Source of the DNA: an uncultured Clostridia bacterium
GTDB lineage: Bacteria; Bacillota; Clostridia; Christensenellales; Borkfalkiaceae
Assembly: GCA_930990665.1 (NCBI GenBank)
Contig: CAKNQN010000011.1
Coordinates: 1 to 51,296 of the forward strand
DNA length: 51,296 nt
Direction: 5' to 3'
Under the pieces are notes generated by a model, which made no database searches, was not told where the DNA came from, and worked only from the letters and a program-made list of their open reading frames with translations. Made by a program: the position numbers and the translations under genes. Shown one piece after another: positions 1-51,296 of this stretch; the first letter of the stretch is position 1, and each line of letters starts with the position of its first letter.

Positions 1-309
1 GCCGAGAACGTCGCGCAGATGCTGGAAAAGCGTATGTCTTTCCGCCGCGCCATGAAACAGGCGATCGGCAAGGCGATGCGTTCGGGCGTGAAGGGTGTCA
101 AAATGATGGTTTCCGGCCGTCTGGACGGCGCGGAGATCGCCCGCTGCGAGCAGTATCACGAGGGTTCCATCCCTCTGCAGACGCTGCGCGCGGACATCGA
201 TTACGGATTTGCCGAAGCGCACACCACGTTCGGCATGATCGGCGTCAAGGTCTGGATCTACAAAGGCGAGGTCCTCAGGGCCAAAGCGCAGGAAGGAGGG
301 CAGCAGTAA
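1..309 (+). CDS. rpsC: 30S ribosomal protein uS3, C-terminal part
   Basis: The reading frame is open from base 1, so the gene starts upstream of the window; about 102 C-terminal residues are visible. They match the C-terminal domain of uS3, with the segment [15 protein letters not shown] and the run [11 protein letters not shown] near the end. uS3 binds 16S rRNA in the 30S head near the mRNA entry channel. The stop codon overlaps the rplP start by one base (TAATG), the usual coupled order in the S10 operon. The N-terminal KH domain is outside the window. Confidence 0.97.
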
Positions 310-782
310 TGTTAATCCCGAAGAGAGTCAAGAGAAGAAAACAGCACCGCGGCACGATCAAGGGCCAGGCGCACAAGGGCGATAAAGTCGCATACGGCGA
401 GTACGGCCTGGTGGCCGTGGAAGGCGCGAGGATCACCTCCCGCCAGATCGAAGCTGCCCGTATCGCGATGACGCGTTTCATCAAGCGCGGCGGGCAGGTC
501 TGGATCGACATTTTCCCGCACAAACCGATCACGAGGCACCCTGCCGAGTCCCGTATGGGTTCCGGTAAAGGCGCCGTGGAATACTGGGTGGCCGTGGTAA
601 AGCCGGGCCGCGTCATGTTTGAGATGGCGGGCGTGAGCGAAGACGTCGCCAGAGAGGCGATGCGGCTTGCCGGCCACAAACTTCCCGTCAAGACCAAATT
701 CATGGTCAAAGGCAATCCCAATCCCGTTACGGGCGTGATGCCCGAAGGCGGCGAAAAAATCACAGAAGGCGGTGAGGGCTAA
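309..782 (+). CDS. rplP: 50S ribosomal protein uL16
   Basis: The 157-residue product begins [15 protein letters not shown], the standard uL16 start, and contains the conserved GRMGSGKG-type loop (here [13 protein letters not shown]). uL16 sits near the peptidyl-transferase and A-site region of the 50S subunit. Start overlaps the rpsC stop and its own stop overlaps the rpmC start, so it is translationally coupled on both sides. Usual length is about 137-147 residues; the extra residues form a glycine/glutamate-rich C-terminal tail after the KTKFM block. Confidence 0.98.
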
Positions 783-979
783 TGAAAGGCAAAGAATTGC
801 ACAGCATGACCGACGAAGAATTGCAGGCCAAACTGGGTGAACTCAAAACGGAACTTTTCAACCTCCGCTTCCGTCATGCGTCGGGGCAGCTCGAAAATCC
901 GATGACGATAGCGGCGTGCAAAAAAGACATCGCGCGCGTCAACACCGTGATCCGCGAAAGAGAGATCAAGAGGGCGTAA
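782..979 (+). CDS. rpmC: 50S ribosomal protein uL29
   Basis: A 65-residue protein with the two-helix uL29 pattern: ELHSMTDEELQAKL at the N-terminus and FNLRFRHASGQLENP in the middle. It binds 23S rRNA near the exit tunnel and helps form the SRP/trigger-factor docking site. The start is the ATG overlapping the rplP stop (TAATG). Normal length and normal position between rplP and rpsQ. Confidence 0.98.
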   Translation: MKGKELHSMTDEELQAKLGELKTELFNLRFRHASGQLENPMTIAACKKDIARVNTVIREREIKRA

Positions 980-991
980 GGGAGGCAAGTC

Positions 992-1246
992 ATGGAAAGA
1001 AATCTGAGGAAAGAAAGGGTCGGCCTCGTCGTGTCCGACAAAATGGACAAAACGGTGGTCGTAGCCATCGTGGACAAGAGCAAGCACCCTCTGTATAAAA
1101 AGACCATCACCCGCACCAAGAAGGTCAAGGCGCACGACGAGGCGAACGATTGCGTCGTCGGAGACAAGGTGCGCATCGTAGAGACAAGGAAACTCAGCAA
1201 AGACAAGAACTGGAGAGTTGCCGAGATCGTCGAAAAGGCGAAGTAA
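992..1246 (+). CDS. rpsQ: 30S ribosomal protein uS17
   Basis: An 84-residue protein with the uS17 OB-fold signature: [14 protein letters not shown] near the N-terminus and [20 protein letters not shown] near the C-terminus. It is a primary 16S rRNA-binding protein. A GGGAGG Shine-Dalgarno lies just before the ATG at 992. Length and gene order are standard for the spc operon. Confidence 0.98.
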
Positions 1247-1267
1247 TGGAAAGGAGAAAGAGCCAAC

Positions 1268-1636
1268 ATGATACAACCACAGACAAGGCTTAAAGCGGCA
1301 GATAATTCCGGCGCGAAAGAGCTCATGTGCATTCGCGTTCTGGGCGGTTCGTTCCGTAAGTGCGGCAACATCGGCGACGTGATCATCGCCAGCGTGAAGA
1401 CGGCCGCTCCGGGCGGCGCCGTGAAAAAGGGCGAAGTCGTCAAGGCGGTCATCGTGCGCACGACCAAAGGCATCCGCAGGGCAGACGGCACTTACATCCG
1501 TTTCGACGAAAACGCCGCAGTCATCATCGATAACCAGAAACAGCCGAGGGGGACCCGTATTTTTGGACCCATCGCGCGGGAACTGAGGGATAAAGATTAT
1601 ATGCGCATCATCTCCCTCGCACCCGAAGTGCTGTAA
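1268..1636 (+). CDS. rplN: 50S ribosomal protein uL14
   Basis: At 122 residues this is full-length uL14. It begins [18 protein letters not shown], contains the [17 protein letters not shown] block, and ends in [19 protein letters not shown]. uL14 lies at the 30S/50S interface and is the docking site of the silencing factor RsfS. AAAGGAG precedes the start. Confidence 0.99.
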
Positions 1637-1648
1637 GGAGGGCGCAAC

Positions 1649-2083
1649 ATGAACGTAAAACTCAATGATACAGTCGTCGTGATCACGGGCAAAGACAAAG
1701 GCAAGACGGGCAAAGTGGTCAACACCTATCCCAAGACGGGCCGCGTCACCGTGCAGGGCGTGAACATGCAGAAGCGTCACCAGAAGGCGAGGAAGGCGAA
1801 CGCCGTATCGCAGATCGTCGAGCGCGAAGGCGCGATCGACGCATCCAACGTGATGGTGATCTGCGATAAATGCGGCAAAGCCACGAGAGTCAAGCACGCC
1901 TTTGTGGAAGAAGACGGCAAGATGAAGAAAGTGCGCGTCTGCAAGTGCGGCGCCACGCTCGACAAGGCATACAAGAAGCAGTCCAAGGCAGCCGCAGCGG
2001 CCAAGACGGAAGAGGCGCCGAAGAAGCGCACGCGCAAGCGCACCGCGAAGGCCGAAGCCGCCGCAGAAGAGAAGAAGGACTGA
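1649..2083 (+). CDS. rplX: 50S ribosomal protein uL24 with long C-terminal tail
   Basis: Residues 1-105 are ordinary uL24: a KOW motif (VVVITGKDKGKTGKV) followed by a C-terminal part with CxxC pairs (CDKCGKATR and CKCG). uL24 is an assembly initiator of the 50S subunit. The last roughly 40 residues are a low-complexity tail rich in Lys, Ala and Glu. The family is usually near 100-105 residues, so the 144-residue length comes from this tail. It has a strong AAGGAGGG Shine-Dalgarno. The tail is visible in the sequence; an rRNA-contact role is only a guess. Confidence 0.96.
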   Translation: MNVKLNDTVVVITGKDKGKTGKVVNTYPKTGRVTVQGVNMQKRHQKARKANAVSQIVEREGAIDASNVMVICDKCGKATRVKHAFVEEDGKMKKVRVCKCGATLDKAYKKQSKAAAAAKTEEAPKKRTRKRTAKAEAAAEEKKD

Positions 2084-2099
2084 GGCGAGGTGACAGGCA

Positions 2100-2657
2100 A
2101 TGGCAGAAAAAGTTTATAAGAGCAGAGTAAAAGAGCAATACGAAAAGGAAGTCGTTCCCTACCTCGTCAAAAAGTTTTCGTATAAAAACAGGAACGAGGT
2201 ACCCAAGCTCGTGAAGATCGTCATCAATTCGGGCCTGGGGGACATCAAAGACAATGCCAAGAGCGTGCAGATCGCGCACGACGAGCTGAAGGCGATCTCC
2301 GGTCAGAAGCCGGTGATCACCAAGGCGAGGAAGTCGGTCGCGAACTTCAAAGTCCGCGAAGGCATGAACGTCGGCCTGAAAGTGACTCTCCGCAAAGACA
2401 GGATGTACGATTTCTACGATAAATTCGTATCCATCGCACTTCCGCGCGTCCGCGACTTCCGCGGCGTACCCGCCGATTCGTTCGACGGCCGCGGCAACTA
2501 CGCAATGGGCGTCAAAGAGCAGCTGATCTTCCCTGAGATCTCCTACGATCAGGTAGAGAAGATCCGCGGATTCGACATCTGCTTCGTCACGACGGCGAAG
2601 ACGGACGAAGAGGCGCGCGAGCTGCTGGCTGCAATGGGCATGCCCTTCAGGAAATAA
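2100..2657 (+). CDS. rplE: 50S ribosomal protein uL5
   Basis: A 185-residue protein with uL5 hallmarks: a central [32 protein letters not shown] block and a C-terminal [27 protein letters not shown]. It carries 5S rRNA into the central protuberance of the 50S subunit. Start ATG at 2100 follows GAGGTGACAGGCA. Slightly longer than the typical 179-180 residues because of a few extra N-terminal residues. Confidence 0.98.
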
Positions 2658-2668
2658 GGAGAACGAAC

Positions 2669-2854
2669 ATGGCAAAAAAATCGATGATCAACAAACAGCA
2701 GAGAACGCCGAAATATTCCACGAGGGCATATACGCGCTGCAGCATCTGCGGCAGGCCGCACGCGGTTCTGCGCAAATACGGCATCTGCCGTATCTGCTTC
2801 CGCAATCTCGCGTATAAGGGGCAGATCCCCGGCGTGAAAAAGGCGAGCTGGTAA
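2669..2854 (+). CDS. rpsN: 30S ribosomal protein uS14, zinc-binding type
   Basis: A 61-residue short-form uS14. It has the four-cysteine zinc site CSICGRPH...CRICFR, which distinguishes the type Z protein from the longer cysteine-free form. The C-terminus [11 protein letters not shown] is diagnostic. It lies between rplE and rpsH as in other Firmicutes, 11 bases after the rplE stop with an AAGGAG Shine-Dalgarno. It binds 16S rRNA in the 30S head. Confidence 0.98.
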
Positions 2855-2865
2855 GGAGGCACATC

Positions 2866-3255
2866 ATGACAGATCCTATCGCAGATATGCTTACAAGAAT
2901 CAGGAACGCGCTCACCGCCAAACACGAGAAGGTGGAAGTGCCCGGTTCCAACATGAAAAGGGCGATCGCGAACATCCTGCTTGCGGAAGGCTATGTAAAG
3001 GGCGTCGAGTTTGTCGATGACGGGCTTTCGGGCAAGATCGTGATCGATCTCAAATACACGGAGGGCAAGCCGGTCATTTCCGGACTGAAGCGGGTTTCCA
3101 AGCCCGGTCTGCGCAACTATTCGGGCGCAGAGAAGATGCCCAAAGTTCTGGGAGGGCTGGGAACGGCGATCGTTTCCACTTCCAAAGGAATAATGACGGA
3201 TAAGCAGGCGAAAGCGGCCAATGTGGGCGGCGAAGTGCTCTGCTTTGTCTGGTAA
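2866..3255 (+). CDS. rpsH: 30S ribosomal protein uS8
   Basis: A 129-residue protein beginning [15 protein letters not shown] and ending with [22 protein letters not shown], both diagnostic of uS8. It binds the central domain of 16S rRNA and, in E. coli, represses the spc operon; no operator was verified here. AAGGAGG precedes the ATG closely. Length is standard. Confidence 0.99.
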
Positions 3256-3267
3256 GGAGGTTTTCGT

Positions 3268-3807
3268 ATGTCGAGAATAGGAAAACAGCCTGTCGCGCTT
3301 CCCGCAGGAGTCACGCTTGAAGTCAAGGACGGCAAGATGGTCGTAAAGGGACCGAAGGGAACGCTGGAACAGGAAATCGATTCGAGGATCTCCGTGACGC
3401 AGGAGAACGGCCATGCCGTGCTTCAGCGTGCGAACGATTCCAAGGAACTCCGCGCGAAACACGGCCTTTACAGGGCGCTTTTGCACAACATGGTCACGGG
3501 CGTGACGCACGGCTTCACCAAGAGCCTCGTGATCAACGGCGTCGGTTACAAAGTGGCCAAACAGGGCAACAAGATCGTCCTGAACATCGGCTATTCGCAT
3601 CCGGTGGAGTATGCGGAGACGGAAGGTATCAAGCTCGACTGCCCTACGCAGACGGAGATCTCCGTCACGGGCATCGACAAGGTGAAGGTGGGCCAGGTAG
3701 CGGCGAATATCCGTTCGCTGCGCGAGCCGGAACCTTACCACGGATACGGCATCCGCTACAAGGATGAAGTGATCGAGCGCAAGGAAGGCAAGACGGCCGG
3801 CAAATAA
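3268..3807 (+). CDS. rplF: 50S ribosomal protein uL6
   Basis: A 179-residue protein starting MSRIGKQPVALPAGV. It contains the conserved INGVGYKV segment and ends with EPEPYHGYGIRYKDEVIERKEGKTAGK, the standard uL6 C-terminus. It has two related domains and sits near the factor-binding stalk. It starts 12 bases after rpsH with AAGGAGG. Confidence 0.99.
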   Translation: MSRIGKQPVALPAGVTLEVKDGKMVVKGPKGTLEQEIDSRISVTQENGHAVLQRANDSKELRAKHGLYRALLHNMVTGVTHGFTKSLVINGVGYKVAKQGNKIVLNIGYSHPVEYAETEGIKLDCPTQTEISVTGIDKVKVGQVAANIRSLREPEPYHGYGIRYKDEVIERKEGKTAGK

Positions 3808-3820
3808 AGGAGCGTAAAAA

Positions 3821-4189
3821 ATGATTTCGAAAAAGGATAAAAATCAGGACAGGCTGCAGCGCCATGCCCGCGTTCGCAAAAAGATCGCCGGCACGGCAGA
3901 AAGGCCGCGTTTGAACGTATACAGGAGTCTCAATCACATTTACGTACAGGTGATCGACGACGTCAAAGGCGTTACGCTCGTATCCGCATCCACCATGGAA
4001 AAGGCGGTCAAAGAGAAGATCGCGGATCTCACCAAAACGGAAGCGGCCAAGGTGGTCGGCGCGGAAGTGGCCAAGAAGGCGCTTGCGGCCGGCATCGAAA
4101 CCGTCGTGTTCGACAGGGGCGGCTATATTTTCACTGGCCGTGTCAAGGGCGTAGCCGACGGCGCGAGAGAAGCCGGGCTTAAATTCTGA
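3821..4189 (+). CDS. rplR: 50S ribosomal protein uL18
   Basis: A 122-residue protein with uL18 features: [34 protein letters not shown], and a C-terminal [26 protein letters not shown]. It binds 5S rRNA together with uL5 in the central protuberance. AAAGGAG precedes the start. Order rplF-rplR-rpsE is standard. Confidence 0.98.
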
Positions 4190-4203
4190 GAGGAGAGCAG
4201 AGA

Positions 4204-4725
4204 ATGGCAAGAGAAGACAGAAAGCCTCAGAGAAGGCAGGAAGAAAACGACGGGTTCATCAAAAAACTCATCCAGGTCAATCGCGTCACGAAGGTCGTCA
4301 AAGGCGGCCGGAACATGCGTTTCGCGGCTTTGGTCGTTGTCGGCGACGGCAAGGGCAAAGTGGGCGTAGGTTCGGGCAAAGCGAACGAAGTTCCCGAAGC
4401 CATCGAAAAGGCGACCTCCCAGGCCAAGAGGAACCTGATCACCGTTCCCATGCTCGAAGCGAGCATTCCGCACGAAGTACACGGCCGTTTCGGCAAGGGC
4501 TACGTTTACATGATGCCCGCCGAACAAGGTACCGGCGTCATCGCGGGCGGCCCGGTGCGTGCGGTGATGGAGTGCGCGGGGATCAAAGATATCCGCACCA
4601 AATCGCACGGCACGAGCAACCCCGTGAACTGCGTCAAAGCGACGATCGCGGGCCTTGCGGAGCTGAAGACGGCGGAACAGGTCGCCCTTGCACGCGGCAA
4701 GAGCGTGGAAGAGATCGTCGGCTGA
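4204..4725 (+). CDS. rpsE: 30S ribosomal protein uS5
   Basis: A 173-residue protein with the uS5 double-stranded-RNA-binding segment: [30 protein letters not shown]. The C-terminal [19 protein letters not shown] is also typical. uS5 takes part in translational fidelity near the mRNA channel. It starts 14 bases after rplR with AGGAGAG. Length is normal. Confidence 0.99.
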
Positions 4726-4738
4726 GGAGGGCAAGCAC

Positions 4739-4918
4739 ATGGCACAGATCAAAGTAACGCTCGTCAAGAGCACCATCGGCTGCACGCAGACGCAGAAGGA
4801 CACGGTTGCGGCGCTGGGTCTGAAGAAGATCCGTTCTTTCCGCATCCATGAAGACACCCCCGCAACGATGGGGCAGATCAAAAAAGTTTCTCACCTTGTG
4901 AAGGTAGAGAACATCTGA
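4739..4918 (+). CDS. rpmD: 50S ribosomal protein uL30
   Basis: The true start is the ATG at 4739, giving 59 residues (MAQIKVTLVKSTIGC...). It follows TGAGGAGGG, which also holds the rpsE stop. A longer upstream reading would overlap rpsE and has no ribosome site. The segment ALGLKKIRSFRIHEDTPATMGQIKKVSHLVKVE is typical of bacterial uL30. Short and standard in position. Confidence 0.98.
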   Translation: MAQIKVTLVKSTIGCTQTQKDTVAALGLKKIRSFRIHEDTPATMGQIKKVSHLVKVENI

Positions 4919-4929
4919 GGAGTTGCACT

Positions 4930-5376
4930 ATGAGAATCGATACGATACAGCCCGCGATCGGCTCCAACACCCCGGCCAAGCGCCTGGGCAGGGGCATCGG
5001 CTCGGGGCTCGGCAAAACCAGCGGCAAGGGTCACAAGGGCCAGTGGGCGCGTTCGGGCGGCGGGGTACGTCCCGGGTTCGAAGGCGGCCAGACCCCGATC
5101 CACAGAAGGCTCCCCAAACGCGGTTTCAACAATAATTTCCGCAAGGAGTACGTCATCGTCAATCTGTCGGCGCTTGCGGGCGTGGCGGCGGGGACCGTCG
5201 TCGATTACGACTATGTGATGGCGAACAAACTTGCCAAGCAGGTCAAAGACAACAGCGGCCTGAAAGTATTGGGCGCGGGCGAACTGACGGTTGCGCTCAC
5301 GGTCAAGGCAGCCAAATTCTCCGCATCGGCGAAAGAGGCGATCGAAAAGGCCGGCGGCACCGCAGAGACTCTTTGA
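4930..5376 (+). CDS. rplO: 50S ribosomal protein uL15
   Basis: A 148-residue protein with the glycine-rich N-terminal extension of uL15 (LGRGIGSGLGKTSGKGHKGQ, then GFEGGQTPIHRRLPKRGF). This extension threads into the 50S core. The C-terminal half shows the LKVLGAGELTVALTVKA motif. AGGAG lies before the ATG at 4930. An 83-base spacer with short hairpins separates it from secY. Confidence 0.98.
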   Translation: MRIDTIQPAIGSNTPAKRLGRGIGSGLGKTSGKGHKGQWARSGGGVRPGFEGGQTPIHRRLPKRGFNNNFRKEYVIVNLSALAGVAAGTVVDYDYVMANKLAKQVKDNSGLKVLGAGELTVALTVKAAKFSASAKEAIEKAGGTAETL

Positions 5377-5383
5377 TATCCGT

Positions 5384-5401
5384 TTTCCGAATCTCTTCGG
5401 A
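5384..5401 (+). other. Short hairpin in the rplO-secY spacer
   Basis: TTCCGAA and TTCGGAA form a perfect 7-bp stem around a TCTC loop, about 60 bases before secY. No T-run follows, so it does not look like a terminator. It may be an mRNA processing or stability element; function not established. Confidence 0.35.
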
Positions 5402-5459
5402 AGGGGGGACCCTGCCCGCCGCGATGGCGGAGGGCTACAACAACATTTAGGAGTACAAG

Positions 5460-6815
5460 ATGTTCGAGACTCTGAAAAACGCTTTCAAAGTTAAGGAGAT
5501 CCGCAAAAAGATCTTTATCACGCTGCTGATCCTCCTCGTGTACAGGATCGGGTGCTATATCCCCGTGCCTGGGCTGGACGTGGACACATTCAGCAACTAT
5601 GTAGACCAGGGTACCAACAATTTCCTGTACCTGATGAGCGCCGTAACGGGTGGCGCGCTCGCAAACGGCACGCTGTTTGCGCTCGGCATCGGTCCGTACA
5701 TCAACGCCACCATCATCATCCAGCTGCTGTGCGTGGGCATCCCCGCGCTCGAGCGGCTCTCAAAACAGGGCGAAGAGGGCAAGAAGAAGCTCGCGCAGAT
5801 CACGCGCTGGCTCACCCTTCTTCTGGCCATCATCCAGTCTGTCGGCGTTATTCTGAACTTTGCCAACCAGCAGAATGCGATCAGCGCCGAGTTCATCGCG
5901 CTGTTCGGCGGCAACCAGAATATCTGGCTCATCTATATCTTCATGACCATCGTTTACTCCGCGGGCGCCATGCTCACCATGTGGCTGGGCGAGCGCATCA
6001 CCGAGTACGGTGTCGGCAACGGCATTTCCATGGTCATCTTCGTCGGCATCATCTCGACGGCCGGCAACATCCTCGTCATCAACCCGATCGTGTCTGCGGT
6101 CGAAGCTGCGCAAGGCACGGCGAATGGCTTCAACGGCATTCAGACGCTCATCTCGGTCATCGTGTTCTGCGTCATTGCGGTCGTGATCTTTGCGCTGATC
6201 GTCACCGTCGACCTCGCGGAGCGCCGCATTCCGGTGCAGTACGCAAAGCAGGTCAAGGGCAGAAAGATGTACGGCGGCCAGTCCACCGTCATCCCCATCA
6301 AGATCTCCGGCAGCGGCGTCATGCCCCTGATCTTCGCGTTTGCGATCATCAGCCTGCCCGATCTCGTCATGGGCCTGTTCACCCCCAACTGGGGCGGGTA
6401 CAAGTGGTACACCGAAAACATGAGCGGCGGCCAGGGCCCTTGGGCATGGGCATACATTCTCGTGCTCTGCCTGCTGATCTTCGCGTTCTCTTTCTTCTAC
6501 GCGCAGATCCAGTTCAATCCCGACGATATTTCCAAGAGCATCCAGCAGAACGGCGGATTCATCCAGGGCATTCGTCCGGGCAAGCCGACGGCGGACTATC
6601 TCAAAAAAATATCCAACCGTATCACGCTTTTCGGCGCCATTTATCTGTCGCTGATCGCGTTCATCCCTTCGTTGGCGTTCTCGTTTGCGGGCGAGCAGTT
6701 CGTAAACGTCTTCTCCACGACAGGTATCCTCATCGTCGTTTCGGTGGCGCTGGAGTTTGACAAACAGCTGCAATCCAAGCTGATGATGAAGAACTACAAA
6801 GGTTTCTTAAAGTAA
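5460..6815 (+). CDS. secY: Protein translocase channel subunit SecY
   Basis: A 451-residue polytopic membrane protein with about ten hydrophobic segments and SecY landmarks. These include the plug/TM2 region ([24 protein letters not shown]), [12 protein letters not shown], and cytoplasmic loop 5 ending in [16 protein letters not shown]. It forms the SecYEG pore for secretion and membrane insertion. It follows rplO after an 83-base spacer with its own TTTAGGAG Shine-Dalgarno. The motor SecA, encoded at 36904-39777, is its partner. Confidence 0.99.
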
Positions 6816-6879
6816 GACGCGGCGCCGCGCCTCTGCCGGAAGGCGGAGGAGCGGGGGCGCGAAAGCAGGGAGAGTAACC

Positions 6880-7500
6880 ATGAATATCATACTTCTCGGC
6901 GCGCCGGGAGCGGGCAAAGGTACGCAGGCAACGCGTATTTCCGAAAAATTCGGTCTGCCGCACATTTCGACCGGCGACATCTTCCGCGACAACATCAAGC
7001 GCGGCACGGAGATCGGGCTTCTCGCCAAATCGTACACGGACAAAGGGCAGCTTGTTCCCGACGAAGTGACCTGCAAGATCGTAGAGGAGCGGCTGAAGGC
7101 TCCCGACTGCAAAGACGGGTATCTTCTCGACGGATTTCCGCGCAATCTTTTCCAGGCGCAAGAGCTGGATAAGTTTTCGAAGGTAGACGCGGTGCTCAAC
7201 ATCGACGTCGATCTTTCTCTGCTGATGGCGCGTCTGTGCGGCAGGCGTGTGTGCAAGAACTGCGGCGAAAGCTACCACGTAGATTTTCTGGGCGGGAAGG
7301 CCGACTGCGAGCGTTGCGGCGGCGAGCTGTACCAGAGGAAGGACGACAACGAGGAGACGGTAGGCAATCGCCTGCGCGTCTACAACGAGCAGACGGCGCC
7401 CCTCATCGAGTATTATACGAAGAAAGGAGTTCTGCGCAGCGTAAACGGCGTGGGGGACATCGAAGAGGTGTTCGCGCGCATCTGCGAGGTACTCCGCTGA
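6880..7500 (+). CDS. adk: Adenylate kinase, zinc-lid type
   Basis: A 206-residue kinase catalysing ATP + AMP = 2 ADP. It has the P-loop GAPGAGKGT at residues 7-15, the AMP-binding STGDIFR, and DGFPRN. The lid carries two Cys pairs (CKNC and CERC), the structural zinc site usual in Gram-positive bacteria. It lies in the usual secY-adk-map position, 64 bases after secY. Length is slightly below the typical 214-217 residues. Confidence 0.98.
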
Positions 7501-7512
7501 AAGGCGGCCGAT

Positions 7513-8256
7513 ATGATCACGATCAAAACTGAGAGCGAGATCGACGCTCTGCGCGAGTCCTGCGCGATCGTGCGCGACACGCTTGCGTACGTGGGCGGCC
7601 TGGTCAAGCCCGGCGTCACGACAAAGGAGCTGGACAAAGCGGCCGAAGAATTTATCCGCATGCGCGGGGCATACCCTTCCTGCCTGGGATACTGCGGCTA
7701 TCCGGGGAGCATCTGCGCCTCCGTCAACGAAGAGGTCGTGCACGGCATACCGGGCGAGCGGGTGCTGCGCGAGGGCGACATCATCAGCGTCGACCTGTGC
7801 GCGTACAAGAACGGTTTTCACGGCGACGGCGCCCGCACCTTTGCGGTAGGGCGCATCGACGAAGAGAAGCAGAAGCTGATCCGCGTCACTGAGGAATGTT
7901 TTTTCGCGGCGGTGAAGGATCTGCGGGCGGGCACGCCGCTGTACGATATCGGCGCGGCGGTGCAGGCACACGCGGAAGAGAACGGCTTTTCGGTCGTGCG
8001 CGAATATGTCGGGCACGGCATCGGCCGGGAGATGCACGAAGATCCTTCGGTACCGAATTTCGGCAAGCGCGGCACGGGAATCCGCCTCAAAGCGGGCATG
8101 GTGCTGTGCATCGAACCGATGATCCTGGCGGGGGGGCGCGGCGTAAACGTACTGGACGACGGCTGGACGGCTGTCACGAAGGACGGCAAGCCGGCGGCCC
8201 ACTATGAAAACACGGTGGTCATCCGGGAAGAGGGCGTCGAGATCCTCACGTTGTAA
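7513..8256 (+). CDS. map: Methionine aminopeptidase, type I
   Basis: A 247-residue enzyme that removes the initiator methionine from nascent proteins. All five metal ligands of type I MetAP can be seen: two Asp in [20 protein letters not shown], His in [12 protein letters not shown], Glu in CIEPM and Glu in YENTVVI. It starts 12 bases after adk. No N-terminal SH3 or zinc extension is present. Confidence 0.98.
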
Positions 8257-8268
8257 GCGGAGAGGAAC

Positions 8269-8562
8269 ATGAAGGAAAAGGAAGTGCGGACGGGCGGCAT
8301 AGCGAAGAGCCTTGCCGGCCGCGACAAAGGCAGGCTGTACATGATCGTAGGCGAGGAAGGCGGGAGCCTGTATCTTGCGGACGGGAAATACAAGCGGGCC
8401 GAAGCGCCGAAGAAAAAGAATGGCAGGCATGTGCGCCTGTTGCCGGCGTATTTTCCGGAGATCGCGGAAAATCTGGCGCGCGGCAAAAACGAAAACAGCC
8501 GCATCCGTGCGGCGCTCCTGTCGCTGTCGGGCGAAGAGCCGGAGCAGCCGGGCGAAACTTAA
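8269..8562 (+). CDS. KOW-domain RNA-binding protein (L14e-like)
   Basis: A 97-residue protein with a KOW-type N-terminal beta segment ([19 protein letters not shown]) followed by a basic stretch [13 protein letters not shown] and an acidic tail. Many Clostridia encode such a protein, annotated as L14e/L6e-like KOW protein, between map and infA. The context points to a ribosome- or rRNA-associated role, but its function is not settled. The start follows AGAGGAAC, 12 bases after map. Confidence 0.8.
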
Positions 8563-8579
8563 GATCGGAGGAAATATCT

Positions 8580-8801
8580 GTGTCGAAAGACGATGTCATC
8601 GAAACCGAGGGCAAGATCATCGAGGCGCTGCCGAACGCGACGTTCAAAGTGCAGCTTTCGAACGGGCATGTCATAACGGCATACATCTCCGGGAAACTGC
8701 GCATGAATTATATCCGCATCATCCCCGGCGACAACGTAAAGCTGGAAATGAGCCCGTACGATCTCACCAAGGGCAGGATCACCTGGCGCAGCAAGTCGTA
8801 A
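8580..8801 (+). CDS. infA: Translation initiation factor IF-1
   Basis: A 73-residue single OB-fold protein: [28 protein letters not shown], then [28 protein letters not shown]-1 binds the 30S A site during initiation. The start is GTG at 8580, supported by the family N-terminus (MSKDDVIE) and the GGAGG at 8568-8572. Length matches the family. Confidence 0.99.
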
Positions 8802-8852
8802 AGAGCCGGCGCCCGAGCAAAAGAATTTTCAAGAAAATCGGAGGAAATCGAA

Positions 8853-8969
8853 ATGAAAGTAAGGCCTTCAGTGAAACCTATGTGCGACAAATGCAAAGTG
8901 ATCAAGAGGAACGGGAAAGTCATGGTCATCTGTTCCAAAAACAAGAGCCACAAGCAGCGCCAGGGCTAA
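8853..8969 (+). CDS. rpmJ: 50S ribosomal protein bL36
   Basis: A 38-residue protein, [20 protein letters not shown]..., ending HKQRQG. It carries the zinc ligands C11, C14, C27 and H33 of the classic zinc-type bL36. GGAGG lies at 8840-8844 before the ATG. Position between infA and rpsM is standard. A gap of about 120 bases to rpsM follows. Confidence 0.98.
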
Positions 8970-9090
8970 GAGAGAAAACAATCCCGGCCGCGCACCCAGC
9001 GCCCATTCCGAAATTTACGGCGCCGGCCGCGTCCGGAAGGACATACAGAACAAAACCCATTAAAAAACCCAATCGGAGGTCAAAAGGACA

Positions 9091-9456
9091 ATGGCACGTA
9101 TTGCCGGTGTAGATTTACCCAGAGAGAAGAGGGTAGAGATCGGGCTCACCTATATTTACGGGATCGGCCTTGCCACGTCGAAGCAGATTCTGGCTGCGAC
9201 GGGCATCAATCCCGATACGCGCGTGAAAGATCTTGACGAAAACGACGTATCCAAACTCAGAGAATATATCGACCACAACCTGCGCGTCGAAGGCGAACTG
9301 CGCGGAGAGGTCAACCTCAACATCAAGCGCCTGATGGAAATCGGCTGCTATCGCGGTATCCGTCACAGAAAGGGGCTGCCCGTCCGCGGACAGAGCTCCA
9401 AGAGGAACGCGCGCACGAGGAAAGGCCCTCGCCGCACCGTTGCGAAGAAGAAGTAA
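9091..9456 (+). CDS. rpsM: 30S ribosomal protein uS13
   Basis: A 121-residue protein beginning [26 protein letters not shown]. It has the C-terminal [28 protein letters not shown], which reaches the P-site tRNA. It contacts 23S rRNA and bL31 across the subunit bridge. GGAGG precedes the start. Standard alpha-operon first gene. Confidence 0.99.
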
Positions 9457-9477
9457 TGCGCAGGAGGTAAAAATCAG

Positions 9478-9876
9478 ATGGCAGCAGTGAAAAAAGTTAC
9501 GCAGACAAGAAGGCGTAAAGAGCTGAAAAACGTCGACAGGGGACAGGTGCATATCCAGTCGTCGTTCAACAATACGCTCGTAACGATCACGGACATGAGC
9601 GGCAACGCGATCTCCTGGTCGAGCGCGGGCAGCCTCGGCTTCAAGGGTTCGAGGAAAGGCACTCCGTTCGCGGCGCAGATGGCGTCGGAAACGGCGGCGC
9701 GCGCAGCGAAGGAGCACGGCCTCCGTTCGGTCGAGGTCTATGTCAAGGGCCCCGGCGCAGGCAGGGAATCGGCAATCCGCGCGCTCGCGAATTGCGACCT
9801 CGAAGTCACGATGATCACCGACGTTTCCCCCATCCCGCACAACGGATGCAGGCCCCCGAAGCGCCGCAGAGTGTAA
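9478..9876 (+). CDS. rpsK: 30S ribosomal protein uS11
   Basis: A 132-residue protein with [27 protein letters not shown] and [13 protein letters not shown], and the C-terminus [16 protein letters not shown]-like (here [16 protein letters not shown]). It lies on the 30S platform near the mRNA exit. GCAGGAGGT precedes the ATG. Length is standard. Confidence 0.99.
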
Positions 9877-9893
9877 TATAAGGAGAGAAAGAA

Positions 9894-10517
9894 ATGGCAA
9901 CATACAGAGATTCCAAATGCCGTCTCTGCCGCAGAGAGGGCGCAAAGCTCTTTTTGAAGGGCGACAGATGTTATTCGGGCAAGTGCGCTTTTGAAAAGCG
10001 CCCCGTTGCCCCCGGCGTACACGGTGCCGGCAGGAAGAAGGTCTCCGAGTACGGCCTGCAGCTTCGCGAAAAGCAGAAGACCAAGAGGATCTACGGCGTA
10101 CAGGAAGGCCAGTTCAGAAAGTATTATGAAATGGCCGACCGCATGAAGGGCATCACGGGCGAAAACATGCTTTCCCTGCTGGAACGCCGTCTCGATAACG
10201 TCATTTACCGCATGGGCATCGGCGCTTCCCGCGCGCAGGCAAGGCAGCTCGTGAACCACGCGCATTTCTCCGTGAACGGCAGAACGGTCAACGTACCCTC
10301 TTTCATCGTGAAGGCGGGCGACGTGATCGCTGTCAAAGAGAACAGAAAGAAAGACAAATATTTCGAACAGATCAAAACGATGAAGGTCGGCAACATGCCC
10401 AAGTGGCTGGAATTCGACCCGGAGAAACTGGAAGGAAAGGTTCTTGCCCTGCCTGCGCGCGATGATATCGACAGCCAGATCGCAGAGCACATGATCGTCG
10501 AGCTGTATTCGAAATAA
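9894..10517 (+). CDS. rpsD: 30S ribosomal protein uS4
   Basis: A 207-residue protein with an N-terminal cysteine cluster (CRLCRREG...[11 protein letters not shown]) that should bind zinc. The S4 RNA-binding domain follows ([35 protein letters not shown]). It nucleates 30S assembly on 16S rRNA and shapes the mRNA entry channel. In Firmicutes it is often unlinked; here it sits in the alpha operon before rpoA. Confidence 0.98.
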
Positions 10518-10549
10518 CCCAATTCGCCGAAACAAGGAGGTAAACACGC

Positions 10550-11506
10550 ATGATCGAAATGGATATGCCCAAGATCGAAGTGGAAGAGAACGAGGCGAAA
10601 AGCTACGCCAAGATCGTTGTCGAACCGCTCGAAAAGGGCTTCGGTCTTACCATAGGAAACTGTTTGAGGCGGATCCTTCTCTCCGCACTGCCCGGCGCGG
10701 CGGTGCAGGGGATACGGTTTTATCCGGACGGGAAGATCCTGCATGAATTCTCCGCCATCGAAGGGGTCAAGGAGGACGTGCCGGAAATCATCCTCAATCT
10801 GAAGATGCTTGCGATCCAGACGGCGTCGACCGACAAGGATTATGTGAAAACGCTCCATATCTGCAAGGAGGGCCCCGCGGTGATCACGGGAGCCGATCTC
10901 GAGCAGGATGCGGAAGTCGAGATCATCAACAAAGACCAGTATATCTGCACGCTCGACGAGGGTGCCAAGCTGGACATGGAGATCACGGTCGGCCGCGGCA
11001 GGGGCTACAAGGGTGCGGGTTCGAACAAGAATCACCCCATCGGCTACATTCCCGTCGACTCCATCTATACCCCCGTCAAAAAAGTCAATTACAACGTCGA
11101 GAGCACGCGTGTCGGGCAGAACATCGACTACGATAAACTCGTGATGGAAGTTTGGACGAACGGCGCATTTTCCGCCAAAGAGATCGTCTCGCTTGCGGCA
11201 AAGATCATGCAGGACCACATCGGGCTGTTCGTGAATCTTTCCGACTCCATCAAGGGCATCGACATTCTGGTGCGCAACGAGGACGACCGCCAGCAGCAGG
11301 TCCTTGCGATGGCGATCGAGGACATGGATCTTTCCGTGCGTTCGTACAACTGCCTCAAGCGTGCAAACATCCACACCGTCGAAGATCTTACAAAGAAGAC
11401 CGAGGAAGAAATGCTCAAGGTTCGCAACCTCGGCAGAAAGTCGTTGGACGAGGTCATTCAGAAACTCGAATCTTACGGCCTTTCATTAGAAAAAAAGGAG
11501 GACTAA
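10550..11506 (+). CDS. rpoA: RNA polymerase alpha subunit
   Basis: A 318-residue protein. The N-terminal dimerisation domain (about 1-230) contains GFGLTIGNCLRRILLSALPG. The C-terminal domain (about 250-315) contains SVRSYNCLKRANIHTVEDL and VRNLGRKSLDEV, the helix-hairpin-helix module that touches UP-element DNA and activators. AAGGAGGT at 10535-10542 supports the ATG at 10550. Standard position before rplQ. Confidence 0.99.
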   Translation: MIEMDMPKIEVEENEAKSYAKIVVEPLEKGFGLTIGNCLRRILLSALPGAAVQGIRFYPDGKILHEFSAIEGVKEDVPEIILNLKMLAIQTASTDKDYVKTLHICKEGPAVITGADLEQDAEVEIINKDQYICTLDEGAKLDMEITVGRGRGYKGAGSNKNHPIGYIPVDSIYTPVKKVNYNVESTRVGQNIDYDKLVMEVWTNGAFSAKEIVSLAAKIMQDHIGLFVNLSDSIKGIDILVRNEDDRQQQVLAMAIEDMDLSVRSYNCLKRANIHTVEDLTKKTEEEMLKVRNLGRKSLDEVIQKLESYGLSLEKKED

Positions 11507-11510
11507 CACA

Positions 11511-12026
11511 ATGCCGGGAAAATTGGGCAGAACCAGCGAACAGCGCGTCGCCATGTTGAGAAACCAGGCTTCCTGCCTTCTCTGGTACGGAAAAATAGAG
11601 ACGACAAAAGCCCGTGCGAAGGAGCTTCGTTCGTATGTCGAAAAGATCATCACCGATGCGATCAACGCGTACGACGATACGATCGAGAGCAGCAAAGTTG
11701 TCACGGAAAAGACGGGCAAAAAGGAGCGCGAAGTCACCGTTACCGTCGTGAAAGACGGCCCGAAGAAACTCGCCGCCCGCCGCAAGATCATGGCAAAACT
11801 TTACGATCTGCAGGAGATCAAAGCCTTCAACGAGAGCAAGTCTGCATACAAGGCGCGCACCAAAGAGGTGGCGCACCCGCTCATCGAAAAGCTTTTCAAT
11901 GAGATCGCACCCAAATACGCGCAGCGCAACGACGAAAAGAACTGCGGCGGCGGATACACCCGCATCATCAGCCTCGGCGCACGCCGCGGCGATGCAGCCG
12001 AAACAGTCATCATCGAGTTGGTATAA
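11511..12026 (+). CDS. rplQ: 50S ribosomal protein bL17, enlarged
   Basis: The ends are ordinary bL17: PGKLGRTSEQRVAMLRNQASCLLWYGKIETTKARAKELRSYVEKII and GGGYTRIISLGARRGDAAETVIIELV. The 171-residue length exceeds the usual 112-130. Extra material lies in the middle, at about residues 55-85 and 105-125. It starts 4 bases after rpoA with GGAGGACTAAC and is the last gene before the operon terminator. bL17 lies near the exit tunnel. Confidence 0.97.
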   Translation: MPGKLGRTSEQRVAMLRNQASCLLWYGKIETTKARAKELRSYVEKIITDAINAYDDTIESSKVVTEKTGKKEREVTVTVVKDGPKKLAARRKIMAKLYDLQEIKAFNESKSAYKARTKEVAHPLIEKLFNEIAPKYAQRNDEKNCGGGYTRIISLGARRGDAAETVIIELV

Positions 12027-12047
12027 CGCGTACCAAACGGATAAAAA

Positions 12048-12071
12048 ACGGGACAGTCGTCCCGTTTTTTT
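12048..12071 (+). terminator. Intrinsic terminator of the ribosomal operon
   Basis: ACGGGAC and GTCCCGT form a 7-bp stem around AGTC, followed by seven T. It lies 22 bases after rplQ and closes the operon. Confidence 0.9.
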
Positions 12072-12309
12072 CTTTGTGTCCCTCCCGCATCCGCGCCCCC
12101 AGAGAACGCCGCGCGCGGCAAAGCTTTTTTTGCCGGGCCTTCTGATGACGGCATTCATCATCCCCGGAACGCGCCGCATCCGTGCCCAAGGAGCCCGCGC
12201 GGAGGAAGGGGAAAGGGCGGATTTCGGCGGCGAAAGGGGTGTTTTTTTCACCGAATGTGAAAATATACGGGAATTCTGTGCCAAATCGGGGCAAAAGCGG
12301 CAAAAGTGC
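12072..12309. other. Non-coding gap between the alpha operon and the lipoprotein gene
   Basis: No gene is supported here on either strand. The stretch holds only short self-complementary pieces, such as TGATGA...TCATCA near 12142-12159, before the promoter at 12310. No repeat or mobile-element end was recognised. Confidence 0.5.
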
Positions 12310-12338
12310 TTGACGATTCTGTCTTTTCGGGGTAAAAT
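12310..12338 (+). promoter_or_regulatory. Sigma-A-type promoter for the cyclophilin-like lipoprotein gene
   Basis: TTGACG (12310-12315), a 17-bp spacer, and TAAAAT (12333-12338). The block GGTAAAATAGTAAGG spanning the -10 is identical to the one in the rpsB promoter at 20942-20956. Confidence 0.85.
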
Positions 12339-12397
12339 AGTAAGGTATCGGAAAATCCCCAAAGGGGGAATGATCCATTGAATTATCCGGAGGACGT

Positions 12398-13288
12398 ATG
12401 GTAAAAACGATCGGCGCCAAAGTGGCAAAGCTGTTTTCCGTTCTCGTATCGTTGGCGGTGCTGTTCACGTGCACGCTCATGTTTGCCGCGTGCGAGAGCA
12501 AATACCCGGAGATCCGCATGCAGATCTCTTTCAACGGCGAAACGTATTCGCTCACCTATAAACTCTACCGCAACGCGTATGAGCAGACGGTGGAGCATTA
12601 TCTCGAACTGGTCGAGATGGGCTATTTCAACAACACCGTCATTCACGATTATCAGTCCGACCGCATGGTCGGCGGCGGTTACACGTATACCGACCTTGAA
12701 AACGGCGACATCACGGCAGATCTGACCGCGCTCGATTACGACGCCGCCACTCTCAACGCGGACGGCAGCGTGAAGATCCCCGTATCCGTCTGGAAAGACG
12801 AGGCGCGCACGCAGGCGACCAACCGCCTGTACGGAGAAATTTCGGGCAACGGATTTGTCCTGAACAATTTTTCCGGTATGAAAAATCAGACGGGTGCCAT
12901 CGGCACGTACGCGTATACCGGTTCGGGCGAGAAGAATTTTGTCTATGCCACCCGTCCCAGCGGCACGCAGGTGAGCGGCGAATACTATAAAAACAGCGTG
13001 ACGAGCATGTTCTTCCTCGCGACGAACAGCTCTGCCGCGAGCGATTCCAAGTTCTGCGTGTTCGGCGAACTGGCAAACGACAGTTCGGTCACCGCGTTTT
13101 CCAATCTCACGACCGCCATTTCCGACTATATCACCGCGCAGCAGGAGACGGACGAATCCTATTCCTTCACCCGCGGTTTTGAAACGGAGATCGAGGACGA
13201 TATGGCCGTCAACAATCCCTATTCCGTCACCTTCAACGTGCCGAAAGTCAAGATCATCATCCTTTCTGCAGAAGTGACCAAATACTAA
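12398..13288 (+). CDS. Cyclophilin-like exported lipoprotein (putative peptidyl-prolyl isomerase)
   Basis: A 296-residue protein with a hydrophobic signal (about 10-30) ending in FAAC, a lipobox-like site with Cys at about 32. Residues 37-270 follow the cyclophilin pattern. TVEHYLELVEMGYFNNTVIH corresponds to the usual TV.NFL.L...GYYD.T.FH, then MVGGG to MIQGGD, and SMFFLA...FCVFGEL to the usual FFI...VFG. The catalytic Arg after FH and the QGGD residues are not conserved, so isomerase activity is uncertain. It is likely anchored outside the membrane as a folding factor or substrate-binding relative. It has its own promoter and terminator, i.e. it is monocistronic. Confidence 0.7.
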   Translation: MVKTIGAKVAKLFSVLVSLAVLFTCTLMFAACESKYPEIRMQISFNGETYSLTYKLYRNAYEQTVEHYLELVEMGYFNNTVIHDYQSDRMVGGGYTYTDLENGDITADLTALDYDAATLNADGSVKIPVSVWKDEARTQATNRLYGEISGNGFVLNNFSGMKNQTGAIGTYAYTGSGEKNFVYATRPSGTQVSGEYYKNSVTSMFFLATNSSAASDSKFCVFGELANDSSVTAFSNLTTAISDYITAQQETDESYSFTRGFETEIEDDMAVNNPYSVTFNVPKVKIIILSAEVTKY

Positions 13289-13295
13289 AATTTCA

Positions 13296-13318
13296 GGCGG
13301 CAGCGATGCCGCCTTTTT
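13296..13318 (+). terminator. Intrinsic terminator after the lipoprotein gene
   Basis: GGCGGCA and TGCCGCC form a 7-bp stem around GCGA, followed by five T; it starts 8 bases after the stop codon. Confidence 0.85.
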
Positions 13319-13503
13319 GTTGCCCTTTTTTGTGCGCATCTTCCTCTTTCAGAGAACTTTCGTCTCTTTTCCGCTTTCGCGGTTTTTCTTATTTCTCTCT
13401 TTCTTTCGGGATTTTTAGCTTTCTTTTTCTTTTGGGAGTTTTCCGCGTTTTTTTGTCTGATTTACCACTCTTTCCGCTTTTTTGATTTTTTGCTCAATGG
13501 TAA
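13319..13503. other. Pyrimidine-rich non-coding gap
   Basis: A strongly T/C-rich plus strand, visible as repeated CTTTC/TTTTC runs, between two converging genes. No credible coding frame is seen. Confidence 0.5.
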
Positions 13504-13541
13504 AAAGCGCCGCCGCGCAAGTTCTTGCGCGGCGGCGCTTT
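13504..13541. terminator. Long perfect palindrome, probable bidirectional terminator
   Basis: An 18-bp perfect inverted repeat (13504-13521 and 13524-13541, core GCGCCGCCGCGCAAG) with A/T runs on both sides. It sits between the converging lipoprotein gene and the YugP-like peptidase gene and would give a U-tract in both directions. Confidence 0.8.
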
Positions 13542-13674
13542 CTTAATGATCGTGTTCCGATCTTCGGCGATAGGATCAAAGTTCCGCTCTTCGGCGATGT
13601 ATTTTCGCGGGGCGTCGTTCTCTTGTCGCTGTCGCTCTTTTCGGCAGATAAGCGGTGCGGCAGCTGCGCGCGTG

Positions 13675-14415
13675 TCAGTTTCTGCGGTTCCGGCCGGTGA
13701 GGATAAAGACGTAGAGCAAGAACCGGAGAAAATAGAGCAGGGAAGTCAGAAGGGCGGCGACGTAGGTCATGGCGGCGGCGGAGAGAACCTTGGAAGCGGC
13801 GCGCTGTTCCTCCTTTGTCACCAGCACGCCCGTCTCGGCGAGCATCTGTTTGGCGCGGCGGGAGGCGTTCAGCTCTACGGGCAGGGTCACCAGCATGAAC
13901 AGGGTAGAAAGTCCGTAGAGGCACACGCCGATGAACACGATGATGTTCCCGACTTCGGTCAGCGCGGTGAGCCACTGCAGAAGAACGCCCACAAGCACCA
14001 GCGGGATCGCCAGGCGGGAACCGATGTTCGTCACGGGCACGAGCACCGCGCGCAGCCGATAGGGCAGGTATTCGTCTTCCCGCTGTACGACGTGCCCGAT
14101 CTCGTGCGCGCTCACGGCCACAGCGGCCACCGAGTTTGAGCCGTAGGTGCTTTCCGAAAGGGTCACCGTCTGGGTCGCGGGATTGAAATTGTCCGTCAGT
14201 CTTCCTTTCCCCGGTACGACCTGTATCCCCTGCAGACCGCGCCGTTCCAGAAGCATGCGCGCGGTGTCTCCGCCCGTCCAGTTGGTCGAGGTCGGCAGGC
14301 GGTCATACTTCGAAAAGGTCGAATGTACCTTTGCGCTCGCCCACAGCGAGAGCAGGATGCAGGGCAGAATGATCAGCCCGGAAACCAGATAGATAAAATA
14401 GAGATCCGTAAACAT
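13675..14415 (-). CDS. Membrane zinc metallopeptidase, YugP family
   Basis: A 246-residue membrane protein with a hydrophobic N-terminus and several further membrane segments in the C-terminal half. The zinc motif AVSAHEIGHVVQ lies near residues 102-113, preceded by the family segment DNFNPATQTVTLSES. This matches the neutral zinc metallopeptidase family of B. subtilis YugP. Its substrates are not known. It starts at ATG 14415 behind AGGAAAAG and has its own near-consensus promoter. Confidence 0.9.
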   Translation of the reverse strand: MFTDLYFIYLVSGLIILPCILLSLWASAKVHSTFSKYDRLPTSTNWTGGDTARMLLERRGLQGIQVVPGKGRLTDNFNPATQTVTLSESTYGSNSVAAVAVSAHEIGHVVQREDEYLPYRLRAVLVPVTNIGSRLAIPLVLVGVLLQWLTALTEVGNIIVFIGVCLYGLSTLFMLVTLPVELNASRRAKQMLAETGVLVTKEEQRAASKVLSAAAMTYVAALLTSLLYFLRFLLYVFILTGRNRRN

Positions 14416-14432
14416 TTCTTTTCCTCTTTACC

Positions 14433-14461
14433 ATTATACAGTATGCGCGGCAAAAAGTCAA
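14433..14461 (-). promoter_or_regulatory. Near-consensus promoter of the YugP-like gene
   Basis: Read on the minus strand: TTGACT (14461-14456), 17 bp, TATAAT (14438-14433), ending 17 bases before the start codon. Confidence 0.9.
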
Positions 14462-14501
14462 AAATTTTCCGCATTTTCGTATTCGGCGGCTCTCATCCAA
14501 A

Positions 14502-14536
14502 AAACGCGCGCGCCCGCAAAACGGGCGCGCGCGTTT
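14502..14536 (-). terminator. Intrinsic terminator for the minus-strand gene 14737-15696
   Basis: A 15-bp perfect stem (core CGCGCGCGCCCG) around a 5-base loop, followed on the minus strand by a T-run. Repeat array 14546-14757 lies between it and the gene. Confidence 0.75.
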
Positions 14537-14545
14537 CAGAAAATG

Positions 14546-14757
14546 GTCGCTTACTCATCTGACGCATTTCAGAAAGCAGAAACTGCTTACTCTTCCGAAG
14601 CATATCGGAAAATGTTCGCTCACTTATCCGACGGGTTTTCGGTCTGCCTTGCGCTTATCCGATGCGTTTCAGACTCCTCCGAGGTATATCAGAAAACAGC
14701 CGCTTACTCATCCGACCCTTTCAGAAATCTTCGTAATCATTCGACGGGTTTCAGATT
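14546..14757. repeat. Array of about seven degenerate hairpin repeats
   Basis: Units of about 23-34 bases with approximate consensus CTTACTCATCCGACGCGTTT then CAGAAA. Several units are small hairpins whose two arms vary together: TCTGA...TCAGA, TTCCGA...TCGGAA, CCGA...TCGG. They fill the gap downstream of the unknown minus-strand gene. They are not a CRISPR array because there are no unique spacers. Confidence 0.6.
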
Positions 14758-15696
14758 GCAGATCTTTCTCTCCTTCACTTCCGCCTCGAAAAACCGTATT
14801 TCGAACAGGTTATCGGCGCGGCGGTAGGCGAGGGCCGCGGCGTTGCGGCTGCCGTGGGTGAGGTAGAAGATCTCTTTGGGCAGGCGCACCTGGCAGAAAT
14901 TTCCGAGGTAGTCGCTAAGGAGGTCTTTTTTTTCGAGAAGATTCGGGGCGAGAAAGGGCGCCGGGTCTCCGCCTGCGGCGATCTCCTGGAAGAGGGCGAA
15001 GGGCAGCAGCCGCTCGTCGAGGGCGGAGAGATCAAAGCCTTCCCGCGCGCGCAGGGTGCGGCTTTCTTGCAAAAATCCTCCTTCGCCGAAGGCGTATACG
15101 CTCTCGGCGGTATGGGCGGCGATATCGGCAAATTTTTCGCGCACGACAAGTTTTTCGCCGCTTTCCCATTCGTCCGCGTCGGCGCGCAGCGCCTGGGTGC
15201 CGTCCTGCCCGTACAGGAAAAGGACGCCGCGTCCCCTCTGCCTGCAATGCAGGCGCACGAACGCTTTTCCGCCGATCTTCTCTTCGCCCGCCTCAAAGTC
15301 CTGTGCCCGCGGCAGGGAATACAGCTGTGCGCCGCCCGCCGTTTCCAGGGCCAGCTGTGCCCGCCCGTCGGAGAGGAAGACGGTCGCCAGCACGCCGCCC
15401 GCGCGCACCTGTTCCACCACGCGCATACCCTGTTCCCGCGCCGAAAATTCCGCGGCGAACAGGTCCGCGCCGCAGGAATAGCGGTACACGTCGCAGCAGG
15501 AAGGGGGCGCGGAGAAAAACTCTTTTCCCAACACGAAGGCAAGCGGCGCGTATTCGCCGCTGAGCGGGAAAAATTCCGCCACCACGTTCTCCTCTTCGGG
15601 CAGATCTGCGAATTTTTCCGCCTCCCCGCAATACCCCGCCGTCGCTCCGCCCAGCCTGAGAAGGCAGGGCACGGACGCTGAAAAATGCACGCGCAT
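14737..15696 (-). CDS. Conserved-looking protein of unknown function
   Basis: A 319-residue protein that I do not recognise. It has no signal peptide or membrane segment. Composition is beta-rich with many acidic and aromatic residues. Landmarks are a CCDVYRYSCGADLFAAEF segment near residue 68, a YAFGEGGFLQESRTLRA stretch near 210, and a C-terminal FEIRFFEAEVKERKICNLKP. It is transcribed divergently from the DNA-binding candidate at 15796, with a plausible promoter between them. Codon use resembles the neighbours, which supports a real gene. Confidence 0.7.
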   Translation of the reverse strand: MRVHFSASVPCLLRLGGATAGYCGEAEKFADLPEEENVVAEFFPLSGEYAPLAFVLGKEFFSAPPSCCDVYRYSCGADLFAAEFSAREQGMRVVEQVRAGGVLATVFLSDGRAQLALETAGGAQLYSLPRAQDFEAGEEKIGGKAFVRLHCRQRGRGVLFLYGQDGTQALRADADEWESGEKLVVREKFADIAAHTAESVYAFGEGGFLQESRTLRAREGFDLSALDERLLPFALFQEIAAGGDPAPFLAPNLLEKKDLLSDYLGNFCQVRLPKEIFYLTHGSRNAAALAYRRADNLFEIRFFEAEVKERKICNLKPVE

Positions 15697-15732
15697 AAGA
15701 TTTTCTCCGAAAAAATTTTTCTCCCGCTATAT

Positions 15733-15761
15733 TTATGAATAAAAAAATTAAAGTATGTCAA
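15733..15761 (-). promoter_or_regulatory. Candidate promoter for the minus-strand unknown gene
   Basis: On the minus strand TTGACA (15761-15756), 17 bp, TCATAA (15738-15733). The -35 is perfect, the -10 is imperfect. Confidence 0.55.
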
Positions 15762-15795
15762 TAAATTCCGCAGACAAAAAACCTGGAGGTCCGAT

Positions 15796-16467
15796 ATGGA
15801 AAAGATCAACGGCTACGCGCGCGAGGAGGCAGAAGAACTCGTGCGCTACATTTCGGAAGGCAAGAGCGCAGGCAAAACGCTGACTTCGCTCTTTTCCGAC
15901 TATGGCAGACAGCACGGCCGCGCGAGCGGCAGCGTGCGGAATTACTACTATAAGCTGCTCAAAACGCAGGAAGCGCGCCCCATTCTGGAGGGCAGACATC
16001 TCTGCGCGGAGAAGATCACACCCTTTACCCGCGAAGAGACGCAGACCATGCTTGCACGCATTCTCGCCGAAAAGAACAAGGGGTATTCGGTGCGCCGCTC
16101 CATCGCCAACGTGTGCGGCGGCGACGAGAAACTCATGCTCCGTTACCAGAACAAGTATCGCAACATGCTGAAAAAGCAGCCGGACGAGGTGCGCGCCGTG
16201 GCGGAAAAGCTCGGCCTTTCCGCGCAGATCTTTGTCCGCCCCGTCAAAACGCCGCTCGAGCGGCGCGTGGAGGCGGAGATCAACGCGCTGTATGACCGCC
16301 TCGCTCTCGGCCTGCGCGAGGAGAACGCCCGCCTGCGCGAAACGGTGCGCCGCCTCAGCGAGGAAAACGACTGCCTCCGCCGCACTTCGCGCGTCGGCCG
16401 CGCCATGCAGTCCGCGGAAAAGGGCTCTGCCCGCGCCTCCGTCCGCCCCGCCCGCCCGCGCGCATAA
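15796..16467 (+). CDS. Putative DNA-binding protein with C-terminal coiled coil
   Basis: A 223-residue protein. Residues about 10-60 (EELVRYISEGKSAGKTLTSLF...SVRNYYYKLLK) and 75-120 (MLARILAEKNKGYSVRRSIA...MLRYQNKYRNML) look like two Myb/SANT-like helical modules. Such modules occur in RsfA-type regulators of Firmicutes. Residues about 155-195 form a leucine-zipper-like coiled coil, and the C-terminus is an Arg/Ala/Pro-rich basic tail. This suggests a dimeric regulator. The family assignment is tentative. GGAGGTCCGAT precedes the ATG. Confidence 0.6.
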   Translation: MEKINGYAREEAEELVRYISEGKSAGKTLTSLFSDYGRQHGRASGSVRNYYYKLLKTQEARPILEGRHLCAEKITPFTREETQTMLARILAEKNKGYSVRRSIANVCGGDEKLMLRYQNKYRNMLKKQPDEVRAVAEKLGLSAQIFVRPVKTPLERRVEAEINALYDRLALGLREENARLRETVRRLSEENDCLRRTSRVGRAMQSAEKGSARASVRPARPRA

Positions 16468-16743
16468 ATTTCGCGCGCGCTTGCATATTTTTTACGCCGC
16501 GCGCATAAGCTCTTCGTCGCGCCTGCATAAAACCTTGCGCCGCGCGCCTGAACTTTGCGTTCGCGTCGAAATTCTTTGTCCCGCCCGCGCGTTTACATTT
16601 TTCCGCAAACGCGTAAAAGTTTCCGCGTTCTGTCATGGGCGGGGGCGCCATCGGAGGGGAGAGGTAGAAAGTCCGTATAATTTCACGGCGGTGCGGCATA
16701 CTGTAACCGAAAGCGGGGATCTCCCGCACGGAGGAAAAACGGT
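16468..16743. other. Gap of about 275 bases upstream of the YtxH-like gene
   Basis: The only signal is a TATAAT at 16676-16681 without a good -35. The first 150 bases are CG-rich with repeated GCGCGC/CGCCGCGC motifs. No gene is supported. Confidence 0.4.
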
Positions 16744-16956
16744 ATGGAAAAATTTGTCGCGGGCCTTGCCCTCGGCGCGGCGCTGGGCGCACTCTGGGTG
16801 GCCAACAGCACCAAGACGCGTTCCCTTGTGAAGAAGGGACAGGAAGAATTCAAGGAAAAACTCGACGCCTACATCGACGAAAAGCTCGCCGCCATGGGCG
16901 GAATGGAAGGGGGCGAAAAGCCCGAAGAGAAAAAGACTTCCGCCAAAAAAGGCTGA
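16744..16956 (+). CDS. Small YtxH-like membrane-anchored protein
   Basis: A 70-residue protein. Residues 4-22 (FVAGLALGAALGALWVANS) form a glycine-zipper-like membrane segment, followed by a charged helix (KKGQEEFKEKLDAYIDEKL) and a Lys/Glu tail. This is the layout of YtxH/gas-vesicle-like small proteins. The exact family is uncertain and no function can be assigned. CGGAGGAAAAACGGT precedes the start, and a terminator follows. Confidence 0.6.
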   Translation: MEKFVAGLALGAALGALWVANSTKTRSLVKKGQEEFKEKLDAYIDEKLAAMGGMEGGEKPEEKKTSAKKG

Positions 16957-16974
16957 GTGGATTTCCGGAAAGGG

Positions 16975-17006
16975 GAGCGGCGACAAGAGTGCGCCGCTCT
17001 CTTTTT
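16975..17006 (+). terminator. Intrinsic terminator after the YtxH-like gene
   Basis: GAGCGGCG (16975-16982) pairs with CGCCGCTC (16992-16999), followed by TCTTTTTA. Confidence 0.75.
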
Positions 17007-17080
17007 ATTCGGAAAAAAGGCAGATTTTACATTTATTTTACAAAAGAGTGTATTTTTCAGACGACTTGGCGGTGTTTCCG

Positions 17081-17089
17081 TGGTATAAT
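17081..17089 (+). promoter_or_regulatory. Extended -10 promoter for the phospholipase/MFS pair
   Basis: TGG followed by TATAAT (17084-17089), i.e. a TGn extended -10, 24 bases before the start codon. No clear -35 is visible, as expected for this promoter class. Confidence 0.6.
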
Positions 17090-17113
17090 GAAGGCGAAAG
17101 GAGAAAGTTGTTT

Positions 17114-17965
17114 ATGCCGTCCACGTATGCACATTATGAATTCGGTCGAAGGGTGCTTGCGATGTATCCCGCGCCGCTTGCCGAGCGGGTGCGCGCCGCC
17201 GAAGATCTCTTTTACATCGGCCTGCACGGGCCGGACCTGTTCTTTTACTACAAACCGCTGCAGGTCAATCCCGTGAACCAGAAGGGGTTTGCCATGCACG
17301 GCCGGCCCGCGTCCGAATTTTTCGGGAGGGGGAAGGAGGTGTATCTTTCCTCAGAAGACCGTGCGGCGAGTTTTGCCTATCTCATGGGATTTCTGGCGCA
17401 TTTTTCGCTGGATTCCGCCTGCCATTCTTACATTGAGAACAAGATCCGCCTTTCGGGCGTGAGACATACGGAGATCGAGAGCGAATTCGACCGCACGCTG
17501 CTTCTGGAAGCGGGCAAGGACCCTCTGCGCGCGCGGCTGACCGATCACATTCACCCGACCCTTTCCAACGCGCAAGTGATCGCGCCCTTTTTCGATGCCA
17601 CGCCTGCGCAGGCGTACAAGGCGCTGCGCTCGATGGTGTTTTACAACGGGCTATTGCGGGCGCCCGGATTTTTGAAGAGGGGGTTTGTGTTGACGGCGCT
17701 GCGGCTTTCGGGCAATTACAGGGAGATGCACGGCATGATGATCGCGCGCCGCCCCATTCCCGCCTGTGCCGACAGCGATCTGCGCCTGAAAAAGTTGTTT
17801 GAAAAGGCGCTCGGCACTTGCGTCGGCCTTTCCCTGGAATACGAGAGGTTCCTTTCCGGAGAAGGGGAATTGCCCGCGGCGCTCTCGGCCACGTTCGGGC
17901 CGGCGGAAGGCTGGGAAAAGATCCCTGTGCTCTCTGTCGAGGAGGAAAAAAACTATGAAGTTTAA
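17114..17965 (+). CDS. Zinc-dependent phospholipase C-like protein
   Basis: The start is taken at ATG 17114 (MPSTYAHYEFGRR...) behind AAAGGAGAAAG, giving 283 residues; a longer frame upstream lacks a ribosome site and overlaps the promoter. The sequence follows the zinc-dependent phospholipase C family: H8 in AHYEFG, GLHGPDLFFYY, FLAHFSLDSACHSYIENK and HTEIESEFDRTLL supply the metal-binding His and Asp/Glu. No signal peptide is seen, so a secreted role is doubtful; this cytosolic form is common in Clostridia with unknown substrate. Its 3' end overlaps the MFS gene by 11 bases. Confidence 0.85.
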   Translation: MPSTYAHYEFGRRVLAMYPAPLAERVRAAEDLFYIGLHGPDLFFYYKPLQVNPVNQKGFAMHGRPASEFFGRGKEVYLSSEDRAASFAYLMGFLAHFSLDSACHSYIENKIRLSGVRHTEIESEFDRTLLLEAGKDPLRARLTDHIHPTLSNAQVIAPFFDATPAQAYKALRSMVFYNGLLRAPGFLKRGFVLTALRLSGNYREMHGMMIARRPIPACADSDLRLKKLFEKALGTCVGLSLEYERFLSGEGELPAALSATFGPAEGWEKIPVLSVEEEKNYEV

Positions 17966-19301
17966 GCTGACCGCGCGCGAAAAGAAATGGGTGCTTTATG
18001 ACGTAGGCAATTCCGCCTTTACCCTTCTCGTCTCCACGCTCATCCCCATCTTTTTCGATATCGTCGCCGGAGATTCGGCCGATTCGGCCACGGTGTATTT
18101 AGGGTATGCCACCAGCATCGCCACCGCCGTCACCGCGCTCATCGGCCCCCTTCTCGGCGCCGCGGCAGACCGCAGAGGGGTCAAAAAGAAGATTTTTTCC
18201 GTCGTCCTGCTTGCGGGGGCGCTCAGCTGCGCCGTCCTCGGGTTTATCGGACATTGGATCTGGTTTCTGGCCCTGTATGTCTTTTCCAAATCCGCCTATT
18301 CGCTCAGCCTCGTCGTCTATGACTCGATGCTCTGCGACGTCACGAGTCGTGAGCGCATGGACGAAGTCTCCTCCCGCGGCTACGCCTGGGGCTACATCGG
18401 CAGCTGCATTCCGTTCATTTTGTGCGTGGTCGTATACGTGCTTTATGAGCCGTCCATGGGCATCGCGGTGCTTCCGTTCCGGGCGGCCATGCCCATCGTA
18501 TTCCTTCTTACGGCGGTGTGGTGGGTCGTCTGTTCGCTGCCCCTTTGGAAAAGCTACGAGCAGATCCACTATGTGCAGCCGGGCGGTCATCCCGTGCGCG
18601 AAGGGGTCAGAAACCTCGGCCGCACCTTCCGTGAGATCGTGCAGAGCAAAAAGATTCTGCTCTTTCTCCTCGCCTTCTTTTTCTACATCGACGGCGTCTA
18701 TACCATCATCGACCTCGCGGTCGCTTACGGCACCGATCTCGGCTTTGACTCCGCCATGCTCCTTCTGGCCCTGCTCGTGACGCAGATCGTCGCCTTCCCG
18801 TCCGCCATCCTTTTGGGCATGCTCTCGCGCAAGTTGCGCGCCGAAATCCTCATCGCCGCCTGCATCGTCGCCTATTTCTTTATCACCGTCTACGCGATCT
18901 TTTTGGACAAGACATACGAATTCTGGATCCTCGCGGTGTGCGTGGGATTGTTCCAGGGCACCATCCAGGCGATGTCCCGCTCCTATTTCGCGCGGATCAT
19001 CCCGCAGGAAAAGTCGGGCGAATATTTCGGCGTGTACGATATTTTCGGCAAGGGCGCATCCTTCCTCGGCACCTTCCTCGTCGCGCTCGTGGCCGATCTT
19101 ACAGGCCGCGAAAATCTCGGCGTGAGCGTGCTCGCGGTCATGTTCGTGATCGGATTCACCTTCTTTCTCTTTGCCGTGCGCGGAAAGGCGGAGCCTGCCG
19201 CCGCAAACGGTGCGTCCGCGAACGAAACGGCAGACGGGTGTGAAGCAAAGGAACCCGAAACGCTCTCTTCGCCCGCCGCGGAGGACAGGCAGGATCATTG
19301 A
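17955..19301 (+). CDS. MFS transporter, UMF1/Atg22-like family
   Basis: A 448-residue protein with about 12 membrane segments. It begins MKFKLTAREKKWVLYDVGNSAFTLLVSTLIPIFF, characteristic of the UMF1 branch of MFS transporters. A loop DRRGVKKK follows TM2-3, and the C-terminal tail is acidic. The substrate is unknown; relatives in yeast export amino acids from the vacuole. The start ATG lies inside the end of the phospholipase-like gene, with GGAGGAAAAAAACT as ribosome site, so the two are translationally coupled. Confidence 0.85.
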   Translation: MKFKLTAREKKWVLYDVGNSAFTLLVSTLIPIFFDIVAGDSADSATVYLGYATSIATAVTALIGPLLGAAADRRGVKKKIFSVVLLAGALSCAVLGFIGHWIWFLALYVFSKSAYSLSLVVYDSMLCDVTSRERMDEVSSRGYAWGYIGSCIPFILCVVVYVLYEPSMGIAVLPFRAAMPIVFLLTAVWWVVCSLPLWKSYEQIHYVQPGGHPVREGVRNLGRTFREIVQSKKILLFLLAFFFYIDGVYTIIDLAVAYGTDLGFDSAMLLLALLVTQIVAFPSAILLGMLSRKLRAEILIAACIVAYFFITVYAIFLDKTYEFWILAVCVGLFQGTIQAMSRSYFARIIPQEKSGEYFGVYDIFGKGASFLGTFLVALVADLTGRENLGVSVLAVMFVIGFTFFLFAVRGKAEPAAANGASANETADGCEAKEPETLSSPAAEDRQDH

Positions 19302-19397
19302 GCGGGAAATATTACAAATTCTTTACGAGTCGTCGATAAATTTATTGCAAGTATGCGGTACAATAGAGGTGCGGAAAGGGGAGAAAGACCAGAGATC

Positions 19398-19538
19398 TGC
19401 GGCTTTTCCGCAAACGGCCTGCCGAGGAAAATCGGCCGTCCGCATACCGATAAAAATGCGGCGTCACGCCGCCTGAACGGCTCATCCATCCAACAACTTT
19501 TTCTTACGGTACCCGCCGCGCATCATGCGCGGCGGGTA
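19398..19538. other. Run of four hairpins in the MFS-ruvX gap
   Basis: Hairpins at 19398-19412 (TGCGG/CCGCA), 19414-19439 (ACGGCC/GGCCGT), 19458-19472 (GCGGCG tca CGCCGC) and 19510-19538 (13-bp stem ending ACCCGCCGCGCA). A TACAAT hexamer lies at 19359-19364. No T-run follows any stem, so they do not look like terminators. The stretch might be a structured RNA; nothing was recognised. Confidence 0.4.
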
Positions 19539-19639
19539 TCGCGCCGTATGACGTTTTGGCGCAGATTTCGCCCTCTCGCTCGCCTTGCCCGTGCAGGTTT
19601 TGCATGGCGGACGGCCTGCCAGGTTAAATCCGCCCCGCC

Positions 19640-19800
19640 TTGCCTGCCGCACTTTAAGTCTCTGCCTTGCCGTTGTTGTCCGCCGCGCTTTGCCGCCGCA
19701 CCATGCCTGCCGCGCCTTTACGCCGCGTCTTGCCTGCCGCGCCTTTACGCCGCGTCTTGCCTGCCGCACTTTAAGTCTCTGCCTTGCCTGTCGTGCCTCG
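19640..19800. repeat. Degenerate 27-bp tandem repeat
   Basis: Successive units begin CTTGCCTGCCGCGCCTTTAC (27 bp each, about four units with variants CATGCC..., CTTGCCTGCCGCACTTTAAG). A CTTGCCTGCCGCACTTTAAG variant also occurs just upstream. It is non-coding on both strands by context. The surrounding strand is strongly pyrimidine-biased. Confidence 0.6.
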
Positions 19801-19921
19801 TCTCTGGATCTTGTCCCGACGCCGCTCGCAAGGTTAGGCCTTTCTGTTGCGGCCTTGGGAGTGGGTTTTGTGTAAGGGAGGTAAAAGTTTTCTGTTCCGG
19901 GCGAAAATTTTCGAAAAAATG

Positions 19922-19950
19922 TAGACGAGCGGCGGGGGATATGGTATACT
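19922..19950 (+). promoter_or_regulatory. Promoter of the ruvX-DUF1292 gene
   Basis: TAGACG (19922-19927), 17 bp, TATACT (19945-19950) with an extended TGG just before the -10. Confidence 0.65.
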
Positions 19951-19973
19951 AATACAGAAAAACAGGAGGGCGC

Positions 19974-20804
19974 ATGGAAAAACGTATAATGGCGCTGGAT
20001 ATAGGCGATAAACGCATTGGTGTAGCGGTGAGCGATCCTGGCAACACCTTTGCTCTGCCGGCGCAGACGTATTTCCGCACCGGGAATGCCGAAGGGGATG
20101 CGGCCGCGCTGGCGGCGCTCGCGGCGGAGAAGGGCGTGGGGCTGATCGTGTGCGGTCTGCCCGTTCACTTTGACGGCACCGAATCGATCCAGACGGTGAA
20201 GACCCGCCGTTTTGTGGAACTTCTGAGAGGGAAGACCTCTCTGCCCATCGAATATGAAGACGAGCGATTCACCTCGATCGAGGCGGAGCGCGACCAGATC
20301 GCCGGCGGAGTGCGGCGCAAGGGGCGCAAGAAGAGCATAGACAGCATTGCCGCTTCCTATATACTGGAAGGGTATTTGAATAAAAGAAATAAAAGGAGCG
20401 AAACCATGAGTGAAGAAAAGAAACTCCACGAAGCTGACTGCGACTGCGAAGATTGTGCCGACGAGGAAGCGAACGTGGTCGACCTGGTCGACGACGAGGG
20501 CAAGGTGCACAAGTGCTATCATATCGGGACCATCGAGTACAACGACAGGTGGTTTGCCTTCTTTCAGCCGGCGGACGACGATGAAGAGGACGAGGAGACG
20601 GACGTGACGATCCTGGAGATCGTGGGCGAAGACGGGAGCGAAGAGCTGCTGCCTGTGGAGGACGACAAACTTCTCGACGAGGTATTCGACGAATTCTGCC
20701 GCGTGATGGAGGAGGACGACGACGCCGACGAGGCCGCGTCGCTGGACACCGACTACGAAGAGGGCTGTGGCTGCGGCTGCAAGCATCATAACCACAAAAA
20801 GTAA
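19974..20804 (+). CDS. ruvX: RuvX (YqgF) nuclease-like domain fused to a DUF1292 domain
   Basis: One uninterrupted 276-codon frame. Residues 1-144 are YqgF/RuvX: RIMALDIGDKRIGVAVSD, VCGLPVHFDGTE, YEDERFTSIEAE and KKSIDSIAASYILEGYL. This RNase H-fold family serves in Holliday-junction resolution and 16S rRNA 5' maturation. Residues 145-276 are a DUF1292 (YrzB-like) protein: an acidic beta-rich core with a Cys/His tail (GCGCGCKHHNHKK). In other Firmicutes ruvX and the DUF1292 gene are adjacent separate genes. Here no stop codon separates them in this frame. GGRAGGAG-type AAAAGGAG and an ATG at 20406 remain inside, so the DUF1292 part may also be made alone. Confidence 0.85.
   Translation: MEKRIMALDIGDKRIGVAVSDPGNTFALPAQTYFRTGNAEGDAAALAALAAEKGVGLIVCGLPVHFDGTESIQTVKTRRFVELLRGKTSLPIEYEDERFTSIEAERDQIAGGVRRKGRKKSIDSIAASYILEGYLNKRNKRSETMSEEKKLHEADCDCEDCADEEANVVDLVDDEGKVHKCYHIGTIEYNDRWFAFFQPADDDEEDEETDVTILEIVGEDGSEELLPVEDDKLLDEVFDEFCRVMEEDDDADEAASLDTDYEEGCGCGCKHHNHKK
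20406..20804 (+). CDS. Internal start: stand-alone DUF1292 protein (nested)
   Basis: An ATG at 20406 lies 7 bases after AAAGGAGCG, a full ribosome site, and opens the normal DUF1292 start (MSEEKKLHEADCDCEDC). This 132-residue product is the usual size for the family when it is a separate gene. The DUF1292 function is unknown. The nested call is an inference from the retained ribosome site; the sequence alone cannot tell whether fusion, separate protein or both are made. Confidence 0.6.
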   Translation: MSEEKKLHEADCDCEDCADEEANVVDLVDDEGKVHKCYHIGTIEYNDRWFAFFQPADDDEEDEETDVTILEIVGEDGSEELLPVEDDKLLDEVFDEFCRVMEEDDDADEAASLDTDYEEGCGCGCKHHNHKK

Positions 20805-20920
20805 GCAGGGGCGGGCGGCGAAGCGAACGGCCTATGGATGCCGGAGCGGAAAAGCGCCCGCACTTTGCGGAATTTTTCCATTGCAGCGCCAAAAGAAAGC
20901 GGATGAGGCGTTCTTTTTGC

Positions 20921-20949
20921 TTGCAAAAAAATCTGCCTTATGGTAAAAT
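20921..20949 (+). promoter_or_regulatory. Promoter of rpsB-tsf
   Basis: TTGCAA (20921-20926), 17 bp, TAAAAT (20944-20949). It leaves a 5' leader of about 110 bases before rpsB, in which an autoregulatory site could lie; no specific structure was identified. Confidence 0.85.
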
Positions 20950-21065
20950 AGTAAGGCTAAAAATTCACACCCTGTGCGTTCCGCATTCCGTTCCCGCCAA
21001 AATCCCAACCGGGCGGGCTGATGCGGGCCTTTTGTGCGTGCGGGGGAGGAAGAAACGGAGGATTT

Positions 21066-21857
<792 letters not shown>

Positions 21858-21882
21858 AGAATACGGAAAAGGAGAATAAAAA

Positions 21883-22542
21883 ATGGCTATTACGGCAAGT
21901 GATGTAAATGCACTGCGCCAGAAGACGGGCGTAGGCATGATGGATTGCAAGAAAGCTCTCACCGAAGCGAACGGCGACATGGATAAAGCGATCGAGATCC
22001 TGCGCGAGAAGGGCATGGCCACGGCGGCCAAGAAAGCGGGCCGCATCGCGGCGGAAGGGATCGTAGACAGCTACATTCACATGGGCGGCAAGGTCGGCGT
22101 GCTCGTCGAAGTCAACTGCGAAACGGACTTCGTGGCGCGCGGCGATCAGTTCAAGGCGCTCGTGCACGACATCGCGCTGCAGATCGCGGCATCCAAGCCC
22201 CTGTACGTGACCAAGGAAGAGGTTCCCGAAGAGGCGTTGGAAGAGGAAAAGAAGATCCTCAAGATCCAGGCCATGAACGAGGGCAAGCCCGAGGCCATCG
22301 CGGAAAAGATGGTCGTCGGCCGCATGAAGAAATATTACGAAGAGTTCTGCCTCCTCGAGCAGCCGTTCGTAAAAGATTCTTCCAAGACGATCGGCCAGCT
22401 CATCACCGAGGCGATCGCTTCCATCGGCGAAAAGATCACGGTGCGCCGCTTCGTGCGCTACGAGATGGGTGAGGGCATCGAAAAGAAAAAAGACGACCTC
22501 GCCGAAGAAGTCGAAAAACAAGTTTCCAAGATGAAAGGTTAA
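21883..22542 (+). CDS. tsf: Elongation factor Ts
   Basis: A 219-residue nucleotide-exchange factor for EF-Tu. The N-terminal UBA-like domain ([22 protein letters not shown]) and the EF-Tu-contacting TDFV motif ([13 protein letters not shown]) are present. The C-terminal [15 protein letters not shown] is typical. It is shorter than the roughly 290-residue B. subtilis type and resembles the compact form with one core subdomain reduced. A clear terminator follows. Confidence 0.97.
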
Positions 22543-22550
22543 TTCCGGCA

Positions 22551-22584
22551 AGGCACACAAAAAACTTTTTGTGTGCCTTTTTTT
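22551..22584 (+). terminator. Intrinsic terminator of rpsB-tsf
   Basis: A 13-bp stem, AGGCACACAAAAA paired with TTTTTGTGTGCCT, followed by a long T-run. Confidence 0.9.
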
Positions 22585-22596
22585 CAAAAAGCCGGT

Positions 22597-22712
22597 GCGC
22601 GTCCGAAAAAGTGAGGACGCACGCAAAAACCGCGCATGTTCGCGGGAAACCAAGATTTGCGCCCGAAAATGGGAGGACGCATGTAAAAAAACCGCGCACG
22701 AGCGCGGAAAAA
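22597..22712. repeat. Two imperfect copies of a double-hairpin unit
   Basis: Each copy of about 50 bases has a GGACGC-containing arm followed by an A-run and a CCGCGC/GCGCGG hairpin. Copy 1 is near 22597-22650 (GCGTCC...GGACGC, CCGCG...CGCGG). Copy 2 is near 22660-22712 (GAGGACGCATG, CCGCGC acga GCGCGG). It is non-coding. Confidence 0.5.
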
Positions 22713-22758
22713 ACGCAGAACCGGCGCGAGGAGTGCCGGTGACCGTTCGGAGGGAGTT

Positions 22759-23478
22759 GTGGATACACAGAAACCGAAATACAAGAGGATCATCTTAAAA
22801 CTTTCCGGCGAGGCGCTTGCGGGAGAAAAGGGCTTCGGGCTGGATGAAAACATCATAGCCGGCGTTGTCGACCAGCTGATCCGCGTGCACAAGATGGGAG
22901 TAGAAGTGGGCATCGTGCTGGGCGGCGGCAATTTCTGGCGCGGCAGGCAGGGCACGAGCATGGACAGGACGACGGCCGACCACATGGGCATGCTGGCGAC
23001 CGTGATCAACTCTCTTGCCATGCAGGATGCGATCGAGCAGAAGGGTGTTCCCACCCGCGTGCAGACGGCGCTGAACATGATCAGCGTCGCCGAGCCGTTC
23101 ATTCTGCGCAAGGCGCTTCGGCACTTTGAGCTTGGCCGCATCGTCATCTTTGCCTGCGGCACGGGCAACCCGTACTGTTCGACGGATACGGGCGCGGCGC
23201 TCCGCGCGGCAGAGACGAACGCGGACATCCTCCTTCTGGCCAAGAATGTGGACGGCATCTATGACAGCGATCCCAAGCTGAATCCGAACGCGAAGAAGAT
23301 CGACAAGATCACGCACATGGAGGTCATCAACCGCGGCCTGAAAGCGATGGACACGACGGCGATCACCATGTGCATGGACAACGACATTCCCGTTCTTGCC
23401 TTTGCGCTTTCGGAAAAGGACGCGATCGTGCGAGCCATCTGCGGGGAAAAGACGGGAACGCTGATCACGAACGAGTAG
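22759..23478 (+). CDS. pyrH: UMP kinase
   Basis: A 239-residue amino-acid-kinase-fold enzyme that phosphorylates UMP to UDP. Motifs: [69 protein letters not shown] and [12 protein letters not shown]. The start is GTG at 22759, placed by family alignment ([17 protein letters not shown]) and a CGGAGGGAG ribosome site. In this lineage it stands between rpsB-tsf and frr, the common order. Confidence 0.98.
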
Positions 23479-23486
23479 TAAGAGTT

Positions 23487-24024
23487 CTCGCATTTCTCGC
23501 CGGGCTGCCGGCTGCGAAATGCCGAGAGTTGAGGGCGACACCGCCGTTCAAACGCTTGCAGCGTTTTCTGCGGCGTTTTCTCCCTCTTTGCGGCTTACTT
23601 TAAGGGCTCCAAATATTATATAAAGCCGCAAATTCACCCTCTTCCCGCAAGCCAAAGCGTTGGCAAACAGGGTTGCGCTGCGGAAAATAGCGATTTCCCT
23701 TGCGCGAGAAAATTATTTCAAAAAAATTACTTGCGTTTCCGCAAACCACGCTTTGCGGAACAAGCCCCCGATTTGCCGCGAAGGAACCGGAGATTTTTGC
23801 TTGCTTGCAATGGCAAAAATCGATGGTTCCGCAATATCGAGGCTTGCCTCGATATTACGAGCGGCCTCTGGCGGAAAAGGTGAATGCGACGTTTTCTATA
23901 ATGGAGAGCCCTTAAAAATAACGTCGCAGAGGAAAAACCGAACGCAGAGCCGACGTAGGTCGGCGAACGGTGGGTTTTTCCTAAAAATCACGGAATTTTT
24001 GTGAACTCTTTTCACAAAAATTCG
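23487..24024. repeat. Foldback element made of many hairpins in the pyrH-frr gap
   Basis: At least seven strong hairpins fill this gap: 23531-23587 (nested, core AAACGC ttgca GCGTTT), 23587-23632 (10-bp arms TTTGCGGCTT/AAGCCGCAAA), 23737-23759 (TTCCGCAAA/TTTGCGGAA), 23836-23859 (AATATCGAGG/CCTCGATATT), 23887-23927 (8-bp arms GCGACGTT/AACGTCGC), 23931-23981 (AGGAAAAACC/GGTTTTTCCT) and 23993-24023 (13-bp arms). The loops of the hairpins at 23587 and 23887 carry the same motif in opposite orientation (TTTAAGGGCTC and GAGCCCTTAAA), as terminal inverted repeats would. An open frame at 23660-24004 has no protein character. A MITE-like or structured-RNA element is the likely reading. Confidence 0.55.
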
Positions 24025-24058
24025 TGAACATAGATTTATTTTTTTGGAGAAGATTGCC

Positions 24059-24631
24059 ATGATCGACAATGAAAAAGTAGAAGAGCTGATGCTCACGTTG
24101 GAAGACAAATTAGACAAGACGGCCGGGGTGCTGCGCGAAGAATACGCGAACATCCGTGCGGGCCGTGCCAATCCGCACATTCTGGATAAGATCCAGGTGG
24201 ATTATTACGGCACGATGTCGCCCATCAACCAGGTGGGCAACATTGCGGTGGCAGACGCGAAATGCCTGGTGATCAGTCCCTGGGATACCAGCCTGCTGAA
24301 GGGCATCGAGAAGGCGATCCTGGCCTCGAACATCGGCCTTACGCCTACCAACGACGGCAAGGTCATCCGCCTGATCTTCCCCGATCTCACCGAAGAGCGC
24401 CGCCGCGACATTGCCAAGCAGATCAAATCTCTGTCCGAAGACGCGAAGGTGGCGGTGCGCAACGTCCGCCGCGACGCGATGGATGCGCTGAAAAAGATGA
24501 AGAACGCCAAAGAGCTTTCCGAAGACGAATGTGCTGCGCAGGAAAAAGAGGTCGAAAAGGTCATTTCCAAGTGCATGGAACAGATCGACAAGCATACCGC
24601 CGATAAAGAAAAAGAGATCATGTCCGTATAA
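24059..24631 (+). CDS. frr: Ribosome recycling factor
   Basis: A 190-residue protein with the RRF pattern: GVLREEYANIRAGRANPHILDKIQVDYYGTMSPINQVGNI and LTEERRRDIAKQIKSLSEDAKVAVRNVRRDAMD. RRF splits post-termination ribosomes with EF-G. ATG 24059 is chosen because GGAGAAG lies just before it; a TTG at 24044 overlaps that ribosome site. It sits 7 bases before uppS. Confidence 0.98.
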   Translation: MIDNEKVEELMLTLEDKLDKTAGVLREEYANIRAGRANPHILDKIQVDYYGTMSPINQVGNIAVADAKCLVISPWDTSLLKGIEKAILASNIGLTPTNDGKVIRLIFPDLTEERRRDIAKQIKSLSEDAKVAVRNVRRDAMDALKKMKNAKELSEDECAAQEKEVEKVISKCMEQIDKHTADKEKEIMSV

Positions 24632-24638
24632 GGGTGCC

Positions 24639-25340
24639 ATGAAAAAAGTCAAGCTTCCCGCCCATATCGCGTTTATCATGGACGGCAACGGCCGTTGGGC
24701 AAAGCGGCGTTTTCGTCCGCGCGGCTACGGCCATAAGATGGGCGTGCAGAACATGTTCAAGGTCTGTTCGCACTGTTTTCACCTCGGCATACGCATCGTC
24801 ACGGTGTACGCGCTCTCGTCGGAAAATCTGCGGCGTCCCAAAGAGGAGGTCGACGAGCTGTTCGATCTTTTCCGCACCTATTTTTCGCGCAAGAAAGAGA
24901 AGATGCTCGAGCTGAACGCGAAGATCAACATTTTAGGCGATCTGACCGCGCTTCCCGAAGATATCCGCCAGATGCTCATCGGCATCATGGAGGATACGCG
25001 GGAGATCACGGGGAACCTTCTGAACATCTGCGTCAATTACGGCGCGCGCAGCGAGATCGTCAGCGCCGTCAACGCGGCGGTCTCCTACGGGCGGTTCGTC
25101 GATGAAAACAGCTTCAAAAACCTGCTCATGACGGGCGGTCTGCCCGATCCGGACTTTATCGTCCGCACGGGCGGCGAAGTGCGGCTGTCCAACTTTTTGC
25201 TCTACCAGGCCGCCTATTCCGAACTTTATTTTTCGCACAAGATGTGGCCGGAGTTCTCGCGGCGCGACCTCGAGCGCGCCATCGAGACTTATTCCGCGCG
25301 CGACAGGCGGTTCGGCAATGTGCGGGAGGAAGACGTATGA
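24639..25340 (+). CDS. uppS: Undecaprenyl diphosphate synthase (cis-prenyltransferase)
   Basis: A 233-residue enzyme that condenses isopentenyl units onto farnesyl diphosphate to make the C55 carrier for wall synthesis. The catalytic HIAFIMDGNGRWAKRR motif is at residues 8-23. VYALSSENLRRPKEEV, LPDPDFIVRTGGEVRLSNFLLYQAAYSELYF follow in order. The start ATG 24639 is 7 bases after frr; a longer upstream frame overlaps frr and lacks a site. Its stop overlaps cdsA (ATGA). Confidence 0.98.
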   Translation: MKKVKLPAHIAFIMDGNGRWAKRRFRPRGYGHKMGVQNMFKVCSHCFHLGIRIVTVYALSSENLRRPKEEVDELFDLFRTYFSRKKEKMLELNAKINILGDLTALPEDIRQMLIGIMEDTREITGNLLNICVNYGARSEIVSAVNAAVSYGRFVDENSFKNLLMTGGLPDPDFIVRTGGEVRLSNFLLYQAAYSELYFSHKMWPEFSRRDLERAIETYSARDRRFGNVREEDV

Positions 25341-26248
25341 CCAAACGCATTGTCACCGGGGCCGTCTATGTGGCGGTTCTATTGGTATTTTTCTATCTGC
25401 GAACGCTCGACGCGCGCTATTTCGGCATTCTGATCTACGCGTTTTCGCTGATCGGTACCTGGGAGATCGTCCACGCGCTGGGCGGCGCGCATCCCGGCGA
25501 AGACGGGCAGATGCGCGAACCGCTCCTGCCGATGAGCCTGTCGCAGAGACTTTGCGTATATGCCTACGCGCTGCTCTTTACGCCCTCTTATTTTCTTGTC
25601 GAATATCTCGCCGCGAGCCGCGGATTTCCGGGGCAGGGCTATCGGGCGCTTCTGAATCTTTCCTTCCTTTTTGCGCTGGTACTCCTTTGCCTTCTGGTCG
25701 TCGACCATAAAAATTCGAAGGTGCAGGGCATCGGCGGCGCGATGCTGTGCGGATTCTATCCGACGGCGCTGCTCGCCACCATGCTCCTTGCCAATTCTCT
25801 CCCGCACGGCTCCATGCTGGCGCTCCTGCTGATCTTTGTCATTTCGCCCGTGGCAGATACCTTCGCCTTTGTGGTGGGGAGCATCTTCAAGGGCAGAAAA
25901 CTCTGCCCGACCATCAGTCCGAAAAAGACGGTTTCGGGCGCGATCGGCGGGGCGATCTTCGGAACGGGCGCCACCTTTCTGATCTATTGGCTGTACACCC
26001 TGTTCGGCGGCACGCTGGTGCTCCGCGCAGGCGGGGCGGAAGCCGTGTGGATCTTCCTCGCGGTCGTGGGCCTCATCGGTTCGGTGCTCACGGAATTCGG
26101 CGACCTCGTCGAAAGCGTCATCAAGCGCAGCTGCGGCATCAAAGATATGGGCAAACTTCTTCCCGGGCACGGCGGCATACTCGACCGCATCGACGGCACG
26201 CTGTTTGCCAGTACCTACGTCTACATCGTGTTTGCACTGTTCGTCTGA
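25337..26248 (+). CDS. cdsA: Phosphatidate cytidylyltransferase
   Basis: A 303-residue membrane enzyme making CDP-diacylglycerol from CTP and phosphatidic acid. It has about eight membrane segments and the CdsA signature near the C-terminus (GDLVESVIKRSCGIKDMGKLLPGHGGILDRIDG). It overlaps uppS by four bases (ATGA), so translation is coupled. The neighbours link lipid and isoprenoid synthesis (uppS, dxr), the usual Firmicutes cluster. Confidence 0.97.
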   Translation: MTKRIVTGAVYVAVLLVFFYLRTLDARYFGILIYAFSLIGTWEIVHALGGAHPGEDGQMREPLLPMSLSQRLCVYAYALLFTPSYFLVEYLAASRGFPGQGYRALLNLSFLFALVLLCLLVVDHKNSKVQGIGGAMLCGFYPTALLATMLLANSLPHGSMLALLLIFVISPVADTFAFVVGSIFKGRKLCPTISPKKTVSGAIGGAIFGTGATFLIYWLYTLFGGTLVLRAGGAEAVWIFLAVVGLIGSVLTEFGDLVESVIKRSCGIKDMGKLLPGHGGILDRIDGTLFASTYVYIVFALFV

Positions 26249-26262
26249 TCGGACGGCAGGGA

Positions 26263-26292
26263 AAACAGCCCGCCCTGCGGCGGGCTGTTTTT
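26263..26292 (+). terminator. Terminator-like hairpin after cdsA
   Basis: A 12-bp stem, AAACAGCCCGCC paired with GGCGGGCTGTTT around CTGC; only two further T follow, so termination may be partial and leave some read-through to dxr. Confidence 0.65.
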
Positions 26293-26294
26293 GA

Positions 26295-26402
26295 CCTTCG
26301 CCCGCAACGCCCGCGCAAATGTGTCACAACGCCCGCGCGAATGCGGCAACACTCACGTAAACGCGGCACCGCACGCGCAAACGGGGCGACGCCCGTGAAA
26401 AT
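26295..26402. repeat. Degenerate ~20-24-bp tandem repeats in the cdsA-dxr gap
   Basis: About five units resembling ACGCCCGCGCGAATGCGGCA, e.g. AACGCCCGCGCAAATGTGTC, ACGCCCGCGCGAATGCGGCA, CTCACGTAAACGCGGCACCG, CACGCGCAAACGGGGCGACG. Non-coding. The remaining gap to 26526 holds a GCGGATCCGC palindrome and no gene. Confidence 0.5.
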
Positions 26403-26526
26403 TCGTTCAAGCTGACACGAGAGCGGATCCGCCGCGCAGTGGTATGCAAACCCGCGCGGAAGCGGCGTCTGTCTGATCGGGAGGGGCGGCCCTGCATAAA
26501 GAGGAGGGTGCGCCGCGTATATATAG

Positions 26527-26550
26527 ATCGTGCGCGCTCAGGCGCACGAT
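26527..26550 (+). promoter_or_regulatory. Hairpin just upstream of dxr
   Basis: ATCGTGCGC (26527-26535) pairs with GCGCACGAT (26542-26550), 9 bp, ending two bases before the dxr ribosome site. It could be an operator or a translation-modulating stem-loop; a TATATA run lies just before it. Confidence 0.4.
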
Positions 26551-26562
26551 ACAGGAGAAGAA

Positions 26563-27693
26563 ATGAAGAAAATTGCGCTAGCGGGAAGCACCGGTTCCAT
26601 CGGCCGTCAGGTCATCGAAGTGGCGGCGCGCTATCCCGAAAAATTCCGCATCGTCGCCATGGCGGCGAACTCTTCCGAAGGGGCGTTTTTGCGCCAGGTG
26701 GCCGCGGTGCGCCCGGAACTGGCGGTATTGCGGCAGGAAGGCGGCAAGCCGGAAGTGCCGTCGGGCACTCGGTTTGCGCGGGGGGAAGAGGCGTTTGAAG
26801 AGGTCTGCGCCTATGCGGGGGCAGACATCGTATTTATCGCCGTCACAGGTTTTGCGGGACTGAAAGCGGCGCTGTGCGCCATCGGGGCGGGAAAGGACAT
26901 CGCCCTTGCCAACAAGGAGTGTCTCGTGGCGGGCGGCGGCCTGGTGATGCGCGCGGCCGAGGAGAAGGGTGTGCGCATATTCCCCGTCGATTCGGAGCAT
27001 TCGGCGATCTGGCAGTGCCTGCATTTCGACCGTTCGGCGTCCTTTTCGCGCATCATCCTCACGGCAAGCGGTGGGGCGCTGCGCGACGTTCCGCTCGAAG
27101 AGCTTCCCTTCGTCACGGCCGAGAGGGCACTGGCGCACCCCAACTGGAAGATGGGACCCAAGATCACGATCGACTGCGCCACCATGCTCAATAAGGGGTT
27201 CGAGGTCATCGAGGCGATGCATCTGTACGGGGCTACGCCCGAAAAGATCGAGGTGCTCATCCACCGCGAGAGCGTCGTGCATTCCATGGTCGAATTTGCC
27301 GACGGCGCCCTGCTTGCGCAGCTGGGCGTCCCGTCGATGGAGCTTCCCATCCAGCTCGCGCTCACCTGGCCGGAGCGCATTCCGTGCGCGCCCGCTCTCG
27401 ATCTGTGCAAGGCGGGCCCGCTGCACTTCGAGGAAGTGGATCTTCGCCGCTATCCCTGTTTTTCTCTCGCGCTCGAATGTGCAAGAAAAGGGCAGACGTA
27501 TCCCTGTTTTCTGAATGCGGCGGGGGAAGTGGCGGTCGAAGCATTCCTGAAAGGGCAAATAAAATACACGCAAATTGCAGAAATTATAAGCGGCACGCTC
27601 GCCGCGCTCGAGCCCGGACCGGCAGAAAGCTATGCCGCGCTCGCGGCGGCGGACGGGCAGGCGCGCGCCTTTGCGCGGTCGCTTCTTCGCTGA
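26563..27693 (+). CDS. dxr: 1-deoxy-D-xylulose-5-phosphate reductoisomerase
   Basis: A 376-residue NADPH enzyme converting DXP to 2-C-methyl-D-erythritol 4-phosphate in the MEP isoprenoid pathway. N-terminal IALAGSTGSIGRQ is the NADPH-binding loop. DSEHSAIWQCL (metal and substrate binding), LTASGGALRD and HPNWKMGPKITIDCATMLNKGFEVIEA follow. Start ATG 26563 is set by AGGAGAAGAA. Product feeds uppS upstream. Confidence 0.98.
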   Translation: MKKIALAGSTGSIGRQVIEVAARYPEKFRIVAMAANSSEGAFLRQVAAVRPELAVLRQEGGKPEVPSGTRFARGEEAFEEVCAYAGADIVFIAVTGFAGLKAALCAIGAGKDIALANKECLVAGGGLVMRAAEEKGVRIFPVDSEHSAIWQCLHFDRSASFSRIILTASGGALRDVPLEELPFVTAERALAHPNWKMGPKITIDCATMLNKGFEVIEAMHLYGATPEKIEVLIHRESVVHSMVEFADGALLAQLGVPSMELPIQLALTWPERIPCAPALDLCKAGPLHFEEVDLRRYPCFSLALECARKGQTYPCFLNAAGEVAVEAFLKGQIKYTQIAEIISGTLAALEPGPAESYAALAAADGQARAFARSLLR

Positions 27694-27703
27694 ACGGAGG
27701 TCT

Positions 27704-28846
27704 ATGTTTTCCTGTCTGCTGTCCTTTACGGGCGTGATGCGCACGATCGGTTCGGTGCTTCTGGCGCTCGTCATCCTTCTGGCCATGGTCACCGTGCACG
27801 AGTTCGGGCACTACATCGCCGGAAAAATTTTCCGGTTCAAAGTCAACGAGTTCGCCATCGGTTTCGGCCCGGCGCTGTATAAGCACACCAAAAAGAACGG
27901 CGAGCTCTTTTCCGTGCGCGCCCTTCCGCTCGGCGGTTACTGTGCCTTTGAAGGGGAGGACGAAGAAAATCCTTCGCCCGACGCATTCAACAACAAAAAG
28001 CCGTGGCAGCGCATCATCGTGCTGGTGGCGGGCGCGCTGATGAACTATCTCTTTGCGCTCCTTCTGATCGTCGTTTCCTTTTTTTTATACGGGCAGCTGC
28101 TGCTCATGACCTACCGCGTCGACCCTGCCGACAAGACGTACGAGCTCGGCATCGAGGTGGGCGGCCTGCGCTTTCAGGACGAAGACGTGATACTTCGGTG
28201 CGAGGGAAAGAATATTTATCTCACATCCGACCTTCTCTCCGTCCTTTCCGGGAAAAACGAGGGAGACAAGGTCGCGTTCACCGTCTCGCGCAAGACGGAA
28301 ACGGGCAGAGAGGTGGAGGAGATCTCCGTCGTATTGCGCGCAGACGCGCATTTTGAAAATCTGACGGACACGGCGCCTCTGTGGCGGGCGCTGGGCATCG
28401 CCACGCAGGAAACGGAGGGAGGCGCCGTCTATCTCGTCGCGTCGGCGTCCTACCGGGGTTTCGGCTTTTTTGAAACGCTCGGCCGCTCTTTCGGCTATTC
28501 TTTCCGGATCGGCGGCACCATTTTCAAGGTACTCGGCCAGCTGTTCACGGGGGATCTGGGTCTGGAAGCCTTCGGCGGCCCGATCACGACGATCAAACTC
28601 ACGTCCGAGATCGCCTCGCGCAGCGCGCAGCAGTTTTTTGAGATCGCGGCGTTTATCGGGGTCAACCTTGCGGTGTTCAATCTCCTGCCCATTCCCGCCT
28701 TAGACGGCTCGAAAGTCATCTTCACGGTCATCGAATGGATCCGCGGCAAACCCATCAACCGCAAGGTGGAGGCGATCATCCACGCCGCCGGGTTTGTGCT
28801 CCTCATCGGCTTTGCCATCCTGGTAGACCTACTGCAGCTGTTCTGA
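27704..28846 (+). CDS. rseP: Site-2 intramembrane metalloprotease RseP/RasP
   Basis: A 380-residue membrane protease. HEFGH at residues 32-36 in the first membrane segment gives the zinc ligands. NLLPIPALDGSK near residue 330 supplies the third ligand. A PDZ-like region lies between them. In B. subtilis RasP cleaves anti-sigma factors and signal-peptide remnants. ATG 27704 follows ACGGAGGT with a short spacer; a second Met at about residue 12 is less likely. It follows dxr by 10 bases. Confidence 0.95.
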   Translation: MFSCLLSFTGVMRTIGSVLLALVILLAMVTVHEFGHYIAGKIFRFKVNEFAIGFGPALYKHTKKNGELFSVRALPLGGYCAFEGEDEENPSPDAFNNKKPWQRIIVLVAGALMNYLFALLLIVVSFFLYGQLLLMTYRVDPADKTYELGIEVGGLRFQDEDVILRCEGKNIYLTSDLLSVLSGKNEGDKVAFTVSRKTETGREVEEISVVLRADAHFENLTDTAPLWRALGIATQETEGGAVYLVASASYRGFGFFETLGRSFGYSFRIGGTIFKVLGQLFTGDLGLEAFGGPITTIKLTSEIASRSAQQFFEIAAFIGVNLAVFNLLPIPALDGSKVIFTVIEWIRGKPINRKVEAIIHAAGFVLLIGFAILVDLLQLF

Positions 28847-28854
28847 AAGATTTG

Positions 28855-28882
28855 TTGATAGATTGAGCGGGAATTTTATAGA
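28855..28882 (+). promoter_or_regulatory. Promoter of the methyltransferase gene
   Basis: TTGATA (28855-28860), 16 bp, TATAGA (28877-28882), 28 bases before the start codon. Confidence 0.55.
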
Positions 28883-28909
28883 TAAGGCTGAAAGGGAGAA
28901 GAGTACCCG

Positions 28910-29539
28910 ATGAAGGACAAAAGAAAAAAGAGACATTTTGTCGAGACAAGAGAGCATTATGATCTTCTTGTCAGAGAGGGGGATGATCCTGTCAAAGATC
29001 CACCCGCTTTGCGGGAATACATGGAACGGTGGGACGGGGAAGCATTTTTCGCTGCATTGCACCTTAATAATACAGAAGAGGTACTGGAAGTCGGGGTGGG
29101 AACGGGGCGACTTGCCGTACGCGTTGCGCCGGATTGCAAGCGGTTTACCGGTATTGACCTTTCGCCCGAAGCGATCGGGCGGGCAAAGAATAATCTGGCT
29201 CATCTGCAAAATGTTTCCCTGGTATGCGGGAATTTTTTGTCTTATGATTTTCATCATAAATATGACATGATTTACTCCTCGCTCACGTTTTTGCATATCC
29301 GCGAAAAAAAGAAAGCGATCGGCAAGGTCGCACAGCTACTGAAAGAAAACGGAAGATTTATTCTTTCTATCGACACAAGCCGGCAGAAATTTCTGGATTG
29401 CGGGGAAAGAAGCTTGCGGCTTTATCCGGATTCACCGCAGAAAACAGAAAAATATCTGCGTGTCGCCACCTTTTCTCTTATAGAAAAAATACAGACAGAA
29501 GCTGCCTGTATTTTTGTCGTAAAAAAAGCAAGCCGCTGA
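28910..29539 (+). CDS. Class I SAM-dependent methyltransferase
   Basis: A 209-residue protein with a Rossmann methyltransferase core: motif I VLEVGVGTG at residues 58-66, an acidic post-I FTGIDLSPEAI, and motif IV-like YDMIYSSLTFLHI. The N-terminus is highly basic. The substrate cannot be predicted. Its base composition is visibly AT-richer than the flanking genes, with codons such as AAT, ATA, TTA that neighbours avoid, which suggests recent acquisition. GGGAGAAG precedes the start. Confidence 0.85.
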   Translation: MKDKRKKRHFVETREHYDLLVREGDDPVKDPPALREYMERWDGEAFFAALHLNNTEEVLEVGVGTGRLAVRVAPDCKRFTGIDLSPEAIGRAKNNLAHLQNVSLVCGNFLSYDFHHKYDMIYSSLTFLHIREKKKAIGKVAQLLKENGRFILSIDTSRQKFLDCGERSLRLYPDSPQKTEKYLRVATFSLIEKIQTEAACIFVVKKASR

Positions 29540-29587
29540 AGAATTTTTTTTATCGGACTTCCTCTTGAAAAAACATTTATCTTTATG

Positions 29588-29630
29588 AAGACGCCGCCCC
29601 GAGATTTTCTCAGGGCGGCGTCTTTGTTTT
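29588..29630. terminator. Bidirectional terminator between converging genes
   Basis: A 12-bp stem, AAGACGCCGCCC with GGGCGGCGTCTT, with an inner GAGA/TCTC-like extension, and a T-rich tail on the plus strand; the converging QueD-like gene ends at 29638. Confidence 0.8.
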
Positions 29631-29637
29631 GAACTGG

Positions 29638-30204
29638 TTATCTCTTTTTATAGCCGCATTTCGGGCAGACGCCGTTTTCGTCCAGCGCGATGCCGCAGAG
29701 CGGGCAGCGGTCGATCTTGTTTTGCGTCACATATTCCTGCGACGCCGCATTCACGCCGCTGGTAAAGGTGAGCTTTGCGATGTTGAGTTTGTCTTTGAGC
29801 AGGTCGTAGACGATCTTGATCATGCCTTCCACCGTCATCGTTTCTTTGGTCACCACGAGGCGGCATTCGGGGTAGGCGGCGGCGAGCTCTGTCTTGAAGG
29901 CTTCTCCCTTCATCGTGTTCTGCGGCGCGCCGTCCCTGATCCCTTGCTTCTCATATACGGAAAGCACCGCGGGCAGCAGCGGGTCGTCCTCGCGCAAGAT
30001 GAGCGCGTGGTCGAAATTTTTCAGTACCTCCCACGCCGTCTTCTGAATTTCATTGCAGGGGAAAACCATGTTCACCCCTTCGTTCACCGTGTCCTCGACC
30101 TCAATGGTCAGTACGCCGGTGTGGCCGTGCAGATATTGCGCCTCGCCCTTGAACCCGTAAAAACGGTGCGCATACTGCAGATCCAGCTTTGTGATGCTGC
30201 GCAT
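29638..30204 (-). CDS. 6-pyruvoyl-tetrahydropterin synthase/QueD-like protein with zinc ribbon
   Basis: The start is ATG 30204 behind GGAGGTAAACACA, giving 188 residues. Residues 11-28 (YAHRFYGF...YLHGH) supply the three zinc His of the PTPS/QueD fold (H13, H26, H28). The catalytic Cys expected four residues before HGH is absent (Ala22), with Glu21 beside it. The family core continues to about residue 165. The last 20 residues form a Cys4 zinc ribbon (CPLCG...CPKCG) not found in ordinary QueD. A role in 7-deazaguanine or pterin chemistry is likely but the reaction is uncertain. Confidence 0.75.
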   Translation of the reverse strand: MRSITKLDLQYAHRFYGFKGEAQYLHGHTGVLTIEVEDTVNEGVNMVFPCNEIQKTAWEVLKNFDHALILREDDPLLPAVLSVYEKQGIRDGAPQNTMKGEAFKTELAAAYPECRLVVTKETMTVEGMIKIVYDLLKDKLNIAKLTFTSGVNAASQEYVTQNKIDRCPLCGIALDENGVCPKCGYKKR

Positions 30205-30328
30205 TGTGTTTACCTCCGGAATATATTTTTTACCGATCGCGTATTCCCCTGTCGGCTTGCACTCTCTCATTTGCCGAAGGTTTCCTGCGACCCGTAAATT
30301 TACGCTAAAATTATTAGTAAATTCTATT
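30205..30328 (-). promoter_or_regulatory. Long structured leader of the QueD-like gene
   Basis: About 125 transcribed bases precede the start codon. They contain a self-complementary CGTAAATTTACG and nested pairings (GTCGC with GCGAT; TTCGGC with GCCGA enclosing AAATGAGAGAGTGC), followed by a purine-rich A-run before the ribosome site. Pterin and preQ1 genes are often riboswitch-controlled, but I could not match this to preQ1-I, -II or THF consensus features. Confidence 0.4.
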
Positions 30329-30335
30329 TATCAAT

Positions 30336-30364
30336 AATATATATCAATAAAGGTGATTTGTCAA
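30336..30364 (-). promoter_or_regulatory. Promoter of the QueD-like gene
   Basis: On the minus strand TTGACA (30364-30359), 17 bp, TATATT (30341-30336). The perfect -35 and spacing support it. Confidence 0.85.
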
Positions 30365-30892
30365 GAGGTTTTAACAAAATTTTCCGGAAAAATTTTGCCG
30401 GGGGAGAAGGGAAAAAATCGGGAAGAAAAGCAGGAGAGGCGAATCCGGGCGCGAGGCGAGGAAAGGTCGGGCGGCGGGGGAGGAGCAAGGCGTAGGCGGA
30501 TTGGACTGCGCAGGAGCGAGCGGGAAACAAAAACAGCCTAAGCGTAGACAAGGCAGAAGAGACGGGCAGGCAAGGCATGCAAGTCGTGAGCAGGTCGGGC
30601 GGCAAATAAAAGTAAAAACTTGCCAAAAGAGGGCGGCGGCTGTGCAAAAAAAAGAGAGGAAAAGCCATCGGAAAGGGACGGAAAAGACGGTCAAAGTAGG
30701 GAGGAAAAAATCCCCCGACAAACCTGGAAGGTCGTCGAGGGAAGGCATAAGTCTTTTTCGGGCAAGCCGTCGGTGTAAGAAAGCAGAAAACGAATCCAAG
30801 GAAGAACTGCGAAATATGCTGTTAAAGAAAGGATGCAAAAATGCCTGCAAAGGGTGGGCAGAAAAATGGCATCAAACAAGGGCAGTAAAAAG
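30365..30892. other. Purine-biased non-coding gap of about 530 bases
   Basis: The plus strand is strongly purine-rich (runs such as GGGGGAGAAGGGAAAAAA). Open frames on either strand are low complexity and start without ribosome sites, so none is called. No repeat unit or mobile-element end was identified. Confidence 0.4.
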
Positions 30893-30920
30893 ATCCCCCG
30901 GCTCGTCTGAGCAGGGGGAT
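30893..30920 (-). terminator. Intrinsic terminator after the Nudix gene
   Basis: On the minus strand ATCCCCC...GGGGGAT with an inner GCTC/GAGC extension, followed by CTTTTTA; the stem begins at the stop codon. Confidence 0.8.
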
Positions 30921-31399
30921 TAGCGTTCTTTTGTGACGATGTGGACGATCGCCTGCGGATCCTCCCGAAGAAAATCTTTCAGAAAGGCGGGATAAGCCCT
31001 GTACCGATCGAGGTCGCAGACGGGGAGCCAGCACATCTCTTCCCGCACGCCCGCAGTGTAACTGCAGCTGTTCAGCCGGCGCGTTCCGCGCGGCTTCATA
31101 CGAAAATAAAAAGCGATCTCGTGACACTTGCACGGCCCGGAAGGGGAATTTCCGTTAAAAAAATTTTCGTGGATGACGGCGAGTCTGTCGATCTCATAGG
31201 CGACGCCTGTCTCTTCGAGCACTTCCCGCCTTACGGCGTCTTCCGCGCTTTCATGCAGCTGTACGGCGCCGCCGACCGAATAAAAGTAATCGACGGTGCT
31301 GTTTGTCGCAAAGAGGGCGAATCCGTCTTCGACGATGATCGCCGCGGCGCGGTAGCGGAATCGGCCGTCTTCCCTCGTAAAGGCGCAGTCTTTTTGCAT
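30920..31399 (-). CDS. Nudix hydrolase
   Basis: A 159-residue protein with a canonical Nudix box, GGAVQLHESAEDAVRREVLEE then TGV, at about residues 42-65; all metal-binding glutamates are kept. It hydrolyses a nucleoside-diphosphate-linked substrate that cannot be predicted. Short N-terminus (MQKDCAFTREDGRFRYR) is typical of small Clostridial ADP-ribose/NTP Nudix proteins. It is 9 bases downstream of the ABC-F gene and likely cotranscribed. Confidence 0.9.
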   Translation of the reverse strand: MQKDCAFTREDGRFRYRAAAIIVEDGFALFATNSTVDYFYSVGGAVQLHESAEDAVRREVLEETGVAYEIDRLAVIHENFFNGNSPSGPCKCHEIAFYFRMKPRGTRRLNSCSYTAGVREEMCWLPVCDLDRYRAYPAFLKDFLREDPQAIVHIVTKER

Positions 31400-31408
31400 A
31401 CGTCCCCC

Positions 31409-33295
<1,887 letters not shown>

Positions 33296-33325
33296 AGAAT
33301 GATCAATTTTCCGCAAAATAGCGGC

Positions 33326-33451
33326 ATGAAAAGAATTACTTTGCAGCAGATGGAAGAGCTGGAATGGCAGCTGCGCGCCGCGCCCCCTTCCAAAGTCGCA
33401 AAACTGGTCAGAAAATACGTCCGCCTGCGTCGGAAATTCGCCGAACAGTGA
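33326..33451 (+). CDS. Possible small protein of 41 residues
   Basis: A short frame, MKRITLQQMEELEWQLRAAP... ending VRLRRKFAEQ, divergent from the ABC-F gene. It is amphipathic with a basic second half and looks protein-like, but has no clear Shine-Dalgarno sequence. It could be a chance frame in the ABC-F promoter region. Confidence 0.25.
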   Translation: MKRITLQQMEELEWQLRAAPPSKVAKLVRKYVRLRRKFAEQ

Positions 33452-33590
33452 TGGCGCTTTATCGAGCGTCCGACAGCGGCTTGCCTTGTGGCAGTCGGCG
33501 CTTCGCCGTGCGTCGGACATCGCTTTGTCGTGTCGCTCTTGCTCCGAAAATATTTTGGGCAGAGACCTTACCTTGCCCGTAAATAAGGAG

Positions 33591-33621
33591 CCGACAGTGT
33601 GTGTTCGTGCTCTTGTCGGCG
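33591..33621 (-). terminator. Weak hairpin downstream of the radical SAM gene
   Basis: GCCGACA and TGTCGGC form a 7-bp stem with a 17-base loop 15 bases after the minus-strand gene. It lacks a good T-run. A second larger hairpin (GTCCGAC...GTCGGAC, about 33467-33517) lies further downstream. Confidence 0.35.
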
Positions 33622-33635
33622 GAAAAAGCGTCGGG

Positions 33636-34511
33636 TCAGAACAGATTGCGCGAAGAGGGTGAAAAATCGGGGATAAAATCCTTCTCGGCGGAAGAGAGTT
33701 CCTGCACAAAGAGATTTTCGATGCCTTCGGCGAGGGCGCAGTCGACGACCCGCCTGTATTCGCGCGGGGTGATCTTTCGCTGCAACTCGGGAAAGTTTGC
33801 GATCTCGCCGCAGGGGATGTACTGTCCCATGACGGAGAGGTAGGCGGGGGAGTGAAGGGCGGCGAACCATTTTACGATCTGCACGCTGTCGCCGCTGTTG
33901 AGGGGGAGGACGAGGTGCCGCACGATGCAGCCGGAGAGCATTTTCCCCTCCTGAAAGGTCGGTCGGCGCTGCGCCATGAATTCCACGGCGCGGGAGGCGA
34001 ACGCAAAATAATCGACGCGGCCCGTGTACCGTTCCGACACGCGCGGGGAAAAATATTTGAGATCGGGCAGCCAGATATCGATGTAGGGATCCAGCGCACG
34101 CAGCGCCCGCACGTCCTCGTAAGCGTGCGTGTTGTAGACGACGGGGATCTTCGGCCGATAGAGGGAAAAGGTCTGCAAAAGCTTAGGAAGGAAATGCGAT
34201 GCGGTCACGAGGTTGATGTTTTCCGCGCCCATCTCTTCCAGTTCGCGGAAGATGCCCGCAAGCCGCTGCGGGGAAACCTCCTCGCCGCTGCGCGAACGGG
34301 AGAGGTCGAAGTTCTGGCAGAAGACGCATTTCAGCGCGCAACCGGAAAAAAAGACGGTGCCCGACCCCTTCCGAAAGGAGATGCAGGGCTCTTCGTAGGG
34401 GTGAAGTCCGTATTTTACCATGCGCATTTCGTTTTTTTCGCCGCACCGTCCGGGTGCGGCGTCTCTTTCCGCCCCGCAGCGAACGGGGCAAAGATTGCAT
34501 TGAGCGCTCAT
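33636..34511 (-). CDS. Radical SAM protein, PflX-like (glycyl-radical activase homologue)
   Basis: A 291-residue protein with the radical-SAM cluster motif C58-x3-C62-x2-C65 (GCALKCVFCQN). An N-terminal cysteine group (CNLCPVRCG...GRCG) is also present and is typical of COG1313/PflX. The motif ENINLVTASHFLP and a C-terminal region with VLPLN and PEL follow. The partner glycyl-radical enzyme is not in the window, so the substrate is unknown. The start codon follows a -10 by only 6 bases and an in-frame TAA lies just upstream, so the mRNA may be leaderless. Confidence 0.88.
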   Translation of the reverse strand: MSAQCNLCPVRCGAERDAAPGRCGEKNEMRMVKYGLHPYEEPCISFRKGSGTVFFSGCALKCVFCQNFDLSRSRSGEEVSPQRLAGIFRELEEMGAENINLVTASHFLPKLLQTFSLYRPKIPVVYNTHAYEDVRALRALDPYIDIWLPDLKYFSPRVSERYTGRVDYFAFASRAVEFMAQRRPTFQEGKMLSGCIVRHLVLPLNSGDSVQIVKWFAALHSPAYLSVMGQYIPCGEIANFPELQRKITPREYRRVVDCALAEGIENLFVQELSSAEKDFIPDFSPSSRNLF

Positions 34512-34517
34512 GCCGAG

Positions 34518-34547
34518 ATTTTAACATATTTTTTCCGGCTTTGTAAA
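34518..34547 (-). promoter_or_regulatory. Promoter of the radical SAM gene
   Basis: On the minus strand TTTACA (34547-34542), 18 bp, TAAAAT (34523-34518), six bases before the ATG at 34511. Confidence 0.6.
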
Positions 34548-34563
34548 GCGATCGCGGAAAGCA

Positions 34564-34592
34564 TTGACTTTTTCGCGGGGAAAATATATAAT
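34564..34592 (+). promoter_or_regulatory. Promoter of metK
   Basis: TTGACT (34564-34569), 17 bp, TATAAT (34587-34592). The leader is short (about 50 bases), too short for a SAM riboswitch. Confidence 0.9.
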
Positions 34593-34647
34593 AAAGGCCG
34601 GAAAGAAGGCCGTCCGGTTGGGGGCGGTGCAAAAGGAAGGTATGCGT

Positions 34648-35811
34648 ATGAGGAAATTTTTTACCAGTGAAAGCGTGACGGAAGGACATCCCGACAAGGT
34701 CTGCGACCAGATCTCCGACGCCGTGCTCGACGCGGTGCTGGCGCAGGATGAAAATTCGCGCGCGGCCATCGAGTGCTGTGCGACCACGGGCATGGTGCTG
34801 GTGATGGGCGAGCTTTCGACCAACTGCTATGTAGACATTTCCAAGATCGTGCGCGATACCGTCAAGGAGATCGGCTACACGCACGGGCAGGGCTTTTCCT
34901 ACAACTCGCTCGCCGTGATCACGGCCATCCACGGGCAGAGCGCCGACATCGCGCAGGGCGTCGACGAATCGGTCGAGCACCGCAACGGCGGCGACGAATA
35001 CGATCTTCTCGGCGCGGGCGACCAGGGCATGATGTTCGGGTATGCCGTCAACGAGACGCCCGAGCTGATGCCGCTGACCGCCGTACTTTCGCACAAGCTT
35101 GCGATGCGCCTTGCCGAGGTGCGGAAAGGGGGGCTTCTGCCCTATCTGCGCCCGGACGGAAAGACGCAGGTGACCGTCGAATACGAAGGGAGAAAGCCGG
35201 TGCGCGTGGATACGGTGGTCGTCTCCGCCCAGCACGACGAACACGTATCGCAGGAACAGCTCGCCAAAGACATCCGCACGTTTGTCATCGACGAAGTCAT
35301 CGACAAGAAATACATCGACGAGAACACTCGCTTTTTCATCAATCCGACCGGTCGTTTTGAGATCGGCGGGCCGGAAGGGGACAGCGGTCTGACCGGCCGC
35401 AAGATCATCGTGGACACTTACGGCGGCCGGTGCGCGCACGGCGGCGGCTCTTTCTCGGGGAAAGACTGCACCAAAGTGGACCGCAGTGCGGCGTACATGG
35501 CGCGCTATGTCTGCAAAAACATTGTGGCGGCGGGCCTTGCGGACGAGTGCGAAGTGCAGTTTGCCTACGCCATCGGCGTGGCGAACCCCGTTTCGCTGTT
35601 TGTGAACACCTACGGCACGGGCAAAGTTTCCGAAGAGAAGATCGCGCGCGCGATCACCGAGAATTTCGATCTGCGCCCGGCGGCCATCATCGAAAAGCTG
35701 GGGCTGCGCCGTCCCATCTTCCGTCAGACGGCCTCCTACGGTCATTTCGGCCGCGACGCCTTCCCCTGGGAAGCGACGGATATGGCGGAAACACTCAAAA
35801 AATATCTTTGA
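34648..35811 (+). CDS. metK: S-adenosylmethionine synthetase
   Basis: A 387-residue enzyme making SAM from methionine and ATP. Landmarks in order: [62 protein letters not shown] and [22 protein letters not shown]. Of two close ATGs, 34648 is favoured since it lies 7 bases after GGAAGG, whereas 34642 is 1 base after it. It stands between the radical SAM gene, itself a SAM user, and comF. Confidence 0.98.
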
Positions 35812-35834
35812 CCCCCTGCGCAGGCAGGGCGGCA

Positions 35835-35868
35835 GGAGCGGAGCGCGGGCGCTCCGCTCCCTGTTTAT
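35835..35868 (+). terminator. Probable terminator after metK
   Basis: A 10-bp GC stem, GGAGCGGAGC with GCTCCGCTCC (35835-35844, 35851-35860), followed by CTGTTTAT. Its right arm merges into the 36-bp repeat. Confidence 0.5.
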
Positions 35869-35997
35869 GAACGGGCGGGGGTGCCGCTTCCGCTCCCTGT
35901 TTATGAACGGGCGGGGGTGCCGCTTCCGCTCCCTGTCTATGAACGGGCGGGGGTGCCGTCTCCGCTCCCTGTTTATAAACGGGCGAGGGTGCCGCCA
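35854..35997. repeat. Four tandem copies of a 36-bp repeat
   Basis: Copies at 35854-35889, 35890-35925, 35926-35961 and 35962-35997, starting CCGCTCCCTGTTTATGAACG. The first two are identical; the others differ at a few bases. A hairpin-like CCC.GTT...AACGGG lies inside each unit. It separates metK from comF. Confidence 0.9.
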
Positions 35998-36024
35998 TGG
36001 AAAAGCGGAAGATAAGGTGAGCGT

Positions 36025-36756
36025 ATGATCAAAGAGGCGATCAAGGGGCTTTTCGACATACTGTTCGGCCACCATACGTGCGCCGCTTGCGGGGCGGACG
36101 TGTTTACCGAAGAATATTTTTGCGAATATTGTCTGCGCACGCTTCCCTTCAACAGCGGCTACATCTGCGAAAAGTGCGGCCGCGCGATCGGGGAAGATTA
36201 TCCCGTGTGCGCGGAATGCAAGGCGGACATGCCGCCATGGGAATCGGCGCGCAGCGCCTTCCGCTACGAAGGCGAGATGGTGCGGCTGATCAGGAAGTTC
36301 AAGACGGGCGGGAAATACCTTGCCTCCGCGTTTGCGCGGAGCATGCTGCCCCTGCTCCTTTCCGAATTTCCGGACGCGGATATGCTCGTGCCCGTCCCGA
36401 TGACCGAGCGCGCCGAACGCGGGCGCGGCTACAACCAGTCGCGGCTTCTGGCCGAAAGTCTTTCGGCCCTGTCGGGGATCCCCGTCGAGGCGGACGCCGT
36501 CGTGAAGACGCGCGACACTTCCGCGCAGAAACAGCTTTCCCGCAGCGAGCGGGCGAAGAATCTGCGGGGAAGTTTTCATCTCTCGTCGCGCAAAGTCTGG
36601 CGCGGGAAGGCGGCGGTCATCGTGGACGACGTGATGACGACGGGCGCCACCGCGGGCGAACTTGCCCGCCTCCTGTACGGCGCGGGCGCCCGCAAAGTGT
36701 ACCTTCTCACGGCGGCGAGCGTGGCGCGAAAAGGGGAAAATCTTCCATCTGCGTGA
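36025..36756 (+). CDS. comF: ComF-family phosphoribosyltransferase-like protein
   Basis: A 243-residue protein. The N-terminal third has zinc-finger cysteine pairs (CAACG, CEYC, CEKCG, CAEC). The C-terminal domain is PRTase-like: LVPVPMTERAERGRGYNQSRLLA, KQLSRSERAKNLRGSF and the PRPP loop VIVDDVMTTGATAGE. In competent bacteria ComF works with ComFA in DNA uptake; many non-competent Clostridia keep it. Here no comFA is adjacent. GATAAGGTGAGCGT precedes the start. Confidence 0.9.
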   Translation: MIKEAIKGLFDILFGHHTCAACGADVFTEEYFCEYCLRTLPFNSGYICEKCGRAIGEDYPVCAECKADMPPWESARSAFRYEGEMVRLIRKFKTGGKYLASAFARSMLPLLLSEFPDADMLVPVPMTERAERGRGYNQSRLLAESLSALSGIPVEADAVVKTRDTSAQKQLSRSERAKNLRGSFHLSSRKVWRGKAAVIVDDVMTTGATAGELARLLYGAGARKVYLLTAASVARKGENLPSA

Positions 36757-36804
36757 AAATGCGGTTAAATTATCCCCATTTCGGCAAATTCCGATGAAAA
36801 TTCT

Positions 36805-36833
36805 TTTACATTTCGGCGAAAATATTGTAAAAT
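36805..36833 (+). promoter_or_regulatory. Promoter of secA
   Basis: TTTACA (36805-36810), 17 bp, TAAAAT (36828-36833), leaving a leader of about 65 bases. Confidence 0.85.
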
Positions 36834-36903
36834 AATACAGGTATGCCCCGCAGGGGGCGGGGATCAATCGAATAGCCGCACACCGTGCGGCGGGGAGCAG
36901 TAA

Positions 36904-39777
36904 ATGGGACTTCTGAATTATATGTTGAACAGCGACGGACGCCGCAGCCTGAAAAAGCTTGACAAGATGGCGTACCGCGTGGAGGCGCTCGAATCCAAGT
37001 ACGCCGCCATGAAAGACGCCGAACTGCGCGCGCAGACGGGCGTGCTCAAAGGCCGCCTGCAAGCGGGCGAAACGCTCGACGACATTCTGTACGACGCATT
37101 CGCCGTCGTGCGCGAGGCGGCGTGGCGCGTTCTCAAACTCAAACATTATCATGTACAGATCATCGGCGGCATCGCCCTGCACCAGGGCCGCATCGCCGAA
37201 ATGAAGACGGGCGAAGGCAAAACGCTCGTTGCAACGCTGCCTTCCTACCTGAACGCTCTGGCGGGCAAGGGCGTGCATATCGTCACCGTCAACGATTACC
37301 TGGCGCGGCGCGACGCGGACTGGATGGGCAAAGTCCATAAATTCCTCGGCCTCACCGTCGGCGTGGTCGTGCCCGGCATGGACGACGCCGCCAAGCAGGA
37401 GGCCTACCGCTGCGACATCACCTATGCCACCAACAACGAACTGGGCTTCGACTACCTGCGCGACAATCTGAAAACTGACCTCAAAAAGATGGTGCAGCGC
37501 GAACTGGATTTCGCCATCGTCGACGAGGTCGACTCCATCCTCATCGACGAAGCGCGCACCCCGCTCATCATTTCGGGCAAAGGGGACAAGTCGAGCGAGC
37601 TGTATGAGCGCGTAGACCGCTTTGTGCGCACCCTCGTCGGCGGCTTCGAGGACGACGGAGTGAAGGCGGAAGAGGACAAAGACACCAAGAAGAAACGCAA
37701 AAAAGAGGAAGCGGAGGAGCTGGAAGAGGAGCCCGAGAGCAAATACGGCGACTATGACGACATTGCCAAGGGGGACAAATACGGCGATTGGGATTACGTC
37801 ATCGACCGCAAAAACCGCAGCGTGCAGATCACCGAGCGCGGCGCGGAAAAGGCGGAGCGGTTCTTCAACATCGACAACCTCGGCGATATCGATAACGCCC
37901 AGCTCAACCACCACATCCAGCAGGCGCTCAAAGCGCACAAACTGTTCAAGCGCGACGAAGACTACATCGTCAACGACGGCGAGGTCATCATCGTCGACGA
38001 ATTCACCGGCCGCCTGATGATCGGCCGCCGCTATTCCGACGGCCTGCACCAGGCCATCGAGGCGAAAGAGGGGGTCAAGATCCGCAACGAGAACAAGACG
38101 TATGCGACGATCACCTTCCAGAATTTCTTCCGTCTGTATAAAAAACTTTCGGGCATGACGGGTACCGCCAAGACGGAGGAAGGGGAGTTCCGCACCATTT
38201 ACTCCCTCGACGTTCTGGAGATCCCCACGAATAAGCCCGTCATCCGCAAGGATATGCCGGACGCGGTGTATTCGACGGCGGACGGCAAAAAGCGCGCCCT
38301 TCTCAAAGAGATCGAAGAGCGCCATGCCACCGGCCAGCCGCTGCTCATCGGTACGGCGACCGTCGAAAAATCCGAAGAGATCGCGCGTCTTCTGCGCAAA
38401 AACGGCATCCGCCACAACATTCTCAACGCGAAAAACCACGAGCGCGAAGCGGAGATCGTGGCGCAGGCGGGCCGTTTCGGCGCGGTGACCATCGCCACGA
38501 ACATGGCCGGCCGCGGCACGGATATCCTGCTCGGCGGCAACCCCGAATACCTCGCCAAAAAGCGCATGCGCGAAGAGGGAGTGGAGCACGAGATGATCGA
38601 GCTTGCCACCTCGTATGCGGAACTGGAGGGCGAACAGGAGGAGCTGCGCAGAAAGTACCGCGCCATGTATGACGAGCTGTACGCCGAGTACAAAAAGGAG
38701 ACGGACGCCGAAAAGGAAGAAGTTATCAAGGCGGGCGGCCTGTGCATTCTCGGCACCGAGCGGCATGAGAGCCGCCGTATCGACAACCAGCTGCGCGGGC
38801 GCAGCGGCCGCCAGGGCGACCCGGGCGTGTCTGTCTTCTTCATCTCCCTCGAAGACGACCTCATCAAGCGTTTCGGCGGCGACCGCATGAAAAAGATTTA
38901 CAGCGTGTTCTGCAAAGACGAGGATACCTGCCTGCAATCGAAAATGCTCTCGCACGGCATCGAAAACGCCCAGCGCGCCATCGAGGGGCGCAACTTCGGC
39001 ATCCGCAAAAACGTTTTGCAGTACGACGACGTGATGAACAAACAGCGCGAAGTCATGTACGCCGAGCGCATGAAGGTCTTAAAGGGCGAAGATGTGCACG
39101 AGCAGGTGGTCAAATACATCCCCGACTATGTGCGCAAGGTCGTTTCCGAGGCGGTCAACATCGACGAAATGCCCGAAAAGTGGGATGCCGAAACGCTCAA
39201 CCGCGCGCTGGAAAACAGGCTCCTGCCCGAAGGCAGCCACTTCATCACCCAGGATAAACTGAATAAATGGGACGTCGATTACGCGATCGACAAGATCACC
39301 AAGGCGACCGAAAAGGCGTACGAAGAGAAGATCAAAGAGGTCAAAGAGCAGCTCGGCATCGACTATTCGGATGTGGAGCGCCGCTTCCTTCTGATGACGG
39401 TCGACCGCAACTGGATCGACCAGATCGACGCGATGGACCAGCTGCGCAAGGGTATCGGCCTGCGCGCCTACGGCAACGTCGACCCCGTCATCTCCTATAA
39501 GCAGGAAGGCTTTGAGATGTTCGACGAAATGATCGAGCGCATCCAGAACACGACGATCGCCATGCTCCTGAAAGTGCGCATTGAAGTGCAGCGCCCGATG
39601 GTGCGGCCCATCGAACAGCCCAAGCCCGCCGTCGACACGGCGCAGCTGAGCACCAACGCCCAGAGCGCCCCGTCCGGCCGCACCCTTCCCAAGGTGGCCA
39701 AGACACCCGGCCGCAACGATCCCTGCCCCTGCGGAAGTGGGTTGAAATACAAACATTGTTGCGGAAAACGTCAATAA
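36904..39777 (+). CDS. secA: Preprotein translocase ATPase SecA
   Basis: A 957-residue motor. NBD1 holds MKTGEGKTLVATLP (Walker A) and VDEVDSILIDEARTPLI (DEAD-type Walker B). NBD2 has NMAGRGTDILLGGNPEYLA and LRGRSGRQGDPG. The C-terminus is a SEC-C zinc motif (CPCGSGLKYKHCCG) that binds SecB or phospholipid. An extra charged stretch of about 40 residues (roughly 250-287, EEDKDTKKKRKKEEAEELEEE-like) interrupts the region entering the preprotein-binding domain. It partners SecY upstream. prfB, often next to secA, is absent; the accessory island follows instead. Confidence 0.98.
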   Translation: MGLLNYMLNSDGRRSLKKLDKMAYRVEALESKYAAMKDAELRAQTGVLKGRLQAGETLDDILYDAFAVVREAAWRVLKLKHYHVQIIGGIALHQGRIAEMKTGEGKTLVATLPSYLNALAGKGVHIVTVNDYLARRDADWMGKVHKFLGLTVGVVVPGMDDAAKQEAYRCDITYATNNELGFDYLRDNLKTDLKKMVQRELDFAIVDEVDSILIDEARTPLIISGKGDKSSELYERVDRFVRTLVGGFEDDGVKAEEDKDTKKKRKKEEAEELEEEPESKYGDYDDIAKGDKYGDWDYVIDRKNRSVQITERGAEKAERFFNIDNLGDIDNAQLNHHIQQALKAHKLFKRDEDYIVNDGEVIIVDEFTGRLMIGRRYSDGLHQAIEAKEGVKIRNENKTYATITFQNFFRLYKKLSGMTGTAKTEEGEFRTIYSLDVLEIPTNKPVIRKDMPDAVYSTADGKKRALLKEIEERHATGQPLLIGTATVEKSEEIARLLRKNGIRHNILNAKNHEREAEIVAQAGRFGAVTIATNMAGRGTDILLGGNPEYLAKKRMREEGVEHEMIELATSYAELEGEQEELRRKYRAMYDELYAEYKKETDAEKEEVIKAGGLCILGTERHESRRIDNQLRGRSGRQGDPGVSVFFISLEDDLIKRFGGDRMKKIYSVFCKDEDTCLQSKMLSHGIENAQRAIEGRNFGIRKNVLQYDDVMNKQREVMYAERMKVLKGEDVHEQVVKYIPDYVRKVVSEAVNIDEMPEKWDAETLNRALENRLLPEGSHFITQDKLNKWDVDYAIDKITKATEKAYEEKIKEVKEQLGIDYSDVERRFLLMTVDRNWIDQIDAMDQLRKGIGLRAYGNVDPVISYKQEGFEMFDEMIERIQNTTIAMLLKVRIEVQRPMVRPIEQPKPAVDTAQLSTNAQSAPSGRTLPKVAKTPGRNDPCPCGSGLKYKHCCGKRQ

Positions 39778-39803
39778 CTCACAAAAAAACAGCCTATTTT
39801 AAA

Positions 39804-39830
39804 GAAAAAAGCCCGTTTTGGGCTTTTTTC
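39804..39830 (+). terminator. Intrinsic terminator of secA
   Basis: GAAAAAAGCCC and GGGCTTTTTTC form an 11-bp stem around GTTTT, followed by further T. It lies 26 bases after the stop. Confidence 0.9.
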
Positions 39831-39930
39831 TTTACATTTTATAGAAAATAAACCACAAATAAATGTTATTTTAAAACAGTCGTTAACAAAAAAATAACAA
39901 AAATGCGATTTTGTCCACGGTTTGTCCACC

Positions 39931-39946
39931 GAGGCTTTTTTGCCTC
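39931..39946. repeat. GAGGC/GCCTC palindrome, left flank of the integrase relic
   Basis: GAGGC-TTTTTT-GCCTC followed by TAAA. A second palindrome (GAGGC-TAA-GCCTC, 40339-40351) lies beyond the relic in the opposite orientation, judged by its flanks (CACC/TAAA here, GTTA/GATG there). They may mark the ends of an old insertion. Confidence 0.4.
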
Positions 39947-40302
39947 TAAAATGAGGTGTTTTTTCTATAAAAAATGTGGTGGTAAATTCCGTTTTTATGG
40001 TAATAGCTGGTTGCTGAGTTACATCGGTTGATAATGCTTCTCCAAAAAGAATGTAATCTTTCGTTGCGAGGTGTCTTATCAACTTTTACTTTTGCTTTGG
40101 TTTCAAAAATTTTAACGATAGAGTCTTCCATTGTTTCAGTTTCTTCCACGTAGTAGGTCATGGTAGTATCTATCGTTGCGTGACCAAGTCTTGCCTGCAC
40201 GCCTTTAATAGGGGCGTCGTTTTCGGCAAGTTTTGTGCCGTGTGTATGTCTTAATCCGCGGAAGTGAAAGTTTGTGATGCCAAGGCTTTGTCTGCATGCT
40301 CC
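39946..40302 (-). pseudogene. Tyrosine recombinase (integrase), C-terminal relic
   Basis: Starting just after an in-frame TGA (40303-40305), the minus frame reads GITNFHFRGLRHTHGTKLAE then VQARLGHATIDTTMTYY, i.e. the catalytic Arg-His-x-x-His, the second His and the nucleophile Tyr region of phage-type integrases. The N-terminal two thirds are missing and no start codon precedes the catalytic block. The C-terminal end after VKVDKT is degraded and may be frameshifted. It is probably the decayed integrase of an element that entered beside secA. Confidence 0.8.
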
Positions 40303-40338
40303 TCAAAGAATTTTATAAATGTTTATATGTATAAGTTA

Positions 40339-40351
40339 GAGGCTAAGCCTC
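40339..40351. repeat. GAGGC/GCCTC palindrome, right flank of the integrase relic
   Basis: GAGGC-TAA-GCCTC, the partner of 39931-39946. Confidence 0.4.
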
Positions 40352-40416
40352 GATGGGGGGGGAAAGAATTAAATTGGCTTTTAATTTAAAAACTTTGATT
40401 TTTTCATGGTTGCCTC

Positions 40417-40494
40417 CTGTCTAAATATTGCATATATTTCATAAAAACAAATAACGTAAATACGTTATCAAGTCTTATACTGTCTAAATATTGC
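40417..40494. repeat. Two 15-bp direct repeats
   Basis: CTGTCTAAATATTGC occurs at 40417-40431 and 40480-40494, 63 bp apart, in AT-rich DNA. On the minus strand the first copy abuts GGAGGCAACC and an ATG (40407-40405) that opens only an 8-codon frame, perhaps the truncated start of a lost gene. Confidence 0.5.
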
Positions 40495-40528
40495 TTATGT
40501 TCTTCAAGAAATATAAAGCATGGTGCTT

Positions 40529-41006
40529 TATATTTCTTTTTTATGGAACAGTTTGACCCAATATTCATATTGTTTTTTGTAACCATACGCCATGATGTCG
40601 TTGCAGTTCATGTGTTTCATTATTTTTTCTAAAAGGGAGGACTCGGATGAATCGTTATAGATGTTGACAAACAGAGCGTTCTTCCTTAAATTGTTTAAAT
40701 TCACGAACTGATGCTTTTCAGGCGGAATTTCTCTATTGAATCGAAAGAATGTAAGAGTGACTTGTTCTGGCTTTATACTTGTATTGACGTTAACAGGTCT
40801 GAAAAGAAAGTCATCACTTCCTTTAAAGAGTTGTTTCTTACCCGTAGGTAACCCACGATATCCATCAGCAAATCGCAGAGTATCAAGGATATCGAATCTC
40901 CAAACAAATGAGAAAATATGGGACGTGTGATCGAAATAAAATATTTTAAAGTTTTTTTATTAGTGAAAGTCTTCGATAAAAGGAAGAACGGCTAATCTTT
41001 AATGTG
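40529..41006 (-). pseudogene. Start-less ORF, probable gene fragment
   Basis: On the minus strand a frame is open from a TAG near 41009 to the TAA at 40529-40531, about 160 codons, without a usable ATG or GTG in its first two thirds. It reads ...HIFSFVWRFDILDTLRFADG, later FKGSDDFLFRPVNVN and ending EYWVKLFHKKEI, which looks like real protein. I do not recognise the family. Its 5' part overlaps the recombinase 3' end in another frame, so it is likely the C-terminal remains of a gene cut by rearrangement. Confidence 0.5.
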
Positions 41007-41545
41007 GACAGGGCATCATAAAGGGTAATTTCTTTTTCAATATATTTTTTTGCAACAAAAATAAATTGTTCGTATAAGACGATTTTGGGTCTGCCAAATT
41101 TAACACCGCGTTCCTTGGCGATGCGGATCCCTTCCGCTTGTCGCGCCCGAATGTTAGAGCGTTCGTTTTCCGCCACAAAGGACAAAACTTCCAAAACGAG
41201 ATTGGATACAAATTTCCCTAACAGTGTATCCAAGCGGCTCCGAGTATCTAAAAGAGGCATATCCAAAACAAGGATATTTGCTCCTATCGACTGTGTGATT
41301 TTATGCCATTCTTCTGTGATCTGGTCATAATTTCTGCCCAGTCTGTCCAAAGACTGAATAACAAGGAGGTCATCTTTTTGCAAAATGCCGCGCAGTTTCA
41401 GGTACTCTGTACGGCAAAAATCTTTTCCGCTGCTCTTTTCTGCATAAATATTTTGCTGAGGAATTCCGAATCGTTTGAAAGAATCGAGCTGTCTTGCCAA
41501 ATTTTGATCTTTCGCAGACACTCGCGCATAACCGTAAGTTTTCAT
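40946..41545 (-). CDS. Serine recombinase (resolvase/invertase family)
   Basis: The start is ATG 41545 behind AAAGGAGTACATC, giving 199 residues, the size of Hin/Gin-type invertases. The N-terminal catalytic domain has YGYARVSAKDQN with nucleophile Ser10, and the conserved VIQSLDRLGRNYD. The dimer helix E (VSNLVLEVLSFVAENERSNIRARQAEGIRIAKERGVKFGRPK) and a C-terminal helix-turn-helix (YDALSTLKISRSSFYRRL) complete the fold. It is intact. It ends 66 bp short of an inverted-repeat-bounded promoter segment, on which it most likely acts. Low GC marks it as part of the accessory island. Confidence 0.92.
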   Translation of the reverse strand: MKTYGYARVSAKDQNLARQLDSFKRFGIPQQNIYAEKSSGKDFCRTEYLKLRGILQKDDLLVIQSLDRLGRNYDQITEEWHKITQSIGANILVLDMPLLDTRSRLDTLLGKFVSNLVLEVLSFVAENERSNIRARQAEGIRIAKERGVKFGRPKIVLYEQFIFVAKKYIEKEITLYDALSTLKISRSSFYRRLSLIKKL

Positions 41546-41610
41546 GATGTACTCCTTTTTTGTGAAAAGCATAGCAAAAAAGCGGGCAGTTGAAAATAAA
41601 AATCGGGTTT

Positions 41611-41630
41611 CAAAAAAGTACACCAATTTG
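41611..41630. repeat. Left 20-bp inverted repeat of the invertible segment
   Basis: CAAAAAAGTACACCAATTTG, the exact reverse complement of 41757-41776. It lies between the recombinase start and the promoter and is the likely crossover site. Confidence 0.9.
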
Positions 41631-41653
41631 AAACTTGGAAACAGTGTAAAATA

Positions 41654-41669
41654 TTGATAATTTTATCAA
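41654..41669. other. Small palindrome inside the invertible segment
   Basis: TTGATAA and TTATCAA around TT. It could be an operator or a recombination accessory site; no function assigned. Confidence 0.3.
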
Positions 41670-41687
41670 AATATATCTTAAAAAACC

Positions 41688-41716
41688 TTGAAAAGTATAA
41701 TAATCTATGCTAAAAT
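41688..41716 (+). promoter_or_regulatory. Promoter inside the invertible segment, facing the surface operon
   Basis: TTGAAA (41688-41693), exactly 17 bp, TAAAAT (41711-41716). Transcription would start near 41724 and cross the right repeat into the signal-peptidase gene at 41824. As sequenced the operon is therefore in the ON state. No comparable promoter lies between 41777 and 41824. Confidence 0.85.
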
Positions 41717-41756
41717 AAAAGTACAGAATATATTTAATGATAAAATATTTAAATTC

Positions 41757-41776
41757 CAAATTGGTGTACTTTTTTG
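41757..41776. repeat. Right 20-bp inverted repeat of the invertible segment
   Basis: CAAATTGGTGTACTTTTTTG, a perfect inverted copy of 41611-41630; 126 bp lie between the two. Confidence 0.9.
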
Positions 41777-41823
41777 GGACAAGCTGCATATAGTTAAAAG
41801 TATGAATGTTAAAAGGACTAATT

Positions 41824-42564
41824 ATGGAAGAGAGAAAACGGAAAATTGACAAATTAAGCATGATCGTGATGATTGTCCTCATTGTTCTGCTTTTGCCTGT
41901 ACTGATTGTAAACCTTACTCTCATCGTAAAGGGTAGCATTCACCCCGATACGCCGCCTGACGTGTTCGGCATTGCGCCGCTTGCGGTCACGTCCGGTTCA
42001 ATGGACGGCGACAGGGAGGGCAGCTTCGCAAAAGGCGCCTTGATTTTTGTAAAACTTATGGGCGAAGAGGAAAAACAGACGCTTGCGGAGGGGGACGTCA
42101 TCACTTTCCGCACATCGGGCGCGTTTGTAACGCACAGAATTGTCTCCGTGTTCCGCGATGAAAGCGGCAAAATCATCTCCCTGGTAACGCAGGGCGACGC
42201 AAACAATATGACGGACGGAGCGATCGTGTTGGAAAATGTGGTGGGGAAATGCGTGGGAAGCGTCGGCGGACTCGGCGATTTTGCCATGTTCATGCAGACG
42301 CCTGTCGGTATTCTCGTGTTTGTTGGAATTCCCGTTTTGCTTTATATCGCGTACGACGTTTCGCGCGTGATGATCTTCAACAAGCGGGCAAAGTCGGACA
42401 AAAGCGCCGAATTGCAGGAAAAGGACGCAGAAATCGAGCGTCTGCGCGCATTGGTAGAAAAGCAGGGCATTCAGGAAGGCTCGGAACTAAAAGAAGGACA
42501 GCAGGAGGAGACCCAACCGCCGCAATCGGAAAGCGAAACAATTTTCGAAAAGAAAGAGGAGTAA
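41824..42564 (+). CDS. S26B (SipW-type) signal peptidase with long C-terminal tail
   Basis: The start is ATG 41824, 6 bases after AAAAGGA; the ATG at 41806 has no site. The 246-residue product has an N-terminal membrane segment (about 13-35), catalytic Ser59 in VTSGSMDG and His104 in FVTHRIVSV. His in place of the usual Lys defines the ER/archaeal-like S26B class of SipW. A second membrane segment (about 160-178) is followed by a cytoplasmic coiled-coil and Glu-rich tail unusual for the class. It is the first gene of the operon. It should cleave the atypical signals of the downstream proteins. Confidence 0.9.
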   Translation: MEERKRKIDKLSMIVMIVLIVLLLPVLIVNLTLIVKGSIHPDTPPDVFGIAPLAVTSGSMDGDREGSFAKGALIFVKLMGEEEKQTLAEGDVITFRTSGAFVTHRIVSVFRDESGKIISLVTQGDANNMTDGAIVLENVVGKCVGSVGGLGDFAMFMQTPVGILVFVGIPVLLYIAYDVSRVMIFNKRAKSDKSAELQEKDAEIERLRALVEKQGIQEGSELKEGQQEETQPPQSESETIFEKKEE

Positions 42565-42628
42565 ATCTTGCTTTGTACCACACACATGGCAAGTTTACAT
42601 AGAAACAATACATGATGGGAGGTTTGAA

Positions 42629-43279
42629 ATGACAAAGAGAAAAAATGTTGTTTCAAAAATGTTGTTGTTGGTGGTCATCCTTACGCTGATCAGCTGCTGC
42701 TTCCTGGGGAGCACGTTTGCCCGTTATACCAGCAGCGGAAAAGGTACGGGAACGTTGGAAGTTGCTACATGGAAACTTTCTCATGCAGGAGATAATATTG
42801 ACGTTAATTTTAATATGCTTTCTCCGTCGAAGGATGTTTATAGTTCTGAGGATCGTAGCAATTCTACGGGCAGATTGCTTGTTGCAACTATTACATATGA
42901 GGTCGATGTCGAAACAATTCTTACCTTTAGTACGGGCGAAGCTGTCTTTGGTGGAAGCCCGGCATATGGTTCTAAGGGGGTAGCATCCGATGGAATTCCT
43001 ACAGAGGAAGAAGTAAAAGAAGTTTTCTCTATCGCACTGTATGTAAATGAAAGTGGTGATGATGCAGACGCTGCAACGGCTTATTCTGAAATAACGCTGG
43101 AAGCTGAATCAAAAGGTACTATTTATGTATATGCTGAAGTGACCTGGACAAGCGATACTGCTGATATTAAGGGGGAAAATGCAGACAAGCGTGATACTTG
43201 GATCGGAGGAAATATTACGGGTTTGACTTACAACATTTCCTATACGGCTGTCCAGAACACGCAGATCCCCGAAGCATAA
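42629..43279 (+). CDS. Small TasA/camelysin-like secreted protein
   Basis: A 216-residue protein. After a basic N-terminus, residues 11-27 are hydrophobic, then STFARYTSSGKGTGTLEVATW, the typical SipW-dependent signal layout with a spacer strand after cleavage. The rest is a beta-rich domain without Cys, as in TasA/camelysin, ending YNISYTAVQNTQIPEA. Family members polymerise into biofilm matrix fibres or sit on the cell surface. It follows a very good GGGAGGTTTGAA site. Base composition is more AT-rich than the later operon genes. Confidence 0.8.
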   Translation: MTKRKNVVSKMLLLVVILTLISCCFLGSTFARYTSSGKGTGTLEVATWKLSHAGDNIDVNFNMLSPSKDVYSSEDRSNSTGRLLVATITYEVDVETILTFSTGEAVFGGSPAYGSKGVASDGIPTEEEVKEVFSIALYVNESGDDADAATAYSEITLEAESKGTIYVYAEVTWTSDTADIKGENADKRDTWIGGNITGLTYNISYTAVQNTQIPEA

Positions 43280-43302
43280 TTCAAACCTTGCATAGCTATA
43301 TT

Positions 43303-43343
43303 AACTGCCGCGCCCACAGCAGTGTGGGCGTCGGGCGCGGCAG
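43303..43343 (+). other. Alternative hairpins between the fibre gene and the membrane-protein gene
   Basis: ACTGCCGCGCCC (43303-43314) can pair with GGGCGCGGCAGT (43332-43343), or its end CGCCCACA (43310-43317) can pair with TGTGGGCG (43322-43329). The two folds exclude each other. No T-run follows. It may give partial termination or mRNA protection so that the first secreted protein is made in excess. Confidence 0.55.
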
Positions 43344-43407
43344 TATATGGTTGTGTGCAGAGTAAATCCGTAACTTTTAAGACAAAGAGAAAAGAGCAAA
43401 TAAGGCG

Positions 43408-44820
43408 GTGTTTCGTATGGAAACGGAAAACGAAGAAAGGAAAGTGTCGGAATCATCTCGGACCGCGCAGGAAAAGGCTCCGTCAAACATTCCGACGGCG
43501 GCGGAGCGCTCCAATCGTTCGTTTGCCGAACGAATGGGGGAGGCTGGTTATGTTGCCGGCAGACGTTACGATGCTGTAAAAAATGCGTTTCTTGCCTATA
43601 AAACGGCAGAACGTAAGCCGAAAAACGTGCGTTCGCGTATTTCCCGCAGCGGGGAAATTTTTTACTTGGGCAGAAAAGTTTTGGGGAAAGTATGCCTGGT
43701 GGGTGGTTACATTCGCCTGTTCCTGGCGCTCGATCCCAAGCTCTACAATGTAGAAAAATATCATCATAAAGACTATTCGGAAGTTGTGCGTTACGCAAAA
43801 TTTCCTTTTATGATAAAACTTTCCTCAGACAGACAGGAAAGGTATGCCGAGGAACTCATCGATGAACTTCTCCTTCTCAACGGTTTTGTGCGTGACGAGG
43901 AGTACATCGTAAAAGATCAGGCAAATATCTTTAAAAAACCCAGGCACAAAAAGGCGGTACAGGAAACCACGGAAATCCGTACCGTCTATGTACCCGTTCC
44001 CGCAGAAACGGAAGCCGCGGCGGCGGAGGACATAGGCGAACCCGAACAGATTGACGTGCGCCTGCCGCGTCGTGCTGCTGTCTTCAACAAGCAGGGCGAG
44101 CGCATCGGTAAAGTCCGCAAGGGCGTCTGGCAGGACGAAGAGGGCAACGAACAGGGCACATTCGTCAAGGAAGAGACAAACGTATTTGTCTATTCCGGCG
44201 AATCGCGCACGGGCTATGTGGACAAAAACGACAACGTCTTGTCCCTATCCAACAAGTACATAGCCACCCTGCGCAGGCCGGAGCGGTTCTGGATCCTAGC
44301 TCTCGTGCTGTTTTTGGTGCTCGTCACGCTGCTCACTATTATTTTAAGCGCCTATTTTCTCACGCGGTCGGAAAACTCGGACTACGCGCCCGTCATTTTC
44401 ATCGCGTCGGAGGACGGCACCAGTTGGGAAGATGCCGAAGATCTGCCCATTTTCTTTAACGAGACGTTCGGTGATACAAAAGTGGCACCCGGCATGAAAG
44501 GGACCTATCGCTTCACTTTTGAAAACAGAAACAAAAATACTTTGGATTATTCGATAACGTTCAGCGAGGAAAACGAATACGGTATCGCAATTTTATACCG
44601 TTTAAAGCGGGACGGCGCGTATATTTCGGGTACGCAGGCCTACGTTTTTGCCGACGAGCTCAGTCTGGATGGACTCACCATAGAGGCGCAGTCGTCTACG
44701 GTATTTGAGCTGGAATGGTGTTGGCAGGACAACGACGAAGCGGATACGGTCGCGGGGCAGAACTCCGCCGTGTATACGCTTACTATTTCTTTATCGGCGC
44801 AAGTCAGCGTGCGGGCATGA
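43408..44820 (+). CDS. Single-pass membrane protein with TasA-like ectodomain
   Basis: A 470-residue protein. Residues 1-290 are hydrophilic and presumably cytoplasmic, with two conserved-looking blocks: LFLALDPKLYNVEKYHHKDYSEVVRYAKFPFMIKLSSDR (about 101-139) and GERIGKVRKGVWQDEEGNEQGTF to NVLSLSNKYIATLRRPERFW (about 227-292). One membrane segment spans about 292-315. The outer part (about 316-470) is beta-rich (APGMKGTYRFTFENRNKNTLDYSITF, TLTISLSAQ) and resembles camelysin/TasA-type domains. It may anchor the fibre or sense assembly; this is inference. Confidence 0.7.
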   Translation: MFRMETENEERKVSESSRTAQEKAPSNIPTAAERSNRSFAERMGEAGYVAGRRYDAVKNAFLAYKTAERKPKNVRSRISRSGEIFYLGRKVLGKVCLVGGYIRLFLALDPKLYNVEKYHHKDYSEVVRYAKFPFMIKLSSDRQERYAEELIDELLLLNGFVRDEEYIVKDQANIFKKPRHKKAVQETTEIRTVYVPVPAETEAAAAEDIGEPEQIDVRLPRRAAVFNKQGERIGKVRKGVWQDEEGNEQGTFVKEETNVFVYSGESRTGYVDKNDNVLSLSNKYIATLRRPERFWILALVLFLVLVTLLTIILSAYFLTRSENSDYAPVIFIASEDGTSWEDAEDLPIFFNETFGDTKVAPGMKGTYRFTFENRNKNTLDYSITFSEENEYGIAILYRLKRDGAYISGTQAYVFADELSLDGLTIEAQSSTVFELEWCWQDNDEADTVAGQNSAVYTLTISLSAQVSVRA

Positions 44821-44824
44821 AAAT

Positions 44825-45337
44825 ATGGGTAAGGTAAAAATAGTGATTCGTACACTTCTTCTCGTCGTGATCGGGGTATTGGTGGTGTACAACGCTTATA
44901 TACTGATTGCCCGTACGCTGTTTAAAAACGGAATGCCCGTAGCGTTTGGGTTTGCGTGTGCAACCGTCGTTTCTGGCAGTATGGCGGATGAGATCGAAGT
45001 GGGCGATTTCATCATCACCAAATCGCAGAAAGAATATGTTGTTGGGGACGTCATCACCTTTTACGACGATAAAAGTGGCTCATATATCACACACCGCATT
45101 ATCCTCGTTTCAGGTGATACATATGCGACAAAAGGGGATGCAAATGATACGGCGGACGATTTCAGCGTTCCCAAGTCGGCGGTGGTAGGCAAGGTTGTGG
45201 CAGTGTGGAAGGGGTTCGGAAATGTCGTTTACTTTTTGCAAAGTCCGCTCGGGCTTTTCTGCGTGATCGGAGGCGGCATTGTCCTCTGGGTTTTGACGAA
45301 TATCGTTATGGAGGTGCTTAGGAAGAAAAATGAGTAA
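44825..45337 (+). CDS. Second S26B (SipW-type) signal peptidase, compact
   Basis: A 170-residue peptidase with an N-terminal membrane segment (about 8-30), catalytic Ser52 in VVSGSMADEIEVGDFII and His90 in SYITHRIILVSGD, and a C-terminal membrane segment (about 141-160). It is the minimal form without the tail of the first peptidase. It starts 4 bases after the membrane-protein gene behind GGGTAAGG-like sequence and overlaps the next gene by 8 bases. Two peptidases in one operon suggest different substrates or sequential use. Confidence 0.9.
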   Translation: MGKVKIVIRTLLLVVIGVLVVYNAYILIARTLFKNGMPVAFGFACATVVSGSMADEIEVGDFIITKSQKEYVVGDVITFYDDKSGSYITHRIILVSGDTYATKGDANDTADDFSVPKSAVVGKVVAVWKGFGNVVYFLQSPLGLFCVIGGGIVLWVLTNIVMEVLRKKNE

Positions 45338-46712
45338 AAAGATAAAAATTCCCATTATAAGATATTTAAGCTATCTGCTTGTTGTCAGTCTGCTGTTTAC
45401 GGGGGTGACTTTTTCTCGCTACTCCATGACGACATCGGGGGACAGCGCAGCGTTGCTTTCGCGCTTTCATTGTTCATACAAGGTGGACGAAATTTCGGCG
45501 ACATCCATTCCAAATGTCAATTATTGGTTAAATAACAACAGCGCTGCCAGCACGGCGCGTACATTGCGCTATACGATCAGTAATTTCAAGGGCGACGTTA
45601 CCAGCGACGTGGCGGTGAGGGCGCACCTGCGCGTGTACCTGCCTGCCGAGATGGCAAGGCACCTCGCGCTCCAGATTGGAAGCATGAATATCGAGGAAGG
45701 AACGGTCACTTCCTATACCCCTGAGATTGTTCTGGATGAACTCATCGCGAAAAGGGATGGCGACGCGGCGCAGGGCATTGCGCAGACAACTCTCAATACA
45801 AGCTTTTTTACAAATTATTATGACAGCGGAGTGCACAATGCGGAGGACGAAGAACTTTCTATAAGCGGTTCGCTGGCAGAAACGGCGTCGTCTCGTACCA
45901 TATCGGCGGTAAGTGAAGGTGGTTCGGGGCTTTCCTTTACGATCACGGCAAGTAACAAGGCTGCGCAGTATTCAATAGGATTTCAGCGCGGCAAAAACGA
46001 AAACGACTACGCGCCCCAGCTCTATCTCGACCTCGTTCGGGAAACGGAATTTTACACGATCGATCTGTACCTTCCGTCCATGGAATTCCCCGCAGGTCAG
46101 CCGCTCACAAAAATGTATATCGTCTATCTCACCCTCACAAAGCGCTTGAAAGGTTCGGATTTTCAGGCGCACTGGTCGGGCGTGGAAGGCGTAGACGCCG
46201 TTCTCGCAACGACGGACGAGGCAGGGAATGTTCCCGTGGATGATAACTCCGTTCTCATCAGTTCTCCCCCCGCGGCGGGCGAAGCGTATTACTACAACGG
46301 CGCCAGGGTTTTGGGGTATCATTTCGATCAGACAACGCAATTTGCGGCGCAAGCGATGGCGGAAGGGGATACTCCCAAATCCACCACGGTGCGCATACAG
46401 TGCCTGTACGACGGCGACGGAGGCTATAACATCAATCTGTTCCACGTCGCGCCTATCACGAAGGATTCCACGGAAAATTACGTGCATCCCATCACCACCG
46501 CACAAGGTTCCGCCATCGTCTTTGACAAGGAGAACAATACGTTCAGCGGAAATTTCAGCACGGGTACGTGCAATCAGCACATTGACATTGATTTGAAAAA
46601 TATTACGGCTCATCCTTTCACGGGAGAGCTGAACGCCTATCAGGTGCTTTCCAAAAGCTATGAAGTAAACTTCAAAGCGCTGTTTGTGCAGGCGTCGGAA
46701 TCGGAGGTGTGA
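45330..46712 (+). CDS. Large secreted protein with SipW-type signal
   Basis: A 460-residue protein. Hydrophobic residues 13-28 are followed by TFSRYSMTTSGDSAALLSRF, matching the signal layout of the other secreted proteins here. The mature part is beta-rich with a DYAPQLYLDLVRETEFYTIDLYLPS segment and a late FDKENNTFSGNFSTGTCNQHIDIDLKNITAHP. No LPxTG, no C-terminal membrane segment. It is likely a structural or fibre-associated protein. The start ATG overlaps the peptidase stop by 8 bases, so translation is coupled. Confidence 0.75.
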   Translation: MSKKIKIPIIRYLSYLLVVSLLFTGVTFSRYSMTTSGDSAALLSRFHCSYKVDEISATSIPNVNYWLNNNSAASTARTLRYTISNFKGDVTSDVAVRAHLRVYLPAEMARHLALQIGSMNIEEGTVTSYTPEIVLDELIAKRDGDAAQGIAQTTLNTSFFTNYYDSGVHNAEDEELSISGSLAETASSRTISAVSEGGSGLSFTITASNKAAQYSIGFQRGKNENDYAPQLYLDLVRETEFYTIDLYLPSMEFPAGQPLTKMYIVYLTLTKRLKGSDFQAHWSGVEGVDAVLATTDEAGNVPVDDNSVLISSPPAAGEAYYYNGARVLGYHFDQTTQFAAQAMAEGDTPKSTTVRIQCLYDGDGGYNINLFHVAPITKDSTENYVHPITTAQGSAIVFDKENNTFSGNFSTGTCNQHIDIDLKNITAHPFTGELNAYQVLSKSYEVNFKALFVQASESEV

Positions 46713-46713
46713 T

Positions 46714-49700
46714 ATGACTGCAAAGATCAGAAGTATATTCCTTCCTGTCCTCCTATCCCTCGCCATACTCTCCATGCTCACTGTGTCCCTTACGCTGGGC
46801 AGATATACGCAGGAAACCGAGTCGGAAGGCATTTATTCGGGCGATCTCAACTACATTATCTCCAACCAAGTGGAGATCGAGTCGGTGGACGAATTTTTCA
46901 CGGCCATTGAAAACGGCTACAACAACATTAAGATCAAGGACGATGTTGATAACCCACTCATCATTTCGGGTGGGATCAGCGACGTCAATTCCGACCTCGT
47001 CATTGACCTCAACGGCCACGAGATTCAAAGGAACAACCGCGAACCTCTCCTCAATGTCACGCAGGGCGTCAAGCTCACCATCATCGATACGTCTGAGGAA
47101 CAGACGGGTAGCTTTTATAATCCGGTCGGCAGCGTGCTGCGCATCAGCGGTGGCTCCCTCACTGTCTCGGCGGGAGAGTTTGAAAGCGGCCCCCGCAGCG
47201 GCGAGGAGGGTGCGCGCCTCAGCGAGTACTATGATTCAACCACCCAGGCTACCCGCAAGGGTGCCAAAATCGACGAAGACCACAGCGTTTCCAGGCTGTA
47301 TTACGAGGACGATTGGTACTATGACGGCGTTTCCATGCCCGTCATTCTCCCCAAGGTGGATACGCTGTCAAACGGCAACTATTCCGTCAACGGGAATATG
47401 TATTTCTCCGAAGGTTACAATGACAATACCTATATTCCCGCGGATACGTATCTGTATTTCACGCTGGACGATTCCACCGTCGAAAATGCTACCATCGCCG
47501 CTGAGGGCAGTGCGGATTATTTCTATACGTATTATTTAAACCGCGGCACGTTCGACTACGCACAGATGCAGGAGCCGTCAGATTCCACCGTTCAAATCAA
47601 AGTCTATGTGTACAACGGCGTAAAGAGCGCGGCGGCGACGACGGAAAAACCTTTTTCCGCCATTGAAATGGAGAGCGGAAACCTGTTTGTGCGCGGCGGC
47701 ACCTATCGTTCGTACTTCGGGGAAAAGGATACCTATTGCGTCAATACTTCGGGCGGATATATGGCGATTGAAGCGGGCAAGTTCTATGCCTACGGCAGGA
47801 GTGTCTGCGTGCAGTGCGATTACGCTGCCGACGTCAATATAGAAGAACAGTATCTTCGGGTTTCCAGCGGCGATTTCTATTCGGAAGCGGGCGACACCAT
47901 CGGCGTTTCCGGCGGAAGAATGGTCGTTTCCAATGCATCTTTCGTCAAAAATGCCGTTGATTTTGAACTTGAATCCAATATGCGCAACGTTAACGGTTCG
48001 GCCATCCGTGTATCGGGCGGTTCGCTCATGGTCTCCGCATCCTCCGAGATTCATTTCTCGCTGTATGGTTCAGGCATGAGCGGAATCACTGCGGAAGGGA
48101 AGAGCGCTTCCGTCAGCGTCCGCAACGTGAAAATGGATTTCTATTCCGAAAGGTCGAACTCTGCAGGTCAGAACGATTCGAGCGACGCCGCAGGTATTTT
48201 GTACAACACGGGTATCTACGCGGCGGGCGGAGGCAGCGTTGTCTGTGATGGAAACACCTCTTTCAACGTCATCGGTTCCTATTCTTCGGGCATCTATTCC
48301 GAGGGAGGGGCTATCAATCTCAACGGCGATACGTTCAACTGTTCCGTTAAAATGGCGACGGACGGAGAGTTCGGCAAAGAACTTTCCAGTACCGCCATCA
48401 GTACCGTCGGGGGCAACATTAACTTTAACGTAAAAGAGGCAACCGTCTCTTCCAACGGGCTGGGCATTACTGTTGGCGGCGGCAACATCAGTTTCAGTCA
48501 TTCCGAAAAGGAGGCTATCAATATTACCACCACGCGAGGCACCGCCATCTATGTGTACGACGGGGAAGTTTCCGTCGATGAGAATTCCATCGTCAATATC
48601 ACAAGTACGATCGATTCTTCCTGTTCGTGGGTGGTGGATACCAGCGGAGGAAGCACGGGGATTACCGATACAAACGTCAATATTAACAACGGCGTGTACA
48701 TCAACGGCGGTTCGCTCATCTCAGATGGGGAAATTATGGTGCAACACACGGGCGTGGAAAACAGTTCGGCGGGATCGGGCCTAATCGACAGTAAGATCAA
48801 AAGCTACGCCGTGCGCGTAGATGGCCAGCTGAGTTCGGGAACAAGTACCATCGATGCGCAAAAGCTTACCATTAATGTCTCTGAAAATGGCGGCGGTCTA
48901 TACGTCAAGGATGGTTCCATTACTCTGGATACCGCAGAGATTAAAGCGCAGGGCTTCGGCATTGCAATGCGCGGTGAAAGCGGCGATAACGTCACAATCA
49001 ATACAACGCTTGCCCTCACTTCGTACAAGACAACGGGTATTTATATTACGGGCGGTTCTTTGACCCTCAACGGCGAAACGACCGTCAATTCGACGATCGA
49101 CGGAACTTACACGTTCTGCGGGGGAAATGACCTTCCCAAAGACTCTTTCGACGGTGTTTTTGTCGAGCGCGGTTCTCTCACGGCGGCAAAATCGTTTACG
49201 GTCAATTTTTCGGGACTTTCCAATAACCCGAACGAAACTTTTTCCAGCATGGTCAAGAGCTATGCCGTGCGTGTGGACGGTTCGGGTGCACAGGGAAGCG
49301 GGACGCAGAGCGGTGCTTTCTTTACGGCAACAAACTTAAACCTCTTCATCAATGCGGAGGCAGACGGCGGCGGGTTGTACGTCAATCAGGGAAAGATCTC
49401 CCTTGCTGATGCGAAAATTACCGCGCAAGGGTACGGCATTGCTTTACGCGGCGAATCGGAAACGGATTCCGTTACGATCACGAAGTCGTTGACTATTACT
49501 TCCGCACGGACGACGGGCATCTACATTACGGGCGGTTCGCTCACTTTGGCGGAGGGGAGTGAAGCGCGGATTGTTTCCGATATCGACGTAGGGTATTCTT
49601 TTTGCAAAACGGAAAACAATGCCACCGTGTCATACGACGGGGTATTTGTCGAGGGCGGTTCGCTGTATGCAAACGGCACTTTCAATGTTAAGCATGAAGG

Positions 49701-50853
49701 GATCGTCAGTACTGCGCCCACAAATATTCCAAACGGTTCTTATGCTTTTTTGCATCATGAGATCAAAACATATGCGGTTCGCGTCACGGAATTGGGTTCG
49801 GACAGAGCCGCCAATGTAAATATCTCTAAGGGAATGATCCAAAACACGATAGGAGGCGGTGTCTTTGTTTCCGGCGGGACTGTCGAACTGGGTTCCCGAG
49901 GAGACGATAACGGGAATTTAATTGTAATGACGCTTGGTGAAAAACTGCTTCCTGATTCGTATTCTGTGCATTCCAGCGCCCCGAATTGGGTTTACAGTCT
50001 GAGTAAATCGGGGGGGAATGCCATTGAAGTCCAGGGCGGAAGCCTCACGGTGAACAGCGGCACTTATACCGCAATGCAGGGGAATGGAATACTTGTGCGC
50101 AATACGGAATCTTCCGCAGTCAGCAATAAGGTCACCATCAATGGCGGAAACTTTTACGGGTATAATTCTGGCTATAATCTCGGGGCCAACGACAGAAAAG
50201 TCGGTCCGGGTGCGTCTGCGGGATTGTACGTTATGGGGCATAGCCTTACGGTCAACATTAACGGCGGTACGTTCGGAAACAAGGACAGCAATGCCGAAAG
50301 CAACAGTGCGGCAGTATTTTTCGGAACGCCTGGCGGAGAAAGGGCGCAGGTCAATATTTACGGCGGAAATTTTTACGGTAGCAAGAGCGACGTGCTCAGT
50401 GTGTTCCGCTATGTGGATTTTGAGTTCGATGCATCCAATACAACCACGCCCATTATGGTGGAAAATGCCAACGGCAACGCTTCGGCCGCTCTTTCCGTGC
50501 AGGATGATCTGATTTATAATACCTATAATTATTCGGACCGCGGTTCCACCATCGTTATCCGCAATGGCAATTTTATTGCAACGGGGGCGGGGATCTATTA
50601 CGGCAGTAGTGTGGATAGACTCCTCGTTTCCGGAGGAACATATGAAGGAAATGAGGATTATGCGATCAATTTTGCATACGATCCGGGAGATACACAGGTT
50701 AAACTTTCCGGCGGCGTGTTCAAGAGAAAAAATACATCCATTTGGGATGTGCTCGGGGGCGCAGGTTATCCCGATTACAACGAAAACAATGTTCTGGAAA
50801 GCGGATACGTTCTCAATAAAGATTGGGGAGAATGGACAGTCGTTCGTTCCTAA
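46714..50853 (+). CDS. Giant repeat adhesin-like secreted protein
   Basis: The start ATG 46714 follows CGGAGGTGTGAT, giving 1379 residues. The signal is hydrophobic (about 8-28), then LTLGRYTQETESEG. The body is many short G-G-S-L-T/V strands spaced about 20-30 residues, the pattern of right-handed beta-helix adhesins and pectate-lyase-like folds. Near residues 640-1090 there is a longer repeat of about 159 residues: GGGLYVKDGSITLDTAEIKA at 726 and GGGLYVNQGKISLADAKITA at 885. No sortase motif or anchor. It could coat the surface or bind the operon's fibre proteins. Confidence 0.8.
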   Translation: MTAKIRSIFLPVLLSLAILSMLTVSLTLGRYTQETESEGIYSGDLNYIISNQVEIESVDEFFTAIENGYNNIKIKDDVDNPLIISGGISDVNSDLVIDLNGHEIQRNNREPLLNVTQGVKLTIIDTSEEQTGSFYNPVGSVLRISGGSLTVSAGEFESGPRSGEEGARLSEYYDSTTQATRKGAKIDEDHSVSRLYYEDDWYYDGVSMPVILPKVDTLSNGNYSVNGNMYFSEGYNDNTYIPADTYLYFTLDDSTVENATIAAEGSADYFYTYYLNRGTFDYAQMQEPSDSTVQIKVYVYNGVKSAAATTEKPFSAIEMESGNLFVRGGTYRSYFGEKDTYCVNTSGGYMAIEAGKFYAYGRSVCVQCDYAADVNIEEQYLRVSSGDFYSEAGDTIGVSGGRMVVSNASFVKNAVDFELESNMRNVNGSAIRVSGGSLMVSASSEIHFSLYGSGMSGITAEGKSASVSVRNVKMDFYSERSNSAGQNDSSDAAGILYNTGIYAAGGGSVVCDGNTSFNVIGSYSSGIYSEGGAINLNGDTFNCSVKMATDGEFGKELSSTAISTVGGNINFNVKEATVSSNGLGITVGGGNISFSHSEKEAINITTTRGTAIYVYDGEVSVDENSIVNITSTIDSSCSWVVDTSGGSTGITDTNVNINNGVYINGGSLISDGEIMVQHTGVENSSAGSGLIDSKIKSYAVRVDGQLSSGTSTIDAQKLTINVSENGGGLYVKDGSITLDTAEIKAQGFGIAMRGESGDNVTINTTLALTSYKTTGIYITGGSLTLNGETTVNSTIDGTYTFCGGNDLPKDSFDGVFVERGSLTAAKSFTVNFSGLSNNPNETFSSMVKSYAVRVDGSGAQGSGTQSGAFFTATNLNLFINAEADGGGLYVNQGKISLADAKITAQGYGIALRGESETDSVTITKSLTITSARTTGIYITGGSLTLAEGSEARIVSDIDVGYSFCKTENNATVSYDGVFVEGGSLYANGTFNVKHEGIVSTAPTNIPNGSYAFLHHEIKTYAVRVTELGSDRAANVNISKGMIQNTIGGGVFVSGGTVELGSRGDDNGNLIVMTLGEKLLPDSYSVHSSAPNWVYSLSKSGGNAIEVQGGSLTVNSGTYTAMQGNGILVRNTESSAVSNKVTINGGNFYGYNSGYNLGANDRKVGPGASAGLYVMGHSLTVNINGGTFGNKDSNAESNSAAVFFGTPGGERAQVNIYGGNFYGSKSDVLSVFRYVDFEFDASNTTTPIMVENANGNASAALSVQDDLIYNTYNYSDRGSTIVIRNGNFIATGAGIYYGSSVDRLLVSGGTYEGNEDYAINFAYDPGDTQVKLSGGVFKRKNTSIWDVLGGAGYPDYNENNVLESGYVLNKDWGEWTVVRS
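48889..49842 (+). repeat. Internal ~477-bp (159-codon) repeat in the adhesin gene
   Basis: Equivalent points 48889 and 49366 are 477 bases apart. Protein motifs recur in order in each unit: GGGLYV, AQG.GIA.RGE, TTGIYITGGSLTL, the DGVFVE.GSL and the SYAVRV/TYAVRV. The copies have diverged at DNA level, so this is an old duplication. Confidence 0.75.
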
Positions 50854-50940
50854 CTGATGTATTGCAAAAAACAGAAAAGGCGGAGCCGTGCAGTTGAAGT
50901 GAATTCTCAATTTTTGGAAAAAATTAATTAAATTTTGGTC

Positions 50941-50973
50941 ATGAGTTCGGTATTTTACCGGACTCATACCTTT
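50941..50973 (+). terminator. Candidate terminator of the surface operon
   Basis: ATGAGTTCGG pairs with CCGGACTCAT (one G-U) around TATTTTA, followed by ACCTTTTA. It lies about 90 bases after the adhesin stop. Confidence 0.6.
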
Positions 50974-51207
50974 TAGTTAGATAAACATTTGAATGTACTC
51001 TTGTAATCAGCAGATGAAACAGAGACGAAGATTTCCGATGGATATGCTGTTTAAGCAATATTGTAGGTCAATCATTCGATATTAAGAAATAGATGCAATG
51101 TTTTTCTAAAAATATAAAATTTTCGGAGAACTCAAATATCTCTCGAATGAGAATGCGAGTGTACGTTGAGATCTGTCCAGCGGAAAAGTCTACTTTTTTC
51201 AACGCTA
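50974..51207. other. AT-rich gap downstream of the operon
   Basis: No gene supported; only short frames without ribosome sites. The AT-rich composition matches the other end of the island. Confidence 0.4.
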
Positions 51208-51236
51208 TTGACAACATCGGCTTTTTTTGATATGAT
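51208..51236 (+). promoter_or_regulatory. Promoter of the gene at the window edge
   Basis: TTGACA (51208-51213), 17 bp, TATGAT (51231-51236), near consensus. Confidence 0.85.
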
Positions 51237-51266
51237 ATAACAAAAGTTTACAGTGTGGTGAGGGTG

Positions 51267-51296
51267 ATGGAAAAGAATTTGCAGCAAATGCAATTC
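51267..51296 (+). CDS. Start of an unidentified gene, cut by the window end
   Basis: ATG 51267 behind GTGAGGGTG opens MEKNLQQMQF..., ten codons visible, 30 bases after a strong promoter. Too short to identify. Confidence 0.5.
   Translation, partial: MEKNLQQMQF

Follow-up and report, generated by a model that had tools for sequence, protein, structure and literature searches.

Among the described recombinases closest to the case presented here, Hin is located inside its own invertible segment, Mpi of Bacteroides has thirteen or more distant regions as its targets, and RecV of Clostridioides difficile is a tyrosine recombinase, as stated in the excerpts of a published account (PMC5903667). For the invertons of gut bacteria, the excerpted text of a survey states that invertases lying near invertons are generally not placed in such a way that the inverton promoter could drive them, with one possible exception (PMC11892184). 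The locus described here is found in the window, i.e., the whole stretch of 51,296 bases that was analysed and that represents an entire contig (G000:C11) from a genome of the genus Candidatus Borkfalkia (1.5 Mb, 74% complete). Its segment at 41611-41776 is, in all likelihood, an invertible promoter that is flipped by the neighbouring serine recombinase and acts as an ON/OFF switch for an export operon. It is well supported that this is a real phase-variation switch of an already known kind: a promoter that precedes a client gene is bounded by inverted repeats, and both orientations occur in nature when species are compared with each other.

The invertible segment including both arms (41611..41776, no strand assigned) comprises 166 bp, and inversion would reverse an interior of 126 bp. 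Its arms (41611-41630 and 41757-41776) had been predicted to be perfect 20-bp inverted repeats, and this is what they are, with 92% identity over 26 bp. The window contains no second inverted repeat that is exact over 14 bp or more with a spacer of 40-600 bp, and when the local 400 bp were simulated 2000 times with a first-order Markov model, arms did not exceed 15 bp, a length attained in 1 simulation. A hairpin or terminator was rejected as an explanation for the repeats, the arms being 126 bp apart and a scan of 41400-41900 giving no terminator-like site; no Rfam family reached its gathering score in the window. In a Hin site, a 2-bp core is flanked by half-sites of 12 bp each, and the window arms can be read as serine-recombinase sites with this layout and AC as the core, namely TTTCAAAAAAGT-AC-ACCAATTTGAAA and TCCCAAAAAAGT-AC-ACCAATTTGGAA. 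The left site (41608..41633, plus strand) and the right site (41754..41779, minus strand) would each hold the respective arm in a 12 + AC + 12 arrangement. The half-site consensus drawn from 52 switches is rich in A and has GT at its end next to the core (86% and 92%), percentages that are partly due to selection, as alignment centres were picked for a GT or AC core and the highest dyad. The mean dyad per site, 8.4/12 versus 3.4 in random register, is inflated because the centre was chosen to maximise the dyad, and L042, L062, L126, and L133 fit the site consensus poorly. A strict paired site pattern occurs in 2/40 genus genomes (window and G023) and in none of the controls; being restricted to exact 8-mers with gaps of 130-160, this pattern misses most looser switches.

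A single promoter with the sequence TTGAAA-17-TAAAAT directed toward the operon had been proposed for the segment, and its sequence and direction stand, whereas the motif alone is at chance level (3 promoter-like matches in 501 bp versus 2.0 +/- 1.6 in shuffles), so that the evidence for this promoter consists in its conservation in relatives. It occupies 41688..41716 on the plus strand (TTGAAA 41688-41693, 17 bp, TAAAAT 41711-41716), agrees with the consensus at 10/12 positions, possesses the TG of an extended -10 element, and aligns with a promoter in the flipped segment of G023. The corresponding locus also carries TTGAAA-17-TAnnnT in G023, G010, G020, and L039, and in G007 it contains just TTGCAT-17-TATACT, a weaker motif. 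Scanning of the interval from the right arm to sipW1, with which the operon begins, revealed no promoter-like site. Judged by motif score, the promoter points toward sipW1 in the window, G010, G020, and L039; that of G007 leans toward the recombinase and is undecided by score. With a margin of 0.9 score for calling a direction, the 17 Borkfalkia-type switches divide into 6 facing the client, 7 facing the recombinase, and 4 undecided (including G023), and the corresponding figures for 28 loci with the switch on the 3' side of the recombinase are 3, 11, and 14.

The flipped form, which the original prediction had proposed to look for in related genomes, is present in G023 and in four further orthologous groups, and inversion thereby gains comparative support, which is support between species: all orientation comparisons are between species-level genomes, mostly MAGs. 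In G023, Candidatus Borkfalkia faecipullorum of the same genus, the segment is inverted between the same two flanking genes, both of which keep their orientation. Compared with the window segment, it scores 65.0 when inverted (96/127 identical) and 10.5 when direct, and 200 shuffles gave a mean of 8.7 (sd 4.7, max 21). The alignment to the window shows the G023 promoter pointing toward the recombinase; the flank on the recombinase side aligns poorly (41/77) because it is longer there. For G010, G020, L039, and G007, the segment has diverged so far from that of the window that neither orientation gives an alignment score exceeding those of shuffles. Ten orthologous groups are alignable among the 52 switches, five with both orientations (window/G023, L119/L124, L061/L114, L069/L070, and L086 versus seven others) and five with one (L043/L044, L077/L088/L091, L120/L122, L133/L136, and L137/L138). 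The cleanest case is provided by L069/L070, with a switch positioned 3' of the recombinase, where 91/91 inner bases are identical only when inverted and the flanks match in direct orientation (65/70 and 60/72 identical). Similarly, 90/98 inner bases of L119/L124 match when inverted, between flanks with 59/60 and 58/61 matches. In L069/L070, the outer half-sites are unchanged and the inner half-sites are swapped at the GT core, which places the crossover at the core; from this pair rather than from the window itself, we infer a crossover at the 2-bp core.

Two relatives display what looks like decay. Upstream of sipW1 at 955 in G004 (L172, G004:C90), there is one site with a TTGAAA-17-TAAGAT promoter facing sipW1, and the G004 genome contains no recombinase match at E 1e-20; this locus looks like the relic of a switch. 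In G020 (L132, G020:C53, ~7262-7552), a recombinase homologue matches residues 1-97 only, continues into unrelated sequence, and adjoins an otherwise complete switch. Such decay would be in keeping with a formerly active switch that became inverted between species and is now fixed, no longer flipping in this lineage, but the window has arms that are perfect over 20 bp and an open recombinase frame with catalytic motifs, and we consider fixation improbable there. Flipping that persists in the window lineage would therefore remain our preferred reading.

The intact, invertase-sized serine recombinase that had been announced to the left of the segment is borne out as an open frame of 199 aa (40946..41545, minus strand), with 65 bases separating its start codon from the left arm. 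Family matches (Pfam Resolvase PF00239, E 2.7e-22; PHROG 'DNA invertase', E 2.1e-42) and structure-profile matches make it the likely invertase. Like other small serine recombinases, it has a resolvase catalytic domain with the conserved Ser and Arg motifs, in this case Ser10 in YARVS and Arg68/Arg71 in SLDRLGRN, residues which we take to be catalytic. Among solved structures, it comes closest to Sin (2r0q, E 6.7e-28, with an alignment that spans the motifs) and gamma-delta resolvase, and Gin-like invertase structures match more weakly. A search of its own genome with the recombinase yields a single match at E 1e-20. When up to three mismatches are allowed, the site pattern is found there at the two arms and at 2 further places, each with three mismatches (control 1). 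Trans-acting or multi-site control was rejected for this 74%-complete genome, as no further good site was found. One might still argue that the segment is invertible and acted on by another recombinase, since the Bacteroides master enzyme Mpi acts on distant sites, according to the excerpted account (PMC5903667), and since other recombinases could be missing from a genome that is only 74% complete. However, the single recombinase match, the site counts just given, and the recurrence of the same site core beside related recombinases make this very unlikely, and the adjacent recombinase would be the enzyme that acts on the two arms.

Two features may be added to what was originally predicted. 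Flipping would turn the segment promoter onto the recombinase, and beyond the segment there is another promoter-like element, which is weak and conserved. This putative constant promoter of the recombinase (41568..41596, minus strand), read from the consensus as TTTTCA-17-TGCTATGCT, sits 23-51 bases upstream of the recombinase start and scores 8.75, making it weaker than the segment promoter. TTTTCA-17-TGnTATnCT is present in 4/17 switch loci (window, G023, G010, and G020) and TATnCT in 11/17, the element being absent or poor in L133, L136, L137, and L138. It may supply recombinase in both states of the segment. On the other side of the recombinase gene, about 1.1 kb (39835-40945) separate it from the terminator-like hairpin of secA, and the listed ORFs of that stretch (those of at least 80 aa) are all of 103 aa or less.

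The wider recombinase family was surveyed at 76 loci in a scan of species genomes, from which L040 and L041 were left out because they lie on the same contigs as L119/L124. Site pairs matching at least 21/26 within 420 bp occur on the 3' side of the recombinase in 28/72 loci and on the 5' side in 0/76, and controls 2.5 kb away gave 0/69 and 0/59; this threshold misses real pairs, the 5' pair of L039 scoring 19. Borkfalkia-type loci have a convincing site pair on the 5' side in 17/26 examined, and thus recombinase and client diverge from the pair. The other nine (L121, L125, L127, L128, L129, L131, L134, L135, and L139) were dropped for having no convincing pair or being too short, and L126 and L133, the cores of which are atypical, were retained among the 17. 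In a phylogenetic tree, the 16 rows with the switch on the 5' side require 3 label changes, against a mean of 15.1 when labels are shuffled, and the window recombinase belongs to supported sets of 2, 4, and 6 rows, all with a 5'-side switch; 46/97 recombinases in the tree are labelled as having no switch. Clients of the related switches include pilin-like, S-layer, sortase, glycosyltransferase, GGDEF, and restriction-methylase genes. At L088:8789-10714, and also at L077 and L091, a related switch adjoins a gene for an Eco57I-type restriction-modification methylase, and these loci are possibly a phase-variable methylation system. TnpB/IS605 OrfB-like genes are found beside related switches at L097:3883-5055 and L054:8744-9934 (the family match having been run for L097 only), and at L133 a related recombinase adjoins a replication protein gene. 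Mobile or plasmid genes next to some related recombinases, as at L097 and L133, would agree with repeats that are mobile-element ends, a resolution site, or a regulator's operator, and so would the resolvases Sin and gamma-delta as closest solved relatives. Against this, the 166-bp segment contains no transposase, its sites are inverted and not direct, and it is found inverted in relatives, which leaves this explanation with a negligible chance of being correct; inversion of a promoter accounts for the repeats in our preferred reading.

The genes downstream had been termed a surface operon. Two of the encoded proteins are recognised by curated models as signal peptidases, probably of the SipW type, whereas the other four are without a curated family match at E 0.001, and the label 'surface' is given because of signal sequences and gene order. 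The operon begins with sipW1 (41824..42564), a probable SipW-type signal peptidase I matching the general signal peptidase model TIGR02228 with 69.5 bits, above the cut-off, and the best SipW model, NF046067, with 81.3 bits, below its cut-off of 190. It is followed on the same plus strand by genes for a small exported protein of 216 aa (42629..43279), a conserved 470-aa protein found in 20/40 genus genomes (43408..44820), the second SipW-type signal peptidase sipW2 (44825..45337; TIGR02228 72.9 and PF10502 25.6 bits, both above cut-off), an exported protein of 460 aa (45330..46712), and a large, repetitive, putative surface protein of 1379 aa (46714..50853), and this gene order is kept in relatives. 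A terminator-like hairpin from the hairpin scan (50941..50967, plus strand) follows the operon; the region has 18 terminator-like sites versus 14.2 +/- 3.6 in shuffles. In an alignment of 17 of the 18 members of the 216-aa family (L174 was left out because its start codon was not found), mean identity is 47% and a TFARY motif, presumably the one known from SipW-dependent signal peptides, is invariant. Profile matching of the 216-aa protein against Pfam, NCBIfam, and the PDB gave nothing that passed, a profile of the 17 orthologues gave chance-level matches to the PDB (best E 0.44), and an AlphaFold2 model from a 3-member alignment is poor, with a mean pLDDT of 42.5; its possible likeness to TasA, the fibre protein of the TasA/SipW biofilm operon, comes from gene order and is a lead.

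The recombinase adjoins sipW1 in 5/20 genomes that encode the 470-aa protein (window, G023, G010, G020, and G007), and L039 is a further case outside this set. Among the 15 other genomes with the 470-aa protein, the region upstream of sipW1 was usable in 11 (L174 was guessed, L181 was short, and L176 and L178 were out), and in 5/11 (G061, G032, G028, G025, and G021) a fixed TTGACA-17-TATAAT promoter replaces the switch; G004, with its apparent relic, is another of the 11. Loci with the operon under such a fixed promoter are L179, L180, L182, L183, and L184. A SipW-type export operon can thus come under an invertible promoter, and sister species use a fixed consensus promoter.

In the mechanism that we propose from these sequences, the recombinase would pair the two inverted sites, cut each at the central AC, and rejoin them with the 126-bp interior reversed. 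In the orientation seen here, presumably ON, the promoter would face sipW1 and the six-gene export operon. In the flipped orientation, presumably OFF, it would face the recombinase, and the operon would be left without a recognisable promoter. The weak outside promoter may sustain recombinase production whichever way the segment lies, with a higher level expected in OFF cells. Tentatively, and with somewhat more doubt than conviction, we suggest a self-driving, asymmetric switch in which a single invertible promoter would serve the client operon in one orientation and its own invertase in the other, so that OFF cells, rich in recombinase, would soon flip back, ON cells with little of it would stay ON, and the weak constant promoter would set a floor. 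The same suggestion includes a Clostridia-wide, unnamed clade of serine invertases sharing a GT-AC-AC type of site, within which the Borkfalkia branch would have relocated a switch formerly on the 3' side of the recombinase to its 5' side. Such a self-driving placement of the recombinase predicts unequal switching rates. The locus adds a well-supported phase-variable case in an uncultured genus, and the common recombination site offers a simple handle for finding more such switches in Clostridia.

Compared with the Hin/Gin type, the locus is alike in having a small serine recombinase and sites of about 26 bp made up of two 12-bp half-sites and a 2-bp core. The hin-like anatomy that had been predicted holds for repeats, promoter, and recombinase, but not for the location of the recombinase gene, which is inside the segment in Hin and outside the inverted DNA (41611-41776) in the window; in addition, the window recombinase is closer in sequence to Sin than to DNA-invertase chains. 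It has in common with Mpi of Bacteroides that a serine recombinase governs invertible promoters at surface loci, and there is a weak sequence match to the Mpi model of 34.5 bits, below the cut-off of 272; in contrast to the many distant regions of Mpi, the search of the window genome gave a single, local pair of sites. The RecV switches of C. difficile resemble it as invertible control elements upstream of surface genes in Clostridia, but employ a tyrosine recombinase instead of a serine recombinase. Gut invertons are alike in being short, promoter-bearing intergenic segments with inverted repeats and with recombinase and surface genes adjoining, whereas the recombinases named in the excerpted survey are mostly of the tyrosine type (PMC11892184) and that of the window is of the serine type. 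Since the flipped promoter would face the recombinase here, the locus departs from the placement that the excerpted text of this survey describes as general for invertases near invertons.
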